From Truepera radiovictrix DSM 17093 (lineage in GTDB: Bacteria > Deinococcota > Deinococci > Deinococcales > Trueperaceae), in assembly GCF_000092425.1 (NCBI RefSeq), contig NC_014221.1:1989001-2053000 (forward strand): a DNA stretch of 64,000 nucleotides. Reading direction: 5' to 3'. Positions 1-64,000 of this stretch are shown here, piece after piece. Each line of letters begins with the position of its first letter. Position 1 is the first letter of the stretch. The notes below the pieces were generated by a model. It was not told the DNA's origin. It worked only from the letters and a program-made list of their open reading frames with translations, and ran no database searches. Made by a program: the position numbers and the translations under genes.

Positions 1-934
1 TCCCGGCGAGAGGCAGGTGCGTTTCGCCCTCGTGGGTGACCAGGTAGAGCTGGTCGCCCCCTCCCCCACGGGCCACGTCGGTGTACTTGCGCAGCTCGAG
101 GTAACCGTCGGTGCCGAGGATAAACGTGCGCCCGTCGCCCCACGTCGAGAGGCCGTCCGGGGTCAACCAGTCGACACGGAAGTAGTTCGAGCAGCCGTTG
201 TCGGCCACCAAGCTGGCCTCGCCGAAGTCCTCGAGCTCGGGGTACTCGGGGTGGTGGTAGTTGGCGACGGCGGCGCTCCGCACGGTGGCGTCCTGCGCGC
301 CGCTATAGGTGAGAAACTGCTCGATCTGGTGGCTGCCGATGTCGGCCAAGATGCCCCCGTACTTCTCGCGCTCGAAAAACCAGGCCGGGCGGGCGGCGGC
401 GTTCAGGCGGTGCGGCCCCAAACCCAGCACCTGAACCACGCGGCCGATCACCCCCTCTTGGACGAGCTCACCGGCGAACACCGCGCACTCGACGTGGAGG
501 CGCTCGCTGTAGTAGACCATGTACTTGCGCCCCGTCTCCTGCACCTTGCGGCGGGCGGCCTCCAGCTGCTCGAGGCTCGTAAAGGGCGTTTTGTCGGTGA
601 AGTAGTCCTTGCCGGCGTCCATCACCTTGAGCCCCAGAGGCCCGCGCTCGCAAGGCACCGCCGCGGCGGCGACGAGTCGGATCTCGGGGTCGTCCAGGAT
701 CTCGTCCGCAGCCCGCGCCACCTTGACCTCGGGGAAGGCTTCGCGAAAGCGCGCGACCCTATCGGGGTCGGGATCGAACACGTAGCGGAGCTCGCCGCCC
801 GCCTCGATAAGGCCGTTGCACTGACCGTAGATGTGCCCGTGGTCGAGGTGCATGGCGGCGAACGGAAAGTCGCCCTTGGCGACCACGGGGTTCGGTTTGC
901 CTTTGGGAGCGTACGTCATACCTTGAACGGTCAC
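1..934 (-). CDS. Gfo/Idh/MocA family oxidoreductase (partial, 3' end outside window)
   Basis: The frame stays open from the left edge to a GTG at 934, giving 311 codons without a stop; the C-terminus lies outside the window. The translation has the family pattern: a dinucleotide-binding N-terminal half with MDAGKDYFTDKTPF in place of the usual EKP motif, then GGILADIGSHQIEQFL, the glycine-rich segment with a catalytic-type His. The GTG is preceded by AGGAGG at 942-947 with 7 nt spacing; an in-frame ATG at 919 is the alternative. It is the last visible gene of a minus-strand run with two further oxidoreductases of the same superfamily and a TIM-barrel isomerase, which suggests NAD(P)-dependent oxidation of a sugar or cyclitol. 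The substrate cannot be read from sequence. Confidence 0.85.
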   Translation of the reverse strand, partial: MTVQGMTYAPKGKPNPVVAKGDFPFAAMHLDHGHIYGQCNGLIEAGGELRYVFDPDPDRVARFREAFPEVKVARAADEILDDPEIRLVAAAAVPCERGPLGLKVMDAGKDYFTDKTPFTSLEQLEAARRKVQETGRKYMVYYSERLHVECAVFAGELVQEGVIGRVVQVLGLGPHRLNAAARPAWFFEREKYGGILADIGSHQIEQFLTYSGAQDATVRSAAVANYHHPEYPELEDFGEASLVADNGCSNYFRVDWLTPDGLSTWGDGRTFILGTDGYLELRKYTDVARGGGGDQLYLVTHEGETHLPLAG

Positions 935-957
935 GCTAAAACCTCCTCTGGTCAGGG

Positions 958-1989
958 CTATGGTCGGGGGAGCCCGGCGGCTTCGTAGATCATCCTGACG
1001 GCCGCTAGGCTGCGCCGACCTTCGGCGCCGCCAATCTCGGGCGGGCGGTCCTGGCGGATGCTGTCGGCAAAGTCGGCGACGACGCGCAGGTGCCCCGTCG
1101 CGGCGATCCCCCTGGGGTCGCCTCCGGAGCCCGCACTTTGGGTCTTGGACACGGGGGGCGCGGCGACGCGCGCCGCTTCGGGGCGCGCGAGCTGCCAGCG
1201 CGTCAGGCTCTCCCCCTCGATCTGGATCCCCCCGCCCGTCCCGTAGAGCTCCAAGCGGTGGGCAAACCCCGGCGCGGCGGTCGTGGTCGCCGTGATCGTC
1301 GCGAGCGCGCCGCCCGGAAAACGCAAGGTCGCCGCCAGGGTGTCCTCGACCTCGATGGCGCGCGCCAGCGTGCCCGCGTAGGCCTGGGCCTCCAGCGGGT
1401 CCCCCATGAGCCAGACGAGCAGGTCCACGAGGTGGATCCCCTGGTTCATCAGCACCCCGCCGCCGTCGAGCGCCCAGGTGCCGCGCCACGCCGCCCCATC
1501 AAAGTACCTCTGCGGCCGGTAGTAGGGCAGGGTCACGAGCCCCAAGCTCAGCGTGCCGAGGTCCCCCGCGAGGACCGCCTCGCGCACCCGCCTAAAGAGG
1601 GGTTCGGTGCGGCGCTGGAGCACGACGCCCAGCTTGACCCCCGCGCGATTGCACGCTTTGATCATGGCGTCGGCGTCCTCCAGGGTGAGCGCCATGGGCT
1701 TCTCCACCAGCACGTGCTTGCCCGCCCTCGCCGCCGCTACGGCCTGCTCGGCGTGCTGGCCGCTCGGCGTCGCGAGGCACACGGCGTCGACCTCGGGGTG
1801 CTCGAGCAGGTCCTCCAAGCTGAGGCAGGGCACCCCGAAGCGCTGGCTCAGCGCCTCAAAGCGCGCGGGGTCGTAGTGGCCCACGGCGACGAGGCGCGCC
1901 CCCGGCGCTTCCTCGATGGCCCTGCGGTGGTAGTCCGCGACCATCCCGGTCCCCAAGATCGCAAACCCTATCTCGCCGGCCACGGTCAC
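958..1989 (-). CDS. Gfo/Idh/MocA family NAD(P)-dependent oxidoreductase
   Basis: A 343-residue protein. Near the N-terminus it has the Rossmann signature FAILGTGMVADYHRRAI; then HVLVEKPMALTLEDADAMI, which contains the family EKP motif with its conserved lysine; then GGGVLMNQGIHLVDLL, where the His belongs to the substrate-binding half. I chose GTG at 1989 because it overlaps the stop of the preceding gene (GTGA), which implies translational coupling. A much longer upstream reading frame runs antisense-like through the neighbour and is not real. Together with the next gene it makes a tandem pair, probably acting on successive or related sugar-type substrates. Family assignment is secure; substrate unknown. 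Confidence 0.93.
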   Translation of the reverse strand: MTVAGEIGFAILGTGMVADYHRRAIEEAPGARLVAVGHYDPARFEALSQRFGVPCLSLEDLLEHPEVDAVCLATPSGQHAEQAVAAARAGKHVLVEKPMALTLEDADAMIKACNRAGVKLGVVLQRRTEPLFRRVREAVLAGDLGTLSLGLVTLPYYRPQRYFDGAAWRGTWALDGGGVLMNQGIHLVDLLVWLMGDPLEAQAYAGTLARAIEVEDTLAATLRFPGGALATITATTTAAPGFAHRLELYGTGGGIQIEGESLTRWQLARPEAARVAAPPVSKTQSAGSGGDPRGIAATGHLRVVADFADSIRQDRPPEIGGAEGRRSLAAVRMIYEAAGLPRP

Positions 1990-3092
1990 CTCAGCGCCCC
2001 CACGGCGCCGGAGGTGAGGTCTTGAAGGAGCGCCGCGTACGCGGACCGGTCGAGCGGCAGGGTGACCTCGCGGCGGGTGTAGCTCGAGTACGTCATGGCG
2101 TTGGCGAGCTCGAGCGAGGTGCGGCCCTCCGCCCCGTCGCAGACGAGCGGCGCGCCCTGCACGATGGCCGCGTGGAGGTTGCGGTAGACGGCCGCGTGGT
2201 CGCCGGCGCCCGCCTCCAGCGCGACGCGCTCGAGCCCGAAGGTCGGGGCGCCGAAGGGGTCGTCGCTCTCCTGCACAAACGTGCGGAAGTCCGTTTCGCA
2301 GCGGCTGAAGGTCAAGGCGCCCGGGGAGGGGCTGAGGGTCCCGCCCGTACCGACGAGCTCGAGCCGCTCCGGTCGCCCGGCCTCGGCCGTGCTGATGTGC
2401 ACCGACCCCAAGAGGCCCTCCGGCCACTCGAGCATCGCCTGCACGGTGTCCTCCGTCTCGATAGCGTGCAGCGTCGTGCGGGTCCAGGCGACGACCCGCG
2501 CGGGTGCCCCGAGCAGGTAGCAGAGCAGGTCGAGGTTGTGGGGCGCTTGGTTCATGAGCACTCCGCCGCCTTCGCCCGCCCACGTCCCGCGCCACGTGGC
2601 GGCTCTAAAGTAGCGCGCCGTGCGCGGCCAGGCGACCGTTAGGTCCACGTGCTGCAGCTTGCCGAGGCGCCCCGCTCCGATCAGGCGGCGCGCCGCGCGC
2701 ACCTCGGGGCGGAAGCGGTGCTGGAAACTCACCGCTAAAAGGCGCCCGGCGCGCGCCGCCGCCCCAATCATGGCGTCGGCTTCGCCCGCGTGAACGGCCA
2801 TCGGTTTCTCCACGAGCACGTGCGCGCCCGCCTCCAGACAGGCGGTGGCGAGCGCCGCGTGAAAGGGGTGCGGGGTGAGGATCACGGCCACGTCCGGCGC
2901 CGTCTCGCGCAGCATGGTGGCGACGTCGGGGAAAAAGGGGCAGCCGAGCGCGGCGGCGCGCTCGCGGCCGACGTCGGCGCTTAGGTCAGACACCCCGACG
3001 AGGTGGACGGACGCCAGCTCGAGGGCCGGCCGGTGCATCCCCAGCACCCCCGCACCGACGCCGATGATCACGTGTTTCAGGGGCTTAGCCAT
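1986..3092 (-). CDS. Gfo/Idh/MocA family NAD(P)-dependent oxidoreductase
   Basis: A 368-residue member of the same superfamily: HVIIGVGAGVLGMHRPAL at the N-terminus (nucleotide binding), AHVLVEKPMAVHAGEADAMI (EKP motif) and EGGGVLMNQAPHNLDLLCYL (His-containing active-site segment). ATG 3092 is preferred over a GTG at 3137 because it keeps the gene clear of the upstream isomerase, leaving a 26-nt gap. The stop overlaps the next start, so the two are translated together. The paralogues are well diverged, which argues for different substrates rather than a recent duplication. Confidence 0.93.
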   Translation of the reverse strand: MAKPLKHVIIGVGAGVLGMHRPALELASVHLVGVSDLSADVGRERAAALGCPFFPDVATMLRETAPDVAVILTPHPFHAALATACLEAGAHVLVEKPMAVHAGEADAMIGAAARAGRLLAVSFQHRFRPEVRAARRLIGAGRLGKLQHVDLTVAWPRTARYFRAATWRGTWAGEGGGVLMNQAPHNLDLLCYLLGAPARVVAWTRTTLHAIETEDTVQAMLEWPEGLLGSVHISTAEAGRPERLELVGTGGTLSPSPGALTFSRCETDFRTFVQESDDPFGAPTFGLERVALEAGAGDHAAVYRNLHAAIVQGAPLVCDGAEGRTSLELANAMTYSSYTRREVTLPLDRSAYAALLQDLTSGAVGALR

Positions 3093-3118
3093 CTCGTCGC
3101 TCGCTCTCTGCCCCGCCA

Positions 3119-3955
3119 CTACGCGGACGCCGCCCACCGGTCCCGGATAAAGGCGCCGTTGTGCCCTAGCGCCTCGCGGCTCGGGCGCGCTTTGCTAAAG
3201 TCTTCGACCACCAGCCAGCCGTCATAGCCGACCGCGCGCAAGGCGGTAAAGAGCGCCGAAAAATCGACCACACCGTCCTCCAAAGGCGCCCACGCCGCCC
3301 GCCACACGCCGCCCCCCTCGGGCCGCTCGTAGCGGGCGTTCTTGAGATGCACGTGGGCCAAGTAGGGGCCAAGGAGCTCGAGGCCCAGGCGAGGGTCCTC
3401 GAAGCCTTCGAACACCATGTTACCGGGGTCGTAGATGACGCCAATATGCGCCGGGTCGCAGGCGCTGACAAGGCGGTGCGCGAGCGACGCGCTCGGGCAG
3501 ATCGTCCGGTGATGGAGCTCGATAAGCGCCCGCACGCCGTAGCGCTTGGCCAAGGTTTCGACCCCCTCCAGGTAGGCTCTGGCGCGCGCGAAGCTCTCGG
3601 CGTAGCTCCCGTCAGGCGCCCCCGCGCCCACCCGGAGCTGCGGCGAGCCGGCCTGACGGGCAAAGCGCATGGCGGCCTCTGTCGCCTCTAAGTCCCCAAC
3701 CTCGAGATACGTCCCGAGGTTGGGGATGGCGAGGCCCGCTTCAGCGGCGAGCCTCCGCGCCCGCTCGGCCTCCGCCGGGGTGGGTTCCAAGGTGCAGCGG
3801 TTGTTGCCCCAAAACGAGGGCACGTCACCCCGCAGCGCCTCGGGCGTCCCCTTGACCCGCCACTCGACCCCGTCGTAACCGGTCTCGCGGAGCGCCCGAG
3901 CGGCCTCCTCGGGGGTAAGGTCGGGGAGCATGACCGTAAAAACACCGAGCTTCAC
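3119..3955 (-). CDS. Sugar phosphate isomerase/epimerase-like TIM-barrel protein
   Basis: A 278-residue protein of the xylose-isomerase-like TIM-barrel family (AP endonuclease 2 fold). Segments typical of the fold are GYDGVEWRVKG near residue 30, ALIELHHRTICPSASLAHRL (metal-binding Glu and His), GVIYDPGNMVFEG and AHVHLKNARYE. The start is GTG at 3955 with AGGAGG 5 nt upstream. It heads the four-gene unit with three Gfo/Idh/MocA oxidoreductases, a pairing common in myo-inositol, uronate and rare-sugar catabolism. The exact reaction (isomerase, epimerase or dehydratase) cannot be assigned. Confidence 0.88.
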   Translation of the reverse strand: MKLGVFTVMLPDLTPEEAARALRETGYDGVEWRVKGTPEALRGDVPSFWGNNRCTLEPTPAEAERARRLAAEAGLAIPNLGTYLEVGDLEATEAAMRFARQAGSPQLRVGAGAPDGSYAESFARARAYLEGVETLAKRYGVRALIELHHRTICPSASLAHRLVSACDPAHIGVIYDPGNMVFEGFEDPRLGLELLGPYLAHVHLKNARYERPEGGGVWRAAWAPLEDGVVDFSALFTALRAVGYDGWLVVEDFSKARPSREALGHNGAFIRDRWAASA

Positions 3956-4130
3956 ACCAGCCTCCTCTTAACCGTCTGATGAGCGTACCTGTAGCAGCGC
4001 CTCGTAGCGCAGCGGCGTTACGTACCCCTCGAGCTCGGCAATGCGGCGCGCTTGGAGCGCACCCGCGGAGTGCACCTAAGAACGTGAACGGGGTCGGGGA
4101 GAAGCCCACGCGCTCGACGGCTGTCTCGCA

Positions 4131-4154
4131 ATCGTTTCGTGGCGGATCGTTTCG
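4131..4154. repeat. Direct repeat in the oppF-isomerase gap, possible operator
   Basis: The nonamer ATCGTTTCG occurs at 4131-4139 and again at 4146-4154, 15 bp apart. It lies in the roughly 200-bp gap (3956-4161) between the transporter genes and the isomerase/oxidoreductase unit, where a promoter for the latter would be. No other structure is evident in the gap. A regulator site is a guess. Confidence 0.3.
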
Positions 4155-4161
4155 GACGGCA

Positions 4162-5261
4162 TCAACCGGCGGGCCTAGCCGCTGGGCTCACCTTCGGCTG
4201 CTCGGCCGTGACGCCTTTTAGCTCGAGCTCTTCGGAAAAGTGACAGGCGGCGAGGTGGCCCGGCCTGACCTCCCTTAGGGGGGGCACCTCGAGCTTGCAG
4301 CGCTCCTGCGCATACGGGCAGCGGGGGTGAAAGGTGCAGCCGGAGGGGGGGTTGGCTGGATCGGCGATCTCACCCGCTAGCCGGATGCGCCGCCCTTTGC
4401 CCCGCAGGCGCGGGTCCGGCTTCGGCACCGCCGAGAGCAGCGCCTCGGTGTAGGGGTGCTGCGGGGTTCGGTAGAGCGCGTCGGTGCTGGCGAGCTCGAC
4501 CATCTTGCCCACGTACATGACCGCGACCCGGTCGCAGAGGTGCTCCACGACGCTGAGGTCGTGCGCCACGAACAGATAGGTGAGGTTGAACTCCGCTTGC
4601 AGATCGGCCAGCAAGTTGAGGATCTGCGCCCTCACCGACACGTCCAAAGCGGACACCGCCTCATCGGCGACCACGAGGCGCGGGTTTAGGGCGAGCGCCC
4701 GCGCGATGCCGATGCGCTGCCGCTCGCCGCCGCTAAAGGCGTGAGGGTAGCGGCGGAGGTATTCGGGCCTGAGGCCCACCTTGCGCAACAGCTCGCGCAC
4801 CCGCCCCTCTAACTCGCGGCCGCTCGCCACCCTGTTGACCCGAAGCGGCTCGCCGACGATCTCCTGAACCGTCAGCCGCGGGTTGAGCGACGACTGAGGG
4901 TCTTGAAAGACCATGCGGATGTCGCGGCGGTAGGGCTTGAGCTCTCGGTGTTTCAGCTTCGCCAGGTCGACAGGGCGCCCCTTGGCCCCGTGGTAGAGGA
5001 TCTCCCCGGCGGTCGGCTCGTAGACGCGTAGGATCGTTCTCCCCAGGGTCGACTTACCGCAACCCGACTCACCGACGAGCCCGAGCGTCTCACCCTGAAA
5101 GATGGTGAACGAGATGTCGTCGACGGCCTTTACATAACCGACCGTGCGGCGAAAAAACCCCCGCTGGATGGGAAAGTGCATCTTGAGGTCCTTGACCTCG
5201 AGCAGCGGTTTGGCTTGCGGGGCGAGCGCTGGCTGAGGCGTGACGCGAACTGCAGCTTGGC

Positions 5262-5265
<4 letters not shown>
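4162..5265 (-). CDS. Opp/Dpp-type ABC transporter ATP-binding protein (F subunit)
   Basis: A 367-residue ATPase. Walker A is [11 protein letters not shown] near residue 66, the ABC signature is [15 protein letters not shown], and Walker B is [12 protein letters not shown] (DEA rather than DEP). The C-terminal cysteine-bearing extension [14 protein letters not shown] is typical of oligopeptide/dipeptide importer ATPases. The ATG start overlaps the stop of the D subunit gene (ATGA). As last gene of the B-C-D-F set it should pair with the D subunit on the cytoplasmic face. In thermophilic lineages this family also imports oligosaccharides, and the adjacent sugar-type enzymes favour that here; this is inference. 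Confidence 0.95.
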
Positions 5266-6329
<1,064 letters not shown>

Positions 6330-6364
6330 CACGTGACCTTTCGCGTTTGTGGCCAAAGGCGCGC

Positions 6365-7627
6365 TTAGGCATAGGGGTCCGCCGCGTCTCGGAGGCCGTC
6401 GCCGAGAAAGTTAAGGGACAACACTGCAACCACCACGGCGATGCCGGGGGTCAAGAGCCACGGGGCCGTCGCCACCGAGCGGATGTTTTGCGCCTCTTGC
6501 AAGAGCACCCCCCACGAGACGATGGGGGCCCTTAAGCCGATGCCGAGAAACGACAGTGCGGTTTCAGCAAGGATCATGCCGGGGATCGACAGCGTTACCA
6601 CCGCGATGATGTGGCTCATAAAATTGGGCACCATGTGGCGCATGACGATGCGGAGGTCGCTCATCCCGTCGAGGCGCGCCGCCGTGACGAAGTCCTCGGT
6701 TTTGAGCGAGAGAAACCTCCCGCGCACCACGCGGGCCAGACCGGTCCAGCCGATCACCGAGAGGATCACGGTGATCAGGAAGTAGACCTGCAAGGGCGGT
6801 ATGGTCAGCGGGATAGCGGCTGCTAGCCCCATCCAGAGTGGGATGCTAGGGATGGACTCGAGAAACTCCCCCACGCGCTGCTGCAGGTTGTCCACCCAGC
6901 CGCCGTAGTAACCCGCGAGCCCGCCTAACAACACACCTAGAAAGAGGCTCAGCGCTACCCCAACCAGGCCGATTGACATCGAGATGCGGCTGCCGTAGAT
7001 AATGCGCGACAAGACGTCGCGTCCGAGCCGGTCGGCGCCCAAGAGGTACATCGTTCCCCCCGGCTCCAACGGGCCGATCAACCGGCGTTCCATCGGGATG
7101 AGCCCGAACAGCCGGTAGGGCGCGCCGCGCACGAAAAACCCCACGGGCACCGTGACGGACTCGTCCACGACGAAGGTGCGGCGCAGGGCCACGGGGTCGA
7201 TCTCCGTCGTATATCCGTAGACGTGTGGCCGAAAGCGCGTCCCTTCTGCGGTGCGCTCGATAAAGCGCAGAGGCTGCGGCGGCGCGTAAGTATGCTGCGT
7301 GCTGGTCGCGTTGGCGGGGAAAGGGGCCAAGAAGTCGGCGAAGACCGCCACCAGATAGATAAGCAGGGTCACTACCCCACCGACGACGGCCAGCTTATGC
7401 TTGCGGAACTTCCACCACATGAGCTGCCACTGGCCGGCCACCTCGACGCGCGCCTCCTCGGGCGGCGCGGCTGCAGCGATCCCCTCGGTGTCGAACGCCG
7501 ACTCGCCGCGGCGCGGCTGCGTCGGCGCGTCGATACCTTGCAGCGTCTCCGCGGTGACCGAGGTTCTGCGCGCGTCCACCCCCTCGAGCGCTCCACTTTC
7601 CTGAGGTACCTTGCTGCTGTTGTCCAT
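6365..7627 (-). CDS. Opp/Dpp-type ABC transporter permease (C subunit)
   Basis: A 420-residue integral membrane protein. A soluble N-terminal tail of about 70 residues comes first, then one transmembrane helix (VVGGVVTLLIYLVAVFADFL), then a long extracytoplasmic stretch of about 110 residues (THTYAPPQPLRF to GADRLGRDVLSR), then five helices with the EAA-type loop (VTAARLDGMSDLRIVMRHMV). It is longer than usual C subunits (about 300 residues) because of the tail and the external insert. ATG 7627 has AGGAG 7 nt upstream; a GTG one codon earlier is possible. It forms the membrane channel with the B subunit. Confidence 0.93.
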   Translation of the reverse strand: MDNSSKVPQESGALEGVDARRTSVTAETLQGIDAPTQPRRGESAFDTEGIAAAAPPEEARVEVAGQWQLMWWKFRKHKLAVVGGVVTLLIYLVAVFADFLAPFPANATSTQHTYAPPQPLRFIERTAEGTRFRPHVYGYTTEIDPVALRRTFVVDESVTVPVGFFVRGAPYRLFGLIPMERRLIGPLEPGGTMYLLGADRLGRDVLSRIIYGSRISMSIGLVGVALSLFLGVLLGGLAGYYGGWVDNLQQRVGEFLESIPSIPLWMGLAAAIPLTIPPLQVYFLITVILSVIGWTGLARVVRGRFLSLKTEDFVTAARLDGMSDLRIVMRHMVPNFMSHIIAVVTLSIPGMILAETALSFLGIGLRAPIVSWGVLLQEAQNIRSVATAPWLLTPGIAVVVAVLSLNFLGDGLRDAADPYA

Positions 7628-7637
7628 CACACAACTC

Positions 7638-8624
7638 CTAGCGGTAGCGGATTCTGGGGTCGAGCCAGGCCAGCGCGATGTCTGAAAGCAGGGTGCTGAT
7701 GACGTTGAGGACGCTGAGCATCAAGATAAACGAACCCGCCAAGTACATGTCCTGCGCAGTGAGCGCGCGCAGCAAGAGGGGCCCCGTGGTGGGCAAACTC
7801 AGCACGATCTCGACGATGGCGGCGCCGGAGATAAGGCTCACCAAGATGTTGTTTTGAGCGCTGACGAAAAAGTTGAGGGCGACGCGAACCGGGTACTTGA
7901 GCAACAACCTGCGCTCGGACAGCCCCTTGGCTCGAGCAGTGACGACGTACGGTTTCACGAGCTCATCGAGCAAGTTCGCCCGCAGGAGGCGAATCAAACT
8001 CGCCGTTCCGGAGGTGCCCAGGACGACCATGGGGATCCACAGGTGGTTCAAGAGGTCTACGAACTTGGCCCAACTCCAGGGCGCGTCCACGTACTGCGGT
8101 GAAAAAAGTCCGCCGACGCTCTGGCCAAAGTAGGCGAACGCGATGTACATAAAGACCAGCGCCAGCAGAAAGTTCGGGGTTGCCAGACCGATAAAGCCGA
8201 TGAAAGTCGCGAAGTAGTCACCCAGCGAGTACTTCCTGACCGCCGAATAGATACCGATGGGAAAGGAGACGAGCCAGATAAACACGAGGGTCGCGAGCGA
8301 CAGCAAGAAGGTGAGCCCGAGCCTCTCCCAGATGAGCGTGTTGACCGGACGGTTCCACTCGAACGATTGGCCGAAGTCGCCGCGTAAGAGGATGCCCGAA
8401 ATCCACTTGTAGTACTGCACGTAGAAGGGTTCACCGAGGCCGTAGCGCTCCCTAAGCGCTGCGAGCGTAGCGCTGTCGACGGTTTCCCCTTGCGCCGCCA
8501 TCCCCGCAACCATCGACGTCAGATAGTCGCCCGGCGGCAGCTGAATAACGAAAAAAGCCACGACCGAAATCGCAAACAGCGTCGGAATCATGTAGAGAAT
8601 GCGTCGCACGATATACGCAAGCAC
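7638..8624 (-). CDS. Opp/Dpp-type ABC transporter permease (B subunit)
   Basis: A 328-residue permease that opens with the family N-terminus MLAYIVRRILYMIPTLF, has six predicted helices, and carries the EAA loop VTARAKGLSERRLLLKYPVR. GTG 8624 is supported by GGAGG at 8633-8637. It is the first gene of the transporter operon. No extracellular binding-protein gene precedes it: the 200 bp upstream are non-coding, so the binding protein is either encoded elsewhere or this unit shares one. Confidence 0.94.
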   Translation of the reverse strand: MLAYIVRRILYMIPTLFAISVVAFFVIQLPPGDYLTSMVAGMAAQGETVDSATLAALRERYGLGEPFYVQYYKWISGILLRGDFGQSFEWNRPVNTLIWERLGLTFLLSLATLVFIWLVSFPIGIYSAVRKYSLGDYFATFIGFIGLATPNFLLALVFMYIAFAYFGQSVGGLFSPQYVDAPWSWAKFVDLLNHLWIPMVVLGTSGTASLIRLLRANLLDELVKPYVVTARAKGLSERRLLLKYPVRVALNFFVSAQNNILVSLISGAAIVEIVLSLPTTGPLLLRALTAQDMYLAGSFILMLSVLNVISTLLSDIALAWLDPRIRYR

Positions 8625-8660
8625 CTTGATTACCTCCAGGCACGCAGTTTTAAGCTTACA

Positions 8661-8680
8661 GATATATTATATCATATCTA
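8661..8680 (-). promoter_or_regulatory. AT-rich promoter region of the opp-type operon
   Basis: A 20-bp block of A/T-rich sequence in an otherwise GC-rich chromosome contains a perfect TATAAT on the minus strand (8671-8666), 42 nt upstream of the permease start. AGATAT and ATATCT flank it as an inverted repeat, so it could also be an operator. No clear -35 is visible. The rest of 8681-8827 shows nothing recognisable. Confidence 0.55.
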
Positions 8681-8827
8681 TGAGGCAGCGGTGCACAGGA
8701 AGGGACAACACACTGAGCGCCAGAGTACAAAGCTCCGTTGAGTGGATAATGGTTGCGCGCTAAGAGGTACGGTCATCGCCTGAAGTAGCTTGAGCGATGG
8801 CGCCGTCCCCACTCTTGATCCGCAATG

Positions 8828-9961
8828 TCAGCGCACCGCCCGCAGCACCTTGAACGCCCCCTCCTCGGCGCGTTCCCACCACGCCCAAGCGGCGAGGTCG
8901 CGCTCGTAGGGCAGGGCGCGGTTGGCGACCAGGCTCAGCGTGCCGCCCGGCTCGAGCCGCGCGTGCGCCGCCGCCAAAAACGCCCGCGGCACCTCCAGAG
9001 CGACGCGTTTCCCGACGTGAAAGGGCGGGTTGGTGAGCACCGCGTCGAAGCGCTCCCCCTGCAGCTCCGAGTCGACGTCCGAGTGCAGCGCGCGCACGTC
9101 CGCGCCGTAGCGCTCGGCGTTGCGGTGGGTGCTGCGCACCGCCAAGAGGTCGTCGTCGACGGCGGTGACCTCGGCGCCCGCGAGGGCCGCTGTGAGCGCC
9201 AGGAGGCCGTAGCCGCAGCCGAGGTCGAGCACCCGCCGGCCGGCGAGCGCGGGCCAGTCCACCGCCGCTAGAAGCCGCGCCGTACCGGGGTCGAGCTTGC
9301 CCGCGGCGAAGACGCCGGGATCTGCCGTGAGCATGAGGCCCGCCGCCTCGAAGGGTTCGGGTTCGGCGCCACGGGGTTCGGGCGCCTCGCGCCGCTTGCG
9401 CGCGCGCAGGAGCCGCCACCCCCCCGCTTTGGCGAGCACCTCGGCCTCGCCGAAGAGCGCGGCGGCCTCCTTTTCGTAGCGCTTGGCCCCCTGGTCTTTG
9501 TGCATGGCAAAAAGGGCGACGCCGCCTTCTACGAGCGCCGCGTGCGCGCCCCGCAGCTCGGCGCGCACGCGCGCGCCCCCCCGGTCGGTCGCGGGCACCG
9601 CGCAGACCAGCTCGGCGGCCGCCGGCGGCGCGTCCCAGAGCGCGCCCGCCGAGAGTTGCACATTCGCTTCGGTCCCCAAGCGTTCGAGCGCCCAGGCGGC
9701 GCAGCGCAGCGCGGCGCGGGAGGTCTCGAGCACCACCGCCGCCTCTACTTCGCCGCGGGCGGCGAGGGCCAACGCGCCGCCGCTCCCCGTCGCGTCCAAA
9801 AGGCGCGGCGCGCTAAGGTCGGCGGCTCGCAGCATCAGCTGCACCCCCGGGTGCAGCTCGGGGTAGCCCCGCACCCCCGCTTTGGTGGCGTAGCGAACGC
9901 CGCTCGGCAGGGTGCGCGGCTCCAACTGGTGGTAGCGGGCGAGCGCGTCGGCGAGCGTCAC
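8828..9961 (-). CDS. Class I SAM methyltransferase, RsmC/RlmG-like (rRNA guanine N2)
   Basis: A 377-residue protein with the duplicated methyltransferase architecture of RsmC/RlmG. A degenerate N-terminal domain (GSGGALALAARGEVEAAVV) precedes an active C-terminal one with the SAM motif VLDLGCGYGLLALTAAL, the acidic loop VTAVDDDLLAV and the catalytic NPPF in LTNPPFHVGKRV. NPPF is typical of N-methyltransferases acting on exocyclic amino groups, here probably guanine N2 of rRNA. The GTG start follows TAAACT (9973-9968) by 6 nt with no Shine-Dalgarno, consistent with a leaderless mRNA. Which guanine is modified is not evident. Confidence 0.85.
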   Translation of the reverse strand: MTLADALARYHQLEPRTLPSGVRYATKAGVRGYPELHPGVQLMLRAADLSAPRLLDATGSGGALALAARGEVEAAVVLETSRAALRCAAWALERLGTEANVQLSAGALWDAPPAAAELVCAVPATDRGGARVRAELRGAHAALVEGGVALFAMHKDQGAKRYEKEAAALFGEAEVLAKAGGWRLLRARKRREAPEPRGAEPEPFEAAGLMLTADPGVFAAGKLDPGTARLLAAVDWPALAGRRVLDLGCGYGLLALTAALAGAEVTAVDDDLLAVRSTHRNAERYGADVRALHSDVDSELQGERFDAVLTNPPFHVGKRVALEVPRAFLAAAHARLEPGGTLSLVANRALPYERDLAAWAWWERAEEGAFKVLRAVR

Positions 9962-9967
9962 CCCGTC

Positions 9968-9973
9968 AGTTTA
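9968..9973 (-). promoter_or_regulatory. Leaderless-type -10 element (TAAACT) for the RsmC-like gene
   Basis: TAAACT ends 6 nt before the GTG at 9961 and no ribosome-binding site is present. Confidence 0.5.
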
Positions 9974-10019
9974 CCGCCCCGTAGACCCCGCCAGACCAGG
10001 CCTCGCCCCCCCGGGGTGC

Positions 10020-10025
10020 TACGCT
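10020..10025 (+). promoter_or_regulatory. Leaderless-type -10 element (TACGCT) for tsaD
   Basis: TACGCT ends 6 nt before the tsaD ATG and no Shine-Dalgarno is seen. It is divergent from the element at 9968-9973, so both promoters fit in a 70-bp gap. Confidence 0.5.
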
Positions 10026-10031
10026 ACGGGC

Positions 10032-11078
10032 ATGGTCATCCTAGGCATCGACACCTCCTGCGACGACACGGGCGTCGGCCTCGTCGAGGACGGGGTCGTG
10101 CGCGCCAACGTCGTCGCGTCGCAGACGGCGCTGCACGCGCCCTTCGGCGGGGTGATGCCCGAACAGGCGAGCCGCGAGCACCTAGCCGTCATCGGGAGCG
10201 TGGTGGATAGGGCCCTCGCGGAAGCTGGTCTCGGCCTGGAGGCCGTGGGCGCGGTCGCCGCCACCTACGGCCCCGGCCTCGTCGGGGCGCTGTTGGTCGG
10301 CTTAAGCTACGCTAAAGCGCTCGCCTGGGCGCGCGGCGTCCCCTTTATCCCCGTGCACCACCTCGAGGGTCACATCGCCTCGGCCCTGGGCGCGCCCGAT
10401 AGCGCTAGGGGGCGCGCCGAGCCCCCCTTTCTCTGCCTCATCGCTTCAGGCGGCCACACCAGCCTCTTCGAGGTGCGCGCGTGGGGCGAGATCCGCGAGC
10501 TCGGCCGCACCCGCGACGACGCCGCCGGCGAGGCGTTCGACAAAGCGGCGCGGCTCTTGGGGCTTGGCTACCCCGGCGGGCGCGCCCTCAGCCAGCTCGC
10601 CGAGACGGGCGACCCGGAGGCGTTCCCCTTCCCGCTGCCGCTTAAAGGTCAAGCGGGGTTCGACTTCTCCTTTAGCGGCTTGAAAACGGCCGTGGCGCGG
10701 CTTGTCGCGGCGTCGCCCGACCTCAACAAAGCCGACCTCGCGGCCAGCTTTGAACGCGTCGTCGTCGAGAGCCTCGTCAGCACGGCGCTGCGCGCGGCCG
10801 ACGCCACCGGGCACACCACCCTCGTCGTCGCGGGGGGGGTCGCGGCCAACCGGCGCCTGCGCGAGCGCCTGCAGGACACCCCCTTGCGGGTGCATGTCCC
10901 GCCCCTAAGCCTCGCGACCGACAACGGCGCGATGATCGCCCTCGCCGCCCACGCGCGCCTTAAGAGCGGCTTTAGGCCCACGAGCGCGAGCCTCGAGGCG
11001 GACGCCGTACCCTACGTCCCCTTAAGCGAGACCTCGTGGCGCGAGGCCGCGGTCCCCGCCTCGAGCGCCCGCTCGTAG
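10032..11078 (+). CDS. tsaD: tRNA N6-adenosine threonylcarbamoyltransferase
   Basis: A 348-residue TsaD (Kae1/Qri7 family). It transfers threonylcarbamoyl to A37 of ANN-decoding tRNAs, working with TsaB/TsaE. Visible hallmarks are the N-terminal [15 protein letters not shown], the metal-binding HHLEGH (His110 and His114), [10 protein letters not shown], and the ATPase-fold segment [16 protein letters not shown] near the C-terminus. The length is normal for the family. The 3' end overlaps the convergent bshA by 67 bp; both reading frames look intact there. Confidence 0.97.
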
Positions 11079-12181
11079 GCGCGCGCGTAGAGCGGCAGCA
11101 CGCGGTCTTCGCTAAAGACCGTCACGGCCCGCTCCCGCGCCGCCGCCGCCATCCGGCGGTGGAGCGCCCCATCCGAGAGCAGCATCAGCGCCGCGGCGGC
11201 CATCGCGTCTACGTCCCTGGGCGCGCACAAGTACCCCGTCTCGCCGTCCACGACGACCTCCGGGATGCCGCCCAAGCGGCTCGCCACGACCGGCACGCCG
11301 GAGGCCATCGCCTCGAGGGCGGCTAGCCCGAACGACTCCTGCACGCTCGGCAGCAAAAAGAGGTCGCACACCGCGAGCAGCGGCTCGATGCGCGGAAACG
11401 ACCCCAGAAAGGCGACCCGGCCGCTGACCCCGAGCTCGGCGGCGAGCTCGACCGCTTTGGGCCGGTCGGGGCCGTCGCCGATCATCAAAAGCCGCGCCTG
11501 CAGCCGCTCGGAGACCCGCGCAAAGGTCCGCACGACGTCCTCGACCCGTTTGACGGGGCGAAAGTTCGAGACGTGCACCAAGAGCTTCTCGTCGGGGTGC
11601 GCGTAACGCTGGCGCAGCTCGGGGTCGGCCCGCGGCGAGAAGCGCCGGTGATCGACCGCGTTCGGGATCACCGTGACGTCGCGGCGCACCCCCATCTCGC
11701 AGCAGGTGTAATCGGCGAGGTACTGGCTCACGGCCGTCACCACGTCCGAGCGCTCGATGGAAAACTGCGTGGTGCGCAAGTAGGCGCGGTCGAGCCCGAC
11801 CAAGGTGACGTCGGTGCCGTGGAGCGTGGTGACCACCGCCGGCGGGCGCGCGACGCGCGCCATGTCCCGCGCCATGATCGCCGCCGCCGCGTGCGGGATG
11901 GCGTAGTGCGCGTGGATCACCTCGATGCCGTACTCCTCGATGACCTCGACGAGCTTAGAGGCCTCGGCGAGCGTCGTCAGGGGCGCCTCGAAGAGCGGGT
12001 AGGCCATGCTGCCGACCTGGTGAAAGTAGACGTTCGGGTGCCCCGTCTCGGTGAGGCGAAAGGGGACGTTGCTGGCCACGAAGTGCACCGTGTGGCCGCG
12101 CCGCGCGAAGCCGAGCCCGACCTCGGTCGCCACGACCCCGCTCCCACCCGCGCCGCTATGCAGCAGCACGGCGATGTTCAT
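11012..12181 (-). CDS. bshA: N-acetyl-alpha-D-glucosaminyl L-malate synthase (bacillithiol biosynthesis)
   Basis: A 389-residue GT4 glycosyltransferase. The N-terminus [19 protein letters not shown] and the segments [30 protein letters not shown] and [14 protein letters not shown] are characteristic of BshA, which joins UDP-GlcNAc to L-malate in the first step of bacillithiol synthesis. The GT4 donor-site Glu motif is seen in [20 protein letters not shown]. Deinococcota are known bacillithiol producers. bshB and bshC are not in the window. The nearest strong Shine-Dalgarno (AGGAGG) is 13 nt from the ATG, rather far. Confidence 0.93.
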
Positions 12182-12411
12182 CGTTTCATCCCTGCCTCCT
12201 GTGCCGGTACGCCAGACGTGCGAAGAGCGTTACCCAGGCAGTCTAAAGCGGCGCGCCCGAGCTACCGAGTCGCGCGCCTTACCAGCGCGCACGTCGCCAC
12301 GACGGGGTAGCCAGCGGTTCGGGGTGCGCGCGTGCGGGACCGGAGCGGCGCTAGGGCTCGAGCCCCAGTCGGGGCCCCACCGAGCAGCTCTTTGCAGCAC
12401 GCGGATCGGGC

Positions 12412-12417
12412 TAAACT
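12412..12417 (+). promoter_or_regulatory. Leaderless-type -10 element (TAAACT) for the DUF4105 gene
   Basis: TAAACT ends 7 nt before ATG 12425 and there is no Shine-Dalgarno. This supports ATG 12425 over a longer frame opening at 12332. The rest of the bshA-DUF4105 gap (12182-12411) shows no feature. Confidence 0.5.
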
Positions 12418-12424
12418 TGCAAGC

Positions 12425-13264
12425 ATGGCCCCGCTCTACCCGCTCTACCTCCTCGCCCTCGGCGCATTTTTGGGCCTCTCGCTCCGCCAAAAGCGCCCCT
12501 CGAACCACCGCGACTGGAACCCCGACATGGCGCGCCCCCCCGAAGGGGAGGTGGTAGGCGACACGCTCAGGCTGCACAACGTCCGCAACATCCGTTACGG
12601 CCCCCCCGGCAGCCCCTTCGAGGCCGTGTGGGAGACGCGCACCTACGACCTGAGCCGCGTGCGGCGCGTCTGGTTCGTGGTGGAGTCGTTTAGCCGCTTC
12701 GAGGTCATCGCCCACACGCTCATCTCGTTTGAGTTTGAGGGCGCGTACCTCGCTTTCTCCGCCGAGGCGCGGCTCCACGGCGGCGAGCGCTACAACCTCG
12801 TGCGCGGGCTCTTTAACGCCTACGAACTCCTCTACGCCTTCGGCGACGAACGCGACTTTATCCTGCGCCGCACCCTCTATCAAGACCACGACGTCTACCT
12901 CTACCCGCTTGACTTCTCCCCGCAGGAGACGCGCGCGCTCCTTTTAGACATCCTCGCCGAAGCCAACCGGCTCGCCCGCACCCCGCGCTTTTACAACTCC
13001 CTTACGCGCAACTGCACGAACCTTTTGGGCGTCCACGCCAACCGCGTCCGCCCCGGTTCGTTCGCCTGGTGGCGCCCGTCGCAGGTTCTGCCGGGGCTCT
13101 CGGACCGGCTCCTCTACCGCAAGGGGTGGATCGACACCGACAGGCCCTGGGAGGGTCTGCGCGAACACCACAACGTTAGAGCGGTGACGCAGCGCCTGCG
13201 CGACGACCCGGAGGTGTCCGAGAGGATGCGCGACGGGCTCCGGCCGGGGGCCCGCGCTACTTAA
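12425..13264 (+). CDS. DUF4105 domain protein, membrane-anchored
   Basis: A 279-residue protein. A hydrophobic N-terminal helix (LYPLYLLALGAFLGLSL) is followed by a soluble domain resembling DUF4105 (a NlpC/P60-like periplasmic fold also seen next to Lnb-type proteins). The conserved-looking core is SFEFEGAYLAFSAEARLHGG, then ALLLDILAEANRL and FYNSLTRNCTNLLGVHANRV; the NCT motif would carry the catalytic-type Cys. A cell-envelope hydrolase or transferase role is plausible but not shown. ATG 12425 is chosen from the leaderless promoter. The stop overlaps the convergent nucleotidyltransferase gene by 8 bp. Confidence 0.75.
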   Translation: MAPLYPLYLLALGAFLGLSLRQKRPSNHRDWNPDMARPPEGEVVGDTLRLHNVRNIRYGPPGSPFEAVWETRTYDLSRVRRVWFVVESFSRFEVIAHTLISFEFEGAYLAFSAEARLHGGERYNLVRGLFNAYELLYAFGDERDFILRRTLYQDHDVYLYPLDFSPQETRALLLDILAEANRLARTPRFYNSLTRNCTNLLGVHANRVRPGSFAWWRPSQVLPGLSDRLLYRKGWIDTDRPWEGLREHHNVRAVTQRLRDDPEVSERMRDGLRPGARAT

Positions 13265-14051
13265 TCCCTACCGCCCCACTCACGGCACCGCCAGAGGCCA
13301 CGCTTAAGTGCTCGGGTTTGTCCACGTCCGCCCCGATGCTCGCGTGCTCGGTGACCACGGCGCGCACGGTGCACCCCAACACCCGCTCGGCGCGCGCTTC
13401 GATAGCCGGGAGGTCCAAGCGGCCGAGCAGCAGCCGGAAGATCACGTCGACCCCCAACAGCTGCGCCAACACGAGCGGGTTTTTGCGCCCCGCGTAGGCG
13501 CGGCCGATAAAGGGCTCGAGCGCCGCGACGGCGGCGGGTTTGAGGAGCATCAGATTCCCCCCCGTAAAGCGCCCCTCTTTAAGCCGGACGAAGGTGCGGC
13601 GCTGAGCCGGGAACTGCGCCCTCGCCGACGCCTCGGCGATGATGGGATAGACCAGCTCGGCGTCCGGCGCGCTCGCCAAAAACGCCGTGAGCGCCTCCGG
13701 GTTGAGCCACGGCAGGTCGGCGGTCAAGACCAAGATGCGCTCCGGACGCCCCTTGAGGGCCGCTTGAACACCCCGCTGGAAGCTCTCGAGAAACGTCGCG
13801 CCGGGCTCTAACCCCTTGACCGCCGGCGTCGGGGAGGTCCCGACGTAGAGCACCGCGCCCACCGCGGGGGTCGCCTGCAGCGCCTCGAGGACGTAACAGG
13901 CGAGCGGTTTGCCGCCGAAGGGGACGAGCGCTTTGGCGCGCACGCCGGCGGCGCGCGCGAGCGCGTCCCCCTCACCACCACCGAGGACGACGGCGGTGAC
14001 GGGGGAGGTGGCGGGGTCTACTAGCGGTGGGTGCGGCGCAGGGGACGGCAT
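13257..14051 (-). CDS. MobA-like/NTP-transferase family nucleotidyltransferase
   Basis: A 264-residue GT-A-fold nucleotidyltransferase with the N-terminal nucleotide-binding loop VTAVVLGGGEGDALARAAG followed by KALVPFGGKPLACYVLEAL, and a metal-binding LTADLPWL. It activates or transfers a small molecule using NTP; the substrate is unknown and MobA identity is not claimed. ATG 14051 is preferred over a start 12 codons upstream because TAGAAT ends 5 nt before it (leaderless type). Confidence 0.8.
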   Translation of the reverse strand: MPSPAPHPPLVDPATSPVTAVVLGGGEGDALARAAGVRAKALVPFGGKPLACYVLEALQATPAVGAVLYVGTSPTPAVKGLEPGATFLESFQRGVQAALKGRPERILVLTADLPWLNPEALTAFLASAPDAELVYPIIAEASARAQFPAQRRTFVRLKEGRFTGGNLMLLKPAAVAALEPFIGRAYAGRKNPLVLAQLLGVDVIFRLLLGRLDLPAIEARAERVLGCTVRAVVTEHASIGADVDKPEHLSVASGGAVSGAVGIK

Positions 14052-14056
14052 GGCGC

Positions 14057-14062
14057 ATTCTA
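14057..14062 (-). promoter_or_regulatory. Leaderless-type -10 element (TAGAAT)
   Basis: TAGAAT lies 5 nt upstream of ATG 14051 on the minus strand, with no Shine-Dalgarno. Confidence 0.45.
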
Positions 14063-14082
14063 CGCGCCGCGGCGCGCCCGTT

Positions 14083-14124
14083 GTCAAAGGCTCTCCGTCA
14101 AGGGCTCTTCGTCAAAGGCTAGAG
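14083..14124. repeat. Three tandem 14-bp imperfect repeats
   Basis: Three copies of a GTCAA(A/G)GGCT-type 14-mer start at 14083, 14097 and 14111. They lie upstream of the nucleotidyltransferase promoter and could be binding sites or slippage products. Confidence 0.6.
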
Positions 14125-14141
14125 GGTGCCCTTAAGGACGA

Positions 14142-14174
14142 AACACGAAAAGCGGGAAGGGTAGACCTTCCCGC
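14142..14174 (-). terminator. Intrinsic terminator of the PEGA-domain gene
   Basis: A 9-bp perfect stem (GCGGGAAGG at 14152-14160, CCTTCCCGC at 14166-14174) with a 5-nt loop, followed on the minus strand by a T-rich tract. It is placed 65 nt after the stop of the PEGA gene. Confidence 0.75.
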
Positions 14175-14179
14175 ACGAT

Positions 14180-14209
14180 CTCGTAGGACGCGTACTCGTA
14201 GGACGCGTA
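14180..14209. repeat. Tandem duplication of a 15-bp unit
   Basis: CTCGTAGGACGCGTA occurs twice in exact tandem (14180-14194 and 14195-14209), between the PEGA gene stop and its terminator. Confidence 0.7.
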
Positions 14210-14238
14210 GGGGCGCGAGCGGCGCCTAGCCCACCGCG

Positions 14239-15489
14239 CTAGCGCTGCGTCTGGGTGATCTGCACCCGCGTCGTCTCGCCGGCGCGCACCTCGACGTCGC
14301 TGACGTAGGTGCTGTAGCCCGGGGCGGTGACGGTGAGCTGATGGATCCCCGGCTCGAGCTCCTCCAGGGTCAGACGCCCCGTACCGCTCGGCAGCGTCCC
14401 GACCCGCCGCCCGTCCAGAAAGACCACCGCGCCGCCGACGTTGCCCTGCAGCTCCAAGGCGCCGACTTGGGCGCGCAGCTCCGCCGAGACCCGCTGCGTC
14501 CCCCCCGGGTTGACGGTGAACGACACCGTCACCTCGTCAAACCCTGCGGAGACGAAGCGCGCCTGATGGGTGCCCTCGGGGAGCGTCACCGCCCCCGTGG
14601 GCGTGGTGCCGATGCGCTGGCCGTTGACGTACACCTCGGCGCCCTGCGGGTCGCTCTCGAAGACGACGCGGCCCGTGCGCTGCTGCGCGCGCAGGTTCGC
14701 CCGCACCTCGCGCGTCTCGCCGCCCGTCACGGTGATCGTCGCCTCGTAGGTCTCATAGCCCTCGTACACGACGTTGACGAGCCGGTTACCGGCTTCGGCG
14801 CCGTAACGCAGCGGGGTGTACCCGACGAAGCGGTCGTCGATAAAGACCTGCGCCCCCGAGGGCTCCGAGGTGATCGACAGGGTGCCGTAGCGCGGCGCGG
14901 CGGCGGCCCGACCGACGTAGAAGAGCGCCGTGTCCGAGACCCACGCCTCTTGCGGCAGAGGCCGGACGATGACCGAGAGCGACTCCGCGAAGCCCGACTC
15001 GCCGATGGTCGACGACGCGAAGTTCGGGTCGGCCTCGAAGCTCGCCAGCGTCGAGGTGTCTAGAGGCGTCTCGCTCGCCACCGCGATCACCTTGTCGAGC
15101 CCCTCGGGGCCCGCCACGCGAAACTCGTAGCGCGCGCCCTGCGGCGGGAACAACCTGGTCTCACCCGCGCGGACGAAGTTGTTCCGCCCCGCCTCGTCGT
15201 AGTTGTTCGGCAGAATCTGCCGCACCACGCCGTCGCTTCGCACGTTAAAGAGGTAGACGTAGGCGTCTTCGGAGACGCGGACGCCGATCGTCATCGCTTC
15301 ACCGATCTCGTAGACCGGCGCTGCCTCGCCGGAGGCGTCGCGGTCCACGAAAACCTCGACCTCGAACGCGGGGAGCGGGTTTACGACGATCGCTTGGGGG
15401 CTAATCACGACCTCTTCGACCGGCTGCGCCGCCGCTAGGGGGAGCGCCAGAAAAAGCCCGCCGAAAAGACCTAATAGGGTACGTTTCAT
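14239..15489 (-). CDS. Secreted DUF4384/PEGA-repeat envelope protein
   Basis: A 416-residue exported protein. The signal peptide is MKRTLLGLFGGLFLALPLAAA. A DUF4384-type domain follows (about residues 30-190; EAMTIGVRVSEDAYVYLFNV). Then come three PEGA-type beta modules at about residues 205-270, 275-340 and 345-415, each with a GxxVFxDxRxVGxTP-like turn and the glycine-rich GYxTY strand. PEGA modules bind or contact surface layers in many bacteria. ATG 15489 is chosen because it starts the signal peptide and has AGGAGG just upstream; an earlier in-frame ATG adds a non-signal extension. In Deinococcota such proteins are common envelope components; the specific role is unknown. Confidence 0.88.
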   Translation of the reverse strand: MKRTLLGLFGGLFLALPLAAAQPVEEVVISPQAIVVNPLPAFEVEVFVDRDASGEAAPVYEIGEAMTIGVRVSEDAYVYLFNVRSDGVVRQILPNNYDEAGRNNFVRAGETRLFPPQGARYEFRVAGPEGLDKVIAVASETPLDTSTLASFEADPNFASSTIGESGFAESLSVIVRPLPQEAWVSDTALFYVGRAAAAPRYGTLSITSEPSGAQVFIDDRFVGYTPLRYGAEAGNRLVNVVYEGYETYEATITVTGGETREVRANLRAQQRTGRVVFESDPQGAEVYVNGQRIGTTPTGAVTLPEGTHQARFVSAGFDEVTVSFTVNPGGTQRVSAELRAQVGALELQGNVGGAVVFLDGRRVGTLPSGTGRLTLEELEPGIHQLTVTAPGYSTYVSDVEVRAGETTRVQITQTQR

Positions 15490-15722
15490 CACCCCCTCCT
15501 TTCTTCGGCTGAGCCTAGCATGCACGCGCGAAAAGCTCAGGTGTGTGGGCCGTAAAGCCTTTTTCATGATGTAACGTCCCCCGAGCGCCCAACGCCGCGT
15601 TGACGCCCCTTTCATGGGGGCTTTAACTCTAGCTGTCAAGCTGACGCCTACGGTAAGGTAGCGCTTGACCCAGCGGCGCTGGGCGCCGCGCCGCCACGAG
15701 CCCTACACACCAAGGAGAGACG

Positions 15723-16454
15723 ATGCCGCACACCCCCTTACGCCCACCCACCGCGCGCCGCGCCCTGCAGGGCGCCCTCGCCGCGCTCCTGGTTGGCGCT
15801 GCGAGCGCCCAGGACCTGAGCGCCGACGAGGTGCTCGAGAACCTCGAGGCCCGCACCCAGGCGCTGCAAGACGCTAGCTTTTTGCTCACTGGGACGATCT
15901 TCGACGCCGACGGCCAGGAGATCATCTTGGAGGTCGAAACCGACTTTATCCCGGACGAGGAGCTTGTGCGCGCCTACTTCATCCAACCGGACGCTTTGGC
16001 CGACAACTTCGTCATCGTCGACGGCGACACGGTCTACAACTACCTCTTCGTCACCAACCAGGTCACCATCTTAAACGCCAACGACCCGGACGCTTTGGGC
16101 GGGCTCTTGCCGGAGGTCGAGGACGAGCTCGAGGGGGGCGTCAACCTCACCCCCGACCTGGGGCGCTTTTTCAGTGGCGACACCTGGGAGGCGAGCGTTG
16201 AGGGCTACGAAGAGAGCCCGGACGGCCCCGTCTACCGGTTGCGCTTTACCAACCGCGACGAGGGCGCCAACATCGCCTACGTCACGGCGACCATTCTGGA
16301 CGGCGAGTGGCTGCCGCAGAGCGTAACCATCGTCCAAGCGAACGAGGCCCCCTTGGCCGAACTCTTCTTCGAGGACTACCTCCTCGACAGCGGCCTAGAC
16401 CCCGAGGAGCTGCGCTTCATCCCACCCGACGCCGAGCGGATCGACGAAAGATAA
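15723..16454 (+). CDS. LolA-like outer-membrane lipoprotein-sorting family protein
   Basis: A 243-residue exported protein. The signal peptide (ALQGALAALLVGAASAQ) is preceded by a charged N-terminus. The mature part resembles the LolA/outer-membrane lipoprotein-sorting fold: LENLEARTQALQDASFLLTG at the start, repeated beta strands, EELVRAYFIQPDALADNFVI, and DGDTVYNYLFVTNQVTIL. The start has AAGGAG 5 nt upstream. It is strongly acidic. It may carry lipoproteins or hydrophobic molecules between membranes. It converges on fumC. Confidence 0.78.
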   Translation: MPHTPLRPPTARRALQGALAALLVGAASAQDLSADEVLENLEARTQALQDASFLLTGTIFDADGQEIILEVETDFIPDEELVRAYFIQPDALADNFVIVDGDTVYNYLFVTNQVTILNANDPDALGGLLPEVEDELEGGVNLTPDLGRFFSGDTWEASVEGYEESPDGPVYRLRFTNRDEGANIAYVTATILDGEWLPQSVTIVQANEAPLAELFFEDYLLDSGLDPEELRFIPPDAERIDER

Positions 16455-16457
16455 GCT

Positions 16458-16508
16458 ATGAGCAACGAGCCATGAGTGATGGACTTCTACTCATGGCTCG
16501 TTGCTCAT
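16458..16508. terminator. Perfect 19-bp inverted repeat between convergent genes
   Basis: ATGAGCAACGAGCCATGAG (16458-16476) and its exact complement (16490-16508) enclose a 13-nt loop and abut the fumC stop codon. It would fold as a hairpin in both transcripts. It shares 16 bp with the tandem repeat at 24794, so it may be a dispersed repeat serving as terminator. Confidence 0.7.
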
Positions 16509-17905
16509 CACTTCAAGTTTCCCACCATCTTCTCCGGCACCACGATCTCGTCGAACTCGGCTTCCGTGAGGTGCCCGAGTTTGACCGCCGCCTCTTTGAG
16601 CGTGAGGTTCTCAGCGTGCGCGGTCTTGGCGATCTGCGCCGCTTTGTAGTAGCCGATGCGGGTGTTTAGGGCGGTGACCAGCATGAGCGAGTTGGTGAGG
16701 TGCTGGCGGATGCGCGTCTCGTTCGGTTCGATGCCGAGCGCGCAGTGCTCGTTAAACGACTCGCAGGCGTCGCCCAGAAGCCGCGCCGCGAGGAGCAGGT
16801 TAAAGATCATCACCGGTTTAAAGACGTTGAGCTGAAAGTGGCCGTGCGTCCCGGCAACCGTCACCGCCGCGTCGCAGCCGATGACCTGGGCGCAGACCAT
16901 GGTCATCGCCTCGGCCTGGGTCGGGTTGACCTTGCCCGGCATGATGGAGCTGCCCGGTTCGTTTTCGGGGATGAGGATTTCGCCGATGCCGCAACGCGGC
17001 CCCGAAGCGAGCAGCCGGACGTTGTTGGCAATATGCATGAGGCTGACCGCGAGCCGTTTGAGCGCGCCCGAGGTCTCGACCACCGCGTCGTGGGCCGAGA
17101 GCGCCTCGAACTTGTTCTCCGCCGTGACGAAGGGGTGCCCGGTGAGGTCGGCGATCCGCTGCGCCACCCGTTCGGCGAACCCTTCTGGAGCGTTTAACCC
17201 CGTACCGACCGCCGTACCGCCGAGGGCGAGCTCGGCGAGGTGCGGCAGGGTGTTCTGGAGTGCCTCGAGACTCTTTTTGAGCTGCGCCGCGTAGCCCGAG
17301 AGCTCCTGGCCCAAGGTCAGCGGGGTCGCGTCCATGAGGTGCGTGCGGCCGATTTTGACGACCCGCATAAAGTCGCGCGCCTTGCGCTCAAAGGTCGCCT
17401 GCAACGCCTCAACCTTGGGCAGGGTCGTTTCGACGAGGAGCGTGTAAGCCGCGATGTGCATCGCCGTCGGGAAGGTGTCATTAGACGACTGCGACTTGTT
17501 GACGTCGTCGTTGGGGTGAACGGGCGTCTGCGAGCCGATCTCGCCGCCTAGAAGCTCGATGGCGCGGTTTGAGATGACCTCGTTGACGTTCATGTTCGAC
17601 TGCGTCCCCGAACCCGTCTGCCACACCACGAGCGGGAACTGCTCGTCGTGCTCGCCTGCAAGGATCTCGTCGCACACGCGCGCGATCACGTCGGCCTTGT
17701 CCTGCGGCAGCACGCCCAGCTCGGCGTTGGTCAGCGCGGCGGCCTTTTTAAGGACGGCGAAGGCGCGGATGACCTCTAGCGGCATCCGCTGCCCGCCGAT
17801 CCGAAAGTTTTGCAAGCTGCGTTGGGTCTGGGCCCCCCAGTACTTGTCCGCGGGGACCTGAAGCTCGCCCATGGTGTCTTTTTCGGTGCGGTACGCTTGG
17901 CTCAT
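16508..17905 (-). CDS. fumC: Class II fumarate hydratase
   Basis: A 465-residue member of the aspartase/fumarase superfamily: fumarate to L-malate in the TCA cycle. The superfamily signature [13 protein letters not shown] is present near residue 315, along with [29 protein letters not shown] and [15 protein letters not shown], which together indicate fumarase rather than aspartase. ATG 17905 ([10 protein letters not shown]) is preferred over the longer frame since TAAAGT ends 7 nt upstream, the local leaderless arrangement. Confidence 0.96.
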
Positions 17906-17912
17906 GAAGGCC

Positions 17913-17918
17913 ACTTTA
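17913..17918 (-). promoter_or_regulatory. Leaderless-type -10 element (TAAAGT) for fumC
   Basis: TAAAGT ends 7 nt before the fumC ATG, with no Shine-Dalgarno. Confidence 0.5.
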
Positions 17919-17991
17919 ACGTAGCCGGGCGCGCCCCATCGGGCCTCCGCGCGAGGTCAAGGACACGGGGCGCACCCCCAAAGCGCCGCGC

Positions 17992-18708
17992 TCAGCCCTC
18001 ACCCTCCCGGATGAGCTCGAGCCCGCCGTCGTAGAGCCGCTGCGCCCCCTCTGGCGTCAGCCCAAAGGTCGCGTCGCCCTCCGGGTGCACCGCGCCGAGC
18101 TGCAGGTTCAAGGCGTAAGCCGGACGCGCTAGCCCGGTCTGAGAGAAGTAGATAGCGGCCTCGCCGCGGTCTTCGCAGGTCTCCCCAGTGCACTCAAAGA
18201 CCCGTCCGCGGCTCGCGAACTCGTCGAAGGGCAGCGAGCCTTTGCTCATCACGTCGGCCTCGGTGATGGTGAGGTAGCCGCGCCGCACCCCTCCGCCCTC
18301 CCGCAGGGTCCAGCGCCACCGCCCCCGGTAGGGCACCTCGGCCGCCGTGATGGTCCGCGTCACGCTCGCCGTCGCGGTGGTGCCCGCCGCGTCCTCCGCC
18401 GTCACCGTCACCGTGCGCTCGCCCGGTTCGAAGTGGTGGCAGAGGAGCGTGTTCTCCCCTTCGTGCCGCCCCGCGCGCTCGTCGAAGTCGCCGCACGAGG
18501 AGAAGGTGTAGCGCACGGGGCCGGCGAACCCCGTCGCCGTAGCGGTGTAGCGCACCGTCCAACCCGAGGGACCGCCGGGGGTAGCACGCAACGTGACCTG
18601 CGGTCTCACCGAAGCGGCGGGGGCCGACCCGACGGGGTCGGCGGAGCAAGCCGAGAGCAGAAGGGCGCCGCCTACGTACCACCAACCTAGAGAAAGCCAT
18701 CGCGTCAT
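17992..18708 (-). CDS. Hypothetical lipoprotein with PKD-like domain
   Basis: A 238-residue protein with a lipoprotein signal (hydrophobic YVGGALLL followed by lipobox LSAC, Cys near residue 21). A beta-rich segment at about 45-125 resembles an Ig/PKD module (VRYTFSSCGDFDER to ERTVTVTAEDAAGTTATAS). The C-terminal domain (about 130-238) has two close cysteines in CTGETCEDRGEAAIYFSQTG and looks like a lipid- or small-ligand-binding barrel. No family name recognised. The start follows TAGCGT (18720-18715) by 6 nt. Confidence 0.72.
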   Translation of the reverse strand: MTRWLSLGWWYVGGALLLSACSADPVGSAPAASVRPQVTLRATPGGPSGWTVRYTATATGFAGPVRYTFSSCGDFDERAGRHEGENTLLCHHFEPGERTVTVTAEDAAGTTATASVTRTITAAEVPYRGRWRWTLREGGGVRRGYLTITEADVMSKGSLPFDEFASRGRVFECTGETCEDRGEAAIYFSQTGLARPAYALNLQLGAVHPEGDATFGLTPEGAQRLYDGGLELIREGEG

Positions 18709-18714
18709 GGCGAC

Positions 18715-18720
18715 ACGCTA
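18715..18720 (-). promoter_or_regulatory. Leaderless-type -10 element (TAGCGT)
   Basis: TAGCGT ends 6 nt before ATG 18708, with no Shine-Dalgarno. Confidence 0.5.
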
Positions 18721-18759
18721 GCGCGCGGGGGTTGCGGTCACCTTGCGCGGGGGTTGCGG

Positions 18760-19152
18760 TTACCAGAGCACCGACACCCCATACGCTCCAAGCCCCCCGT
18801 CGCGGCTTAGCAGCGTGAGGTCGTCGCTAAGCGCTTGGGCGACCAGAAGGCGATCGAAGGGGTCTTTGTGGTAAAAAGGGAGCGTCCTCACACCGTCGAG
18901 ATGCTTAGGGGCAATACCCAACAGCTCGAAGCGGTTGGCGTAGACGCCTATCTCCACCAACTCCCCGATGGTGTGCCCTTCGTGCACCGTGAGCTTACCC
19001 AAGCTCACCTTGATGGCGATTTCCCAAAGGCTAGCCGCACTGACGAAAATCGTGTTTTCCAGGCTTTCAATGAGCTCGTAGCAGGTCTTGCTCAGCGCAG
19101 CGTCACCGCCTACGTACCAGAGGAACGTATGGGTATCGAGCAGTACCCTCAT
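18760..19152 (-). CDS. PIN-domain toxin (VapC-type ribonuclease)
   Basis: A 130-residue PIN domain: N-terminal LLDTHTFLWYV with the first catalytic Asp, VSAASLWEIAIKVSLGKL with the second acidic residue, and DPFDRLLVAQAL with the third. The DTHxxLW form is typical of the PIN toxins paired with Phd- or DUF2281-like antitoxins. ATG 19152 overlaps the antitoxin stop (ATGA), so it is preferred over an ATG two codons upstream. It should cleave RNA when released from the antitoxin. Confidence 0.9.
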   Translation of the reverse strand: MRVLLDTHTFLWYVGGDAALSKTCYELIESLENTIFVSAASLWEIAIKVSLGKLTVHEGHTIGELVEIGVYANRFELLGIAPKHLDGVRTLPFYHKDPFDRLLVAQALSDDLTLLSRDGGLGAYGVSVLW

Positions 19153-19373
19153 TCCCAATACTCTCGGAAGTCCTCCAAGGGCTCATCGAAATCTTTGGAC
19201 ATGGTGAACCACCCCCGAGCCCTGCCGAAGCCCCCACGCCGCTCGGAGGTGCCCGCAAGCGGCTTGACCTCGAGCCGCCAAACGCTTCCGTCGTCGAGGC
19301 GCACCATAAACGCGCCCTCAGCGAGCAGCTCTTCAAGCCGCTCTTTAGCCTCTTTTAACGGCACCGTCGTCAT
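19149..19373 (-). CDS. Antitoxin partner of the PIN toxin
   Basis: A 74-residue protein: a helical N-terminus (MTTVPLKEAKERLEELLAEG), a short beta segment (FMVRLDDGSVWRLEVKPL), and a C-terminal tail FDEPLEDFREYWE with the acidic/aromatic pattern that antitoxins use to cap the PIN active site. It precedes and overlaps the toxin gene by 4 nt. The tail resembles DUF2281/Phd-type antitoxins. The start has only a weak Shine-Dalgarno. Confidence 0.82.
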   Translation of the reverse strand: MTTVPLKEAKERLEELLAEGAFMVRLDDGSVWRLEVKPLAGTSERRGGFGRARGWFTMSKDFDEPLEDFREYWE

Positions 19374-19382
19374 ACCACCAGC

Positions 19383-19712
19383 TTACTCCCCGCGCCTACT
19401 AGGCTCGTGCCACGGCACCCCCTCCGCGATCACACGCGCGCGAAAGCTAGCGTCGGCGTCGCGCAAGTCGACGAGGTCGATGGTGTAGGGGATGGTCGTC
19501 TCCTCGAGCGCTTCACGAATCGCCGCGAGCGTCCCCTCGGGGAGCGGGGCGAGCGGCCACACCGCCACGTCGATATCCGAAGCGCTGCGCGCCTGCCCCG
19601 ACGCCCTCGAGCCGAACAGGTAGACGCGCGCCGGGCACCCCGCGAGGCCCGCCAAAATGATCCGCCGCACCCGCTCAAGGTCAGCCGCGATCCCCCCTTC
19701 AGACGCCCGCAC
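19383..19712 (-). CDS. MNT-type minimal nucleotidyltransferase
   Basis: A 109-residue minimal nucleotidyltransferase with the full motif LFGSRASGQARSASDIDVAV (GS followed by DxD) and a later acidic residue in TIDLVDL. Such proteins normally pair with a HEPN protein in a toxin-antitoxin system, where the MNT adenylylates and neutralises the HEPN RNase. No HEPN gene adjoins: one side is the antitoxin, the other the esterase. The GTG start lies inside the end of the esterase gene (14-bp overlap). Confidence 0.85.
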   Translation of the reverse strand: MRASEGGIAADLERVRRIILAGLAGCPARVYLFGSRASGQARSASDIDVAVWPLAPLPEGTLAAIREALEETTIPYTIDLVDLRDADASFRARVIAEGVPWHEPSRRGE

Positions 19713-20721
19713 GCCGCGCCTCTGCCGAGTGCTCTAGGGCCCGCTGGGGGTCCCGCTCCAGGGCGAACGACAGCGCCCCCCCGAGACCGTTTTTCCAGTT
19801 CGTCCAGTTGTGGCCCGCGCTCCGCTCCACGTAGCGGTGCTCATAGCCCTTGTCCCGCAAAAGGGCGGCGAGCTCGCGGTTGACCCCCGTCAGCCACTCC
19901 AGGGTGCCCGTTTCGGTGTAGAAGCGCAGCGGCAGCCGCTCGCGGGCGCGGAGCTCCGCGAGCACCCAAGAGCGTTTGGAGGCGTAGAAGCGCCGGTCGT
20001 CCGGCGTCCCCAAAAAGGCCCCTGAAAACGCCACTACCGTGCGGAAGCGCGCCGGGTCATCGAGCGCCAGCAGCGTGCTCGCGAGCCCGCCCAAGCTCGC
20101 CCCTAGCGCGACCCGTTCGCCGGTCGCGGCGACCGTGCGTTCAACCTCGGGGAGCACCTCCTGCAGGACGAACGCGCGGTAGGCGTCGTTAAAACCGTAC
20201 TCGGCGGTGCGCTCGACGGGTTCGATAAACGCCACGTGGGCGGGGCGGGCGCGCCGCTGACGGATGAGGTGCTCGAGCACCAGATGGAGCTTGGCGTAGC
20301 GGTAGAAGGCGACGCCGTCTTGGACGTAGACGACGGGGAGCGCCTCGCCCCCAAAGCCCTTGGGGGTGTAGAGGGTGACGCGCCGCGTCCCCTCCAAACG
20401 GGGCGTCTCGAAACGCAGCCGCTGCGCCTCGCCGGTCGGCAACGGCTCCGGTTCGGCGAGAGCGTCGGGGCGGTAGTCGGGGCCGGTCACGGCGCTCACC
20501 TCGGGGTACCAGGGGTTTTCGGCGCGACGCGGGTTCTTGGGGTCGGCCCGCATCGCACCCTGCGCGTCCAGAAAAGCGTACTCGAAGTACACGTCGTCGG
20601 GGAGCTCGAGCGTAAAGGAGCGGACCTTGCGCGCGTCCACCGGATGCGGGTTGCGGTCCATGTCGGTAAGGTCGGAGACGATGTGCGTCGCCCACTCGGG
20701 GACGTCGAGGCGGAGCTTCAT
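19699..20721 (-). CDS. Esterase D/enterochelin esterase-like alpha/beta hydrolase
   Basis: A 340-residue protein: an N-terminal beta-sandwich resembling a carbohydrate-binding/early-set domain (about 1-90) and a C-terminal esterase D-type hydrolase. Visible are PVVYVQDGVAFYRY, the nucleophile elbow GASLGG (Ser at about 210), and the C-terminal His in SAGHNWTNWKNGL. The layout matches IroE/Fes-like and feruloyl-esterase-like enzymes. The start follows TAAACT (20733-20728) by 6 nt. The natural ester is unknown; a siderophore or polysaccharide ester is possible. Confidence 0.85.
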   Translation of the reverse strand: MKLRLDVPEWATHIVSDLTDMDRNPHPVDARKVRSFTLELPDDVYFEYAFLDAQGAMRADPKNPRRAENPWYPEVSAVTGPDYRPDALAEPEPLPTGEAQRLRFETPRLEGTRRVTLYTPKGFGGEALPVVYVQDGVAFYRYAKLHLVLEHLIRQRRARPAHVAFIEPVERTAEYGFNDAYRAFVLQEVLPEVERTVAATGERVALGASLGGLASTLLALDDPARFRTVVAFSGAFLGTPDDRRFYASKRSWVLAELRARERLPLRFYTETGTLEWLTGVNRELAALLRDKGYEHRYVERSAGHNWTNWKNGLGGALSFALERDPQRALEHSAEARRAGV

Positions 20722-20727
20722 AGGGCT

Positions 20728-20771
20728 AGTTTAGCCGGCCGCCCCCCGGGCGCGCCGCGCCCGGCTAAACT
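20728..20771. promoter_or_regulatory. Divergent pair of leaderless-type -10 elements (TAAACT both ways)
   Basis: TAAACT on the minus strand (20733-20728) ends 6 nt before the esterase ATG, and TAAACT on the plus strand (20766-20771) ends 7 nt before the aminotransferase ATG. The whole divergent intergenic region is only 57 bp. Confidence 0.55.
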
Positions 20772-20778
20772 GAGGAGC

Positions 20779-21957
20779 ATGCACCCTTTTGACCGCCTTA
20801 CCCTCGAGACCCTGCGCGCGAAAAGCTGTTTGAAGTGGACGCACTACAGCGCGCTGCAAGGAGCGCGCGACGTGCTCCCATTATGGGTCGCCGACATGGA
20901 CTTTCCGCCCGCGCAGGCGATCATCGGCGCGCTCGAGGCGCGCGCTCGGAGCGGCAACCTCGGGTATCCGGCGGGCTACCCGGGCGGCGAGCCGGGGTTG
21001 CAGGCAGCGGTCGCGGCTTGGCTCGACGCGCGCCACGGCTGGCGGGTCGCCGAGAGCGACATCTGGCCGCTTCACGGCGTCATCCCCGGCCTCTACCTCG
21101 GGGTGCGCGCGCTCGCCTCGAGCGGCGAGGCGGTGGTGCTGCAACCCCCCCTCTACCCGCCCTTTATGGCGGCCGTCGCGGACACGGGGCGCGAGACGCA
21201 GCACAACCCGCTCGTCTGGACGGGAACGCAATGGGCGTTCGATCTCGACCAGCTCGACGCCCTGATCCGCCCCCACACCCGCGCGCTCGTGCTCTGCAAC
21301 CCGCACAACCCGACCGGGCGCGTGTTCTCCCGCGAGGAGCTGGCGGCGCTCGCCGAGCTCGTGCTGCGCCACCGCCTCTGGGTGATCTCGGATGAGCTGC
21401 ATAGCGACCTCGTCTACCCGGGGGCGCAGCACGTGCCCTTCGCCTCACTCGGCGACGAGGTCGCCGAGCGCACCGTGACGCTTCTCGGGCCGACGAAGAG
21501 CTTTAACCTCGCGGGCCTCAAAGTCGGCTTCGTTATCACCCAGAACGCCGCGCTGCGCAAACGCTTGGAGCGCCTGGGGGCTGGGCTCGTCACCCCGCCC
21601 AACGTCATGGCGCAGGCCGCGGCGAGAGCCGCCTACACGCAAGGGGCGGGGTGGCTGGAGGACACCCTGGCGTATTTGCAGCGCAACCGCGACCTTGTCA
21701 CGCGTTTTGTCGAGGCGTACCTGCCGGGGAGCGCCTACGCCCCCCCCGAGGGCACCTACCTCGCGTGGCTCGATCTGCGCGGTCTGGGGCTGGGAGAAAC
21801 GCTCTACGAGCGGCTTTTGGCGTGCGGCGTCGGGCTCAGCGAGGGGCGCCACAACGGCCCCGGCGGGGAGGGCTTCGCGCGGCTCAACTTCGCGACGACC
21901 ACCACGATCCTCGAGGAGGCCCTGGAGCGCCTCAGAGGGGGGTTGAGGCTTGGCTGA
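20779..21957 (+). CDS. MalY/PatB-type PLP aminotransferase (cystathionine beta-lyase-like)
   Basis: A 392-residue fold-type I PLP enzyme. Markers are LPLWVADMDFPPAQAI (characteristic of MalY/PatB), LCNPHNPTGRVF, WVISDELHSDLVYPG with the PLP-binding Asp, and GPTKSFNLAGLKVGFV with the Schiff-base lysine. Family members are C-S beta-lyases acting on cystathionine. ATG 20779 is set by the TAAACT element and a GAGG 4 nt upstream; longer frames from 20236 are antisense to the esterase. The stop overlaps the next gene by 8 bp. Confidence 0.92.
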   Translation: MHPFDRLTLETLRAKSCLKWTHYSALQGARDVLPLWVADMDFPPAQAIIGALEARARSGNLGYPAGYPGGEPGLQAAVAAWLDARHGWRVAESDIWPLHGVIPGLYLGVRALASSGEAVVLQPPLYPPFMAAVADTGRETQHNPLVWTGTQWAFDLDQLDALIRPHTRALVLCNPHNPTGRVFSREELAALAELVLRHRLWVISDELHSDLVYPGAQHVPFASLGDEVAERTVTLLGPTKSFNLAGLKVGFVITQNAALRKRLERLGAGLVTPPNVMAQAAARAAYTQGAGWLEDTLAYLQRNRDLVTRFVEAYLPGSAYAPPEGTYLAWLDLRGLGLGETLYERLLACGVGLSEGRHNGPGGEGFARLNFATTTTILEEALERLRGGLRLG

Positions 21958-22636
21958 ACCCTTCGACCCCGCCCCCGAAGCCCTGCTGAGCTGCACGCGC
22001 TGTCCGCGCCTGGTCGCGCACCGCGAGGCGGTCGCGCGCGTCAAACGGCGGGCCTACCGGCTCGAGCCCTACTGGGGCCGCCCCGTACCGGGGTTCGGTG
22101 ACCCAGAAGCGCGCATCGTGCTGCTCGGGCTCGCACCGGGGGCGCACGGGAGCAACCGCACCGGACGGATGTTTACGGGCGACGGCTCGGGGGCGTTTCT
22201 CTACCCCGCCCTGTGGCGCGCGGGGCTCGCCAACCAACCCCGCGCGGCGCACCGAGACGACGGGCTGGTGCTAAGGGGCGTCTTCATCACGGCCGCCGCG
22301 CGCTGCGTCCCGCCGGACAACAAACCGACGCGGGAGGAGTTACAAAGCTGCCGGGGCTGGCTCGCGCGCGACTTCGCGGGGCTCCCGAACGTCAAGGTCG
22401 TCGTGGCGCTCGGCCGCGTCGCCCACGAGAGCTACCTCGAGCTCATCAGCCGCGGCCAGCGGCTCGTCAAGGCCCGCTATGGCTTCGCGCACGGCGCGCT
22501 GCACACCTTTGCGGGGGCACCGCCCCTCCTCGACGCCTACCACGTGAGCCTGCAGAACACCAACACGGGCCGGCTCACGCCTGAGATGTTCGACGCGGTG
22601 TTGGCGCGGGCCAAAGAGCTCGCGGGGGGTGACTAG
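21950..22636 (+). CDS. Type-5 uracil-DNA glycosylase (UdgB-like)
   Basis: A 228-residue family 5 uracil-DNA glycosylase: N-terminal SCTRCPRLV and a later Cys in AARCVPP provide part of the 4Fe-4S ligand set. The active-site motif is GLAPGAHGSNRTGRMFTGD, and the C-terminal DAYHVSLQNTNTGRLT matches the HPSxxN-type loop. UdgB removes uracil and some oxidised bases and is found in Thermus and other thermotolerant bacteria. It begins at TTG 21950 inside the aminotransferase end, implying translational coupling. Confidence 0.92.
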   Translation: MAEPFDPAPEALLSCTRCPRLVAHREAVARVKRRAYRLEPYWGRPVPGFGDPEARIVLLGLAPGAHGSNRTGRMFTGDGSGAFLYPALWRAGLANQPRAAHRDDGLVLRGVFITAAARCVPPDNKPTREELQSCRGWLARDFAGLPNVKVVVALGRVAHESYLELISRGQRLVKARYGFAHGALHTFAGAPPLLDAYHVSLQNTNTGRLTPEMFDAVLARAKELAGGD

Positions 22637-22732
22637 GGGGGTTCCAGGCGTACCCGCGACGCGCCAGCCGATCCCTAAGCACTTCATGAGAGGAGCTTAA
22701 AGAAAACTCACGTACATGAAGACTGCGGCCTC

Positions 22733-22738
22733 TAGGCT
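22733..22738 (+). promoter_or_regulatory. Leaderless-type -10 element (TAGGCT)
   Basis: TAGGCT ends 7 nt before ATG 22746. It supports that start over an ATG 30 nt upstream. Confidence 0.45.
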
Positions 22739-22745
22739 ACGCCAT

Positions 22746-23579
22746 ATGTCCTACACCCCCTCACCCGCTCCGACGTTGAAGACGTCTCGCCAAGCGAGGC
22801 GTTCGTCCCCGCCACAACACGGCCACCCCCCCAAGCAGCACTGGGAGCCCGCCACCGCACACGCTGAGCTGTCTGCAGCAAGCGCCGCAGCTCAACAGCC
22901 CACAGCGGCAGGGGCGCACCGGGTACAAGGCGCTCGAGGCGTCGCGTCGGCCTCCACCACGGCGTCCCCACAGCCATTCAGGGCGTTTTACGCCCTCGTG
23001 CAGGCCGACCTCTTTCGCGCGACGGGCCGCTTGGGTGCGGGCGCGCTGCTTGGCGCCTTTTTCGGCCATGCGGGCTTTAAGTACTGCGCCCTCATGCGCA
23101 CCTGCACCTTCCTTCACAGCCGCAAGAGCCTGCGCTACACCCTCTATCCGGTGGCGCGTTTGGTGATGAAGCAGTTTTCCTACCGCTACGGGATCCAGAT
23201 CCCCCCGCAGATGGACATCGGCCCGGGGCTTTTCATCGGGCACGTCGGAGGCATCGTCGTCAACGGACGGACCAAGATCGGCAAGAACTGCAACCTGTCG
23301 CAAAACGTCACCATCGGGCAGACCAACCGGGGGGCCAAGCAGGGCTGCCCAGTGATCGGCGACAACGTCTACATCGGTCCGGGCGCCGTCATCGTCGGGC
23401 GCGTCCGGGTCGGCAACAACGTCGCCATCGGCGCCAACTGCGTCGTGACCAAAGACGTCCCCGACAACGCGGTCGTCGTCGGCATCCCCGGCCGGGTGAT
23501 CTCCGACGAAGGGTCGGCGGGCTACGTCAACCGCACCGAGTACGAAGCGCGCCTCTTCCCGGACGCCCAAGCCCAGTAA
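22746..23579 (+). CDS. Serine O-acetyltransferase-like (left-handed beta-helix acyltransferase)
   Basis: A 277-residue protein. Residues 1-80 are low-complexity (Ala, Ser, Pro, Gln) and probably disordered. A helical segment follows (about 85-145), then a hexapeptide-repeat left-handed beta helix (about 150-260; IGPGLFIGHVGGIVVN, IGKNCNLSQNVTIGQ, IGDNVYIGPGAVIVG, VGNNVAIGANCVV). The His in FIGHVGG matches the catalytic His of CysE-type enzymes, and NVTIG fits the CoA site. It may be serine acetyltransferase (EpsC-like) or another O-acetyltransferase. The long disordered tail is unusual. Confidence 0.8.
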   Translation: MSYTPSPAPTLKTSRQARRSSPPQHGHPPKQHWEPATAHAELSAASAAAQQPTAAGAHRVQGARGVASASTTASPQPFRAFYALVQADLFRATGRLGAGALLGAFFGHAGFKYCALMRTCTFLHSRKSLRYTLYPVARLVMKQFSYRYGIQIPPQMDIGPGLFIGHVGGIVVNGRTKIGKNCNLSQNVTIGQTNRGAKQGCPVIGDNVYIGPGAVIVGRVRVGNNVAIGANCVVTKDVPDNAVVVGIPGRVISDEGSAGYVNRTEYEARLFPDAQAQ

Positions 23580-23609
23580 GGCCCGTCGCGGGCGGTGTTA
23601 GCGTGGGTG

Positions 23610-23615
23610 TAGAGT
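23610..23615 (+). promoter_or_regulatory. Leaderless-type -10 element (TAGAGT)
   Basis: TAGAGT ends 6 nt before GTG 23622 of the RlmI-like gene, with no Shine-Dalgarno. Confidence 0.5.
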
Positions 23616-23621
23616 GGGCAG

Positions 23622-24785
23622 GTGCCCCTGCCGACGCTCCACCTCCCCCCCGAGCTCGCCCCCGCCCTCTCGGCGGGGCACCCCTGGGTGTACCGCAACC
23701 ACCTCCCCAAACATCACCTCACAGGGGGCGAGTGGGTGCGCGTCCGCGCCGGCGGCGCCGAGGCGTACGGGCTCTACGACGCCGAGAGCGCCATCGCCCT
23801 GCGCCTCTTCGGCCCCACGCCGCCGCGCCCCGGCATGGTCGGGGAGCGCGTCACGCGGGCGCTCGAGCTCCGGGAGGCGCTCTTCGGCCCCCCGCACCAC
23901 CCCGCCTCCGAAACGACCGCCTACCGGCTCCTCTACGGCGAGGGGGACTTCGTGCCGGGCGTGAGCGCCGACCTCTACGAACGCTTCGTCATGGTGCGCA
24001 CCTACGCCCCGAGCGTCACGGCCCTCGTGCCTGAGGTCGTGCGGGCGCTCACGCAGCGGCTCAAGCTCCGGGGCGTCGTGGTGCGCGAGGGGGGGACGCT
24101 GCGGGCGCTCTGGGGGCGCCTCCCGCCGCCGGAGCTGACGGTGCTCGAGCACGGCCTGAAGCTGCTCGCCAACCTACACGAGGGGCAAAAGGGCGGGCTC
24201 TTTTTAGACCACCGCGACAACCGCCTCACGCTCAGCCGCTTTACGGCGGGCAAGACGGTGCTCAACCTCTTCGCCTACACGGGCGCCTTCTCGCTCTACG
24301 CCGTGCGGGGCGGGGCGGCGCACGTCACGAGCGTCGACCTCGCCCCGCGCGCGACCGAGGACGCGCGGCGCAACTTCGCGCTCAATGGCTTTGCGCCGGA
24401 CGCGCACCGCTTTCTCACCGCCGACGTCTTTGCGCTGCTCGCCGACTACGCGCGCGGAGAGCGGCGCTTCGACGTCGTCATCCTCGACCCGCCGGCGCTC
24501 GCCAAGCGCAGAGGGAGCCGCTACAGCGCCCTACGCGCCTACGAAAAGCTCAACGCGCTCGCCCTGCGCTGCACCCAACCGGGCGGCCTGCTCGCGACCG
24601 CGAGCTGCACCGCGCAGGTCTCCCCCGAGGCGTTTCGCGACGCGCTCTCGAGCGCCGCCGCGCACGCCGGCGTGCGCCTGCAGCTCCTCCACGAAGCCGG
24701 TCAGCCGCCCGACCACCCCGTACCGGCGTCGTTTCCGGAGGGGCGCTACCTCAAATTCGTCATCGGCAGGGTGCTGCCAAGGTAG
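23622..24785 (+). CDS. RlmI-like class I SAM-dependent rRNA methyltransferase
   Basis: A 387-residue protein with an N-terminal PUA-like RNA-binding domain (SAGHPWVYRNHLPKHH, then GLYDAESAIALRLFG), a linker domain, and a C-terminal methyltransferase: FLDHRDNRLTLSRF, VLNLFAYTGAFSLYAVRGG (SAM loop), VTSVDLAPRATEDARRNF, FDVVILDPPALAKR (catalytic DPP loop), and TASCTAQVSPEAF with the catalytic-type Cys. This is the RlmI/RlmO architecture that makes 5-methylcytosine in 23S rRNA. The GTG start follows a leaderless-type promoter. Confidence 0.9.
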   Translation: MPLPTLHLPPELAPALSAGHPWVYRNHLPKHHLTGGEWVRVRAGGAEAYGLYDAESAIALRLFGPTPPRPGMVGERVTRALELREALFGPPHHPASETTAYRLLYGEGDFVPGVSADLYERFVMVRTYAPSVTALVPEVVRALTQRLKLRGVVVREGGTLRALWGRLPPPELTVLEHGLKLLANLHEGQKGGLFLDHRDNRLTLSRFTAGKTVLNLFAYTGAFSLYAVRGGAAHVTSVDLAPRATEDARRNFALNGFAPDAHRFLTADVFALLADYARGERRFDVVILDPPALAKRRGSRYSALRAYEKLNALALRCTQPGGLLATASCTAQVSPEAFRDALSSAAAHAGVRLQLLHEAGQPPDHPVPASFPEGRYLKFVIGRVLPR

Positions 24786-24793
24786 AGGCGATC

Positions 24794-24866
24794 CTCGTTG
24801 CTCATCACTCGCTGCTCATTACTCGCTGCTCATTACTCGTTGCTCATTGCTCATTACTCATGACTC
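24794..24866. repeat. Degenerate 14-bp tandem repeat between convergent genes
   Basis: Units of the form CTCG(T/C)TGCTCATTA start at 24794, 24808, 24822 and 24836, followed by shorter partial units up to 24866, where they overlap the lipase stop codon. The first unit shares 16 bp with the inverted repeat at 16490-16508. Not CRISPR-like: no unique spacers. Confidence 0.75.
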
Positions 24867-25706
24867 CTCACCCACCTGCCGCTCTAGCCACGCCAGCACG
24901 TCCCGCTGCACCGCCTCCTTGCCGTAGTCGTTGAAAAGCTCGTGAAAGGCGCCGTCGTAGAGTTTGAGCGTTTTGTCGCTCGAGCCCACCCGTTCGAAAA
25001 AGCGCTGCGTCCCCGAGACCGCCGCGATCCGGTCGCCGGTTCCGTGCATGAGCAACAGGGGCAGCCGGATGCTCGGCGCGCGCTCCAACACGTAAGGCCC
25101 CGCCTGGAGGAGTTCGGCGCCGAGGCGCGCTTTGACCTTGCCGTGGTAGACCAAGGGGTCGTTGCGGTAGCGCGCGACGACGCGCTTGTCGCGCGCCAAG
25201 GCGTCCGTGTCGAGGTGCTGGACCGGCAGCTTGGGGGCGAGGCGGCTCACCGCCCCGGCGGCGCGCGTGAGAAACCAGGGCACCTGGGTCGCGTTCTCGA
25301 TAAAAGCGGCGCTCACCGCGACCCCTTCGACCTTCTCGGGGTGCTCGAGCACGAGCTGCAGCGCGATCATCCCCCCCATGCTGTGGCCCAACAAAAACCG
25401 CGGCGGGCGCGGGTCCTTTTCACGCACGCGCTCGATAAACCGCGCCAAGTCGTCGACGTAGGCGCGGAACACGGCGACGTTCGCCCGCTCCCCCTCGCTC
25501 CGGCCGTGCCCGCGGTGGTCGAGCGCATAGACCGCGTAGCCCCGCCCCGTCAGGGTGCTAGCTAGCGCCTCGTAACGCCCCGAGTGCTCCGCGTACCCGT
25601 GCGACACGATAATGGCGGCGCGCGCGTCGGTTTCCGGCAACCAGCACCGGACGAAGAGGGTTAGGCCGTCGTGCGTTTTTAAAGACCCTGTCTGAACCGC
25701 TCCCAA
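24858..25706 (-). CDS. Monoacylglycerol lipase/lysophospholipase-type alpha/beta hydrolase
   Basis: A 282-residue hydrolase with IIVSHGYAEHSGRY (oxyanion HG), YALDHRGHGRSEG, the nucleophile elbow in LLGHSMGGMIALQ, LLLMHGTGDRIAA with the acidic residue, and the terminal catalytic His in DGAFHELFND. This is the serine aminopeptidase S33/monoglyceride lipase family. I start it at TTG 25706 because a perfect AGGAGG (25717-25712) sits 5 nt upstream; a TTG nine codons earlier lacks one. The region to the next gene (25707-25871) shows nothing else. Confidence 0.9.
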   Translation of the reverse strand: MGAVQTGSLKTHDGLTLFVRCWLPETDARAAIIVSHGYAEHSGRYEALASTLTGRGYAVYALDHRGHGRSEGERANVAVFRAYVDDLARFIERVREKDPRPPRFLLGHSMGGMIALQLVLEHPEKVEGVAVSAAFIENATQVPWFLTRAAGAVSRLAPKLPVQHLDTDALARDKRVVARYRNDPLVYHGKVKARLGAELLQAGPYVLERAPSIRLPLLLMHGTGDRIAAVSGTQRFFERVGSSDKTLKLYDGAFHELFNDYGKEAVQRDVLAWLERQVGEES

Positions 25707-25871
25707 GTCGCCCTCCTGCGTCCCGCGCGTCAACCTTCCGTGCGTTCAACCCGTGTATGCGATGTGATGAGGAGCAGTCTACCTCACGAAACGCCCCGTG
25801 AATAGGCGGCAAAGACGCCAGCGGCTCTTTCCGCCCTAGAGGCGCGCCACCTCCGCCACCTACGGGCGCGG

Positions 25872-25877
25872 TATGCT
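25872..25877 (+). promoter_or_regulatory. Leaderless-type -10 element (TATGCT)
   Basis: TATGCT ends 6 nt before GTG 25884 of the Nudix gene, with no Shine-Dalgarno. Confidence 0.5.
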
Positions 25878-25883
25878 TAGCGG

Positions 25884-26345
25884 GTGACGGCCAACGCCCT
25901 ACCGACGGCCCACCCCCTCGTTACGGTCGGCGCGCTCGCCGTCTCGCCGCGTGAACGGGTGCTCCTGGTGCGCACCCACAAGTGGCGGGGTTTGTGGGGC
26001 GTGCCGGGGGGCAAGGTCGCCTACGGCGAAACGCTCGCCCAGGCGCTGCGGCGCGAGTTTCGGGAGGAGACCGGTCTAGAGCTCACCGACCTCTACTGGG
26101 GTCCCGTGCAGGAGGCCGTGAGGAGCCCCGAGTTCTACCGCGAGGCACACTTTGTCCTGCTCAACTTCGTCGCGCGCTGCACGGACGAAACGGTCACGCT
26201 CAACGAGGAGGCGCAGGCACACGCGTGGGTGACGCCCGAGGCGGCGCTAAGGTGCGCGCTCAACACCCCCACGCGGGTGCTCGTGAGGTTTTACTTAGAG
26301 CGCCGCCACGCGCTCGAGGCTCTGGAGGATCCGTCATGCCCGTAG
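25884..26345 (+). CDS. Nudix hydrolase
   Basis: A 153-residue Nudix protein. The Nudix box reads GGKVAYGETLAQALRREF plus REETGLEL, with all catalytic Glu residues present. It hydrolyses a nucleoside diphosphate linked to another group; the substrate is unknown. It is the first gene of a small unit; its stop overlaps the SDR start by 10 nt. The GTG start follows a leaderless-type promoter. Confidence 0.92.
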   Translation: MTANALPTAHPLVTVGALAVSPRERVLLVRTHKWRGLWGVPGGKVAYGETLAQALRREFREETGLELTDLYWGPVQEAVRSPEFYREAHFVLLNFVARCTDETVTLNEEAQAHAWVTPEAALRCALNTPTRVLVRFYLERRHALEALEDPSCP

Positions 26346-27046
26346 CCCTCGTCACGGGGTCAGCCAAGGGTATCGGGCGCGCCCTCGCGCTCGCGCTCGC
26401 GGGCGCCGGCTACGACGTCGCGGTGCACTACCGCGCGTCGGAGAGCGAGGCGCAAGGGGTCGTGCGCGAGGCGCGAGGCAGGGGCGTGCGGGCGCAAGCG
26501 TTTCAGGCCGACGTCACCCGTCCGGAGGAGGCTGCGCGGCTCGTCGGTGACGTGCACCGCACCCTGGGGGGGCTCGACGTGCTCATCAACAACGTCGGCA
26601 ACTACCACCAGGGGCCCTTAGACGCGCTCGACGTCGCGACCTGGCACGCGATGTTCGACGGCAACCTGCACTGCACCTTCTACCTCTGCCGCGCCGCCAT
26701 CCCCCTCATGCGAGCCGCCGGTGGGGGCCGCATCCTCAACCTGGGCTTCGCCGGCGCCGAACTCCTCAAAGCGCGCCCGAGCATCGTCGCCTATAGCGCC
26801 GCCAAAACGGGCGTCATCCTGCTCAGCAAAGCGCTCGCCAAAACCTATGCGGGCGACAACATCACCGTCAACGTGCTGAGCCCGGGGGTGATGGACAACA
26901 GCGTCAGCGTACCCGACACCCCGCTGCCGATGGGGCGCCCCGGCGCCTTGGACGAGCTCGCGGCGGCGGCGCTCTTTCTCGTCTCGGAAAGCGCGCGCTA
27001 CATCACGGGCGTCACGCTCGAGGTCGCGGGGGGGTGGAACCTTTAG
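26336..27046 (+). CDS. Short-chain dehydrogenase/reductase
   Basis: A 236-residue classical SDR: VTGSAKGIGRAL (NAD(P)-binding GxxxGxG), LINNVGNYHQG (NNxG), and the catalytic YSAAK at VAYSAAKTGVIL. ITVNVLSPGVMDNS and a C-terminal VAGGWNL match FabG-like members. The usual catalytic serine position reads LNLGFAGAEL, with no Ser visible at the normal spot, so activity is not certain. The start has GGAGG at 26324-26328. It lies directly upstream of the ebo-type genes and may act in the same pathway. Confidence 0.88.
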   Translation: MPVALVTGSAKGIGRALALALAGAGYDVAVHYRASESEAQGVVREARGRGVRAQAFQADVTRPEEAARLVGDVHRTLGGLDVLINNVGNYHQGPLDALDVATWHAMFDGNLHCTFYLCRAAIPLMRAAGGGRILNLGFAGAELLKARPSIVAYSAAKTGVILLSKALAKTYAGDNITVNVLSPGVMDNSVSVPDTPLPMGRPGALDELAAAALFLVSESARYITGVTLEVAGGWNL

Positions 27047-27094
27047 CTCTTGCCCCATGTGACCCGAAGTCGCGCCCTTGGGGCGCCGAATCGT

Positions 27095-27100
27095 TAAGGT
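27095..27100 (+). promoter_or_regulatory. Leaderless-type -10 element (TAAGGT) for eboD
   Basis: TAAGGT ends 7 nt before ATG 27108, with no Shine-Dalgarno. The ebo-type genes thus have their own promoter. Confidence 0.45.
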
Positions 27101-27107
27101 GGGCACC

Positions 27108-28304
27108 ATGACGCCGCCCCTACGCCCCATCACGCAAGAGATCGCGGTGACCTTTCGCTACCCGGTCCACTTCACCCGCGGCCTCTTCAGGCCGGAAAAC
27201 CCGCTGCTCGCCCAGACGCTCGCGCGCGCGGACGAAGCGGGCCCCAAAAAGGTGCTGGCCGTGGTCGACGAGGGGGTCGCGCGGCACCACCCCGAGCTGA
27301 CGCGCCACCTCAGCGCCTACCTGGCGGCGCACCCCGGCCTCGAGCTCGTCGCCGCGCCCCTCGTGGTCCCGGGCGGCGAGGCCGTCAAAAACAGCCCCGA
27401 GACCGTCCACGCCCTGCAGCGCGCGGTGCACACCCACGGCATCGACCGCCACAGCTACCTCCTCGCGGTCGGCGGCGGGGCGGTGCTCGACATGGCGGGT
27501 TACGCCGCCGCGACCGCGCACCGCGGCGTGCGTCTGGTGCGGGTGCCGACCACCGTGCTGGCGCAGAACGACTCGGCGGTCGGGGTCAAAAACGGCGTCA
27601 ACGCCTTTTGCAAAAAGAACTTCCTGGGCACCTTCGCCCCCCCTTACGCGGTGCTCTGCGACCTGGACGTGTTGACCACCCTCGAGCAGCGCGACTGGGT
27701 GGGCGGGCTCGCCGAGGCGGTCAAGGTCGCGCTGCTCAAAGACGCCCGCTTCTTCGACTTTTTGGAGGCGCACGCTGCGGCGCTTAGAGACCGCGACGCG
27801 GAGGCGATGGCCTGGGCCATCTACCGCTGCGCCGAGCTGCACCTAGAGCACATCGCCACCGCGGGCGACCCCTTCGAGTTCGGCTCCTCGAGGCCGCTGG
27901 ACTTCGGCCACTGGGCGGCGCACAAGCTCGAGGCCGTGACCGACTACCGGCTGCGCCACGGCGAGGCGGTCGCCATCGGCATCGCGCTAGACGCCACCTA
28001 CGCGCACCTCTCGGGCAGGCTCCCCCGGGGCGACTGGCAGCGCATCCTGGCGCTCTTTGACGCCTTGGGGCTCGCGACCTACACCCCGGAGCTGGAGACC
28101 GGGGCGCTGCTGACGGGTCTGGAGGAGTTTCGCGAGCACCTCGGCGGACGGCTCACCATCATGCTCCTCGACAGCATCGGCCGTGGGGTCGAGGTGCACG
28201 ACATGGACCACGCCACCATCCGGCGCGCCGCCCAGCTGCTGGGGGCGCGCGCGAAGGGAGAGACATGGACGCAAGACGCGACGTTCGCAGCAGCTGCCCG
28301 CTGA
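27108..28304 (+). CDS. eboD: 3-dehydroquinate synthase-like protein EboD
   Basis: A 398-residue homologue of dehydroquinate synthase. NAD-binding [11 protein letters not shown], the [21 protein letters not shown] segment and [20 protein letters not shown] are present. Metal-ligand positions are seen as [15 protein letters not shown], the His-containing [13 protein letters not shown], and [13 protein letters not shown]. The variation from true AroB ([32 protein letters not shown]) and the neighbourhood (TatD-like, EboE) point to EboD of the ebo cluster, which is linked to precursor export or metabolite traffic in cyanobacteria and eustigmatophyte endosymbionts. The catalysed reaction is not known. 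Confidence 0.88.
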
Positions 28305-28585
28305 GCCAACGCGAACTCATCGACACCTACTTTATGGAGCACCGCAACCAGGTGCTCGCTATCGCCGCCTTTTTGGACCGCATGGACCGTTCGCGCACCA
28401 AAGATGCCCAAGACGAGTTTCGCTTCGTCGCGCTGCAGCGCGCCCTTCGTGAACTCACCAGCGGCGAGTTTGGCCGCACCGAGCGCGTGCAGCTGCTCCT
28501 CAGCGACCTCGACACGAGCCTGCTCGAGGAGCGCGACCAACAGGGCGCCTACGGCGCGCCCAAACGGCAGGGGGTGACGCCGTGA
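28265..28585 (+). CDS. Small conserved-looking helical protein in the ebo cluster
   Basis: A 106-residue protein, mostly helical and charged ([20 protein letters not shown], then [20 protein letters not shown], then [18 protein letters not shown]). It overlaps the end of eboD by 40 nt, and its stop overlaps the start of the TatD-like gene (GTGA), so it is certainly placed within a translated operon. It is much smaller than EboA and I do not recognise a named family. An adaptor of the neighbouring enzymes is conceivable. Confidence 0.75.
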
Positions 28586-29436
28586 GGTACATCGACATGC
28601 ACGCGCACATGATTTCGCGCACCACCGATGACTACCAGCAGATGGCCCTGACGGGTTGCTTGGCCGTTACCGAGCCGGCCTTCTGGGCGGGGTACGACCG
28701 CCGCAGCGCCGAGGTCTTCGCCGACTACTTCGACCACCTCACCACCTTTGAACCCGCCCGCGCCGCCGAGTACGGCATCGCCCACTACTGCTGGCTCTGC
28801 CTCAACCCCAAAGAGGGTGAGGACCGAGCGCTCGCCAAAGCGGTACTCGCCATCATCCCCGAGTTTTTGGGGCGCGAGACGGTCTTGGGAATCGGCGAGA
28901 TCGGGCTCAACCGCGTGACGCGCAACGAGCTCGCGACGTTTAAAGACCACGTGGAGCTGGCCTTGGAGCACGACCAGATGATCCACATCCACACGCCGCA
29001 CCTCGAGGACAAGTACAAGGGCACCAAGGTCATCGTCGAGACCCTCGCCGCGGACCCCCGCATCGACCCCGCGCGGGTGATGGTCGACCACGCCGAAGAG
29101 CACACCGTGGGGATGATTCTAGACAACGGCTTTTGGACCGGTATGACGCTCTACCCCAAGACCAAAGCCTCACCGAACCGCGCGATTGACATGCTCGAGA
29201 TGTACGGCAGCGAGCGGATCATCGTCGCTTCGGCGTGCGACTGGGGCCCCTCGGACCCCGTAGCGGTGCCCAACTTCGTCCTGGAGATGCGCCGGCGGGG
29301 CCACGACGAGGCGACGATCGAGAAGGTCGTCTTGCACAACCCGGCTAAGTTTTTGGGGCAGTCGCCCAAGTTTAAGCTCGAGCTGCCGTCCGCGTCTGCA
29401 CCCGAGACGGGGGAGCCGCTAAGCAGCCACGCATAG
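28582..29436 (+). CDS. eboB: TatD-family metal-dependent hydrolase (EboB-like)
   Basis: A 284-residue amidohydrolase-fold protein. Metal ligands are visible in [10 protein letters not shown] (HxH), [10 protein letters not shown] (Glu), [20 protein letters not shown] (His) and [12 protein letters not shown] (Asp). The motifs differ from DNase TatD in spacing and match the TatD-like proteins of ebo clusters. It is translationally coupled to the small upstream gene. The C-terminal 20 residues are low-complexity. Substrate unknown. Confidence 0.82.
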
Positions 29437-29736
29437 CTACCCGCGCCGCATGGTCGAGCTAGCCCCTTGGCTCAAGGTTCGCTTTGGCGCCGAAGCGCCG
29501 CCGTTCTAGGAGCTTGCGCCACAAAACGGCTACCGCGCTGGTAACGCGACACACTGGTGGGGTTGTAACGACAGGAGACGGCGGCTTCACTTCGGCGCCC
29601 TTCTCGCGTTGCTTTTGCTGTCAGGAGGTGCCTCGAGGGCGCAGATAGAGCGTCCGTGGCGAGCCGCGCACCGTTTGCCACTAAACAACCACCGACTAAA
29701 GTCGGAGGGTTTGAAAGAGCGACTGAAAGTCGGGAT

Positions 29737-29753
29737 ACGGGTCATAGACCCGT
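29737..29753 (-). terminator. Hairpin at the end of tnpA
   Basis: ACGGGTC-ATA-GACCCGT (29737-29753) directly follows and overlaps the tnpA stop codon on the minus strand. It may terminate transcription or block it from crossing the element. Confidence 0.5.
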
Positions 29754-30181
29754 CAGTCCTCTGTCCTGAAGTTGTCCTCTCGGGTCGGCTCGAAGTGATG
29801 CTCCAGGTAGCTCTTGATCATCTCTTCCGTGACTTGCCCCACCGTCGCACAGAAGTACCCTCTAGCCCAAAAGTGCCGCCCCCAATAACGTGCTTTTAGC
29901 TTCGGATACTCCTCGAATAGCTTGCTCGCACTTCGCCCTTTGATCCGCCGCATGATCTCACTCGGCGCCATTGTCGGCGGCGCACTCACCAGAATATGCA
30001 CGTGGTCGCTACTCACCACTCCGCTCAGAATCCGTATCTCGAACGCCTCGCAGGTTTGCCGCACCAACTCCCTAACACGCTCGGCTATGTCCCCTTTCAG
30101 CACCTTGTAGCGGTACTTCGTGACCCACACAAAGTGGTACTCGATGTTGAAGACGGTATGGCTGCCATAGCGATACTCCAT
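29753..30181 (-). CDS. tnpA: IS200-type Y1 transposase TnpA
   Basis: A 142-residue Y1 HUH single-strand transposase. The HUH motif is H60-V-H62 in SSDHVHILVSAPP and the nucleophile is Tyr125 in EMIKSYLEHHFEP. The N-terminal YHFVWVTKYR is a family hallmark. The length is normal and no frameshift is seen, so it looks intact. It recognises the subterminal hairpins and moves single-stranded DNA through a circular intermediate. Confidence 0.96.
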   Translation of the reverse strand: MEYRYGSHTVFNIEYHFVWVTKYRYKVLKGDIAERVRELVRQTCEAFEIRILSGVVSSDHVHILVSAPPTMAPSEIMRRIKGRSASKLFEEYPKLKARYWGRHFWARGYFCATVGQVTEEMIKSYLEHHFEPTREDNFRTED

Positions 30182-30279
30182 CCGCCAAGGCTAGCAGATG
30201 AAATCTGACCGCCTAAAGGCGGTGGTTTCAACCTTACGCTTGGAATAATGAACGAAGCCCTTAGCGAAAGCGGAGACCG

Positions 30280-31473
30280 ATGAAGCTAGCTCCTTTTCAC
30301 CTCACCTACTGCACCAACATCCACCCCGCCAAGGGCTTTCCCGCCGTCTGGGAGAGCCTAAAGCGCCACACGCTGCCGCTCAAAGCGTCGCTCTCCCCGG
30401 ACGCGCCCTTTGGTGTCGGGCTGCGGCTCTCCGGCGACGAGAGCCGCGAGCTCTTGGAAGGTGACACTTTGAAAGCGTTCAAGGCGTGGCTGCTCGAAAA
30501 CGGGCTCTACGTCTTTACCATGAACGGGTTTCCCTACGGCCCCTTTCACGGGGAGGCGGTCAAAGAGCAGGTGCACGCCCCCGACTGGCGCACCGAGGAG
30601 CGCGTAGCCTACACGCTGCGCTTGGTGCGCATCTTAGCGGCGCTGCTGCCGGAGGGCGTCACGGGCGGCATCTCGACGAGCCCGCTCTCGTACAAACCGT
30701 GGGTGAACCTGCGTGACGAAGCGGTGTGGCGCCCCATAACGGAAAACGTCGTGCGGGTCGCCGAGGCGCTCTTTGCGCTGCGGCGCGAGCGTGGGGTGCT
30801 GATCCACCTCGACCTCGAGCCCGAACCCGATGGCCTCTTGGAAAACAGCGACGAGCTCATCGCCTTTTTCAGCGACTGGCTGCTGCCCCGCGGCGCCCCG
30901 CTGCTCGCAGCGCGCGTCGGCATCACCGAGGCGGAAGCTCGGGACGCGCTCCTAGAGCACGTGCAGGTCTGCTTCGACACCTGCCACGTGGCGCTCGCCT
31001 ATGAGCGCCCCGCCGAGGTGCTGGCGCGCCTCCGCGCTCACGGCATCCGCATCGGCAAGGTGCAGGTGAGTTCGGCGCTGAGGCTCACGCCGGAGGACCC
31101 CGAAGGGCTCCGGCGCACCCTCGCCCCCTTCGACGAACCCGTCTATTTGCACCAGGTCGTGCAGCGCAACGCAGGCGGCACGCTGACGAGGTACCCCGAC
31201 CTGCCCGCGGCGCTCGCGGCCCCCTTGGCGGCGGACGCCGCGGAGTGGCGCGTGCACTTTCACGTGCCGGTCTTTTTGGCGCGCACGGAGCACGATCACG
31301 TCGCCACCACCCAAGAGACCATCTTGGAGACGTTCGCCGCGCTCCGCGAGAGGGCGCTTACCGAGCACCTCGAGGTCGAGACCTACACCTGGAGCGTGCT
31401 GCCGAAGGCGCTCCGGCGCGACCTCACGGCGCTGATCGCGCGCGAGCTCGAGTGGGTCAAAGGGGCGCTCTAG
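30280..31473 (+). CDS. eboE: Metabolite traffic protein EboE (TIM-barrel)
   Basis: A 397-residue protein of the xylose-isomerase-like TIM-barrel class. Diagnostic segments are [15 protein letters not shown] at the N-terminus, [64 protein letters not shown] and [11 protein letters not shown]. EboE is the most recognisable marker of ebo clusters, which are implicated in export of scytonemin-type precursors in cyanobacteria. CGGAG lies 4 nt before the ATG. The IS200 insertion ends only about 40 bp upstream, so transcription must come from the element, through it, or from a new promoter. Confidence 0.92.
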
Positions 31474-31557
31474 CAAGGCACCGCCGCTTTGGGCGTGGCG
31501 CTAAGCGGCAGGCGGTCGCACCGGCGGCCCCGAGGGCGCGTGTGTCATGCTGGGGGG

Positions 31558-32271
31558 GTGTCCGCCGAACTCTTCGCCGCACCCGTGCCCTTTGAGGAGG
31601 GCATCTACCGCGCGCTGACGCGCGTCCCCCCCCTGCCGCTCGCGCAGCGGAGCAACTTCTGGCCCGCTACCGCCGCCCTCTACGAGCCGCTGTGGCGGCA
31701 CCGCTCGATCGGCCTGCTTACGCGCGGGGGCTTCTCGACGGAGCGCGAACTCGCCCTTATGCTCTCGTGGCTTCGCCCCCGCCCCGGCGAGACCGTCCTC
31801 GACGCCGCCGCCTCGGCGGGGCTCTACGCCCGCACCCTGCTCCGGCACGAACCCGGTCTCACCGTTCACGCCCTCGACCTGAGCTTGCCGTTTTTGCAGC
31901 GCGCCAAAACCTACGCCGAGCGCGACGGCATCGCCCCCACCCTGGTGCACGCCGACGTGCGCGCCCTCCCCTACCGCGACGGCGTCTTCGACGCGGTCGT
32001 GTGCGGCGGCTCGCCGAACGAGTTCACGGAGCTGCCGGCGGCGCTTGCGGAGTTCGCCCGGGTGTTAAAGCCGGGCGGTCGGCTGTGGCTCATGTACCTC
32101 TCACGGGCCGAGACGCTCCCCGGCCGCCTCGGCCAGGGGCTGCTGCGCCTCACGGGGCTCCGCTTCCCCGAACCCGAGGCGCTCGAGGCGGCGGCAAAGG
32201 CGGTGGGGCTCGAGCCGCAAAGGGCCCAGCACCGCGGTCGCGTCGCCCTCACGCTCTTTCGGCGCACCTGA
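31558..32271 (+). CDS. Class I SAM-dependent methyltransferase
   Basis: A 237-residue Methyltransf_11-type enzyme with the SAM motif VLDAAASAGLYARTL, VHALDLSLPFLQRAK, VHADVRALPYRDGVFDAVVC and ARVLKPGGRLWLMYLSR. GTG 31558 is preferred over a longer frame at 31489 because CATGCT, a near match to the TAnnnT element, ends 6 nt upstream. It follows eboE by 84 nt in the same direction and could act on the same metabolite (quinone, lipid or small molecule). Substrate unknown. Confidence 0.85.
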   Translation: MSAELFAAPVPFEEGIYRALTRVPPLPLAQRSNFWPATAALYEPLWRHRSIGLLTRGGFSTERELALMLSWLRPRPGETVLDAAASAGLYARTLLRHEPGLTVHALDLSLPFLQRAKTYAERDGIAPTLVHADVRALPYRDGVFDAVVCGGSPNEFTELPAALAEFARVLKPGGRLWLMYLSRAETLPGRLGQGLLRLTGLRFPEPEALEAAAKAVGLEPQRAQHRGRVALTLFRRT

Positions 32272-32372
32272 AAAGCCACCACGACTGTAAGCTTTGTTGC
32301 AATGAAACGCCCCTAGGCGTCATACGGTTTAGATGTGTAGAATGAATGGGAAATTTCATTTAGGGAGGAAAC

Positions 32373-32633
32373 ATGGATATCGTCAGCATCTTACTGTGGA
32401 TCGTCTTCGGGGCGCTCGCCGGCTGGATCGCCAGCCTCATCATGAAAACGAACCGGGAGCAGGGCCTCCTGACCGATATCATCGTGGGCATCGTGGGTGC
32501 CTTTATCGGTGGGTTTATCTTTAACCTTTTCGGCGCGACCGGCGTCACCGGCTTTAACATCGGCAGCTTGCTCGTCGCCATTATCGGCGCCGTTGTCCTG
32601 CTCGCTATCGTCAAGGCAGTACGAAGGGCCTAA
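32373..32633 (+). CDS. GlsB/YeaQ/YmgE-family small membrane stress protein
   Basis: An 86-residue protein with three predicted transmembrane helices: ILLWIVFGALAGWIASLIM, ADIIVGIVGAF-like (TDIIVGIVGAFIGGFIFNLF) and IGSLLVAIIGAVVLLAIV, plus the family GxxAGWxAxxIM motif. Homologues are induced by general stress. GGAGG lies 5 nt before the ATG, and a strong terminator follows at 32651, so it is a single-gene unit. Confidence 0.93.
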   Translation: MDIVSILLWIVFGALAGWIASLIMKTNREQGLLTDIIVGIVGAFIGGFIFNLFGATGVTGFNIGSLLVAIIGAVVLLAIVKAVRRA

Positions 32634-32650
32634 CAGCTTTGACATCCCTT

Positions 32651-32677
32651 AAAAAGGCGGGTTATCCCGCCTTTTTT
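32651..32677 (+). terminator. Intrinsic terminator
   Basis: A run of A, the stem GGCGGG-TTAT-CCCGCC, and a run of six T. It follows the GlsB-type gene by 18 nt. Confidence 0.9.
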
Positions 32678-32773
32678 CATGGCTCGCAGGGGGTTCCGCC
32701 AAGCCCATCGGTACTCAGCTGCTACCCGTTTGAGAGAGCTCTGACGCCCGCTGGAGAGCCTACCGCGTAGGGC

Positions 32774-32893
32774 ATGCGAACCCGAGTCACCCTACGTATC
32801 CACTCGCACATGTCCGCCCTACAACGCCAGAGCGTGAGTGTTGGGATAGCCGACCTGCTCAACCCCAACGCGCGGCAAAGGGGAGCGAACTGA
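32774..32893 (+). pseudogene. Probable C-terminal relic of a tyrosine integrase
   Basis: A 39-codon stretch reads MRTRVTLRIHSHMSALQRQ, then SVSVGIADLLNPNARQRGAN, before a stop. This resembles the C-terminus of phage-type tyrosine recombinases (usual form ...VTLxIYSHxxPxMQxxAxxxIxxLL), with the catalytic Tyr position replaced by His. It is followed by GATAGCAGTAAAATAGCAGT, a sequence style common after prophage integrase genes. It lies 90 bp from tRNA-Met, the typical integration site. No upstream part of the gene remains. Interpretation from pattern memory only. Confidence 0.4.
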
Positions 32894-32929
32894 TAGCAGT
32901 AAAATAGCAGTACGCCCACCCAAAAAGAG

Positions 32930-32953
32930 AACCCGCCTTCTTGGGCGGGTTTT
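32930..32953. terminator. Intrinsic terminator (bidirectional)
   Basis: AACCCGCC-TTCTT-GGGCGGGTT, with A run before and T run after. It lies between the integrase relic and tRNA-Met and can terminate the minus-strand tRNA transcript as well. Confidence 0.8.
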
Positions 32954-32981
32954 ACGTTTGCCGTCTCTGACGGCTTTTTCG

Positions 32982-33058
32982 TGGTAGCGATGGAGAGACT
33001 TGAACTCTCGACCTCACGATTATGAGTCGTGCGCTCTAACCAGCTGAGCTACATCGCC
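32982..33058 (-). tRNA. tRNA-Met (CAT), elongator
   Basis: A 77-nt cloverleaf with CCA encoded. The acceptor stem is GGCGATG/CATCGCT (first pair G-U), then the D-loop with AGCTCAGCTGGTTAGAGC, anticodon stem CACGACT...AATCGTG with CAT at 33024-33022, and T-loop GTTCAAGTC. The sequence matches elongator tRNA-Met better than tRNA-Ile2 (CAT), and it lacks the initiator C1:A72 mismatch and GGG:CCC anticodon stem. The adjacent integrase relic suggests it once served as an attachment site. Confidence 0.95.
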
Positions 33059-33236
33059 GCGCCGTGCGCTGCAGGCTTAGGGAGTATACCTTATAGCCAA
33101 GGGCTTCGGCAAGGGCTCGTCCTCGTGGGCAACGTGTGGCACGCCCCGTAGCACCACCAGGTATCCTCACTAGCGGCGCTGTCTCCCACGGGTGAGCGGG
33201 TGTATCGTAGACACAGCTGGTGGTAAAGGAGAAAAC

Positions 33237-34157
33237 GTGATCGAAGGACTTTATCGGCGTGGGCTTCTAGGCATCGCTGACACCCCCGCGGTCGCCGACT
33301 TTGTCAAGAGTCAGGGGTGGAAGCTCGGCGTAGGGCGCTTCGTTGCGGGGGAAACGTTAGAGGACGTGCTAAGAGCGGTGCGGGCGCTTCATCAGGAGGG
33401 GCTCAGCAGCATCCTGGACCTTCTGGGGGAGTTTATCGACACCGAGGCGGGCGCCGAGGCGATGACAAACGAGGTTCTGCGGACGCTCGACACGCTCGCC
33501 CAGGAGGACACCGAGCGCTACATGAGCGTCAAACCGACGCAGCTCGGGCTCGGCGTCTCCTTCGAGCTGGCGCTCTACAACGCCCGCCGCGTCGCCGAGC
33601 GAGCGGCGGAAGTGGGTGCGAGGGTCTGTCTAGACATGGAGAACGTCCCTTACGTCGACGGTACGCTCAACCTCTTGCGTACGCTCTACGGGGAGGGGCA
33701 CCACCACCTGTCGACCGTCTTGCAAAGCTACCTCTACAGGAGCATGGGCGACCTCGAGGCCCTCTTGACGCTCGAGCCTAAACCCGCTATCCGCATCGTC
33801 AAGGGCGCCTACCGCGAGAGCGAGGCGGTCGCCTTTCAGGACAAGCGCCAGGTCGACGACAACTACCGCGAGATGCTCTACCGCGGCCTCGAGGCGGGGG
33901 CGCACATCGGCGTCGCCACACACGACGAGAGCATCATCCGCGAAACCGAAGCGTTCGTGCGGGGCGCCAAGGCGAAAAACTACGAGTTCCAGCTGCTGTA
34001 CGGGGTCAAGCCGAGCTTGCAGCGCGCGCTCGCCGCGCGCGGACACAAGGTGCGTATCTACATCCCCTACGGCGAGGACTGGTACGGTTACTTCAGCCGC
34101 CGCCTGGCCGAGCGGCCCGCGAACCTCGCTTTCGTCCTGCGCGGCCTGCTCGGCTAA
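33237..34157 (+). CDS. putA: Proline dehydrogenase (Thermus-type, monofunctional)
   Basis: A 306-residue FAD-dependent TIM barrel: proline to P5C. Motifs include SVKPTQLGLGVSFELAL, VCLDMENVPYVDGTL, VLQSYLYRSMGDLE, IRIVKGAYRESEAVAFQDKR and the C-terminal RIYIPYGEDWYGYFSRRLAERP with the substrate-binding YxxRRxxE. The length equals the T. thermophilus enzyme. GTG 33237 has AAAGGAG 5 nt upstream; an earlier ATG at 33192 is not supported. It is followed after 67 nt by the P5C dehydrogenase gene. Confidence 0.95.
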   Translation: MIEGLYRRGLLGIADTPAVADFVKSQGWKLGVGRFVAGETLEDVLRAVRALHQEGLSSILDLLGEFIDTEAGAEAMTNEVLRTLDTLAQEDTERYMSVKPTQLGLGVSFELALYNARRVAERAAEVGARVCLDMENVPYVDGTLNLLRTLYGEGHHHLSTVLQSYLYRSMGDLEALLTLEPKPAIRIVKGAYRESEAVAFQDKRQVDDNYREMLYRGLEAGAHIGVATHDESIIRETEAFVRGAKAKNYEFQLLYGVKPSLQRALAARGHKVRIYIPYGEDWYGYFSRRLAERPANLAFVLRGLLG

Positions 34158-34224
34158 AGGACCCGCGCAGGCCCTCACGCGTAGATGGCGCGGCGCGTCA
34201 CCGCTGACTAACCAAAGGAGCACG

Positions 34225-35778
<1,554 letters not shown>

Positions 35779-35834
35779 TCCCTCTTGCGACTATCGGACG
35801 GGGTGGCCTGGCAGCCGCCCCTTTGTTTAGGGTG

Positions 35835-36689
35835 ATGCGAATAGGCGCTCGAGCTGCGAAGCATACCCTTGCGGAGCGGATCGCTGGCGCGTTGCAGAGC
35901 GTTCCGGGTGTCACGGCCGTCGCGCTCGGTGGGTCGTTGGCACGGGGCCAGGCTCAGCCGGACAGCGATATCGACCTCGGCATCTATTACCGCGCTGAGC
36001 ATCCCCCCGACATCCAGGACTTTAGGAGAGTCGCCCGCGTGCTCGGTGACGCCAGCGCAGGCGAGACGGTGACCGACTACGGCGCTTGGGGCGCGTGGGT
36101 CAACGGCGGGGCGTGGTTGGAGATTGCAGGAGAGCGGGTCGACTGGATCTACCGGGAGCTAGGCCACGTCGAAGCGGTTGTCGAGCGGTGCCAGCGGGGC
36201 CACCCCGAAAGGCAGACGCACGGCGGGCACCCGCACGGATTTCACTCGCACATTTATTTGGGCGAGGTGTTTTACAGCCGAATCCTCAGCGACCCAGCCG
36301 GTGAGCTTGCGCGCCTCAAGGCGCGCGTGCGCGACTACCCAGCGAAGCTCCAAGAGGCGCTCATCAAGACCTATCTGTGGGAAGCCGAGTTCGCGCTGCT
36401 GATTAGCGAAAAGCCTGCCGCCAGAGGTGAAAGCAGCTACGTCGCGGGGTGCTTTTTCGAGTGCGTTTACGCGCTTGTCCAGGTGCTCTTCGCGCTCAAC
36501 GAGCGCTACTTCGTCAACGAAAAAGGGGCGGTCGACGCGACGCGCACGTTGGGGCGTTGTCCGGCGGGTTTCGCGGATGACGTCGCCGATATCATGGGCT
36601 CGGTAGGAAGCACCGCAGCGGCGCTCGAGCGTAACCGCCAGCGCCTCCAGACCCTCTTGACCCAGGTCGCGGCACTGACGGCGCCCTGA
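35835..36689 (+). CDS. DUF4037-like nucleotidyltransferase
   Basis: A 284-residue protein. An N-terminal nucleotidyltransferase fold (ALGGSLARGQAQPDSDIDLG, GS...DxD) is followed by an acidic partner residue in GERVDWIYREL and a helical C-terminal domain (about 150-284; LIKTYLWEAEFALLI, ECVYALVQVLFALNERYF) like the substrate domain of aminoglycoside-type nucleotidyltransferases and DUF4037 proteins. Substrate unknown. The start is uncertain between TTG 35823, GTG 35832 and ATG 35835. Confidence 0.8.
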   Translation: MRIGARAAKHTLAERIAGALQSVPGVTAVALGGSLARGQAQPDSDIDLGIYYRAEHPPDIQDFRRVARVLGDASAGETVTDYGAWGAWVNGGAWLEIAGERVDWIYRELGHVEAVVERCQRGHPERQTHGGHPHGFHSHIYLGEVFYSRILSDPAGELARLKARVRDYPAKLQEALIKTYLWEAEFALLISEKPAARGESSYVAGCFFECVYALVQVLFALNERYFVNEKGAVDATRTLGRCPAGFADDVADIMGSVGSTAAALERNRQRLQTLLTQVAALTAP

Positions 36690-36708
36690 GCCGTGGCACC
36701 GCTACGGC

Positions 36709-36718
<10 letters not shown>
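36680..36718. terminator. Perfect 15-bp hairpin overlapping two convergent stop codons
   Basis: GGCGCCCTGAGCCGT (36680-36694) pairs exactly with 36704-36718 around a 9-nt loop. It contains the stop codons of the nucleotidyltransferase (36687-36689) and of livF (36709-36711). It probably terminates or stabilises both transcripts; no T run is present. Confidence 0.65.
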
Positions 36719-37421
<703 letters not shown>

Positions 37422-37425
<4 letters not shown>

Positions 37426-39257
37426 GCGCGCACCGCGTCGCGCTTCTCGAGCGCGCTCCCCAAGTACGCTTCGATCACCTTCGGGTTCGCCCGCACCTCG
37501 GCCGGCGTCCCCTCGGCTAGCAGCTCACCGTAATGCATCACCACCACGCGGTCGACCAAGTTCATCACCAGCTCCATGTCGTGATCGACGAAGAGCACCG
37601 TCACCCCGTCCGCTTTGAGGCGGCGCACCAGCGCTGCGAGCTCCGCTTTTTCGGCTTTGCGCAGCCCCGCCGCGGGTTCGTCGAGGAGCAGCATCTCGGG
37701 GTCAGCGGCGAGCGCGCGGGCGATCTCCAGGAGGCGCTGCTTGCCCAAGGGGAGGTCGCTGGGGCGCGCGAAGGCGGCCTCGGTCAGGCCGACGCGCGCG
37801 AGCTGCTTGTAGGCTTCGGCCTGCGCGCGGCGCTCCTCGGCGCGATCAAAGCGCAGCGCCGAAGCGAGCATCCCCGCCGAGGTGCGCGCGTAGGTGCCGA
37901 GGGCGACGTTGTCCAGCACCGTCATGTCGTTGAAAAGGTGGGGGTGCTGAAAGGTGCGCGCGAGCCCCTTGCGGGCGACGCGGTAGGGCGCGAGGCCGCT
38001 GACGCGCTCGCCGCGGTAGCGCACCGTACCGGAGGTAGGGGCGAAGGCGCCGGTGATGAGGTTGAACGAGGTCGACTTGCCCGCCCCGTTGGGGCCGATG
38101 AGCCCTAAAATCTCGCCGCGGCGCACGGTAAAGGAGAGGTCGCGCACCGCGACGAGGCCGCCGAAGTGCTTGGTGAGCGCCGCGACCTCCAAAAGCGCCT
38201 CGCCCGCCGCGCCCCCCCCGCGCGACGCCGTTAGCCCCGCCCCCGTCGGCGGAGCGCGGCGGGGCGGGGGCAGGAGGCGCTCGACGAACCCCCAGAGCCC
38301 TTTGGGTGCAAAGAGCAAGATCGCTACCAAGATGAGGCCCAGCGCCACCACCTCGTAGTTGCCGCTGCGGCCCAAAAGCAGGGGCAAAACGCCCTGGAGC
38401 CAGTCCTCGAGCCAGGTAATAAGCCCCGCCCCCAACAGCACCCCCGGCAGCGCCGCGATCCCCCCGACGACCCCCATGATGAGGTAGGTGATCGACGCGT
38501 CCAGGCTAAAGGGGGTCGGGTTGACGAAGCGCAAAAAGTGCGCGTAGAGCCACCCCGCCGCGCCCGCCAAAAGCCCCGCGACGACGAACACCTGCAGCCG
38601 CAAGAGGGGCGGGTTGACGCCGAACGAGGCGGCGGCAACAGCGTCGCCGCGAAGCGCCCGGAGCGCCCGACCGGTGCGGCTGCGCGTGAGGTTGTGCGCC
38701 CCCACAAGGGCTAGCGCGACAAAGCCCCAGGCGAGGTAGTAAAAGGCGCCGGAGCTGCGCAGCTCGAGCCCGAAGACCGACGCGGGCGGCACCCCCGAGA
38801 TGCCGGTGTGCCCCCCCGTCACGGCCACGAGGTTGCCGAAGACGATGGTGATGGCCATCTGCCAGGCGATGGTCGCGAGCGGCAGGTAGTGCCCTTTAAG
38901 CCGCACGGTGAGCGCCCCCAGGATGAGCGCCGCCCCCCCCGAGAGGGCGAGCCCCGCGAGCAGCCCGAGCCACGGCGACACGCCGTGGCGGGTCGTCAAG
39001 ATCGCTGTCGCGTAGGCCGCGACCCCCATAAAGGCCGCCTGGCCGAACGAGGTCATGCGGGCGAGACCGGTGAGCAGGTAGAGCCCCAGCACCACCATCA
39101 CGGCGATCGCGACGAGGTTAAGGAGCGTCAAAGAAAAGGTCGGCAGCCAAGACGGTAGCAGCGCCATGACAAAGGCCGCGAGGGCGACGAGAGCGCCCCG
39201 CACCACCCCTTGCGCGCCAGGGCGGGCGGGACGGGGCGCTTCGGCTGGCCCTTTCAT
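37422..39257 (-). CDS. LivM-LivG fusion: permease plus ATPase of a branched-chain-type ABC transporter
   Basis: A 611-residue fusion. Residues about 15-320 are a LivM permease with multiple helices (LVAIAVMVVLGLYLLTGLAR, GVNPPLLRLQVFVVAGLLAG, ITYLIMGVVGGIAALPGVLL). A linker rich in Pro/Gly/Ala (about 325-350) leads to a LivG ATPase (about 355-611) with Walker A GPNGAGKSTSF, signature-like LPLGKQRLLEIARAL (SGG replaced by LGK, usual for LivG), Walker B LLLDEPAAGL and FVDHDMELVM. Such M-G fusions are known in several phyla. ATGA overlap with livH. Confidence 0.95.
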
Positions 39258-40261
39258 TCCTCCTCCTCCCCGAGGTGCGTCGCCTTGAGGCTCAAGTAGA
39301 CCAGCGCGGGGAGGATGAGCGCGAAGACGATCGCGTCTTTGTAGGCGCTCGCGGCAAACGAGCTGTACGCCTCGACCACCCCGACGGCGAGCGCCCCGAG
39401 GAGCGCCAAGGGGTAGCTCGCGAGCCCGCCCAGGATGGCCGCCACGAACCCCTTAAGGCCCAGCAAAAAGCCCATGTAGTAAGCGGCGTTGGTCAGGGGC
39501 GCGACCAGCATCCCGCTCACGCCGCCCACGAGCGCCGCGCACACGAACGCCACGCGCCCCGCCTCGGCGGGGCTCACCCCGACGAGCCGCGCCCCCAAAC
39601 GGTTGACCGCCGACGCGCGCAGCGCCTTGCCGTGGAGCGTGCGGGTAAAAAAGGCGAAGAGCGCGCCCACCATGAGAAGAGCGAAGGCGAGGATGAAGAG
39701 CGCTTGGTAGCTCACCGGCACAGTGCCCAGCTGCACGCTGCCGCGCAGCAGCGCCGGCGGGCGGAACTGTTCGGGGCCGAAAAAGACGAGCCCGAGCCCC
39801 TGAAAGACGAGGTGCAAGCCCACCGCCAGGATGAGGTAGGTCAGCACCGACGCGCGCGGGATGGGCTCGTAGACGAGCCGGAAGGTCGCCGGGCCCATCG
39901 GCACGACGATTCCCAGCGCGATGAGCCAGAGCGCCCACGTCGGCAGCCCCGCCGCGCCCCAGAAGGTGAGCCCCACCAGGAGCGCCGCGAGCGCCGCGAG
40001 CGCGAGCAGGGTGCGCGGCCTGCGCAGCTCGAGCAGCGCCCACGCGGCGAGCATGGCGAGCGTCAGCCAGAGCGTCCCCGGCACCTCGCCGCGCAGCAGC
40101 AGGACAAACGAGAGCGGCGCGAACATGATGATCTCGCCGATAAAGACGGCGATCACGCGGGTGACGGCGAAGACCAGCACCAGGGCGAGCGCCACCAGGC
40201 CGTAGATCACGCCGTTGGTGAGCCCGTCCGAGAGCAAAAAGGAGAAGATCGTCCAGTCCAT
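39254..40261 (-). CDS. livH: Branched-chain-amino-acid-type ABC transporter permease
   Basis: A 335-residue permease with about eight to nine hydrophobic segments. The N-terminal LTNGVIYGLVALALVLVFAVTRVI and the conserved GVSPAEAGRVAFVCAALVGGVSGML and YMGFLLGLKGFVAAILGGL are LivH hallmarks. It is longer than usual (about 290) owing to two extra hydrophobic stretches at about 60-115. No Shine-Dalgarno is visible before the ATG; 39 nt separate it from livJ. Confidence 0.94.
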   Translation of the reverse strand: MDWTIFSFLLSDGLTNGVIYGLVALALVLVFAVTRVIAVFIGEIIMFAPLSFVLLLRGEVPGTLWLTLAMLAAWALLELRRPRTLLALAALAALLVGLTFWGAAGLPTWALWLIALGIVVPMGPATFRLVYEPIPRASVLTYLILAVGLHLVFQGLGLVFFGPEQFRPPALLRGSVQLGTVPVSYQALFILAFALLMVGALFAFFTRTLHGKALRASAVNRLGARLVGVSPAEAGRVAFVCAALVGGVSGMLVAPLTNAAYYMGFLLGLKGFVAAILGGLASYPLALLGALAVGVVEAYSSFAASAYKDAIVFALILPALVYLSLKATHLGEEEE

Positions 40262-40300
40262 GAGGGAAGGGGCCGAGGGGGGAGCCTCAGCCCGGGGTCG

Positions 40301-41491
40301 CTACTCGTCGAAGGTGCTCACGAGCTGCCAGGTGCCGTTTTCGATCCTCACCATCACCGCGCTCGTCTCGAGCGTGAGCCCCAGGTGGTCCTCAGGCGAC
40401 ATGGTGAAGACGCCGTGGGTCGCAACAAGCCCAGAGGTCGCCTCGAGCTCGTCACGCAGCGCGCGGCGGAAACCCTCCAGGTCGGCGGGGTCGGCGCCGC
40501 CCTCGAGAGCGCGCGTCAGAGCCCCCTCGAGCAGCAACCAAGCGTCGTAGGCGTGAGCGCCGAAGGTCGAGTAGGAGCCCTCGCCGTACTCGGCTTCGTA
40601 GAGCGCGATGTACTCCAGGGCCACCTCGCGGCTCGGGAAGCCTTCGGGCAGCTGCTCAGCCACCAGGATGGGGCCGGCTGGCAGGAGCGTCCCCTCGACG
40701 TCGTCGCCGCCCAAGCTCAAAAAGTCGGGGTTGGCGACCCCGTGGGTCTGGTAGATGAGCCCACCGTAACCGCGCTCCAAAAGGGTGCGCTGCGGCAAGA
40801 CCGCCGGCGTCCCCGAAGCGCCCACCAAGACCGCGTCGGGTTGAGCGGAGATGATCCGCAGCACCTGCCCCGTCACCGAGGTGTCCTCGCGGGCGTAGCG
40901 CTCGCTCGCGACGATCTCCAGGCCGTTCGCCTCGGCGACCGCCGAGAAGTCGTTGAACCACCCCTCGCCGTAGGCGTCGTTAAAGCCGATAAACCCGACC
41001 GTCCCCACCTCGCGCGCGACCATGTCGCGGACGATCGCCTCGGCCATGATCTCGTCTGTTTGCGGCGTTTTAAAGACCCACTCGCGCGGCCCCTCGACGG
41101 GTTCGACGATGGTCTTCGAGGCGCCGAGTGAGATCATCGGCACTTGCGCCTCGCCGACGACGTCGACCATGCCCAGCGACGCGGGGGTCGTGGTGGTGCC
41201 GATGATCGCCAGGACGTTCTGCTCTTCGATCAGCGAGCGGGTGTTGCGCACCGCCTGGGTGGTGTCCGAAGCGTCGTCGAGGATGATAAAGCGCACCTCG
41301 CGCCCGGCGACCCCGCCCGCTTCGTTGATAACCCCCTCGAGGAGCGTCAGGGTGTTGCGCTCCGGAATCCCGAGTGACGCCGCCGGCCCCGTCGCCGAGA
41401 CGACCACGCCGATAGGGAGCGGCGCCTCCTGGGCGGCGCCGGAGGCCGCCAACAGGAGCCCTGAAGCCAAGAGCCACTTACCTACGCGCAT
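40301..41491 (-). CDS. livJ: Branched-chain-amino-acid-type ABC transporter substrate-binding protein
   Basis: A 396-residue exported binding protein. The signal peptide is WLLASGLLLAASGAAQ. The mature Peripla_BP_6 fold shows PIGVVVSATGPAASLGIPERNT, GREVRFIILDDASDTTQAVR, AIIGTTTTPASLGMV and GFIGFNDAYGEGWFNDF. In this family the GTTTTPAS loop binds the ligand carboxylate. ATG 41491 is set by the signal peptide and GGAGG 7 nt upstream. It heads the transporter unit and has its own promoter overlapped by a PaaR-like operator, so the ligand is probably an aromatic acid such as phenylacetate or 4-hydroxyphenylacetate (inference). Confidence 0.93.
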   Translation of the reverse strand: MRVGKWLLASGLLLAASGAAQEAPLPIGVVVSATGPAASLGIPERNTLTLLEGVINEAGGVAGREVRFIILDDASDTTQAVRNTRSLIEEQNVLAIIGTTTTPASLGMVDVVGEAQVPMISLGASKTIVEPVEGPREWVFKTPQTDEIMAEAIVRDMVAREVGTVGFIGFNDAYGEGWFNDFSAVAEANGLEIVASERYAREDTSVTGQVLRIISAQPDAVLVGASGTPAVLPQRTLLERGYGGLIYQTHGVANPDFLSLGGDDVEGTLLPAGPILVAEQLPEGFPSREVALEYIALYEAEYGEGSYSTFGAHAYDAWLLLEGALTRALEGGADPADLEGFRRALRDELEATSGLVATHGVFTMSPEDHLGLTLETSAVMVRIENGTWQLVSTFDE

Positions 41492-41510
41492 ACGCTTCCT
41501 CCCTCGAGGG

Positions 41511-41531
41511 GCAGCGCCCCGTGGGCGCTGC
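41511..41531 (-). other. Hairpin in the livJ 5' leader
   Basis: GCAGCGCCC (41511-41519) and GGGCGCTGC (41523-41531) form a perfect 9-bp stem with a 3-nt loop, between promoter and ribosome-binding site. It may affect mRNA stability or translation. Confidence 0.5.
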
Positions 41532-41553
41532 ATGAGTTTTCACGCTGGCTTAT

Positions 41554-41583
41554 AGTCTATCCCGAACGAACGCTTGTTCGCAA
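41554..41583 (-). promoter_or_regulatory. livJ promoter with PaaR-like operator
   Basis: On the minus strand TTGCGA (41583-41578) and TAGACT (41559-41554) are 18 bp apart. The palindrome CGAACGCTTGTTCG (41567-41580) fills the spacer and differs from CnAACGnnCGTTnG at one position. A repressor bound there would block the polymerase. Confidence 0.6.
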
Positions 41584-41616
41584 GTGTGGTGCGGGGTGGG
41601 CGCTTTGCAGCAGAAC

Positions 41617-42597
41617 CTACCGTGCGACGACGGGCCGAGCTCGCAGCGCGGGTTCGCGCACCGCCGTCCCCGCGAAGGGCGTCCCCTCCTCGAACCACGA
41701 CGCGGGCGCCGCGTGGCCCCAGAGGGTCTGGCGCTGCGGGTCGTCGAGGGTCCAGCGCAGGGGCTCCAAGTCGGGGTCGACGGTGAGGTAGTCCGAGGCG
41801 AAGAGCTCGACGCGGTGCCCGTCGGGGTCGCGCAGGTAGAGGAAAAAAGCGTTCGAGATGCCGTGGCGGCCGGGGCCGCGCTCGAGCTTGTCGACGTGCC
41901 CGGTGGTGGCGAGCACGTCGCAGGCGTGCAGGATGCTCATGACCGAGGCCGTCCACACCCCGACGTGGTGCAGCCGCGGGCCGCGCCCGTTGGTGAGCGC
42001 GACGTCGTGGACGTTGCCCTTGCGGTGCATCCAGACCGCCCAGAGCCTCGGGTCCGGGCCTTCGGTCTCGGTGTACTCGGTCGTGCGAAACCCCAGCTCG
42101 GCGTAGAACTCGTGGGTCTGCTGCAGCTCGGCGGCAAACAGGTTGAGGTGATCCAGGCGCATGATCTGCGCGCCGCGGTACAGGCCGTAGCGCTGGAGCA
42201 GCCGTTCGGCCCCGTCCATGCGGGCGTAAAACTCCAAGGGCACGCCGAAGGGGTCGCGCACCGCGAGCGTGCGGCCCTGCGCGTGGCGCTCGGTCCAGGA
42301 GGCGGGGAGCCCGCGCGCCGCGAAAAAGGCCTCGAGGGCGTCCAGGTCCCCCTCGCTGGCGACCTTGAAGCCGAGCGCGTGGGCTTCGGGGCTAGCGCGC
42401 TGCACCAAGACGATGCTGTGGTGGCTCCGCTCCTCGAGCCCGCGCAGATAGACCGCCTCCCCCGTGGCTTCCGTTTCGGTGAGGCCGAGCGCGTCCACGT
42501 AAAAGTCGCGCGAACGCGCCAGGTCGGTGACGCCCAACGTGACGTAGGCGCAGCGGACGATGTTGAAGGGCGGCTCCCCCGCCGCTCGCACGGGCAT
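41617..42597 (-). CDS. hpaD: 3,4-dihydroxyphenylacetate 2,3-dioxygenase (type I extradiol)
   Basis: A 326-residue vicinal-oxygen-chelate dioxygenase with two betaalphabetabetabeta domains (about 15-135 and 145-300). The Fe/Mn ligands are in MRLDHLNLF (His), PRLHHVGVW (His) and GHRVELFASDYL (Glu); the second-domain DPDGHRVELF is the signature. This matches homoprotocatechuate 2,3-dioxygenase: meta-cleavage of 3,4-dihydroxyphenylacetate to 5-carboxymethyl-2-hydroxymuconate semialdehyde. The ATG lies 1 nt after the hpaB stop (TAGCATG), and the gene is last of the operon before the transporter. Confidence 0.93.
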   Translation of the reverse strand: MPVRAAGEPPFNIVRCAYVTLGVTDLARSRDFYVDALGLTETEATGEAVYLRGLEERSHHSIVLVQRASPEAHALGFKVASEGDLDALEAFFAARGLPASWTERHAQGRTLAVRDPFGVPLEFYARMDGAERLLQRYGLYRGAQIMRLDHLNLFAAELQQTHEFYAELGFRTTEYTETEGPDPRLWAVWMHRKGNVHDVALTNGRGPRLHHVGVWTASVMSILHACDVLATTGHVDKLERGPGRHGISNAFFLYLRDPDGHRVELFASDYLTVDPDLEPLRWTLDDPQRQTLWGHAAPASWFEEGTPFAGTAVREPALRARPVVAR

Positions 42598-42598
42598 G

Positions 42599-44074
42599 CT
42601 AGTCCGCCGCCACCGCGTCCGGCACCTGCGCGCGGCTCTGGGCCAAAAACGCCTTTACGCGCGCCACATAGGGCGCCTTGTCGTACACGCCGTAGAGGGC
42701 GCACTGCGTGCGGACGGGGTCGCCGAAGAAAAACTTTTCGTAGAGGTTCTGCCGCGCCCCGAAGCTTGAGAGCGTCATGTCCCAAGCGAGCCGAAAGAGC
42801 CGGATGCGCTCCTCGGCGGTGGCGTTTGCGGCGACCAAGAACTTGGCGATGTTCTCCCCCATCGGCCCCGTGCGGTCGGCCTGGGTCGGGATCATGATCA
42901 TCCCCGAGGCGCCCAGGAGCTGCAGCAGCTCGACCATGCGCGGGTAGAGCTGCGGGTAGAGGTTGCGCGCGGCGTCCAAGGGGCCGCGCGCCGGGGTCAT
43001 GGTGCCGTAGCGGTCCACGCTCGCCCCCTCCTCCGCCGCGACCTTGAGCGCTTTCATCACCTCGAGGTTGATGATGATCTCCGCGACTTTTTGCTGGACG
43101 TGCTGGAAGCCCTCGGAGCCGATGGTGTCGACGATGGCCTGCGCGACCCCCAAAAAGGCCTCGGTCTTGGCGATCTTGACGTTGACGACCTGGTGGGCCA
43201 TGTGCAGCACCGCGCCCGTATCGGCGTAGGCGCGGTTGGCGAGCTTGACGTCGTTGATGAGAAACACCCGGTCCCAGGGTACGAGCACGTCGTCGAAAAA
43301 GACCATCGCGTCGAGCTCGTCGAAGCGCGACCCCAAGGGGTGGTCGTCGCCGCGCCCGATGTCTAGCGGCTCGCGCGTCTGGAAGCTCATCCCCGGCGTG
43401 TTCGTGGGGAGCGCAAACGCCAGCGCGTAGCGCCTCAGCTCCTCTTGCTCTTTCAGCACCGTCGAGGGGAAGATAAGGATCTCGTCGGCAATCGGCAAGG
43501 TCGCCATCATCCGCGCGCCGCGCACGACGATGCCCTCACGGGTCTCCTTGACGAGACCGAGTGCGATATAGGGGTCGTCGAGCTGGTCGGCCCGCGCCGA
43601 GCGGTTGACCTGCGGGTTCGTCAGCGCGTGCGTCAAGCAGAGGTCATGCTCGCGCACGTACTCGAAGTAGCGGCGCATGTTCGCGCCGAAGCGCGGGTCG
43701 CACGCGTCAAAGTACGCCGACGCTTTGGCCGCCGCCATCAGGTTGACGTTCATGTAGTCGGGTGCGCGCCCCATAAAGCCCAATGAGGCGTCCGCCCAGA
43801 CCTTGTGCATGGCCGCGCGGCGCCTGAGGTCCTCCTTGGTCTTGGGCTCCAAAAAACTCATCCCCACGCGCTCGCCCGTCGTGGGGCTCGGAAAGGTCAT
43901 CACGTCACGCAGCTCGGGTTCGTGCTGCAGGTCGTAAAGCCGCGCCACCGAGCGCACCGCGTTTTTCGTGTAGGGGTGCGTCGTCGGGTCGGCGACGCGC
44001 TCGCCGTCGATGTAGAGGTTCGGCGGGTTGCGCCTGAGCCCCTCTAGGTACTGCTCACCGGTTCTAGCGGGCAT
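42599..44074 (-). CDS. hpaB: 4-hydroxyphenylacetate 3-monooxygenase, oxygenase component
   Basis: A 491-residue FADH2-dependent hydroxylase of the acyl-CoA-dehydrogenase fold, Thermus-type HpaB. Segments are [61 protein letters not shown] and [19 protein letters not shown]. It makes 3,4-dihydroxyphenylacetate. The partner flavin reductase (HpaC) is not in the window. AAAGGAG lies 5 nt upstream of the ATG; the start overlaps the GNAT gene by 11 bp. Confidence 0.95.
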
Positions 44075-44579
44075 GGTCGCTCCTTTCTGGGGCGCTCAGC
44101 TCGAGCGCCATCCTGTACTCGTGTAATCCCGGCGCGAAGGCGTCTTCGGTGACCGTTTGCGTGACGAAGCCGAAGCGCCGAAAAAACCCCTCGGCGCGCT
44201 GGCTCGTGTTGACCCACAGGGCTCTGGCTTCGGGGTAGTGGGCGCGCAGGTACGCGAGCCGCGCCTCAAAAAGCCGCCGCCCGAGCCCCTGGCGGTGGTG
44301 CGCGCGCGCCACCATCCCCCAGCTGAGCCCCGCCTGGTCACCCTTGACGGAGACGCCCCCGCACGCGACGACCTCGCCGGCGACCTCGAGCACGAAGTAC
44401 GCGTGCGCCGCGGGCGCTCCTCCGAGCCCCTCTAGAAAGGCCGCGTACTCGGCGCGCTCCGAGGGGGCGAAGAAGTCCGGGGTGTTGTCGTCAAAGAGGC
44501 GCAGGCAACCGGCGCGGTCATCGGGCGTGTAGGAGCGAAACGTCGGGCGCTCGAGCTGGGGACGCTCTACCGTCGCCAT
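44064..44579 (-). CDS. GNAT-family N-acetyltransferase in the hpa operon
   Basis: A 171-residue GNAT domain: [18 protein letters not shown] at the N-terminus, [19 protein letters not shown], then the acetyl-CoA loop [20 protein letters not shown] and a C-terminal [17 protein letters not shown] precedes the ATG. It is embedded between hpaE (9-nt gap) and hpaB (11-bp overlap), so it is co-transcribed with the pathway. A direct role is not evident; acetylation of an amine by-product or enzyme lysine is conceivable. Confidence 0.88.
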
Positions 44580-44588
44580 CCTCCCCTC

Positions 44589-46103
44589 CTACGCGCCCAG
44601 CTTCGGGATCGGGTGCTCGCCCAACGCGACCGCGACGTTTTTGGTCTCCATGTAGAAGTCAAACGAGTAGTCGCCGCCGTCGCGGCCGATCCCCGAGCGC
44701 TTGGTGCCGCCAAAGGGCGTGCTTAAGTGCCGGACGTTTTGCGAGTTCACCCAGACCATACCCGCCTCGAGCCCGTGCGCGAAGCGGTGCGCCCGCGCCA
44801 CGTCCCGCGTCCAGAGGTACGCCGCCAACCCATAGCGCACCCCGTTGGCGAGCCGCAGCGCCTCCGCTTCGTCGTCAAAGGGGATCGCCGTCAAGACGGG
44901 GCCGAAGATCTCCTCTTGGGAGATGCGCATGTCGTTGCGGGCGCCCGTAAAGAGGGTCGCGGTCACGAAGTTGCCCGCCGGGTTCTCGCCGCCGGCCGCT
45001 ACCGTCGCGCCCTCCTCGCGGGCCGCCGCGACGTAGCTCATGACCTTCTCGACGTGCTTGGGGTGAATGAGGGGGCCGATATCGGTCGCCGGGTCGAAGG
45101 GGTCGCCTGTGCGGACGCGCTTCGCGCGCTCGGCGAGCTCGGCGGTGAACGCGTCGTACACGCTCCGCTCGACCAAGAGGCGGCTACTTGAGGTGCAGCG
45201 CTCGCCGTTGAGCGAGTAGATCATAAAGACCGCGGCGTCAAGCGCGCGCTCCAAGTCCGCGTCGGCAAACACGACGACCGGATTTTTGCCCCCCAGCTCG
45301 AAGTGCACGCGCTTAAGGGTCGGCGCGCCCTGGGCCATGATGTGGCTCCCGGTGGCCGACTCGCCCACGAAAGCGATCGCCCGAACTGCCTCGTGCTCGG
45401 TCACAGCTCTCCCCGCCGTCTCGCCGAAGCCGTGGACGGTGTTGAGCACCCCCTCGGGCAGACCCGCCTCGAGGCACAGCTCGGCGAGCCGCGTCGCCGT
45501 CAAGGGGCTCCACTCGGCGGGCTTATGCACCACCGTGCACCCCGCGGCCAGCGCGGGCGCGATCTTCCAGGTCGAGAGCATAAAGGGCGTGTTCCACGGG
45601 GTAATGACCCCGACCGGGCCGATCGCTTGGCGCAGGGTGTAGTTCAAAAACCCGTCGGCGGGCAGGCTGCGCCCGTCGGCGGCGCTCTCGCAGCGGTCGG
45701 CGAAGAAGCGGAAGTTCTCCGCCGCGCGCGCCGCGGCGCTCTTCATAAAGCGCACCGTCTGGCCGGTGTCGAGCACCTCCAGTAGGGCGATCTCCTCGGC
45801 GTGCGCCTCGATAAGGTCGGCAATGCGGTGCAGCAGGCGCTTGCGCGCCTTGGCGGGCACGCCCCGCCAGGTCTCGAAGGCGGTCTCGGCGGCGCGCGCC
45901 GCACGGTCCACCTCCTCGGGCCCGCCCGCGGCCGCGCGGGCGATGACGGTGTCGTCAATCGGCGTGATGACCTCGAAGGTCTCGCCGGAAGCTGAGCCCT
46001 CCCAGCGCCCGCCGATGAGGTGCCGGAGCTCGCGCAGGCGCTCGGCGTAGCGCAGCGCGCGCTCGCGGTTGGCCTGCGCTTGGCTGATCGTTTGGCTGCT
46101 CAC
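44589..46103 (-). CDS. hpaE: 5-carboxymethyl-2-hydroxymuconate semialdehyde dehydrogenase
   Basis: A 504-residue NAD-dependent aldehyde dehydrogenase. The catalytic Glu is in VHFELGGKNPVVVF and the Cys in LNGERCTSSSRLLVE, a form typical of HpaE. VITPWNTPFMLSTWKIAPAL is the cofactor-binding segment. GTG 46103 overlaps the stop of the DUF3293 gene (GTGA) and has GGAGG upstream; a much longer frame reading to 46271 is spurious. Confidence 0.95.
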   Translation of the reverse strand: MSSQTISQAQANRERALRYAERLRELRHLIGGRWEGSASGETFEVITPIDDTVIARAAAGGPEEVDRAARAAETAFETWRGVPAKARKRLLHRIADLIEAHAEEIALLEVLDTGQTVRFMKSAAARAAENFRFFADRCESAADGRSLPADGFLNYTLRQAIGPVGVITPWNTPFMLSTWKIAPALAAGCTVVHKPAEWSPLTATRLAELCLEAGLPEGVLNTVHGFGETAGRAVTEHEAVRAIAFVGESATGSHIMAQGAPTLKRVHFELGGKNPVVVFADADLERALDAAVFMIYSLNGERCTSSSRLLVERSVYDAFTAELAERAKRVRTGDPFDPATDIGPLIHPKHVEKVMSYVAAAREEGATVAAGGENPAGNFVTATLFTGARNDMRISQEEIFGPVLTAIPFDDEAEALRLANGVRYGLAAYLWTRDVARAHRFAHGLEAGMVWVNSQNVRHLSTPFGGTKRSGIGRDGGDYSFDFYMETKNVAVALGEHPIPKLGA

Positions 46104-46534
46104 GCTGCCTCCAAACGGGGGTAAAAGGTCTCGGTGCGCCCGTCCTCGCACCACAGCAGCGCCACGCGCTCCCCTTCGCCCCAGACGACCGCGTGCTGCT
46201 CGTAACGGCGCCCGAGCGCGCGCGCCTCGTCCGCGGTGAGGTCGAAGACCACGAACCCCGGCTCCTCCCACGAACCGTCGCGCGAGGCGCCGCTACTCGG
46301 GCCGTACTCGAGCCCGCGCGATTGCAGCTCCTCCTCCAGCGCCGCGTTGCGCTGCCGGTTCTCCTCGTCAGGCAGCGCCACGCTGCGCGGGTTGTAGGCC
46401 GTGACGAGGACGAAGGGGCGCCCCCCGAAGAGCCTCTCCCCCGTCGGCGTGGGGCTCAGCGCGAAGGCGACGCCCACCGCGCGGTAGACGGCGTCCGCGT
46501 ACACGTCAGCGTAGTTTTCCAGCGTTTCGCTCAT
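46100..46534 (-). CDS. DUF3293 protein in the hpa operon
   Basis: A 144-residue protein with the DUF3293 pattern: PFVLVTAYNPRSVALPDEENR, then NAALEEELQSRGLEYG, and EEPGFVVFDLTADEARALGRRYEQHAVVWGEG. DUF3293 has no known function. It overlaps both hpaG (ATGA) and hpaE (GTGA), so it is translated with the pathway enzymes, a placement that suggests a link, though it could be a passenger. Confidence 0.88.
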   Translation of the reverse strand: MSETLENYADVYADAVYRAVGVAFALSPTPTGERLFGGRPFVLVTAYNPRSVALPDEENRQRNAALEEELQSRGLEYGPSSGASRDGSWEEPGFVVFDLTADEARALGRRYEQHAVVWGEGERVALLWCEDGRTETFYPRLEAA

Positions 46535-47319
46535 AGCTTCACCCTCGCCTCTTGGCCCCGCACCGGTTCGGCGTCCTCGGTCTCTAGGGCCACGTCGTTT
46601 TCGAGCGCCCCCAGACCGTCGATCTCGAGCCGCATGGTGTCGCCCACGCGGACGTGCGAGATACCCTTGGGGGTCCCCGTCAGGATGACGTCGCCCGCCT
46701 CGAGGGTCATAAAGCGGCTCACGAAGGCGATGATCTCGGGGATCTTAAAGATCATGTCGCGGGTGTTGCCCTCCTGGCGCTTTTCGCCGTTTACAAAAGC
46801 GCGCAGACCGAGGTCGTCGGGGTTTGCGACCTCGTCGGCGGTGACGTAAAAGGGGCCGAGCGGCCCGAAGGTGTCCCAACCCTTGCCGCGAATCGGCGGG
46901 CGGAAGGTGTTGGTCACGTAGTCACGCACCACGAGGTCGTTGGCGATGGTGTAACCGCCGACGATGTCGTAGGCGTCTCGCTCCTTGACCCGCCGCGCGG
47001 TGCGGCCGATGATGAGGGCGAGCTCGACCTCGTAGTGCATGTACTGCGCCCCCTGCGGGTAGATGACGGTGCCCTTGTGGGGCAGGAGGCTGGTGTTGGG
47101 CTTCCAGAAGAGCGCGGGCTCCTCGGGCTTGTTGAGCTCGAGCTCCGCGGCGTGGTCGGCGTAGTTGAGCGCCAGCCCGAGCACCTTGCCGGGGGTGACG
47201 GGGAGCCTCCAGGTGACGCTCTCGGGGTCGTGCGCTTCGCCCGCGTGGTCGACGAGCACGCCGCCCTGAAGGGTGCCCTCGAGGGCGCGCCCGCGCGCGA
47301 TAAAGCGCGCCCGCTTCAC
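46531..47319 (-). CDS. hpaG: Fumarylacetoacetate hydrolase-family HpaG-like decarboxylase/isomerase
   Basis: A 262-residue FAH-fold protein. Metal ligands are in YMHYEVELALIIGRTARRV (ExE) and AYDIVGGYTIANDLVVRD (Asp), and the loop VILTGTPKGISHVRVGD is the signature. It should decarboxylate and isomerise 5-oxopent-3-ene-1,2,5-tricarboxylate to 2-oxohept-3-ene-1,7-dioate. It has a single FAH domain, against two in E. coli HpaG; single-domain forms exist elsewhere. GTG start overlapping the upstream stop. Confidence 0.9.
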   Translation of the reverse strand: MKRARFIARGRALEGTLQGGVLVDHAGEAHDPESVTWRLPVTPGKVLGLALNYADHAAELELNKPEEPALFWKPNTSLLPHKGTVIYPQGAQYMHYEVELALIIGRTARRVKERDAYDIVGGYTIANDLVVRDYVTNTFRPPIRGKGWDTFGPLGPFYVTADEVANPDDLGLRAFVNGEKRQEGNTRDMIFKIPEIIAFVSRFMTLEAGDVILTGTPKGISHVRVGDTMRLEIDGLGALENDVALETEDAEPVRGQEARVKL

Positions 47320-48221
47320 GCGCGCACCCCCGCTAAAACGCCGTACTTGGCGAGCGTCGCGCGCAGCTTCGCCTCGTTTTCAGGCATCATGGGGCCCAAG
47401 GGCAGACGCCAGAGGGCCTCGCAGAGCCCCATCATCGCCAGGGCCGTTTTAAGCGGCACGGGGTTGACCTCGATAAAGAGCACGTCGTTAAGTTCAAGCA
47501 TCTTGTAGTGCAGCTCCCGCGCCTCGTCCCAGCGCCCCGCGGCGGCGTGCTCGTACATAGCGGCGATCTCGCGCGGCGCTACCATCCCCGTCGCGCTGAT
47601 GTGCCCGCTGCCGCCCAGCGTGAGCATGGGGTAGGTCAAGGTCTCCATCCCGCAGTACACGGCGAAGTCGCGCCCGGCGTGGACGAAGGTGTAGGAGACG
47701 TCGTCGAGGTTTTTGGTCGACTGCTTGACGCCGACGATGTTGGGGCACGCCTCGCGCAGCCGCCCGATGGTCGCGGGTTCGATGTTGACCGCCGTGCGGC
47801 CGGGGATGTTGTAGAGGATCACCGGCGTCGACGGCACGCTCTCGGCGACCCGCTTGAAGTAGGCGAAGAGGCTGTTCTGGTTCGGGCGGATGTAGTACGG
47901 GCTGATGACCAGCACAGCGTCCGCGCCAAGTTTTACGGCGTGCTCGGTGAGCATCAGGGTTTCGTCTAAGTTCGTCGTGCCGGTGCCGGGGACGACCGGC
48001 ACGCGCCCGCCAACTTCTTTAATGACGAACTCCATGATGAACTTGCGCTCGTCGAGGCTGAGCGACGAGGGCTCCCCCGTCGTACCGGTGCAGGAGAGGC
48101 CGTGCGAGCCGTTCCGAAGTTGAAAGTTGATGCACTCCCTTAAGGCCGCCTCATCGATGCAGGCGTCCGCGCCGGTAAAGGGGGTGACGAGGGGGACGAT
48201 CGAGCCTCTAGGTACGTTCAT
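47316..48221 (-). CDS. DapA-family aldolase/lyase heading the hpa operon
   Basis: A 301-residue (beta/alpha)8 class I aldolase. Motifs are PLVTPFTGADACIDEAAL, GLSCTGTTGEPSSLS, VILYNIPGRTAVNIEP with the Tyr, and IVGVKQSTKNLDDV with the Schiff-base Lys. The DapA reaction uses pyruvate, and here the gene opens a 4-hydroxyphenylacetate operon that lacks HpaI, the class II pyruvate aldolase of the last step. It may therefore split 4-hydroxy-2-oxoheptanedioate to pyruvate and succinate semialdehyde. This is inference; a true lysine-pathway DapA is the alternative. Confidence 0.85.
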   Translation of the reverse strand: MNVPRGSIVPLVTPFTGADACIDEAALRECINFQLRNGSHGLSCTGTTGEPSSLSLDERKFIMEFVIKEVGGRVPVVPGTGTTNLDETLMLTEHAVKLGADAVLVISPYYIRPNQNSLFAYFKRVAESVPSTPVILYNIPGRTAVNIEPATIGRLREACPNIVGVKQSTKNLDDVSYTFVHAGRDFAVYCGMETLTYPMLTLGGSGHISATGMVAPREIAAMYEHAAAGRWDEARELHYKMLELNDVLFIEVNPVPLKTALAMMGLCEALWRLPLGPMMPENEAKLRATLAKYGVLAGVRA

Positions 48222-48308
48222 CCAACCAACCTTTCTGCGTGGGCGCCGCCCTTGGGAGGGACGCTTCGGGTGCAGGAAAACGTTCGGGTCGTGCGGTCGC
48301 TTGTCGTC

Positions 48309-48337
48309 ATCTTAGAACGAACGCTCGTTCGGGTCAA
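48309..48337 (-). promoter_or_regulatory. hpa operon promoter with perfect PaaR-like operator
   Basis: On the minus strand TTGACC (48337-48332) and TAAGAT (48314-48309) are exactly 17 bp apart. CGAACGCTCGTTCG (48318-48331), a perfect match to CnAACGnnCGTTnG, fills the spacer. A leader of about 80 nt precedes the dapA-like gene. Confidence 0.75.
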
Positions 48338-48403
48338 AGGGGGGTGGGTTGTATACGCTTCGCGGCAGCTCTTGTGCAGGTGCGGCGACGTTCGCGCGAA
48401 ACC

Positions 48404-48432
48404 TTGACAGCGACCCGAGCATCTCGTAGCGT
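48404..48432 (+). promoter_or_regulatory. paaI promoter
   Basis: TTGACA (48404-48409), 17-bp spacer, TAGCGT (48427-48432). It is divergent from the hpa promoter. A palindrome lies at the expected transcription start. Confidence 0.75.
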
Positions 48433-48436
48433 GGAG

Positions 48437-48450
48437 CTAACAAGTGTTCG
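48437..48450 (+). promoter_or_regulatory. PaaR-like operator (two mismatches) at the paaI start site
   Basis: CTAACAAGTGTTCG matches CnAACGnnCGTTnG with one symmetric change in each half (A for G, T for C). It covers the predicted transcription start of paaI. The larger context CTAAC...GTTAG (48437-48454) is also palindromic. Confidence 0.5.
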
Positions 48451-48463
48451 TTAGGAGCGCCTC

Positions 48464-48853
48464 GTGAGCCAAAGCCGTCCAGCTAGAGGATTTGCCGAGC
48501 ACGTCGGGCTCGAGGTCCTCGCCGCCGGTGAGGGCCGCGCGCACGTGCGGGCCACCGTCACGGCCGCGCACCTCAACCTCCACGGCACCGCCCACGGGGG
48601 GTTTCTCTACACGCTGGCCGACGAGGCCTTCGCGCTCGCCTCGAACAGCCGCGGGGCGGCGGTGGCGCTGTCGGTGCGGATGGACTACCTCAGCGCCGTG
48701 CGCGCGGGCGACGTGCTCGAGGCCCTGGCCAGCGAAGAGCACCTCGGCCGCCGCGTCGCCACCTACCGCGTCGAGGTCACGAAAGCGGGCGAGAAGGTCG
48801 CGCTCTTTACGGGGACGGTGTTTCGCCTCTCCCCGCGGCAAGGGCGCGCGTAG
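48464..48853 (+). CDS. paaI: PaaI-type acyl-CoA thioesterase
   Basis: A 129-residue hot-dog thioesterase: RGFAEHVGLEVLAAGEGRAHV, LNLHGTAHGGFLYTLADEAFAL with the catalytic HGG...D/E, and SVRMDYLSAVRAGDVLEALA. PaaI releases stalled hydroxylated phenylacetyl-CoA to rescue CoA. AGGAG lies 6 nt before GTG 48464. First gene of the plus-strand phenylacetate block. Confidence 0.92.
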   Translation: MSQSRPARGFAEHVGLEVLAAGEGRAHVRATVTAAHLNLHGTAHGGFLYTLADEAFALASNSRGAAVALSVRMDYLSAVRAGDVLEALASEEHLGRRVATYRVEVTKAGEKVALFTGTVFRLSPRQGRA

Positions 48854-49045
48854 CGCACCGCGTCACCCGTGCGCGAGGCGCCTAAGCGTCCTGAGCGTCC
48901 GAGACAACACCGCCTGGGTAACGCAGCGAGGCTGCGGGCGCGCTACAATCCAGAGCACGTCACCCATAGCGCCACGAACGGGACGCGGCCACCTAGCCCG
49001 CTCATCGAGGCCGAAGCCCGTCCAAAAACCCACCCGAGGAGGCCT

Positions 49046-50377
49046 ATGTTCAACCCTGAGATCGAGACCCTGCCTCACGCCAAACTCCGCGCGCTGCAAA
49101 ACGAACGGCTCAGAAACGTGTTAGAGCGCGTTTACGAAAACGTCCCCTTCTACCGGCGCATGTTCGACGAGCAGGGGTTAAAGCCCCACCACATCAAAGG
49201 GGTCGACGACCTAGAGGAGCTCCCCTTTACCCGCAAGCAGCACCTGCGCGAGGGTTACCCCTTCGGGCTCTTCGCCGTGCCGCAGAGCGAGATCGTGCGG
49301 CTGCACGCGTCGAGCGGGACCACCGGCAAACCGACCATCGTCGGCTACACGCGCCACGACCTCGGGGTGTTCGCCGAGGTCGTGGCGCGCAGCATGGCCG
49401 CTGCGGGCGCGCGGCCGGGGATGATCTTCCACAACGCCTACGGCTACGGCCTCTTTACGGGCGGGTTGGGGCTGCACTACGGCGGCGAGCGCCTCGGCGT
49501 CACCGTCGTCCCCGTCTCCGGCGGGATGACCGAGAGGCAGGTCACGCTCATTCGCGACCTCAAACCGCAGGTCATCGCCTGCACCCCGAGCTACGCGCAG
49601 ACGCTCGCCGAGGCGCTCACCGAGGCGGGCGTCGCGCCCGAGGAGACGAGCCTCAAGTACGCGATTCTAGGCGCCGAACCCTGGACCGAAGCGATCCGCC
49701 GCGACGTCGAGGCGGGTCTGGGCGTCAAGGCGACCAACATCTACGGGCTTTCCGAGATTATCGGCCCCGGCGTCTCGAATGAGGACGTGCATGAGCAAGA
49801 CGGCGCTTACATCTGGGAGGACCACTTCTACCCCGAGATCGTCCACCCCGAGACGGGCGAACGGCTCCCCGAGGGCGAAGCGGGGGTGTTGGTGCTCACC
49901 ACGCTGACCAAAGAGGCGCTCCCTCTAATCCGCTACTGGACGGGCGACATCACCACCCTCACGCGCGAGGTCGGGCCGTCGGGGCGCACCCACGCGCGCA
50001 TGGGGATGATCCGCGGCCGGAGCGACGACATGCTCATCATCCGGGGCGTCAACCTCTACCCGACGCAGATCGAGGAGATCTTGGCCGACTTTCCCGAGGT
50101 CGCGCTGCACTACCAGCTCGCGCTCTCGCGGCCGCACACCTTAGACGAGCTCGAGCTGCGCCTCGAGCTCACCCAGGAGGCGTTTCACCACCTCGGGTGC
50201 GACCTCACCCGCGAGGAGAGCGCGCAGGTCGTGCGGGAGGTCTGCCGCCGGGTGCAGGGGCGCATCAAGGACACGGTCGGCATCACCGCCAGGGTGACGC
50301 TCTTGGCCCCCGGGACGGCGCCGCGGAGCGCGGGCGGCAAGCTGCGGCGCATCGTCGACGAGCGGTCGCTCTCGTGA
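49046..50377 (+). CDS. paaK: Phenylacetate-CoA ligase
   Basis: A 443-residue adenylate-forming enzyme: phenylacetate + CoA + ATP to phenylacetyl-CoA. ATP-binding LHASSGTTGKPTIVGYTR, ATNIYGLSEIIGPGVS, RYWTGDITTLT and IRGRSDDMLIIRGVNLYPTQIEE are present; the C-terminal PRSAGGKLRRIVDER carries the catalytic Lys. ATG 49046 has AGGAGG 4 nt upstream; a frame opening at 48869 is spurious. The gap from paaI (48854-49045) contains a possible -10 TACAAT but no clear operator. Confidence 0.96.
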   Translation: MFNPEIETLPHAKLRALQNERLRNVLERVYENVPFYRRMFDEQGLKPHHIKGVDDLEELPFTRKQHLREGYPFGLFAVPQSEIVRLHASSGTTGKPTIVGYTRHDLGVFAEVVARSMAAAGARPGMIFHNAYGYGLFTGGLGLHYGGERLGVTVVPVSGGMTERQVTLIRDLKPQVIACTPSYAQTLAEALTEAGVAPEETSLKYAILGAEPWTEAIRRDVEAGLGVKATNIYGLSEIIGPGVSNEDVHEQDGAYIWEDHFYPEIVHPETGERLPEGEAGVLVLTTLTKEALPLIRYWTGDITTLTREVGPSGRTHARMGMIRGRSDDMLIIRGVNLYPTQIEEILADFPEVALHYQLALSRPHTLDELELRLELTQEAFHHLGCDLTREESAQVVREVCRRVQGRIKDTVGITARVTLLAPGTAPRSAGGKLRRIVDERSLS

Positions 50378-50496
50378 GCAAGGTGGCGTCGCCGCACCGC
50401 CGAGCCGCGTGCCCGCTCGAGCGCAGCGGCCGAACGCTCCCGCTGCGCGAGGTCTACGACAACGTGATCGGGGTGCTCGGGGGGGCGCAACCGTGA
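50374..50496 (+). CDS. 40-residue ORF coupled to paaK and the thioesterase gene
   Basis: A GTG at 50374 overlaps the paaK stop (GTGA), and the TGA at 50494-50496 overlaps the next GTG start (GTGA), so the 41-codon frame exactly fills the gap. It starts SKVASPHRRAACPLERSG and ends TLPLREVYDNVIGVLGGAQP. The C-terminal half looks like a protein helix. No family recognised. It could be a small subunit, or a translational bridge, or chance. Confidence 0.45.
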   Translation: MSKVASPHRRAACPLERSGRTLPLREVYDNVIGVLGGAQP

Positions 50497-50933
50497 ACCC
50501 CATCCCCGAGGGGTACCGCGCGACCTTCGAGCTGACCGTCACCGACGCCATGACGGTCGACTTTGAGCAGCCCGAACCCGAGCTCGGCAAGCTCCACCCG
50601 GTCTACGCGACCTACTGGTTGACCAAGCACGTCGAGCTCGTCAGCCGCAAGATCATCCTCCCCTTTTTGGAGCCCGGCGACGCGGGGATCGGCTTCGAGG
50701 TCGCCGTCACGCACGTCGCCTCGGCGCTCCCGGGGATGACGGTCCGGCTCGAGGCCACTTTCGTGCGCCAGGAGAAAAACCGCGTCTACGCCCGGGTACG
50801 CGCCTGGAACGAGCTCGGCGACCTCATCGGGGAGGGCACCACGACGCAGGTGATCGTCCCGCAAGCGAAGCTCGAGGCCGGTTTCGCGGCGCTCCGCGAG
50901 CGGTGGCGGGCGCGCAAAGAGGCCACGGCGTAA
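50493..50933 (+). CDS. FlK-like thioesterase family protein
   Basis: A 146-residue hot-dog protein resembling the fluoroacetyl-CoA thioesterase FlK family: LHPVYATYWLTKHVELVSRK, FLEPGDAGIGFEVAVTHVA, GMTVRLEATFVRQEKNRVY and GDLIGEGTTTQVIV. The N-terminal Thr and the Glu and His positions fit the FlK active site roughly. Within the phenylacetate operon it probably hydrolyses a toxic CoA thioester, complementing PaaI. GTG start coupled to the small ORF. Confidence 0.8.
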   Translation: MNPIPEGYRATFELTVTDAMTVDFEQPEPELGKLHPVYATYWLTKHVELVSRKIILPFLEPGDAGIGFEVAVTHVASALPGMTVRLEATFVRQEKNRVYARVRAWNELGDLIGEGTTTQVIVPQAKLEAGFAALRERWRARKEATA

Positions 50934-50960
50934 AGCACTGCGTAAACAGCCCGAGGGGAA

Positions 50961-50988
50961 CGAACGGGCGTTCGTTCGGTGATAGAGT
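50961..50988 (+). promoter_or_regulatory. paaZ promoter: PaaR-like operator plus leaderless -10
   Basis: CGAACGGGCGTTCG (50961-50974) matches CnAACGnnCGTTnG perfectly. TAGAGT (50983-50988) follows and ends 6 nt before the paaZ ATG, so the operator covers the -35 region. Confidence 0.75.
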
Positions 50989-50994
50989 AGCGGT

Positions 50995-53079
<2,085 letters not shown>

Positions 53080-53112
53080 GGCGAGCGTCGGCCCGACCGC
53101 GCCGTTCTAGGT

Positions 53113-53118
53113 TAGGCT
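53113..53118 (+). promoter_or_regulatory. Leaderless-type -10 element (TAGGCT)
   Basis: TAGGCT ends 6 nt before GTG 53125 of the acetyltransferase gene, with no Shine-Dalgarno. Confidence 0.5.
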
Positions 53119-53124
53119 GTCGCC

Positions 53125-53700
53125 GTGACCCCTGCCGCTGCCCCCCCAGCACCCCCCGCCGTGGCGCCTGACCCTGCCGCACCCTCGGCGCTGCGCGTCC
53201 GCCCCGCCACCGCGGCGGACCTACCCTGCATCGCGCGGATCTACAACGAGGGCATCCGGTCGGGCCGCGCGACCTTCGAGACCCGCGAGCGCTCCCCAGG
53301 TGAGCTGAGCGCCTGGTTGGAGCGGCCGCAGCACCCCGTGCTGGTCGCCGAGCGCGGGGGTAACGCCGGGGGCTGGACGGTCGTGGGGTGGATCGCGGCG
53401 GCGCCCTACCGGCCCAGGGCCTGCTATGGCGGCGTCGCCGAGTTCTCAGTTTACGTGGGCGCCGAAGCGCGCGGACGCGGCGTCGGAAGCGCCCTGATGG
53501 CCGCTTTTGTGCGAGCGTGCGAGGACGCCGGCCTCTGGAAGCTCGTCGCCCGCGTTTTCGTCGATAACGCCGCCTCGAGGGCGCTCCTTTACCGCCACGG
53601 CTTCCGCGAGGTCGGGGTGTACGAAAAGCACGCGCAGCTCCGGGGGGTGTGGCGCGACGTGGTCATCGTCGAGCGGCTGCTCGGGCGCAACCTGAGCTAG
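53125..53700 (+). CDS. Phosphinothricin acetyltransferase-like GNAT protein
   Basis: A 191-residue GNAT protein with a Pro/Ala-rich N-terminal tail (about 1-23). The domain opens with LRVRPATAADLPCIARIYNEGI and has RATFETRERSPGELSAWL, AEFSVYVGAEARGRGVGSAL (acetyl-CoA loop) and LYRHGFREVGVYEKHAQLRG. This is the Pat/ArsN/YncA branch, which acetylates the amino group of phosphinothricin, methionine sulfone or arsinothricin analogues; which one is not evident. Leaderless-type start. Confidence 0.88.
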   Translation: MTPAAAPPAPPAVAPDPAAPSALRVRPATAADLPCIARIYNEGIRSGRATFETRERSPGELSAWLERPQHPVLVAERGGNAGGWTVVGWIAAAPYRPRACYGGVAEFSVYVGAEARGRGVGSALMAAFVRACEDAGLWKLVARVFVDNAASRALLYRHGFREVGVYEKHAQLRGVWRDVVIVERLLGRNLS

Positions 53701-53739
53701 CCCACGGGTCCCGTTCTCAGCCGACGTCTAGAGATAGTA

Positions 53740-53790
53740 ACCCGAAGACCACGAGCTACTGGCCACGAGCCACAAGCTACGACCTGCACA
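53740..53790. repeat. Short degenerate repeats after the acetyltransferase
   Basis: Between convergent genes, ACGAGCTAC, ACGAGCCAC and AAGCTACGA recur at 53751-53781 in the same style as the repeats at 16458 and 24794. No terminator is evident in 53701-53835. Confidence 0.4.
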
Positions 53791-53835
53791 CCGCACGCCT
53801 ACGGGAGGCGCAGGCGCCTAAAGAGCGGCGCGGGT

Positions 53836-54348
53836 TCAGTCCTGAGGCACCTCGAGCGCCAGGCGCTGCTCGTAGACCTCGCGCATCCCGAGCTCCGGCT
53901 CCCGCTGCGCGGCGACCTCGTCGGGGGTGTACGCCTCGAACCCTTCGGGCAACCTCTCGGCGTTGCCCCACGCGACGCTGATGTAGTTGAGGAGGTCGGC
54001 GATCGCCTCGTCGGAGAGCCCCCGCCAACCGGGCATCACGCCGTTGTAGCGCTCGCCCAAGACCTCGATCTCCCCCTGCACCCCGTAGAGCATCATGTTG
54101 ATGAGGTACGCGCGCCCCCCCTCGGCGGCCTCGAGGTTAGGCACGTGCCGCACCAGGGGTGGAAAGACGCCGGGGACGCCCTCGCCGGACGCGAGGTGAC
54201 AGCTTGCGCAGTTCGCGAGGTAGAGGCTTTCACCCTCCCCTGTGTCGATGTCGACGTGCGAGCTGGGCGCCGCTTGGGCGCTCGCCACGAGCGCGAGCAG
54301 AGCGAGGGAAACGGTTCGGGCTACGCGTTGACGCGCGACGTGAAGCAT
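53836..54348 (-). CDS. Exported mono-haem cytochrome c
   Basis: A 170-residue protein with signal peptide (VSLALLALVASAQA) and one class I haem c domain: NCASCHLASGEGVPGVFPPL (CxxCH near residue 48) and GVMPGWRGLSDEAIADLLNYI with the distal Met. It acts in the periplasm as electron carrier or oxidase partner. A C-terminal extension of about 40 charged residues is of unknown use. It stands alone between convergent and tandem neighbours, 90 nt downstream of pstB. Confidence 0.9.
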   Translation of the reverse strand: MLHVARQRVARTVSLALLALVASAQAAPSSHVDIDTGEGESLYLANCASCHLASGEGVPGVFPPLVRHVPNLEAAEGGRAYLINMMLYGVQGEIEVLGERYNGVMPGWRGLSDEAIADLLNYISVAWGNAERLPEGFEAYTPDEVAAQREPELGMREVYEQRLALEVPQD

Positions 54349-54438
54349 CTCGGCTCCTCCAAAACAGGCGTTGGCTCGAGCCTACCCCGAAACCGAGCGC
54401 GCAACGTGCGCGTGGCCTCTTGACAGACGCAGCGCGGC

Positions 54439-55278
54439 TTACCCGAAGCGCCCGGTGATGTAGGCCTCCGTGCGCGGGTCCGACGGGTTGGTAAAGAGCT
54501 TGTCGGTGTCGTCGAACTCGATCAGACTCGTCTGCCCCTCTTTCGAGGTGACCGACTCGTCGAGCAGGAAAAAGGCGGTTTTATCCGAGACCCGCGCCGC
54601 TTGCTGCATGTTGTGCGTCACGATGATCACGGTGACGTACTCTTTAAGCGAGCTCATGAGGTCCTCGATGCGCTGCGTCGACTGCGGGTCGAGCGCCGAG
54701 GTCGGCTCGTCCATGAGGAGCACCTCGGGTTCGACGGCCAAGGAGCGCGCGATGCAAAGCCGCTGCTGCTGCCCCCCCGAAAGGCCCGTCGCCGGGGTTT
54801 TGAGGCGGTCTTTGACCTCGTCCCAGAGGGCGGCCTGCTTGAGCGAGCGCTCGACGACCTCGTCGAGCCGCGATTTTCTACGCTCCCCCGCGAGCTTGAG
54901 CCCCGCGACCACGTTGTCGTAGATGCTCATCGTCGGAAACGGGTTGGGTTTTTGAAACACCATCCCGATGCGGCGCCTTACGTCGACCGCGTCGACCCCC
55001 TTGCCGTAGATGTTCTCACCGTGGTAGTTGACCGTACCCTCGATGCGCGCGCTCGGGGTAAGGTCGTGCATGCGGTTTAACGAGCGCAGAAAGGTCGTCT
55101 TGCCGCACCCCGAGGGGCCGATAAGGGCGGTGACGGTGTTCGGCTGGATCTGCATGGTGACGAAGCGCACCACGTGGGTATGGCCGAAGTAGATGTTAAG
55201 GTTTTCAATCCGCAACAGGTCGCTCCGCGCGGCGGGCGCCTCCTGGGTCTGCGTTTGTGGGGAGACGTAAACCGTCAT
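54439..55278 (-). CDS. pstB: Phosphate ABC transporter ATP-binding protein
   Basis: A 279-residue ATPase with Walker [13 protein letters not shown], signature [15 protein letters not shown], Walker [13 protein letters not shown] and [15 protein letters not shown], all in the PstB form, plus the terminal [19 protein letters not shown]. Last gene of pstSCAB; its start overlaps the pstA stop (ATGA). phoU is not adjacent. Confidence 0.97.
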
Positions 55279-56126
55279 TTCAGCACTCCTCTACCGACGA
55301 CGAAGCGCGTCACCAAGGTGGTGACGAACACGAAAAACACGAGAAACAGGGCGGTCGCCCACGCCGTTTGCTGCAACCCGGGGTTGGGGTCGCGCGCGTA
55401 GCGGAAGATTAGAAGCGGCAGCGCGGCCATGGGCCTATTCGGGTCGGTGTTGAGGAAGTTGTTACCGAACGCCGTGAAAAGGAGCGGCGCCGCCTCGCCC
55501 GCGACGCGCGCGATGGCGAGCAGCGTCCCCGTCACGATGCCGTTAAGAGCCGCCGGCAGCACCACCGAGAGGGTCGTGCGCCACTTCGGCAACCCGAGGG
55601 CATAGGCCGCCTCGCGGACGCTCTGCGGTACGAGCTTCATGATCTCCTCGGTCGTGCGCACGACGTAAGGGATCATGATAAAGCCGAGCGCCACCCCGCC
55701 AGCCCACGCGCTGTAACCGCCCCCGACGACCAGCAGGCCGTAGGCGACGAGCCCCATGACGATCGCGGGCACCCCCAAGAGGACGTCCGAGAGCACGCGC
55801 ACGGGCCTTACGAGCGGGTGCCGCGGAAACTCCGCGAGGAAGATACCCGCGCCGATGCCGAGCGTCGCGCCGATCACGGTGGCGATGAGCAGCAGGATGC
55901 CGGTACCCAAAATCGCGTGCCCGATGCGCCCGATCAGGTTGCCCCCGCTCGGAAAGCGGAAGAGCTCGAACGAAAAGGCCGAAAACCCCTGCGCGATGAG
56001 GTAGTAGAAGATAAACATCAAAGGGGCCAGCACGATCGCCGCGAAGAGCGTGATCACGACCGCGGCAGCGCCGTTGGCGAAGCGGCGCCGCTTTTTACGC
56101 GGGTAGCTTAGAGACGCCAAGCTCAC
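55275..56126 (-). CDS. pstA: Phosphate ABC transporter permease
   Basis: A 283-residue permease with about six helices after a basic N-terminus ([12 protein letters not shown]). The PstA family segments are [58 protein letters not shown] (EAA loop) and [22 protein letters not shown] start overlaps pstC stop (GTGA). Confidence 0.96.
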
Positions 56127-57115
56127 GCCAGCACCCCTTTCGGGCTCAGCTTGTAGATGATAAAGCGCGCGATGAGGTTCACCAGCAGGGTGGCGAAAAA
56201 GAGGTAGAGGCCGATGGCGATCAGGCTCGAGCGCATCAGCGGGTCGAGCGCCTCGGGAAACTGCGAGGCGATAATCGAGGGCATCGTCGCGGCCGGGTCG
56301 AAGAGCGAGGTCAAGATGCGGGTGTTGTTGCCGATCACCATGGTGACCGCGATCGTCTCACCGAGCGCGCGCCCCAAGCTCAGGATGATCCCGCCGAAGA
56401 TGCCCGCGCGGGCGTAGGGGAGCACCGCGTCGCGCAGCACCTCCCACTTGGTCGCGCCGAGCGCGTAGGCCGCCTCGCGCTGGTCTCGGGGCACGAGCCG
56501 GATGACGTCGCGCGCGACCGCAGCCGTGTAGGGGATGATCATGATCGCAAGGATAATGATCGCCGCGAGCACGCCGTAGCCCATGGGGGCGCCTCGCAGA
56601 AAGGGGATCTCGCGCAGTCCGGGCGTCCGGAGGACGAAGACCTGAAACTCGCGGACCAAGGGCACCAACACCGTCACCCCCCAGAAGCCGTAGACCACGC
56701 TGGGGATCGCCGCGAGCAGCTCGACGAGGTAGCTCACCGGCTCAGCGAGCCACCGCGGCGCGTACTCGGTGATAAAGAGCGCCGCTGCGACCGCGAAGGG
56801 GACCGACAACAACAGCGCCCCGAGGCTCGTCACCAGCGTCCCGACCAGAAAGGCGAGCGCCCCGAACTCCCTGGCGGGGGGGTTCCAGACGTTGGAAACA
56901 AGAAAGTTAAAAACGCCAAAATTTTCAAACGCTAGCTGCGCGTTGTCGACGAGCACCCAGACGATCAGTACGGAGATCGCCATTACACCGAGCGCGAGCA
57001 GCAGGATCAAAAACGCAAAGATGCGGTCGCCGGAGAGAACCGACGCGCTCTGTAAGGGCCGCCTTCTGGTCGCTACCCCCACCTGGGGCGCGATACTGGG
57101 CCGAACCTCACTCAC
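56123..57115 (-). CDS. pstC: Phosphate ABC transporter permease
   Basis: A 330-residue permease with six helices and the PstC patterns [59 protein letters not shown] and SLGRALGETIAVTMVIGNN. GTG 57115 has GAGG 7 nt upstream. It pairs with PstA. It is separated from pstS by 193 nt that include a hairpin. Confidence 0.96.
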   Translation of the reverse strand: MSEVRPSIAPQVGVATRRRPLQSASVLSGDRIFAFLILLLALGVMAISVLIVWVLVDNAQLAFENFGVFNFLVSNVWNPPAREFGALAFLVGTLVTSLGALLLSVPFAVAAALFITEYAPRWLAEPVSYLVELLAAIPSVVYGFWGVTVLVPLVREFQVFVLRTPGLREIPFLRGAPMGYGVLAAIIILAIMIIPYTAAVARDVIRLVPRDQREAAYALGATKWEVLRDAVLPYARAGIFGGIILSLGRALGETIAVTMVIGNNTRILTSLFDPAATMPSIIASQFPEALDPLMRSSLIAIGLYLFFATLLVNLIARFIIYKLSPKGVLA

Positions 57116-57268
57116 GGTAAAACCTCGCTAACACTACAACCTCACTTGTGTTTGGGATCGGGTCGCGCCCTCGCCCCGAGCGCAGCACCCGCTCCATCAT
57201 AGCCGCGCCGCGCCGAGGCGGGGTAAGCCGGTTGTCATCCAACGGAGCGGGGTCAAAGAATGCGAAAA

Positions 57269-57290
57269 GGGTCGGCCCGCAGGCCAACCC
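57269..57290 (-). terminator. Hairpin after pstS: partial terminator or attenuator
   Basis: On the minus strand GGGTTGGCC-TGC-GGGCCGACCC starts 19 nt after the pstS stop and is followed by TTTT. It lies before pstC and would reduce transcription of pstCAB relative to pstS. The remainder of 57116-57268 shows nothing clear. Confidence 0.65.
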
Positions 57291-57308
57291 ACAGGGGCTT
57301 AAGCGCGT

Positions 57309-58352
57309 TTAGTTACCCGAGAGCGGCTGACCGCCGTAGTTGACGCCGTCTAGAAGCTCGAGCGCGCGCTCCTGCGGAAAACCGGTGATCTGGCCGTAGT
57401 TGAGCGGGTTGTTAAAGCGCTGACCGTCGGTGATCATCCAGCGAATGAGGTCCAGGGTCTGCTGCGCCCGCTCGCGGCTGCGCCCCGCGTAGTTCTGGTC
57501 TTCGTACATGACCACCCAGGTAAAGCCCGCAACGGGCCACGCGTCGGGGTTTTCGGAGTTGGTAAAGGTCGCGCGGAGGTCGGCGGGCATCTCGACGTCG
57601 GCGGCAGCGGCGACCGCGTCGAGGGTCGCTTCGACGGTGTTGCCCGCGGCGTTGATCATGTTCGCGTAGGTCACGTTGTTTTCGATCGCGTACTCGAGCG
57701 CGACGTAGCCGATGGCGCCGGGGGTCTGCGCGATGATGTTGGTGACCCCCGCGTTGCCGTCACCGCCGATCCCCGTCGGCCACGAGACGCTCGTCTGCGG
57801 CCCCGTGCTGACCTCGCTCGCCCACTGCTCCGAGACCTTGGCGAGGTAGTCGACGAAGATCGCCGTCGTCCCCGAACCGTCCGAGCGGTGCGCGACGGTG
57901 ATCGGCAGGTCGGGGAGCTCCGCGCCGGGGTTGAGTTCGGCGATCGCCGGGTCCGACCACTCGGTGATGTTACCGAGGAAGATGTCGGCGACCACCTCGC
58001 CGGAGAGGGTCAGCCCCCCCTCGGGCTCTTCGGCCAACGGCGCGAAGTTGTAACCCAAGACGACCGCGCCGCTCGCGGTGGGGATGTGGAGGATCGTCCC
58101 CGGCGCGTCGGCCAACTCTTCGTCGCTAAACGCGGCGTCGGTACCGGCAAAGTCGACCGTCTGGTCGAGCAGCGCCGAACGCCCCCCGCCCGAGCCGATG
58201 GCCTGGTAGTTGACCTGAATGCCGAACTCCTCGTTGTACGCGGCAAACATCTCTTGGTAGAGCGGGTCGGGGAACGACGCGCCCGCACCGTTAAGGTCTT
58301 GGGCGAAGGCGGCACCCAGCGAGAGCGAAGCGAGCAGTGCGAGTTTTTTCAT
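57309..58352 (-). CDS. pstS: Phosphate ABC transporter substrate-binding protein
   Basis: A 347-residue periplasmic phosphate-binding protein. Signal peptide MKKLALLASLSLGAAFAQ; mature start LNGAGASFPDPLYQEMFAAYN, then QAIGSGGGRSALLDQTVDFAGTDAAF and VAHRSDGSGTTAIFVDYLAKV, the phosphate-binding loops. ATG 58352 is set by the signal peptide, although the best GGAGG lies 12 nt away, which is long. A Pho-type box with TACGCT stands just upstream. Confidence 0.96.
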   Translation of the reverse strand: MKKLALLASLSLGAAFAQDLNGAGASFPDPLYQEMFAAYNEEFGIQVNYQAIGSGGGRSALLDQTVDFAGTDAAFSDEELADAPGTILHIPTASGAVVLGYNFAPLAEEPEGGLTLSGEVVADIFLGNITEWSDPAIAELNPGAELPDLPITVAHRSDGSGTTAIFVDYLAKVSEQWASEVSTGPQTSVSWPTGIGGDGNAGVTNIIAQTPGAIGYVALEYAIENNVTYANMINAAGNTVEATLDAVAAAADVEMPADLRATFTNSENPDAWPVAGFTWVVMYEDQNYAGRSRERAQQTLDLIRWMITDGQRFNNPLNYGQITGFPQERALELLDGVNYGGQPLSGN

Positions 58353-58376
58353 GGTTCGGTCTAACCTCCGGAATGA

Positions 58377-58408
58377 AGCGTACTGGGAGAACGTCAAGGC
58401 TTTGTCAG
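58377..58408 (-). promoter_or_regulatory. Pho-type box and -10 of pstS
   Basis: Minus strand: CTGACA (58408-58403), 5 nt, TTGACG (58397-58392), 9 nt, TACGCT (58382-58377). The half-sites are 11 bp apart. It overlaps the stop codon of the upstream unknown gene. The same layout recurs at three other promoters here. Confidence 0.65.
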
Positions 58409-58899
58409 GCGGAGGGCAGATGCGCGTGGCGCGCGCCTGACGGCCTTTCGCTGAGCGCGCCGGGCTGTAACGACAGCTCGCGCAGCAGGCGTTCGGCGAG
58501 CGGCCGCTCGGCTTCGGGGCGAGCCGCGAGCCAAGCGACTGTCCAGTTTGAAAAGAGGTCGCTGACGCGCGCGGGGCGCCCGAGCGCCCCCTCGAGGCTC
58601 GCCCGCAGCGACGCGGCGAGCTGCGCCGCGCGCGCTTGGCGCCAGGGCCAGGGGGCGAGCGCCGTCAGGAGGTCGTCGACGGCTTCTTCGAGGAGGGGCG
58701 CAGCCACCCACACCCGAGAGGAGCTCGAAAGGGGCGACGGCTCACGCCAAGGGCTCAAACTGACCTCGAAAGCGGAGCGCACCCACGCCGCCCAAGCCGA
58801 AAAACCTTTTCGCGCCCCCGGCAGCTGCCCAAGCATGTAGCGCAGCCCTCTACCCTGGTGCTCGGCTACCGTTGCAACCGTCGCGTCTACACCTCTCAT
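58405..58899 (-). CDS. Unknown protein upstream of pstS
   Basis: A 164-residue soluble, Ala/Leu/Arg-rich, mostly helical protein. It opens MRGVDATVATVAEHQGRGLR, has SAWAAWVRSAFEVSLSPWRE and two helical segments (LLEEAVDDLLTALAPWPWRQ; WLAARPEAERPLAERLLREL), and ends in a basic tail. I recognise no family. ATG 58899 has GGAGG 5 nt upstream, which decides the start over an ATG six codons earlier. It is preceded by its own Pho-type box and lies 52 nt before pstS, so it is probably part of the phosphate-starvation response. Confidence 0.75.
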   Translation of the reverse strand: MRGVDATVATVAEHQGRGLRYMLGQLPGARKGFSAWAAWVRSAFEVSLSPWREPSPLSSSSRVWVAAPLLEEAVDDLLTALAPWPWRQARAAQLAASLRASLEGALGRPARVSDLFSNWTVAWLAARPEAERPLAERLLRELSLQPGALSERPSGARHAHLPSA

Positions 58900-58925
58900 A
58901 CCCACCTCCGTGGACATGTGGGGAC

Positions 58926-58942
58926 GACCTTCCTGGAAGGTC
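58926..58942 (-). other. Palindrome in the leader of the pst-linked unknown gene
   Basis: GACCTTCC-T-GGAAGGTC, flanked by further G/C pairing, sits between the promoter and the ribosome-binding site and starts near the predicted transcription start. It may be a 5' stabilising hairpin. Confidence 0.5.
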
Positions 58943-58949
58943 CCCCAAC

Positions 58950-58981
58950 AGGGTAAAGAGCGGATGTCACAGCGGTATCAG
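58950..58981 (-). promoter_or_regulatory. Pho-type box and -10 upstream of the pst-linked gene
   Basis: Minus strand: CTGATA (58981-58976), 5 nt, GTGACA (58970-58965), 9 nt, TACCCT (58955-58950). The half-sites are weaker than at pstS but spacing is identical. Confidence 0.5.
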
Positions 58982-59032
58982 GCGTCAGCTCACGGTGAAG
59001 AGCAGGTATCATCTGGTTGGCTGTGCTCTCAC

Positions 59033-59167
59033 CTTGATAACTTGATAAGAGGACCAGAAGTCGCCCTGCGCGCACGTTCCGAAAGGCTAGCGGTAGCGAC
59101 CCCCCGTGGGACTTGCTGCGCGTATCTCCCGACTAACACGGCAAGGGTTGGCAAAGCCAACCCTTTT
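59033..59167 (+). ncRNA. Candidate small transcript ending in an intrinsic terminator
   Basis: A strong plus-strand terminator lies at 59144-59167 (AAGGGTTGGC-AAA-GCCAACCC then TTTT), but no plus-strand gene precedes it. Upstream are a direct repeat CTTGATAA (59033-59048) and pairing segments GTCGC/GCGAC. A short RNA is the simplest explanation, but no family is recognised and the 5' end is a guess. The rest of the 560-bp gap (59168-59459) holds a hairpin GGGTTGC...GCAACCC at 59223-59244 and no convincing gene. Confidence 0.35.
59144..59167 (+). terminator. Intrinsic terminator without an obvious upstream gene
   Basis: A 10-bp GC-rich stem with AAA loop followed by TTTT on the plus strand. 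Confidence 0.75.
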
Positions 59168-59459
59168 CGTCATCGCCCAGAGGCACTCTTCCCCACTCAC
59201 CCTCGTGCTGCGCCATCCGCACGGGTTGCCCTAAAGAGCAACCCATACACACTGATACGGCTCGCATGCGTTCTCTAGGGGGCACAAGACACCTGTTCAG
59301 GAATGCACGCCGACCCGTCCTCGTTTTCGCGCGCTCCTTTCGGCCTTGACCCCTGCGCTTCGCCCAGTCGTCAAAGCAATTGAAAGGCGTCGTCAGGCGT
59401 CGCGGAGCGACCGGCACCGTGCCCGAGCGTCACCCAAAGCTTTCACGGCACCCGCTACC

Positions 59460-60284
59460 TCAGGTGATCGCCCCCCGAACCCTTGCCGATACCCATTCGG
59501 AAAAGAGGACGAGCCCAAAGATGGCGATAAAGATGACGCTCGCCTGCGCCCACGCGAGCGCGTTGACAGAAGCGTTGAGCTGCAACCCGATACCGCCCGC
59601 CCCGACGAGGCCCAAAAAGGTCGACTCGCGGATGTTGATGTCCCAACGAAACACCGAGATCCCCGTCCACGCGGGCAACACCTGCGGCACCACGCCGTAG
59701 GTCAGGACCTGCAGGCCGCTCCCCCCCGTCGCCCGCACCGCCTCGACCGGTTTGGGGTTGATCTCCTCGATGGCTTCAAAGAGCAACTTCGCGATAAACC
59801 CGACTGAACGTAGCGCGATCGCGATCACCCCGGCGAACACCCCCGGCCCGACCAAGTAGACCAAAAAGACCGCCCAGATAAGCGAGTGCACGCTGCGGCT
59901 CACTACGATGATGAGCAGCGCCGCGGCGCGCAGCAGCGGGTGCGGGGTCGTGTTGCGCGCCGCCATAAAGGCCACCGGGGTAGCCACGAGAAGCGCCAAC
60001 AGCGTCCCTAGCGTGGCGATGTTGAGCGTGTCCCAAAGCGGCCGCAGGAGCGTGGGCGCGTACGACCAACGGGGCGGCAGCATGCGCGAGAAAAGATCGC
60101 CCGCTTGCCGCGGCGCGTCCTGCACGAACAGCCAGGTCGTTTGCGCCGCGATGAGGCGCCAGCAGAGCGCTAAGACGAGCACCCCGAGCGCCCAACCCAG
60201 AGCGTAACGCAGTCGCTCTTGCGGGGTGTGGCGGTGCCACACGCGCCGCGGGCCCTCTGGGGTCACGCGCGTCGTCACCGGCAT
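59460..60284 (-). CDS. phnE: Phosphonate/phosphite-type ABC transporter permease (second)
   Basis: A 274-residue permease. A basic N-terminus (VTPEGPRRVWHRHTPQERLR) is followed by about six helices and the PhnE motifs ATLGTLLALLVATPVAFMAARN, IVVSRSVHSLIWAVFLVYLVG, EEINPKPVEAVRATGGSGLQ (EAA-like) and [23 protein letters not shown] 60284 overlaps the preceding stop by one base (TGATG). With the first PhnE it forms a heterodimeric channel. Confidence 0.93.
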   Translation of the reverse strand: MPVTTRVTPEGPRRVWHRHTPQERLRYALGWALGVLVLALCWRLIAAQTTWLFVQDAPRQAGDLFSRMLPPRWSYAPTLLRPLWDTLNIATLGTLLALLVATPVAFMAARNTTPHPLLRAAALLIIVVSRSVHSLIWAVFLVYLVGPGVFAGVIAIALRSVGFIAKLLFEAIEEINPKPVEAVRATGGSGLQVLTYGVVPQVLPAWTGISVFRWDINIRESTFLGLVGAGGIGLQLNASVNALAWAQASVIFIAIFGLVLFSEWVSARVRGAIT

Positions 60285-61084
60285 CAACTCACCCGCTTCC
60301 GGACGGCCCCGGCGAGCAGCTCGAGCGCCAGCACCACGGCGATAATTAGAATGAGCACCGCCCCGGCCGTGTCGAAGTCGTAACGCGACATGGCGGTCGT
60401 CAGGGTCGCCCCGATGCCGCCCGCGCCAACGATTCCCAAAATGGTCGATTCGCGGAAGTTGATGTCGAGCCGGTAGACGAAAAGCCCCACGAAGCGCGGC
60501 GCGACCTGCGGCAGCACACCGTAGAGGATGAGCTGCGCCCACGACGCGCCGCTCGCGCGCACCGCCTCGAGCGGCGCGCGGTCGATGTCCTCGAGGTCCT
60601 CAGCCAGGAGCTTGGCGATAAACCCCGTGGTCGCCAGAACGAGCGTCAAAAGACCCGCAAACGGTCCGAAACCCATCATCACCACGAAGACGATGGCGAT
60701 AACGACCTCTGGAAAGGTGCGGACGAGGGTGACATAAGCGCGGCAGAGCAGGTAGACGGGCAGGGGGGCGAGGTTGCGCGCGGCGCCCAAAGCTACGGGG
60801 ACGGCTAAAGCGACGCCCGCAACGGTCGCCACCACCGACATGGTGAGGCTTTCTAAAAGCCCGATCTGAATATCCGTCCAACGCGAGGTGAAGTCGGGCC
60901 GCAGAAACTCGCCGAACAGCCGCGCGCTGCGTTCGGCCCCCTGCGCGACCCGCGCCCAGTCCACCGGTACGCTGAGCACCCCCGCGACGAGGTAGGCAAG
61001 CCCAGCCACGAGGAGCCCGTAGCGCAGGTAGGGGTTACGGATCAGCGGGGGCGGCGTCCAGCGCCTGGACGCGGGGGCGCTCAC
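60284..61084 (-). CDS. phnE: Phosphonate/phosphite-type ABC transporter permease (first)
   Basis: A 266-residue permease: [62 protein letters not shown], and [23 protein letters not shown]. It is paralogous to the next gene. GTG start overlaps the phnC stop (GTGA). Confidence 0.94.
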
Positions 61085-61920
61085 CGCGGCGCCCCCGAAC
61101 CCACCGTCGCAACCGGACGCGCGGCCGTCGCCGCGGGCGCGCCTCCGGTCGGCCGCGTCTCAGGCGCCGCCGCTTCGCCCCAATCCTCCTCGCCGTAGAT
61201 GCGCGTCAGCACCGCCGTCGAAAGGCGCTCCGGCGCCCCGTCGAAGACGATCTCGCCGGAGCGGAGTCCGACGACGCGCTCCGCAAACGCTTTGGCGAGG
61301 GCGACATCGTGAATGTTGATGATCGCGCTTAAACCCCGCTCTTTCGCCAGCTCGGTAATGAGCCGCATGATCTGCCGCGCCGTTTTGGGGTCTAAGCTCG
61401 CCGTCGGTTCGTCGACCAGCAAGACGTCGGGGTCTTGAAGCAGCGCCCGGGCGATGCCGACCCGCTGACGCTGACCGCCCGAGAGGGCGTCGGCGCGCTT
61501 GTCGACAAACGCCTCCAACCCGACGCGTTGAAGAAGCCGAAAAGCCTCGTCGACGTCGCGCTGCGGAAACCTCCTGAGCGCGCTCGCCCAAAACCCCACG
61601 TAGCCGAGCCGCCCGGAGAGCACGTTTTCCATCACCGTAAGCCGCTCTAAAAGCGCGTACTCCTGAAAGATCATCCCCAACTTGCGCCGCGCGCGGCGGA
61701 GCCCAGCGGGACCCAAGCGGGTCAGGTCGGTGCCGTTAAGCCTTATGGCGCCGCCCGAAGGCTCGACGAGCCGGTTGACGCAGCGGATAAGGGTGGACTT
61801 ACCCGCCCCCGAAGGGCCGATCAGCGCGAGCACTTGGCCTCTAGGGAGCTGCAGGGTGATCCCTTGAAGCGCCCGGTCGCCCGTCGGGTAGATTTTGGTG
61901 AGACCATCGATTTCCAGCAT
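61081..61920 (-). CDS. phnC: Phosphonate/phosphite-type ABC transporter ATP-binding protein
   Basis: A 279-residue ATPase: [20 protein letters not shown], Walker [13 protein letters not shown], signature [19 protein letters not shown], Walker [21 protein letters not shown] and the PhnC-type ending [14 protein letters not shown] 61920 with GAGG upstream is chosen over an earlier start. A C-terminal tail of about 25 Ala/Pro/Gly residues is low-complexity. Confidence 0.95.
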
Positions 61921-61992
61921 CACAACCTCTTCGGTACAAACCGGCCCAGTCATCGCGACTGGGCCGGAGAACGCCTCTATCTACGTTCGTCC

Positions 61993-62961
61993 TCAAGGCG
62001 CCGTGTAGTTGACGCCGGTGACCTCGTCGATCTGCCGGATGACGGCCCAGGTCTCCTCGTACGAGATCTCGATAAACTGCGCCTCGCCGCTTCGGCTAAA
62101 CTCCTCCTGGAGCGGTGTCCCCTCCCAGTCGTAGGAGAAAAACGCCTCGCGGACCCTTTCGGCCAGCTCGGGCTCTAGGTTGTAGACGTGGCCGTAGGCG
62201 GTCGTCGGAAAGGTCTCCGAGGTGTAGATCACGCGAAAGTCGTCGGCCGCGACGACGCCGCGCTCGATCATGCGCGCTTTGACGGAGTTGGCGATCGAAG
62301 CCGCTTCGTAGTCGCGGTTGGCCACCCCCAGGATGGACACGTCGTGCCCCCCCGAGAAGAGCGGCTCGATGTCCTCGCCGACCACAAGCCCGAACTCGCC
62401 CTGCAAAATGGCGCTCGGCGCTTTGAACCCCGAGTTCGAGGTCTCTTCGGTAAAGGTCAGGGTGCGACCCCTAAGGTCGGCGACCTCCTGGATGTCGCTG
62501 TCCGCCGGAACGATGATCTCCATTTCGTAACCGTAGGACCCGTCCTCCGCCGCCATCATGGCGAAGGGGCGAAACCCCGCGACGTTGACCGCGAAGGGGA
62601 CGCCGCCGGTGTTAAACCCGGCGACGTGCAAACGCCCCGCGCGCATCGCCTCGAGCTGCGCGGCGTTCGAGTCGACCGGAAAAAACTGCACGCGCCGCCC
62701 CGTGACCTCTTCCATGTGCGCGAGAAAATCCGCCCAGACGTCGGCGTACACCGCGGGGTCCTCGACGGGCGTGTAGGAAAAGATGAGGGTGTCGGGGTCG
62801 ACGAGTTCGGCGGGATCGGTGGGCACGTCCGCCAACAGGTCGCCGTCCTCGTCGCAAAAGCGGACGTCCAGGATGCCGCGCGGGCATTCGGGCGCTTGCG
62901 CCGCCAGACCCAAAGGGGCGAGTAGCGGGAGCAGCAGGCTCGTCAGGCGTTGCACGTTCAT
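61993..62961 (-). CDS. phnD: Phosphonate/phosphite-type ABC transporter binding protein
   Basis: A 322-residue exported binding protein: signal LTSLLLPLLAPLGLAAQ, then LIFSYTPVEDPAVYADVWADFL, RVQFFPVDSNAAQLEAMRAG, HVAGFNTGGVPFAVN, LTFTEETSNSGFKAPSAIL and SETFPTTAYGHVYNLEPEL. The TSNSG-type loop matches the phosphonate/phosphite-binding site. ATG 62961 has GGAGG 5 nt upstream. It heads phnD-C-E-E and has a Pho-type box. No C-P lyase or phosphite dehydrogenase gene is visible, so the ligand is open. Confidence 0.93.
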   Translation of the reverse strand: MNVQRLTSLLLPLLAPLGLAAQAPECPRGILDVRFCDEDGDLLADVPTDPAELVDPDTLIFSYTPVEDPAVYADVWADFLAHMEEVTGRRVQFFPVDSNAAQLEAMRAGRLHVAGFNTGGVPFAVNVAGFRPFAMMAAEDGSYGYEMEIIVPADSDIQEVADLRGRTLTFTEETSNSGFKAPSAILQGEFGLVVGEDIEPLFSGGHDVSILGVANRDYEAASIANSVKARMIERGVVAADDFRVIYTSETFPTTAYGHVYNLEPELAERVREAFFSYDWEGTPLQEEFSRSGEAQFIEISYEETWAVIRQIDEVTGVNYTAP

Positions 62962-63006
62962 CTTGACCTCCAAGCGAGGGGCGCGAAAACCTCCCCGTGT
63001 TTTCCG

Positions 63007-63038
63007 ACCCTAAAGGGTGGATGTCAGACCCTTGTCAG
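63007..63038 (-). promoter_or_regulatory. Pho-type box and -10 for phnD-C-E-E
   Basis: Minus strand: CTGACA (63038-63033), 5 nt, CTGACA (63027-63022), 9 nt, TAGGGT (63012-63007). Confidence 0.7.
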
Positions 63039-63048
63039 AACCCGGCAC

Positions 63049-63081
63049 CTGACACCCCCCTGACGAGGGGGCGGTTAGACT
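63049..63081 (+). promoter_or_regulatory. Pho-type box and -10 for the second phnD
   Basis: Plus strand: CTGACA (63049-63054), 5 nt, CTGACG (63060-63065), 10 nt, TAGACT (63076-63081). It lies back to back with the minus-strand box. Confidence 0.65.
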
Positions 63082-63169
63082 TGGGAGGTTTGCACTTTAG
63101 AGCGCGCCAATCTCGATGCCAAATGCGGTAGTCTCTAGAGAGCCTTTAAGAGAACCTCAAGGAGGAAAG

Positions 63170-64000
63170 ATGCTTAAACGCACCCTAGCCGTAGGTCTGA
63201 CGCTCGCCCTGACCCCTGCTCTGGCCCAAGGCGACCGCCCCGATTCGCTCGTGCTCGGTATGGTGCCCTCGCGTGAAGCCGACCGCATCGTCGACTCGCT
63301 CGACCCGATCGCCGAGATGCTCACCGAGCGCATCGGCATCCCGGTCGAGACCTTTGTGTCGACCAACTTTACGGGGCTCGTCGAAGCGATGGGCACGGGC
63401 CGCGTCGACATCGGCTTTTTCGGCCCCGCCGCCCTCGTGCAAGCCATGGACCGCCACGGCGCCGAGGTGATCCTCGCGTCGGTGCGTAACGGCGAGACGA
63501 CCTACCTGTCGCAGTTTAGCGTCCGCTGCGATTCGGGTATCGAGGACTTTAGCGACCTCGTGGGCCGCACCATCGCCTTCGTCGACCCCGCTTCGGCTTC
63601 GGGCTACCAGTTCCCCTTCGTCTACCTCAACTCCCAGCACGGCATCAACCCCGACACGGACATGCAGGCGATCTTCGCCGGGTCGCACGACGCGGCGATC
63701 CTCGCGGTCTATAACGGCGACGTCGACGTGGCGGTGTCGTTTAACGACGCCCGCACCGCTATCGAGGGCGACTTTCCCGACGTGATGGAACAGGTGTGCG
63801 TGCTCGGGTACACCGACCCCATCCCCAACGACGGCGTCGTGGTGCGCGCCGGGCTCGACCCGGAGCTGACCCAAGAGATCGCCCAAGCGCTCATTGACAT
63901 CGCCGACACCGAGGAGGGCGAGGCGCTCACCAGCGAGCTCTTTAACGTCACCGCCTTTGCCCCGGTAGAGGCTTCGGCGTTCGACATCGTTCGCGAGACC
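63170..64000 (+). CDS. Second PhnD-type binding protein (partial, 3' end outside window)
   Basis: An open frame of 277 codons runs from ATG 63170 to the right edge without a stop. Signal peptide TLAVGLTLALTPALAQ; mature LVLGMVPSREADRIVDSLDP, VETFVSTNFTGLVEAMGTGR, DIGFFGPAALVQAMDRHGAE, ASASGYQFPFVYLNSQHGIN and VAVSFNDARTAIEGDFPD. This is the phosphate/phosphite/phosphonate-binding superfamily, distinct from the divergent PhnD, since the loop is SASGYQ rather than TSNSGF. GGAGG lies 4 nt upstream. It may begin another transporter set beyond the window. Confidence 0.92.
   Translation, partial: MLKRTLAVGLTLALTPALAQGDRPDSLVLGMVPSREADRIVDSLDPIAEMLTERIGIPVETFVSTNFTGLVEAMGTGRVDIGFFGPAALVQAMDRHGAEVILASVRNGETTYLSQFSVRCDSGIEDFSDLVGRTIAFVDPASASGYQFPFVYLNSQHGINPDTDMQAIFAGSHDAAILAVYNGDVDVAVSFNDARTAIEGDFPDVMEQVCVLGYTDPIPNDGVVVRAGLDPELTQEIAQALIDIADTEEGEALTSELFNVTAFAPVEASAFDIVRET

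Follow-up and report, generated by a model that had tools for sequence, protein, structure and literature searches.

The window analysed here, a stretch of 64,000 nucleotides, covers bases 1989001-2053000 of the one-contig genome (3,260,398 bases) of Truepera radiovictrix DSM 17093. A tRNA-Met gene (anticodon CAT) lies on its minus strand at 32982-33058 (ARAGORN; Rfam tRNA, 73.7 bits), with its 3′ end, the proposed integration target, at 32982. Facing this end is the 3′ end of a plus-strand frame of 39 codons plus stop (32774-32893); 88 bases separate the stop codon from the tRNA, in agreement with the 90 bp given by the first-pass annotation. The intervening segment (32894-32981, minus strand), relatives of which adjoin eight further tRNA genes in this genome, is termed the attachment-arm module below. 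An IS200-like transposase gene (PF01797, E 2.5e-46) is located at 29753-30181, about 2.6 kb from the frame.

Going away from tRNA-Met, the arm consists of a dyad at 32974-32960, a hairpin at 32951-32930, and twin repeats at the stop codon of the frame. A terminator scan identified both of the first two elements. The dyad, GCCGTC-N3-GACGGC (32960-32974), is followed by a T-run on the plus strand and is terminator-like for the integrase direction; by eye, a dyad-like sequence is present at several, not all, related flanks. The hairpin (32930-32951) is terminator-like on the tRNA strand, where it is followed by CTCTTTTT. The scan returned 2 terminator-like sites in 32600-33240, versus 0.6 (sd 0.8) in shuffles. 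A lag scan showed two direct repeats, TAGCAGTAAAA and TAGCAGTACGC (32894-32915, plus strand), that agree at 9 of 11 positions at lag 11, where this flank scores highest. They hold two TAGCAGT copies spaced 11 bp apart, immediately 3′ of the stop, and account for the "sequence style" that the first-pass annotation had likened to that behind integrase genes. We infer that the twin repeats are bound by the integrase, i.e., that they are putative arm-type sites. When the arm flank without the tRNA was searched against the DNA of its own genome, no relative other than itself was found (other matches, E 0.8 or more), and its single inverted self-match lay in the hairpin of the neighbouring gene (E 0.0014).

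The 39-codon frame had been said to resemble the end of a tyrosine recombinase, a claim that a profile search without similarity to recombinases was to refute. The general libraries, Pfam and PHROGs, gave no match at E<=10, which read literally amounts to rejection, whereas a family profile of 27 related integrase tails, from which the window, L084, and L089 were omitted, found the frame: 32771-32890 was the top match among 1520 six-frame frames of the window (E 0.0074, 12.2 bits). The runner-up frame had E 0.2, and the best frame of the reversed window E 0.54. Taken alone, the E value of the relic frame is modest evidence. Local alignment (BLOSUM62) to the integrase tail of L062 scored 71, a value reached by none of 5000 shuffles of the relic (shuffle maximum, 44). 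Four further reference tails, picked after their inspection, gave 0 (own tRNA-Lys), 0 (L064), 1 (own tRNA-Ala), and 3 (own tRNA-Val(GAC)) shuffles, each of 5000, that reached the relic score. By eye, the peptide AYRVGHANP, encoded just upstream in another frame (32758-32784, plus strand), resembles ADRVGHTDP of L062 and would continue the homology. These comparisons indicate that the frame is the degraded tail of a tyrosine integrase, a probable descendant of PF00589. In the alignment, a CAC codon (His; 32801-32803) takes the place of the catalytic Tyr; the relic is therefore a pseudogene fragment rather than a working recombinase. We see next to no chance that the frame is a functional small gene instead. 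It is open and has an ATG start, but it begins inside the integrase C-terminal region, its upstream part lies in another frame, the Tyr position is His, and neither library revealed a small-protein family.

The module, or a relative of it, adjoins at least nine of the tRNA genes in this genome: tRNA-Met of the window, a second tRNA-Met, and the genes for Asn, Val(GAC), Val(TAC), Ala(CGC), Arg(TCT), Thr(CGT), and Lys(CTT). This count leaves out a tenth, weak match at 278402 (E 0.004). Behind several of them, common sequence starts right after the CCA end. An integrase tail is recognisable at five of the nine scars (window Met, Lys, Val(GAC), Val(TAC), and Ala). Judged by eye, perhaps a few last integrase codons remain at the Asn, Arg, and second Met scars, and none at Thr. 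Behind tRNA-Val(GAC), a frame on the opposite strand ends like a tyrosine integrase, and a nearly complete integrase, broken by two stops, faces tRNA-Ala(CGC). An intact integrase had been proposed as a search target: at none of the nine scars was an unbroken member of the relic's family found, and open ones occur in relatives (L062 and G008). A scan of seven stretches of the genome for far tRNA repeats yielded only a 14-base match between tRNA-Asn and tRNA-Met, located inside both tRNAs.

Alternatively, the shared flank might be a terminator cassette of the host that spread from one tRNA gene to another by copying, with the frame resembling an integrase by chance. The terminator is common to six other tRNA genes at 75-99% identity to one query, no integrase tail is visible by eye at tRNA-Thr, and the general profiles miss the relic frame, all of which would suit a cassette. 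Against it, five of the nine tRNA genes have an integrase tail behind the module, the integrase likeness of the relic survives shuffling, and the order of the arm recurs in phage genomes (see below). We consider a copied cassette very improbable and read the flank as an element scar.

Several other features adjoin these scars. CRISPR-like arrays at L094:328-1299 (13 repeat copies) and L095:13611-13952 (5 copies), both with a spacing of 74-78, begin about 150-210 bases from the tRNA-Thr and second tRNA-Met scars; they may have been part of the lost elements or attracted by them. A ParE-like toxin gene precedes each of the broken integrases at tRNA-Ala and tRNA-Val(TAC) (L045:3007-4836 and L048:1174-2847), accompanied by an HTH gene at tRNA-Val(TAC) and by a 140-codon frame without Pfam match at tRNA-Ala. 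At tRNA-Val(GAC), two frames with matches to IS4/5-type transposase families (L043:394-1253) come immediately behind the integrase tail, an arrangement that suggests that an insertion sequence cut this integrase.

Repeat spacing was compared at lags 7 to 20 across 22 tRNA flanks, of which nine belong to this genome and 13 to others. Lag 11 had a mean best match of 8.41 of 11; the means of the other lags lay within 5.77-6.23. A lag-11 score of 9 or more was obtained for 11 of the 22 flanks versus 0.8% of letter-shuffled flanks. Lag 11 was top or tied in 16 flanks and is thus not universal; in five of these (L062, L083, own Ala, own Val(GAC), and own second Met) it was only tied. The exceptions peaked at 12 (L067, L081, and L088), at 9 (L085, in which the tRNA faces the start of the integrase rather than its end), and at 17 (own Arg and Thr). 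A second set compared 26 distinct integrase ends with 130 other ORF ends: 9 of the former and 5 of the latter scored 9 or more at lag 11 (Fisher p 3e-5), the remaining 17 integrase ends falling below 9. The two sets share some loci and include close relatives, so that their counts are non-independent. Hairpins were assessed within 75 bases in 21 flanks. For 20 of these flanks, no more than 1 of 60 shuffles matched the best hairpin; for L083, 4 of 60 did. The best fold of the window flank is a longer pairing that overlaps the terminator stem, and a clear T-run is absent from several of the 21 flanks. A constant GGAC-type motif behind CCA, noticed by eye, was dropped, since a fixed pattern was present in only 11 of 21 flanks.

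Relatives of the C-terminal part of the tRNA-Ala(CGC) integrase were detected in 21 of 61 genomes, including this one. In 12 of 27 integrase loci of other genomes, the integrase and a tRNA point their 3′ ends at each other, and in 11 of these 12 the two are separated by no more than about 160 bases. The tail closest to the relic (score 71) is that of L062, from uncultured Truepera sp. AVDCRST_MAG86 (contig CADCWP010000184.1), in which the integrase faces tRNA-Lys(CTT). L062 shares the facing arrangement and the twin repeats with the window and differs in its open integrase (379 codons), its tRNA, and its repeat sequence. In G008 (L098), a 15-kb stretch adjoins tRNA-Ala(GGC), starts with an open integrase of 413 codons, and ends in a repeat of the tRNA-Ala 3′ part, about 50 bases by eye. 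Five of the 10 scanned proteins of this element (30 ORFs listed) matched Pfam: DUF3987, Rad52-like, TIR/SEFIR, a restriction subunit, and a DNA methylase. The TIR/SEFIR, restriction, and methylase genes (L098:5184-13887) are likely defence cargo. A far tRNA repeat was found in 2 of 15 relative stretches (L098 and L109; the L109 integrase adjoins the displaced copy), a scan in which several stretches were cut by contig ends and two contained no tRNA. When the best-matching tRNA-Met was taken from each of 19 relatives, its flanks showed no copy of the window arm by eye, L002 and L013 showing partial likeness. A search for the empty site through the neighbouring proline dehydrogenase gene, at 17 of 29 relative loci, gave 16 without a tRNA nearby and one with other tRNAs, and no empty site among them. 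A scan of IMG/VR with the Truepera sp. integrase, using patterns that detect close relatives only, returned no relative.

We are confident that an element with a tRNA-targeting tyrosine integrase inserted at tRNA-Met, then decayed and was deleted, leaving a scar. The first-pass annotation had proposed an element integrated at tRNA-Met and lost by excision or decay. Integration and loss are borne out by the integrase tail, the arm, and the relatives at eight other tRNA genes, and of the two routes decay is the better account. The duplicated tRNA-Met 3′ segment that it had suggested looking for did not appear: no second tRNA-Met 3′ end with up to 3 mismatches was found in the window (23-mer) or in the genome (20-mer). 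No such end lies at a far side, and the locus is therefore not an intact element. The single remaining 3′ end would also fit an element that left by precise excision, with the flank as ancestral site, but precise excision would restore a bare site, and the arm repeats and integrase tail are still present. We regard precise excision as extremely improbable; decay by deletion fits better, because the arm and tail remain and no second tRNA-Met end does.

The homology of the tail, the anatomy of the arm, its recurrence both in integrated relatives and in the genomes of two phages, and the single tRNA-Met end are direct observations; the order of events we infer as follows. The tRNA-Met 3′ end would have been the target of a tyrosine integrase, by which an integrative element (phage or island) inserted there, and a hairpin terminator, twin repeats, and an integrase gene pointing at the tRNA would have come to rest just downstream of tRNA-Met. 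The integrase would then have decayed, with loss of the Tyr position and a shift of frame. A deletion would have taken the rest of the integrase gene, the cargo, and the distal attachment site, leaving a scar of about 220 bp (about 32758-32981). This copy may have been a phage or a non-phage island, given the cargo of its relative in G008 on the one hand and the same arm order in Thermus phages on the other.

The hairpin of the element is the nearest terminator-like site on the tRNA-Met strand, and may act on tRNA-Met. All nine scars keep a hairpin stronger than nearly all shuffles, without any surviving unbroken integrase. It is conceivable, though we think it rather doubtful, that dead elements gave host tRNA genes their terminators and that tRNA-Met now ends on the terminator of a dead element; the arm may have been retained because tRNA-Met now uses it. 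Two points stand against a donated terminator. A palindromic hairpin with T-runs at about 32650-32677, at the end of the neighbouring gene, could stop tRNA-Met transcripts too, and the arm may persist merely as the part nearest the tRNA. With nine related scars, each at its own tRNA gene, this one genome offers a small natural series of stages in decay, across which the tRNA-adjoining part, arm and terminator, lasts. The idea that tRNA terminators can be supplied by selfish DNA could be tested on them. Arm-site recognition could be easier to decode with integrases that mostly keep the 11-bp spacing while their repeats vary in sequence.

The arrangement in the window has counterparts in phages. 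The Thermus phages Riverbug (PQ109080.1) and Lalka8 (PQ109075.1) show the same order of integrase stop, twin direct repeats, G+C hairpin, and partial tRNA 3′ end, with the latter on the strand opposite to the integrase, as in the window. Their integrases are 34% and 30% identical, respectively, to that of Truepera sp. (L062). They differ from the window in that the repeats are 12 apart (10 of 12 matches) rather than 11, the tRNA ends are others, and both are whole phage genomes. In Thermus phages IN93 (AB063393.2) and Tsatsa (PQ109078.1), whose integrases are 37% identical to the Truepera sp. integrase, a tRNA 3′ fragment is followed by a hairpin and then, by eye, by CACCTA repeats 11 apart; unlike in the window, the integrase lies on the opposite side of the tRNA fragment. 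The repeats lie beyond the range of the automatic lag scan, which therefore gave only 4 and 5 of 11; by eye the scores were 7 and 6 of 11. ARAGORN found no whole tRNA in the four phage stretches. Our preferred reading of the module is therefore an element-side arm that would land beside a tRNA upon integration. In a distant-mode DNA search of phage records, the best 20 of 1394 records matched the tRNA part only.

The accessible part of the literature yielded no paper on these Truepera tRNA scars, and the main text of the T. radiovictrix RQ-24T genome paper (PMC3072082) contains neither "prophage" nor "integrase". Arm-binding domains are described in PMC8138268 as a mark of mobile-element integrases. 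For Oenococcus oeni prophages (PMC8074189), direct repeats near the integrase stop and the tRNA core are proposed as arm-type sites. Several of these repeats contain GCAC, as do the TGCACC repeats of the Truepera genome; the O. oeni case differs in phylum, in having repeats on both arms, and in its intact prophages. The tRNA-Met scar is real, but it is another case of an already known phenomenon.
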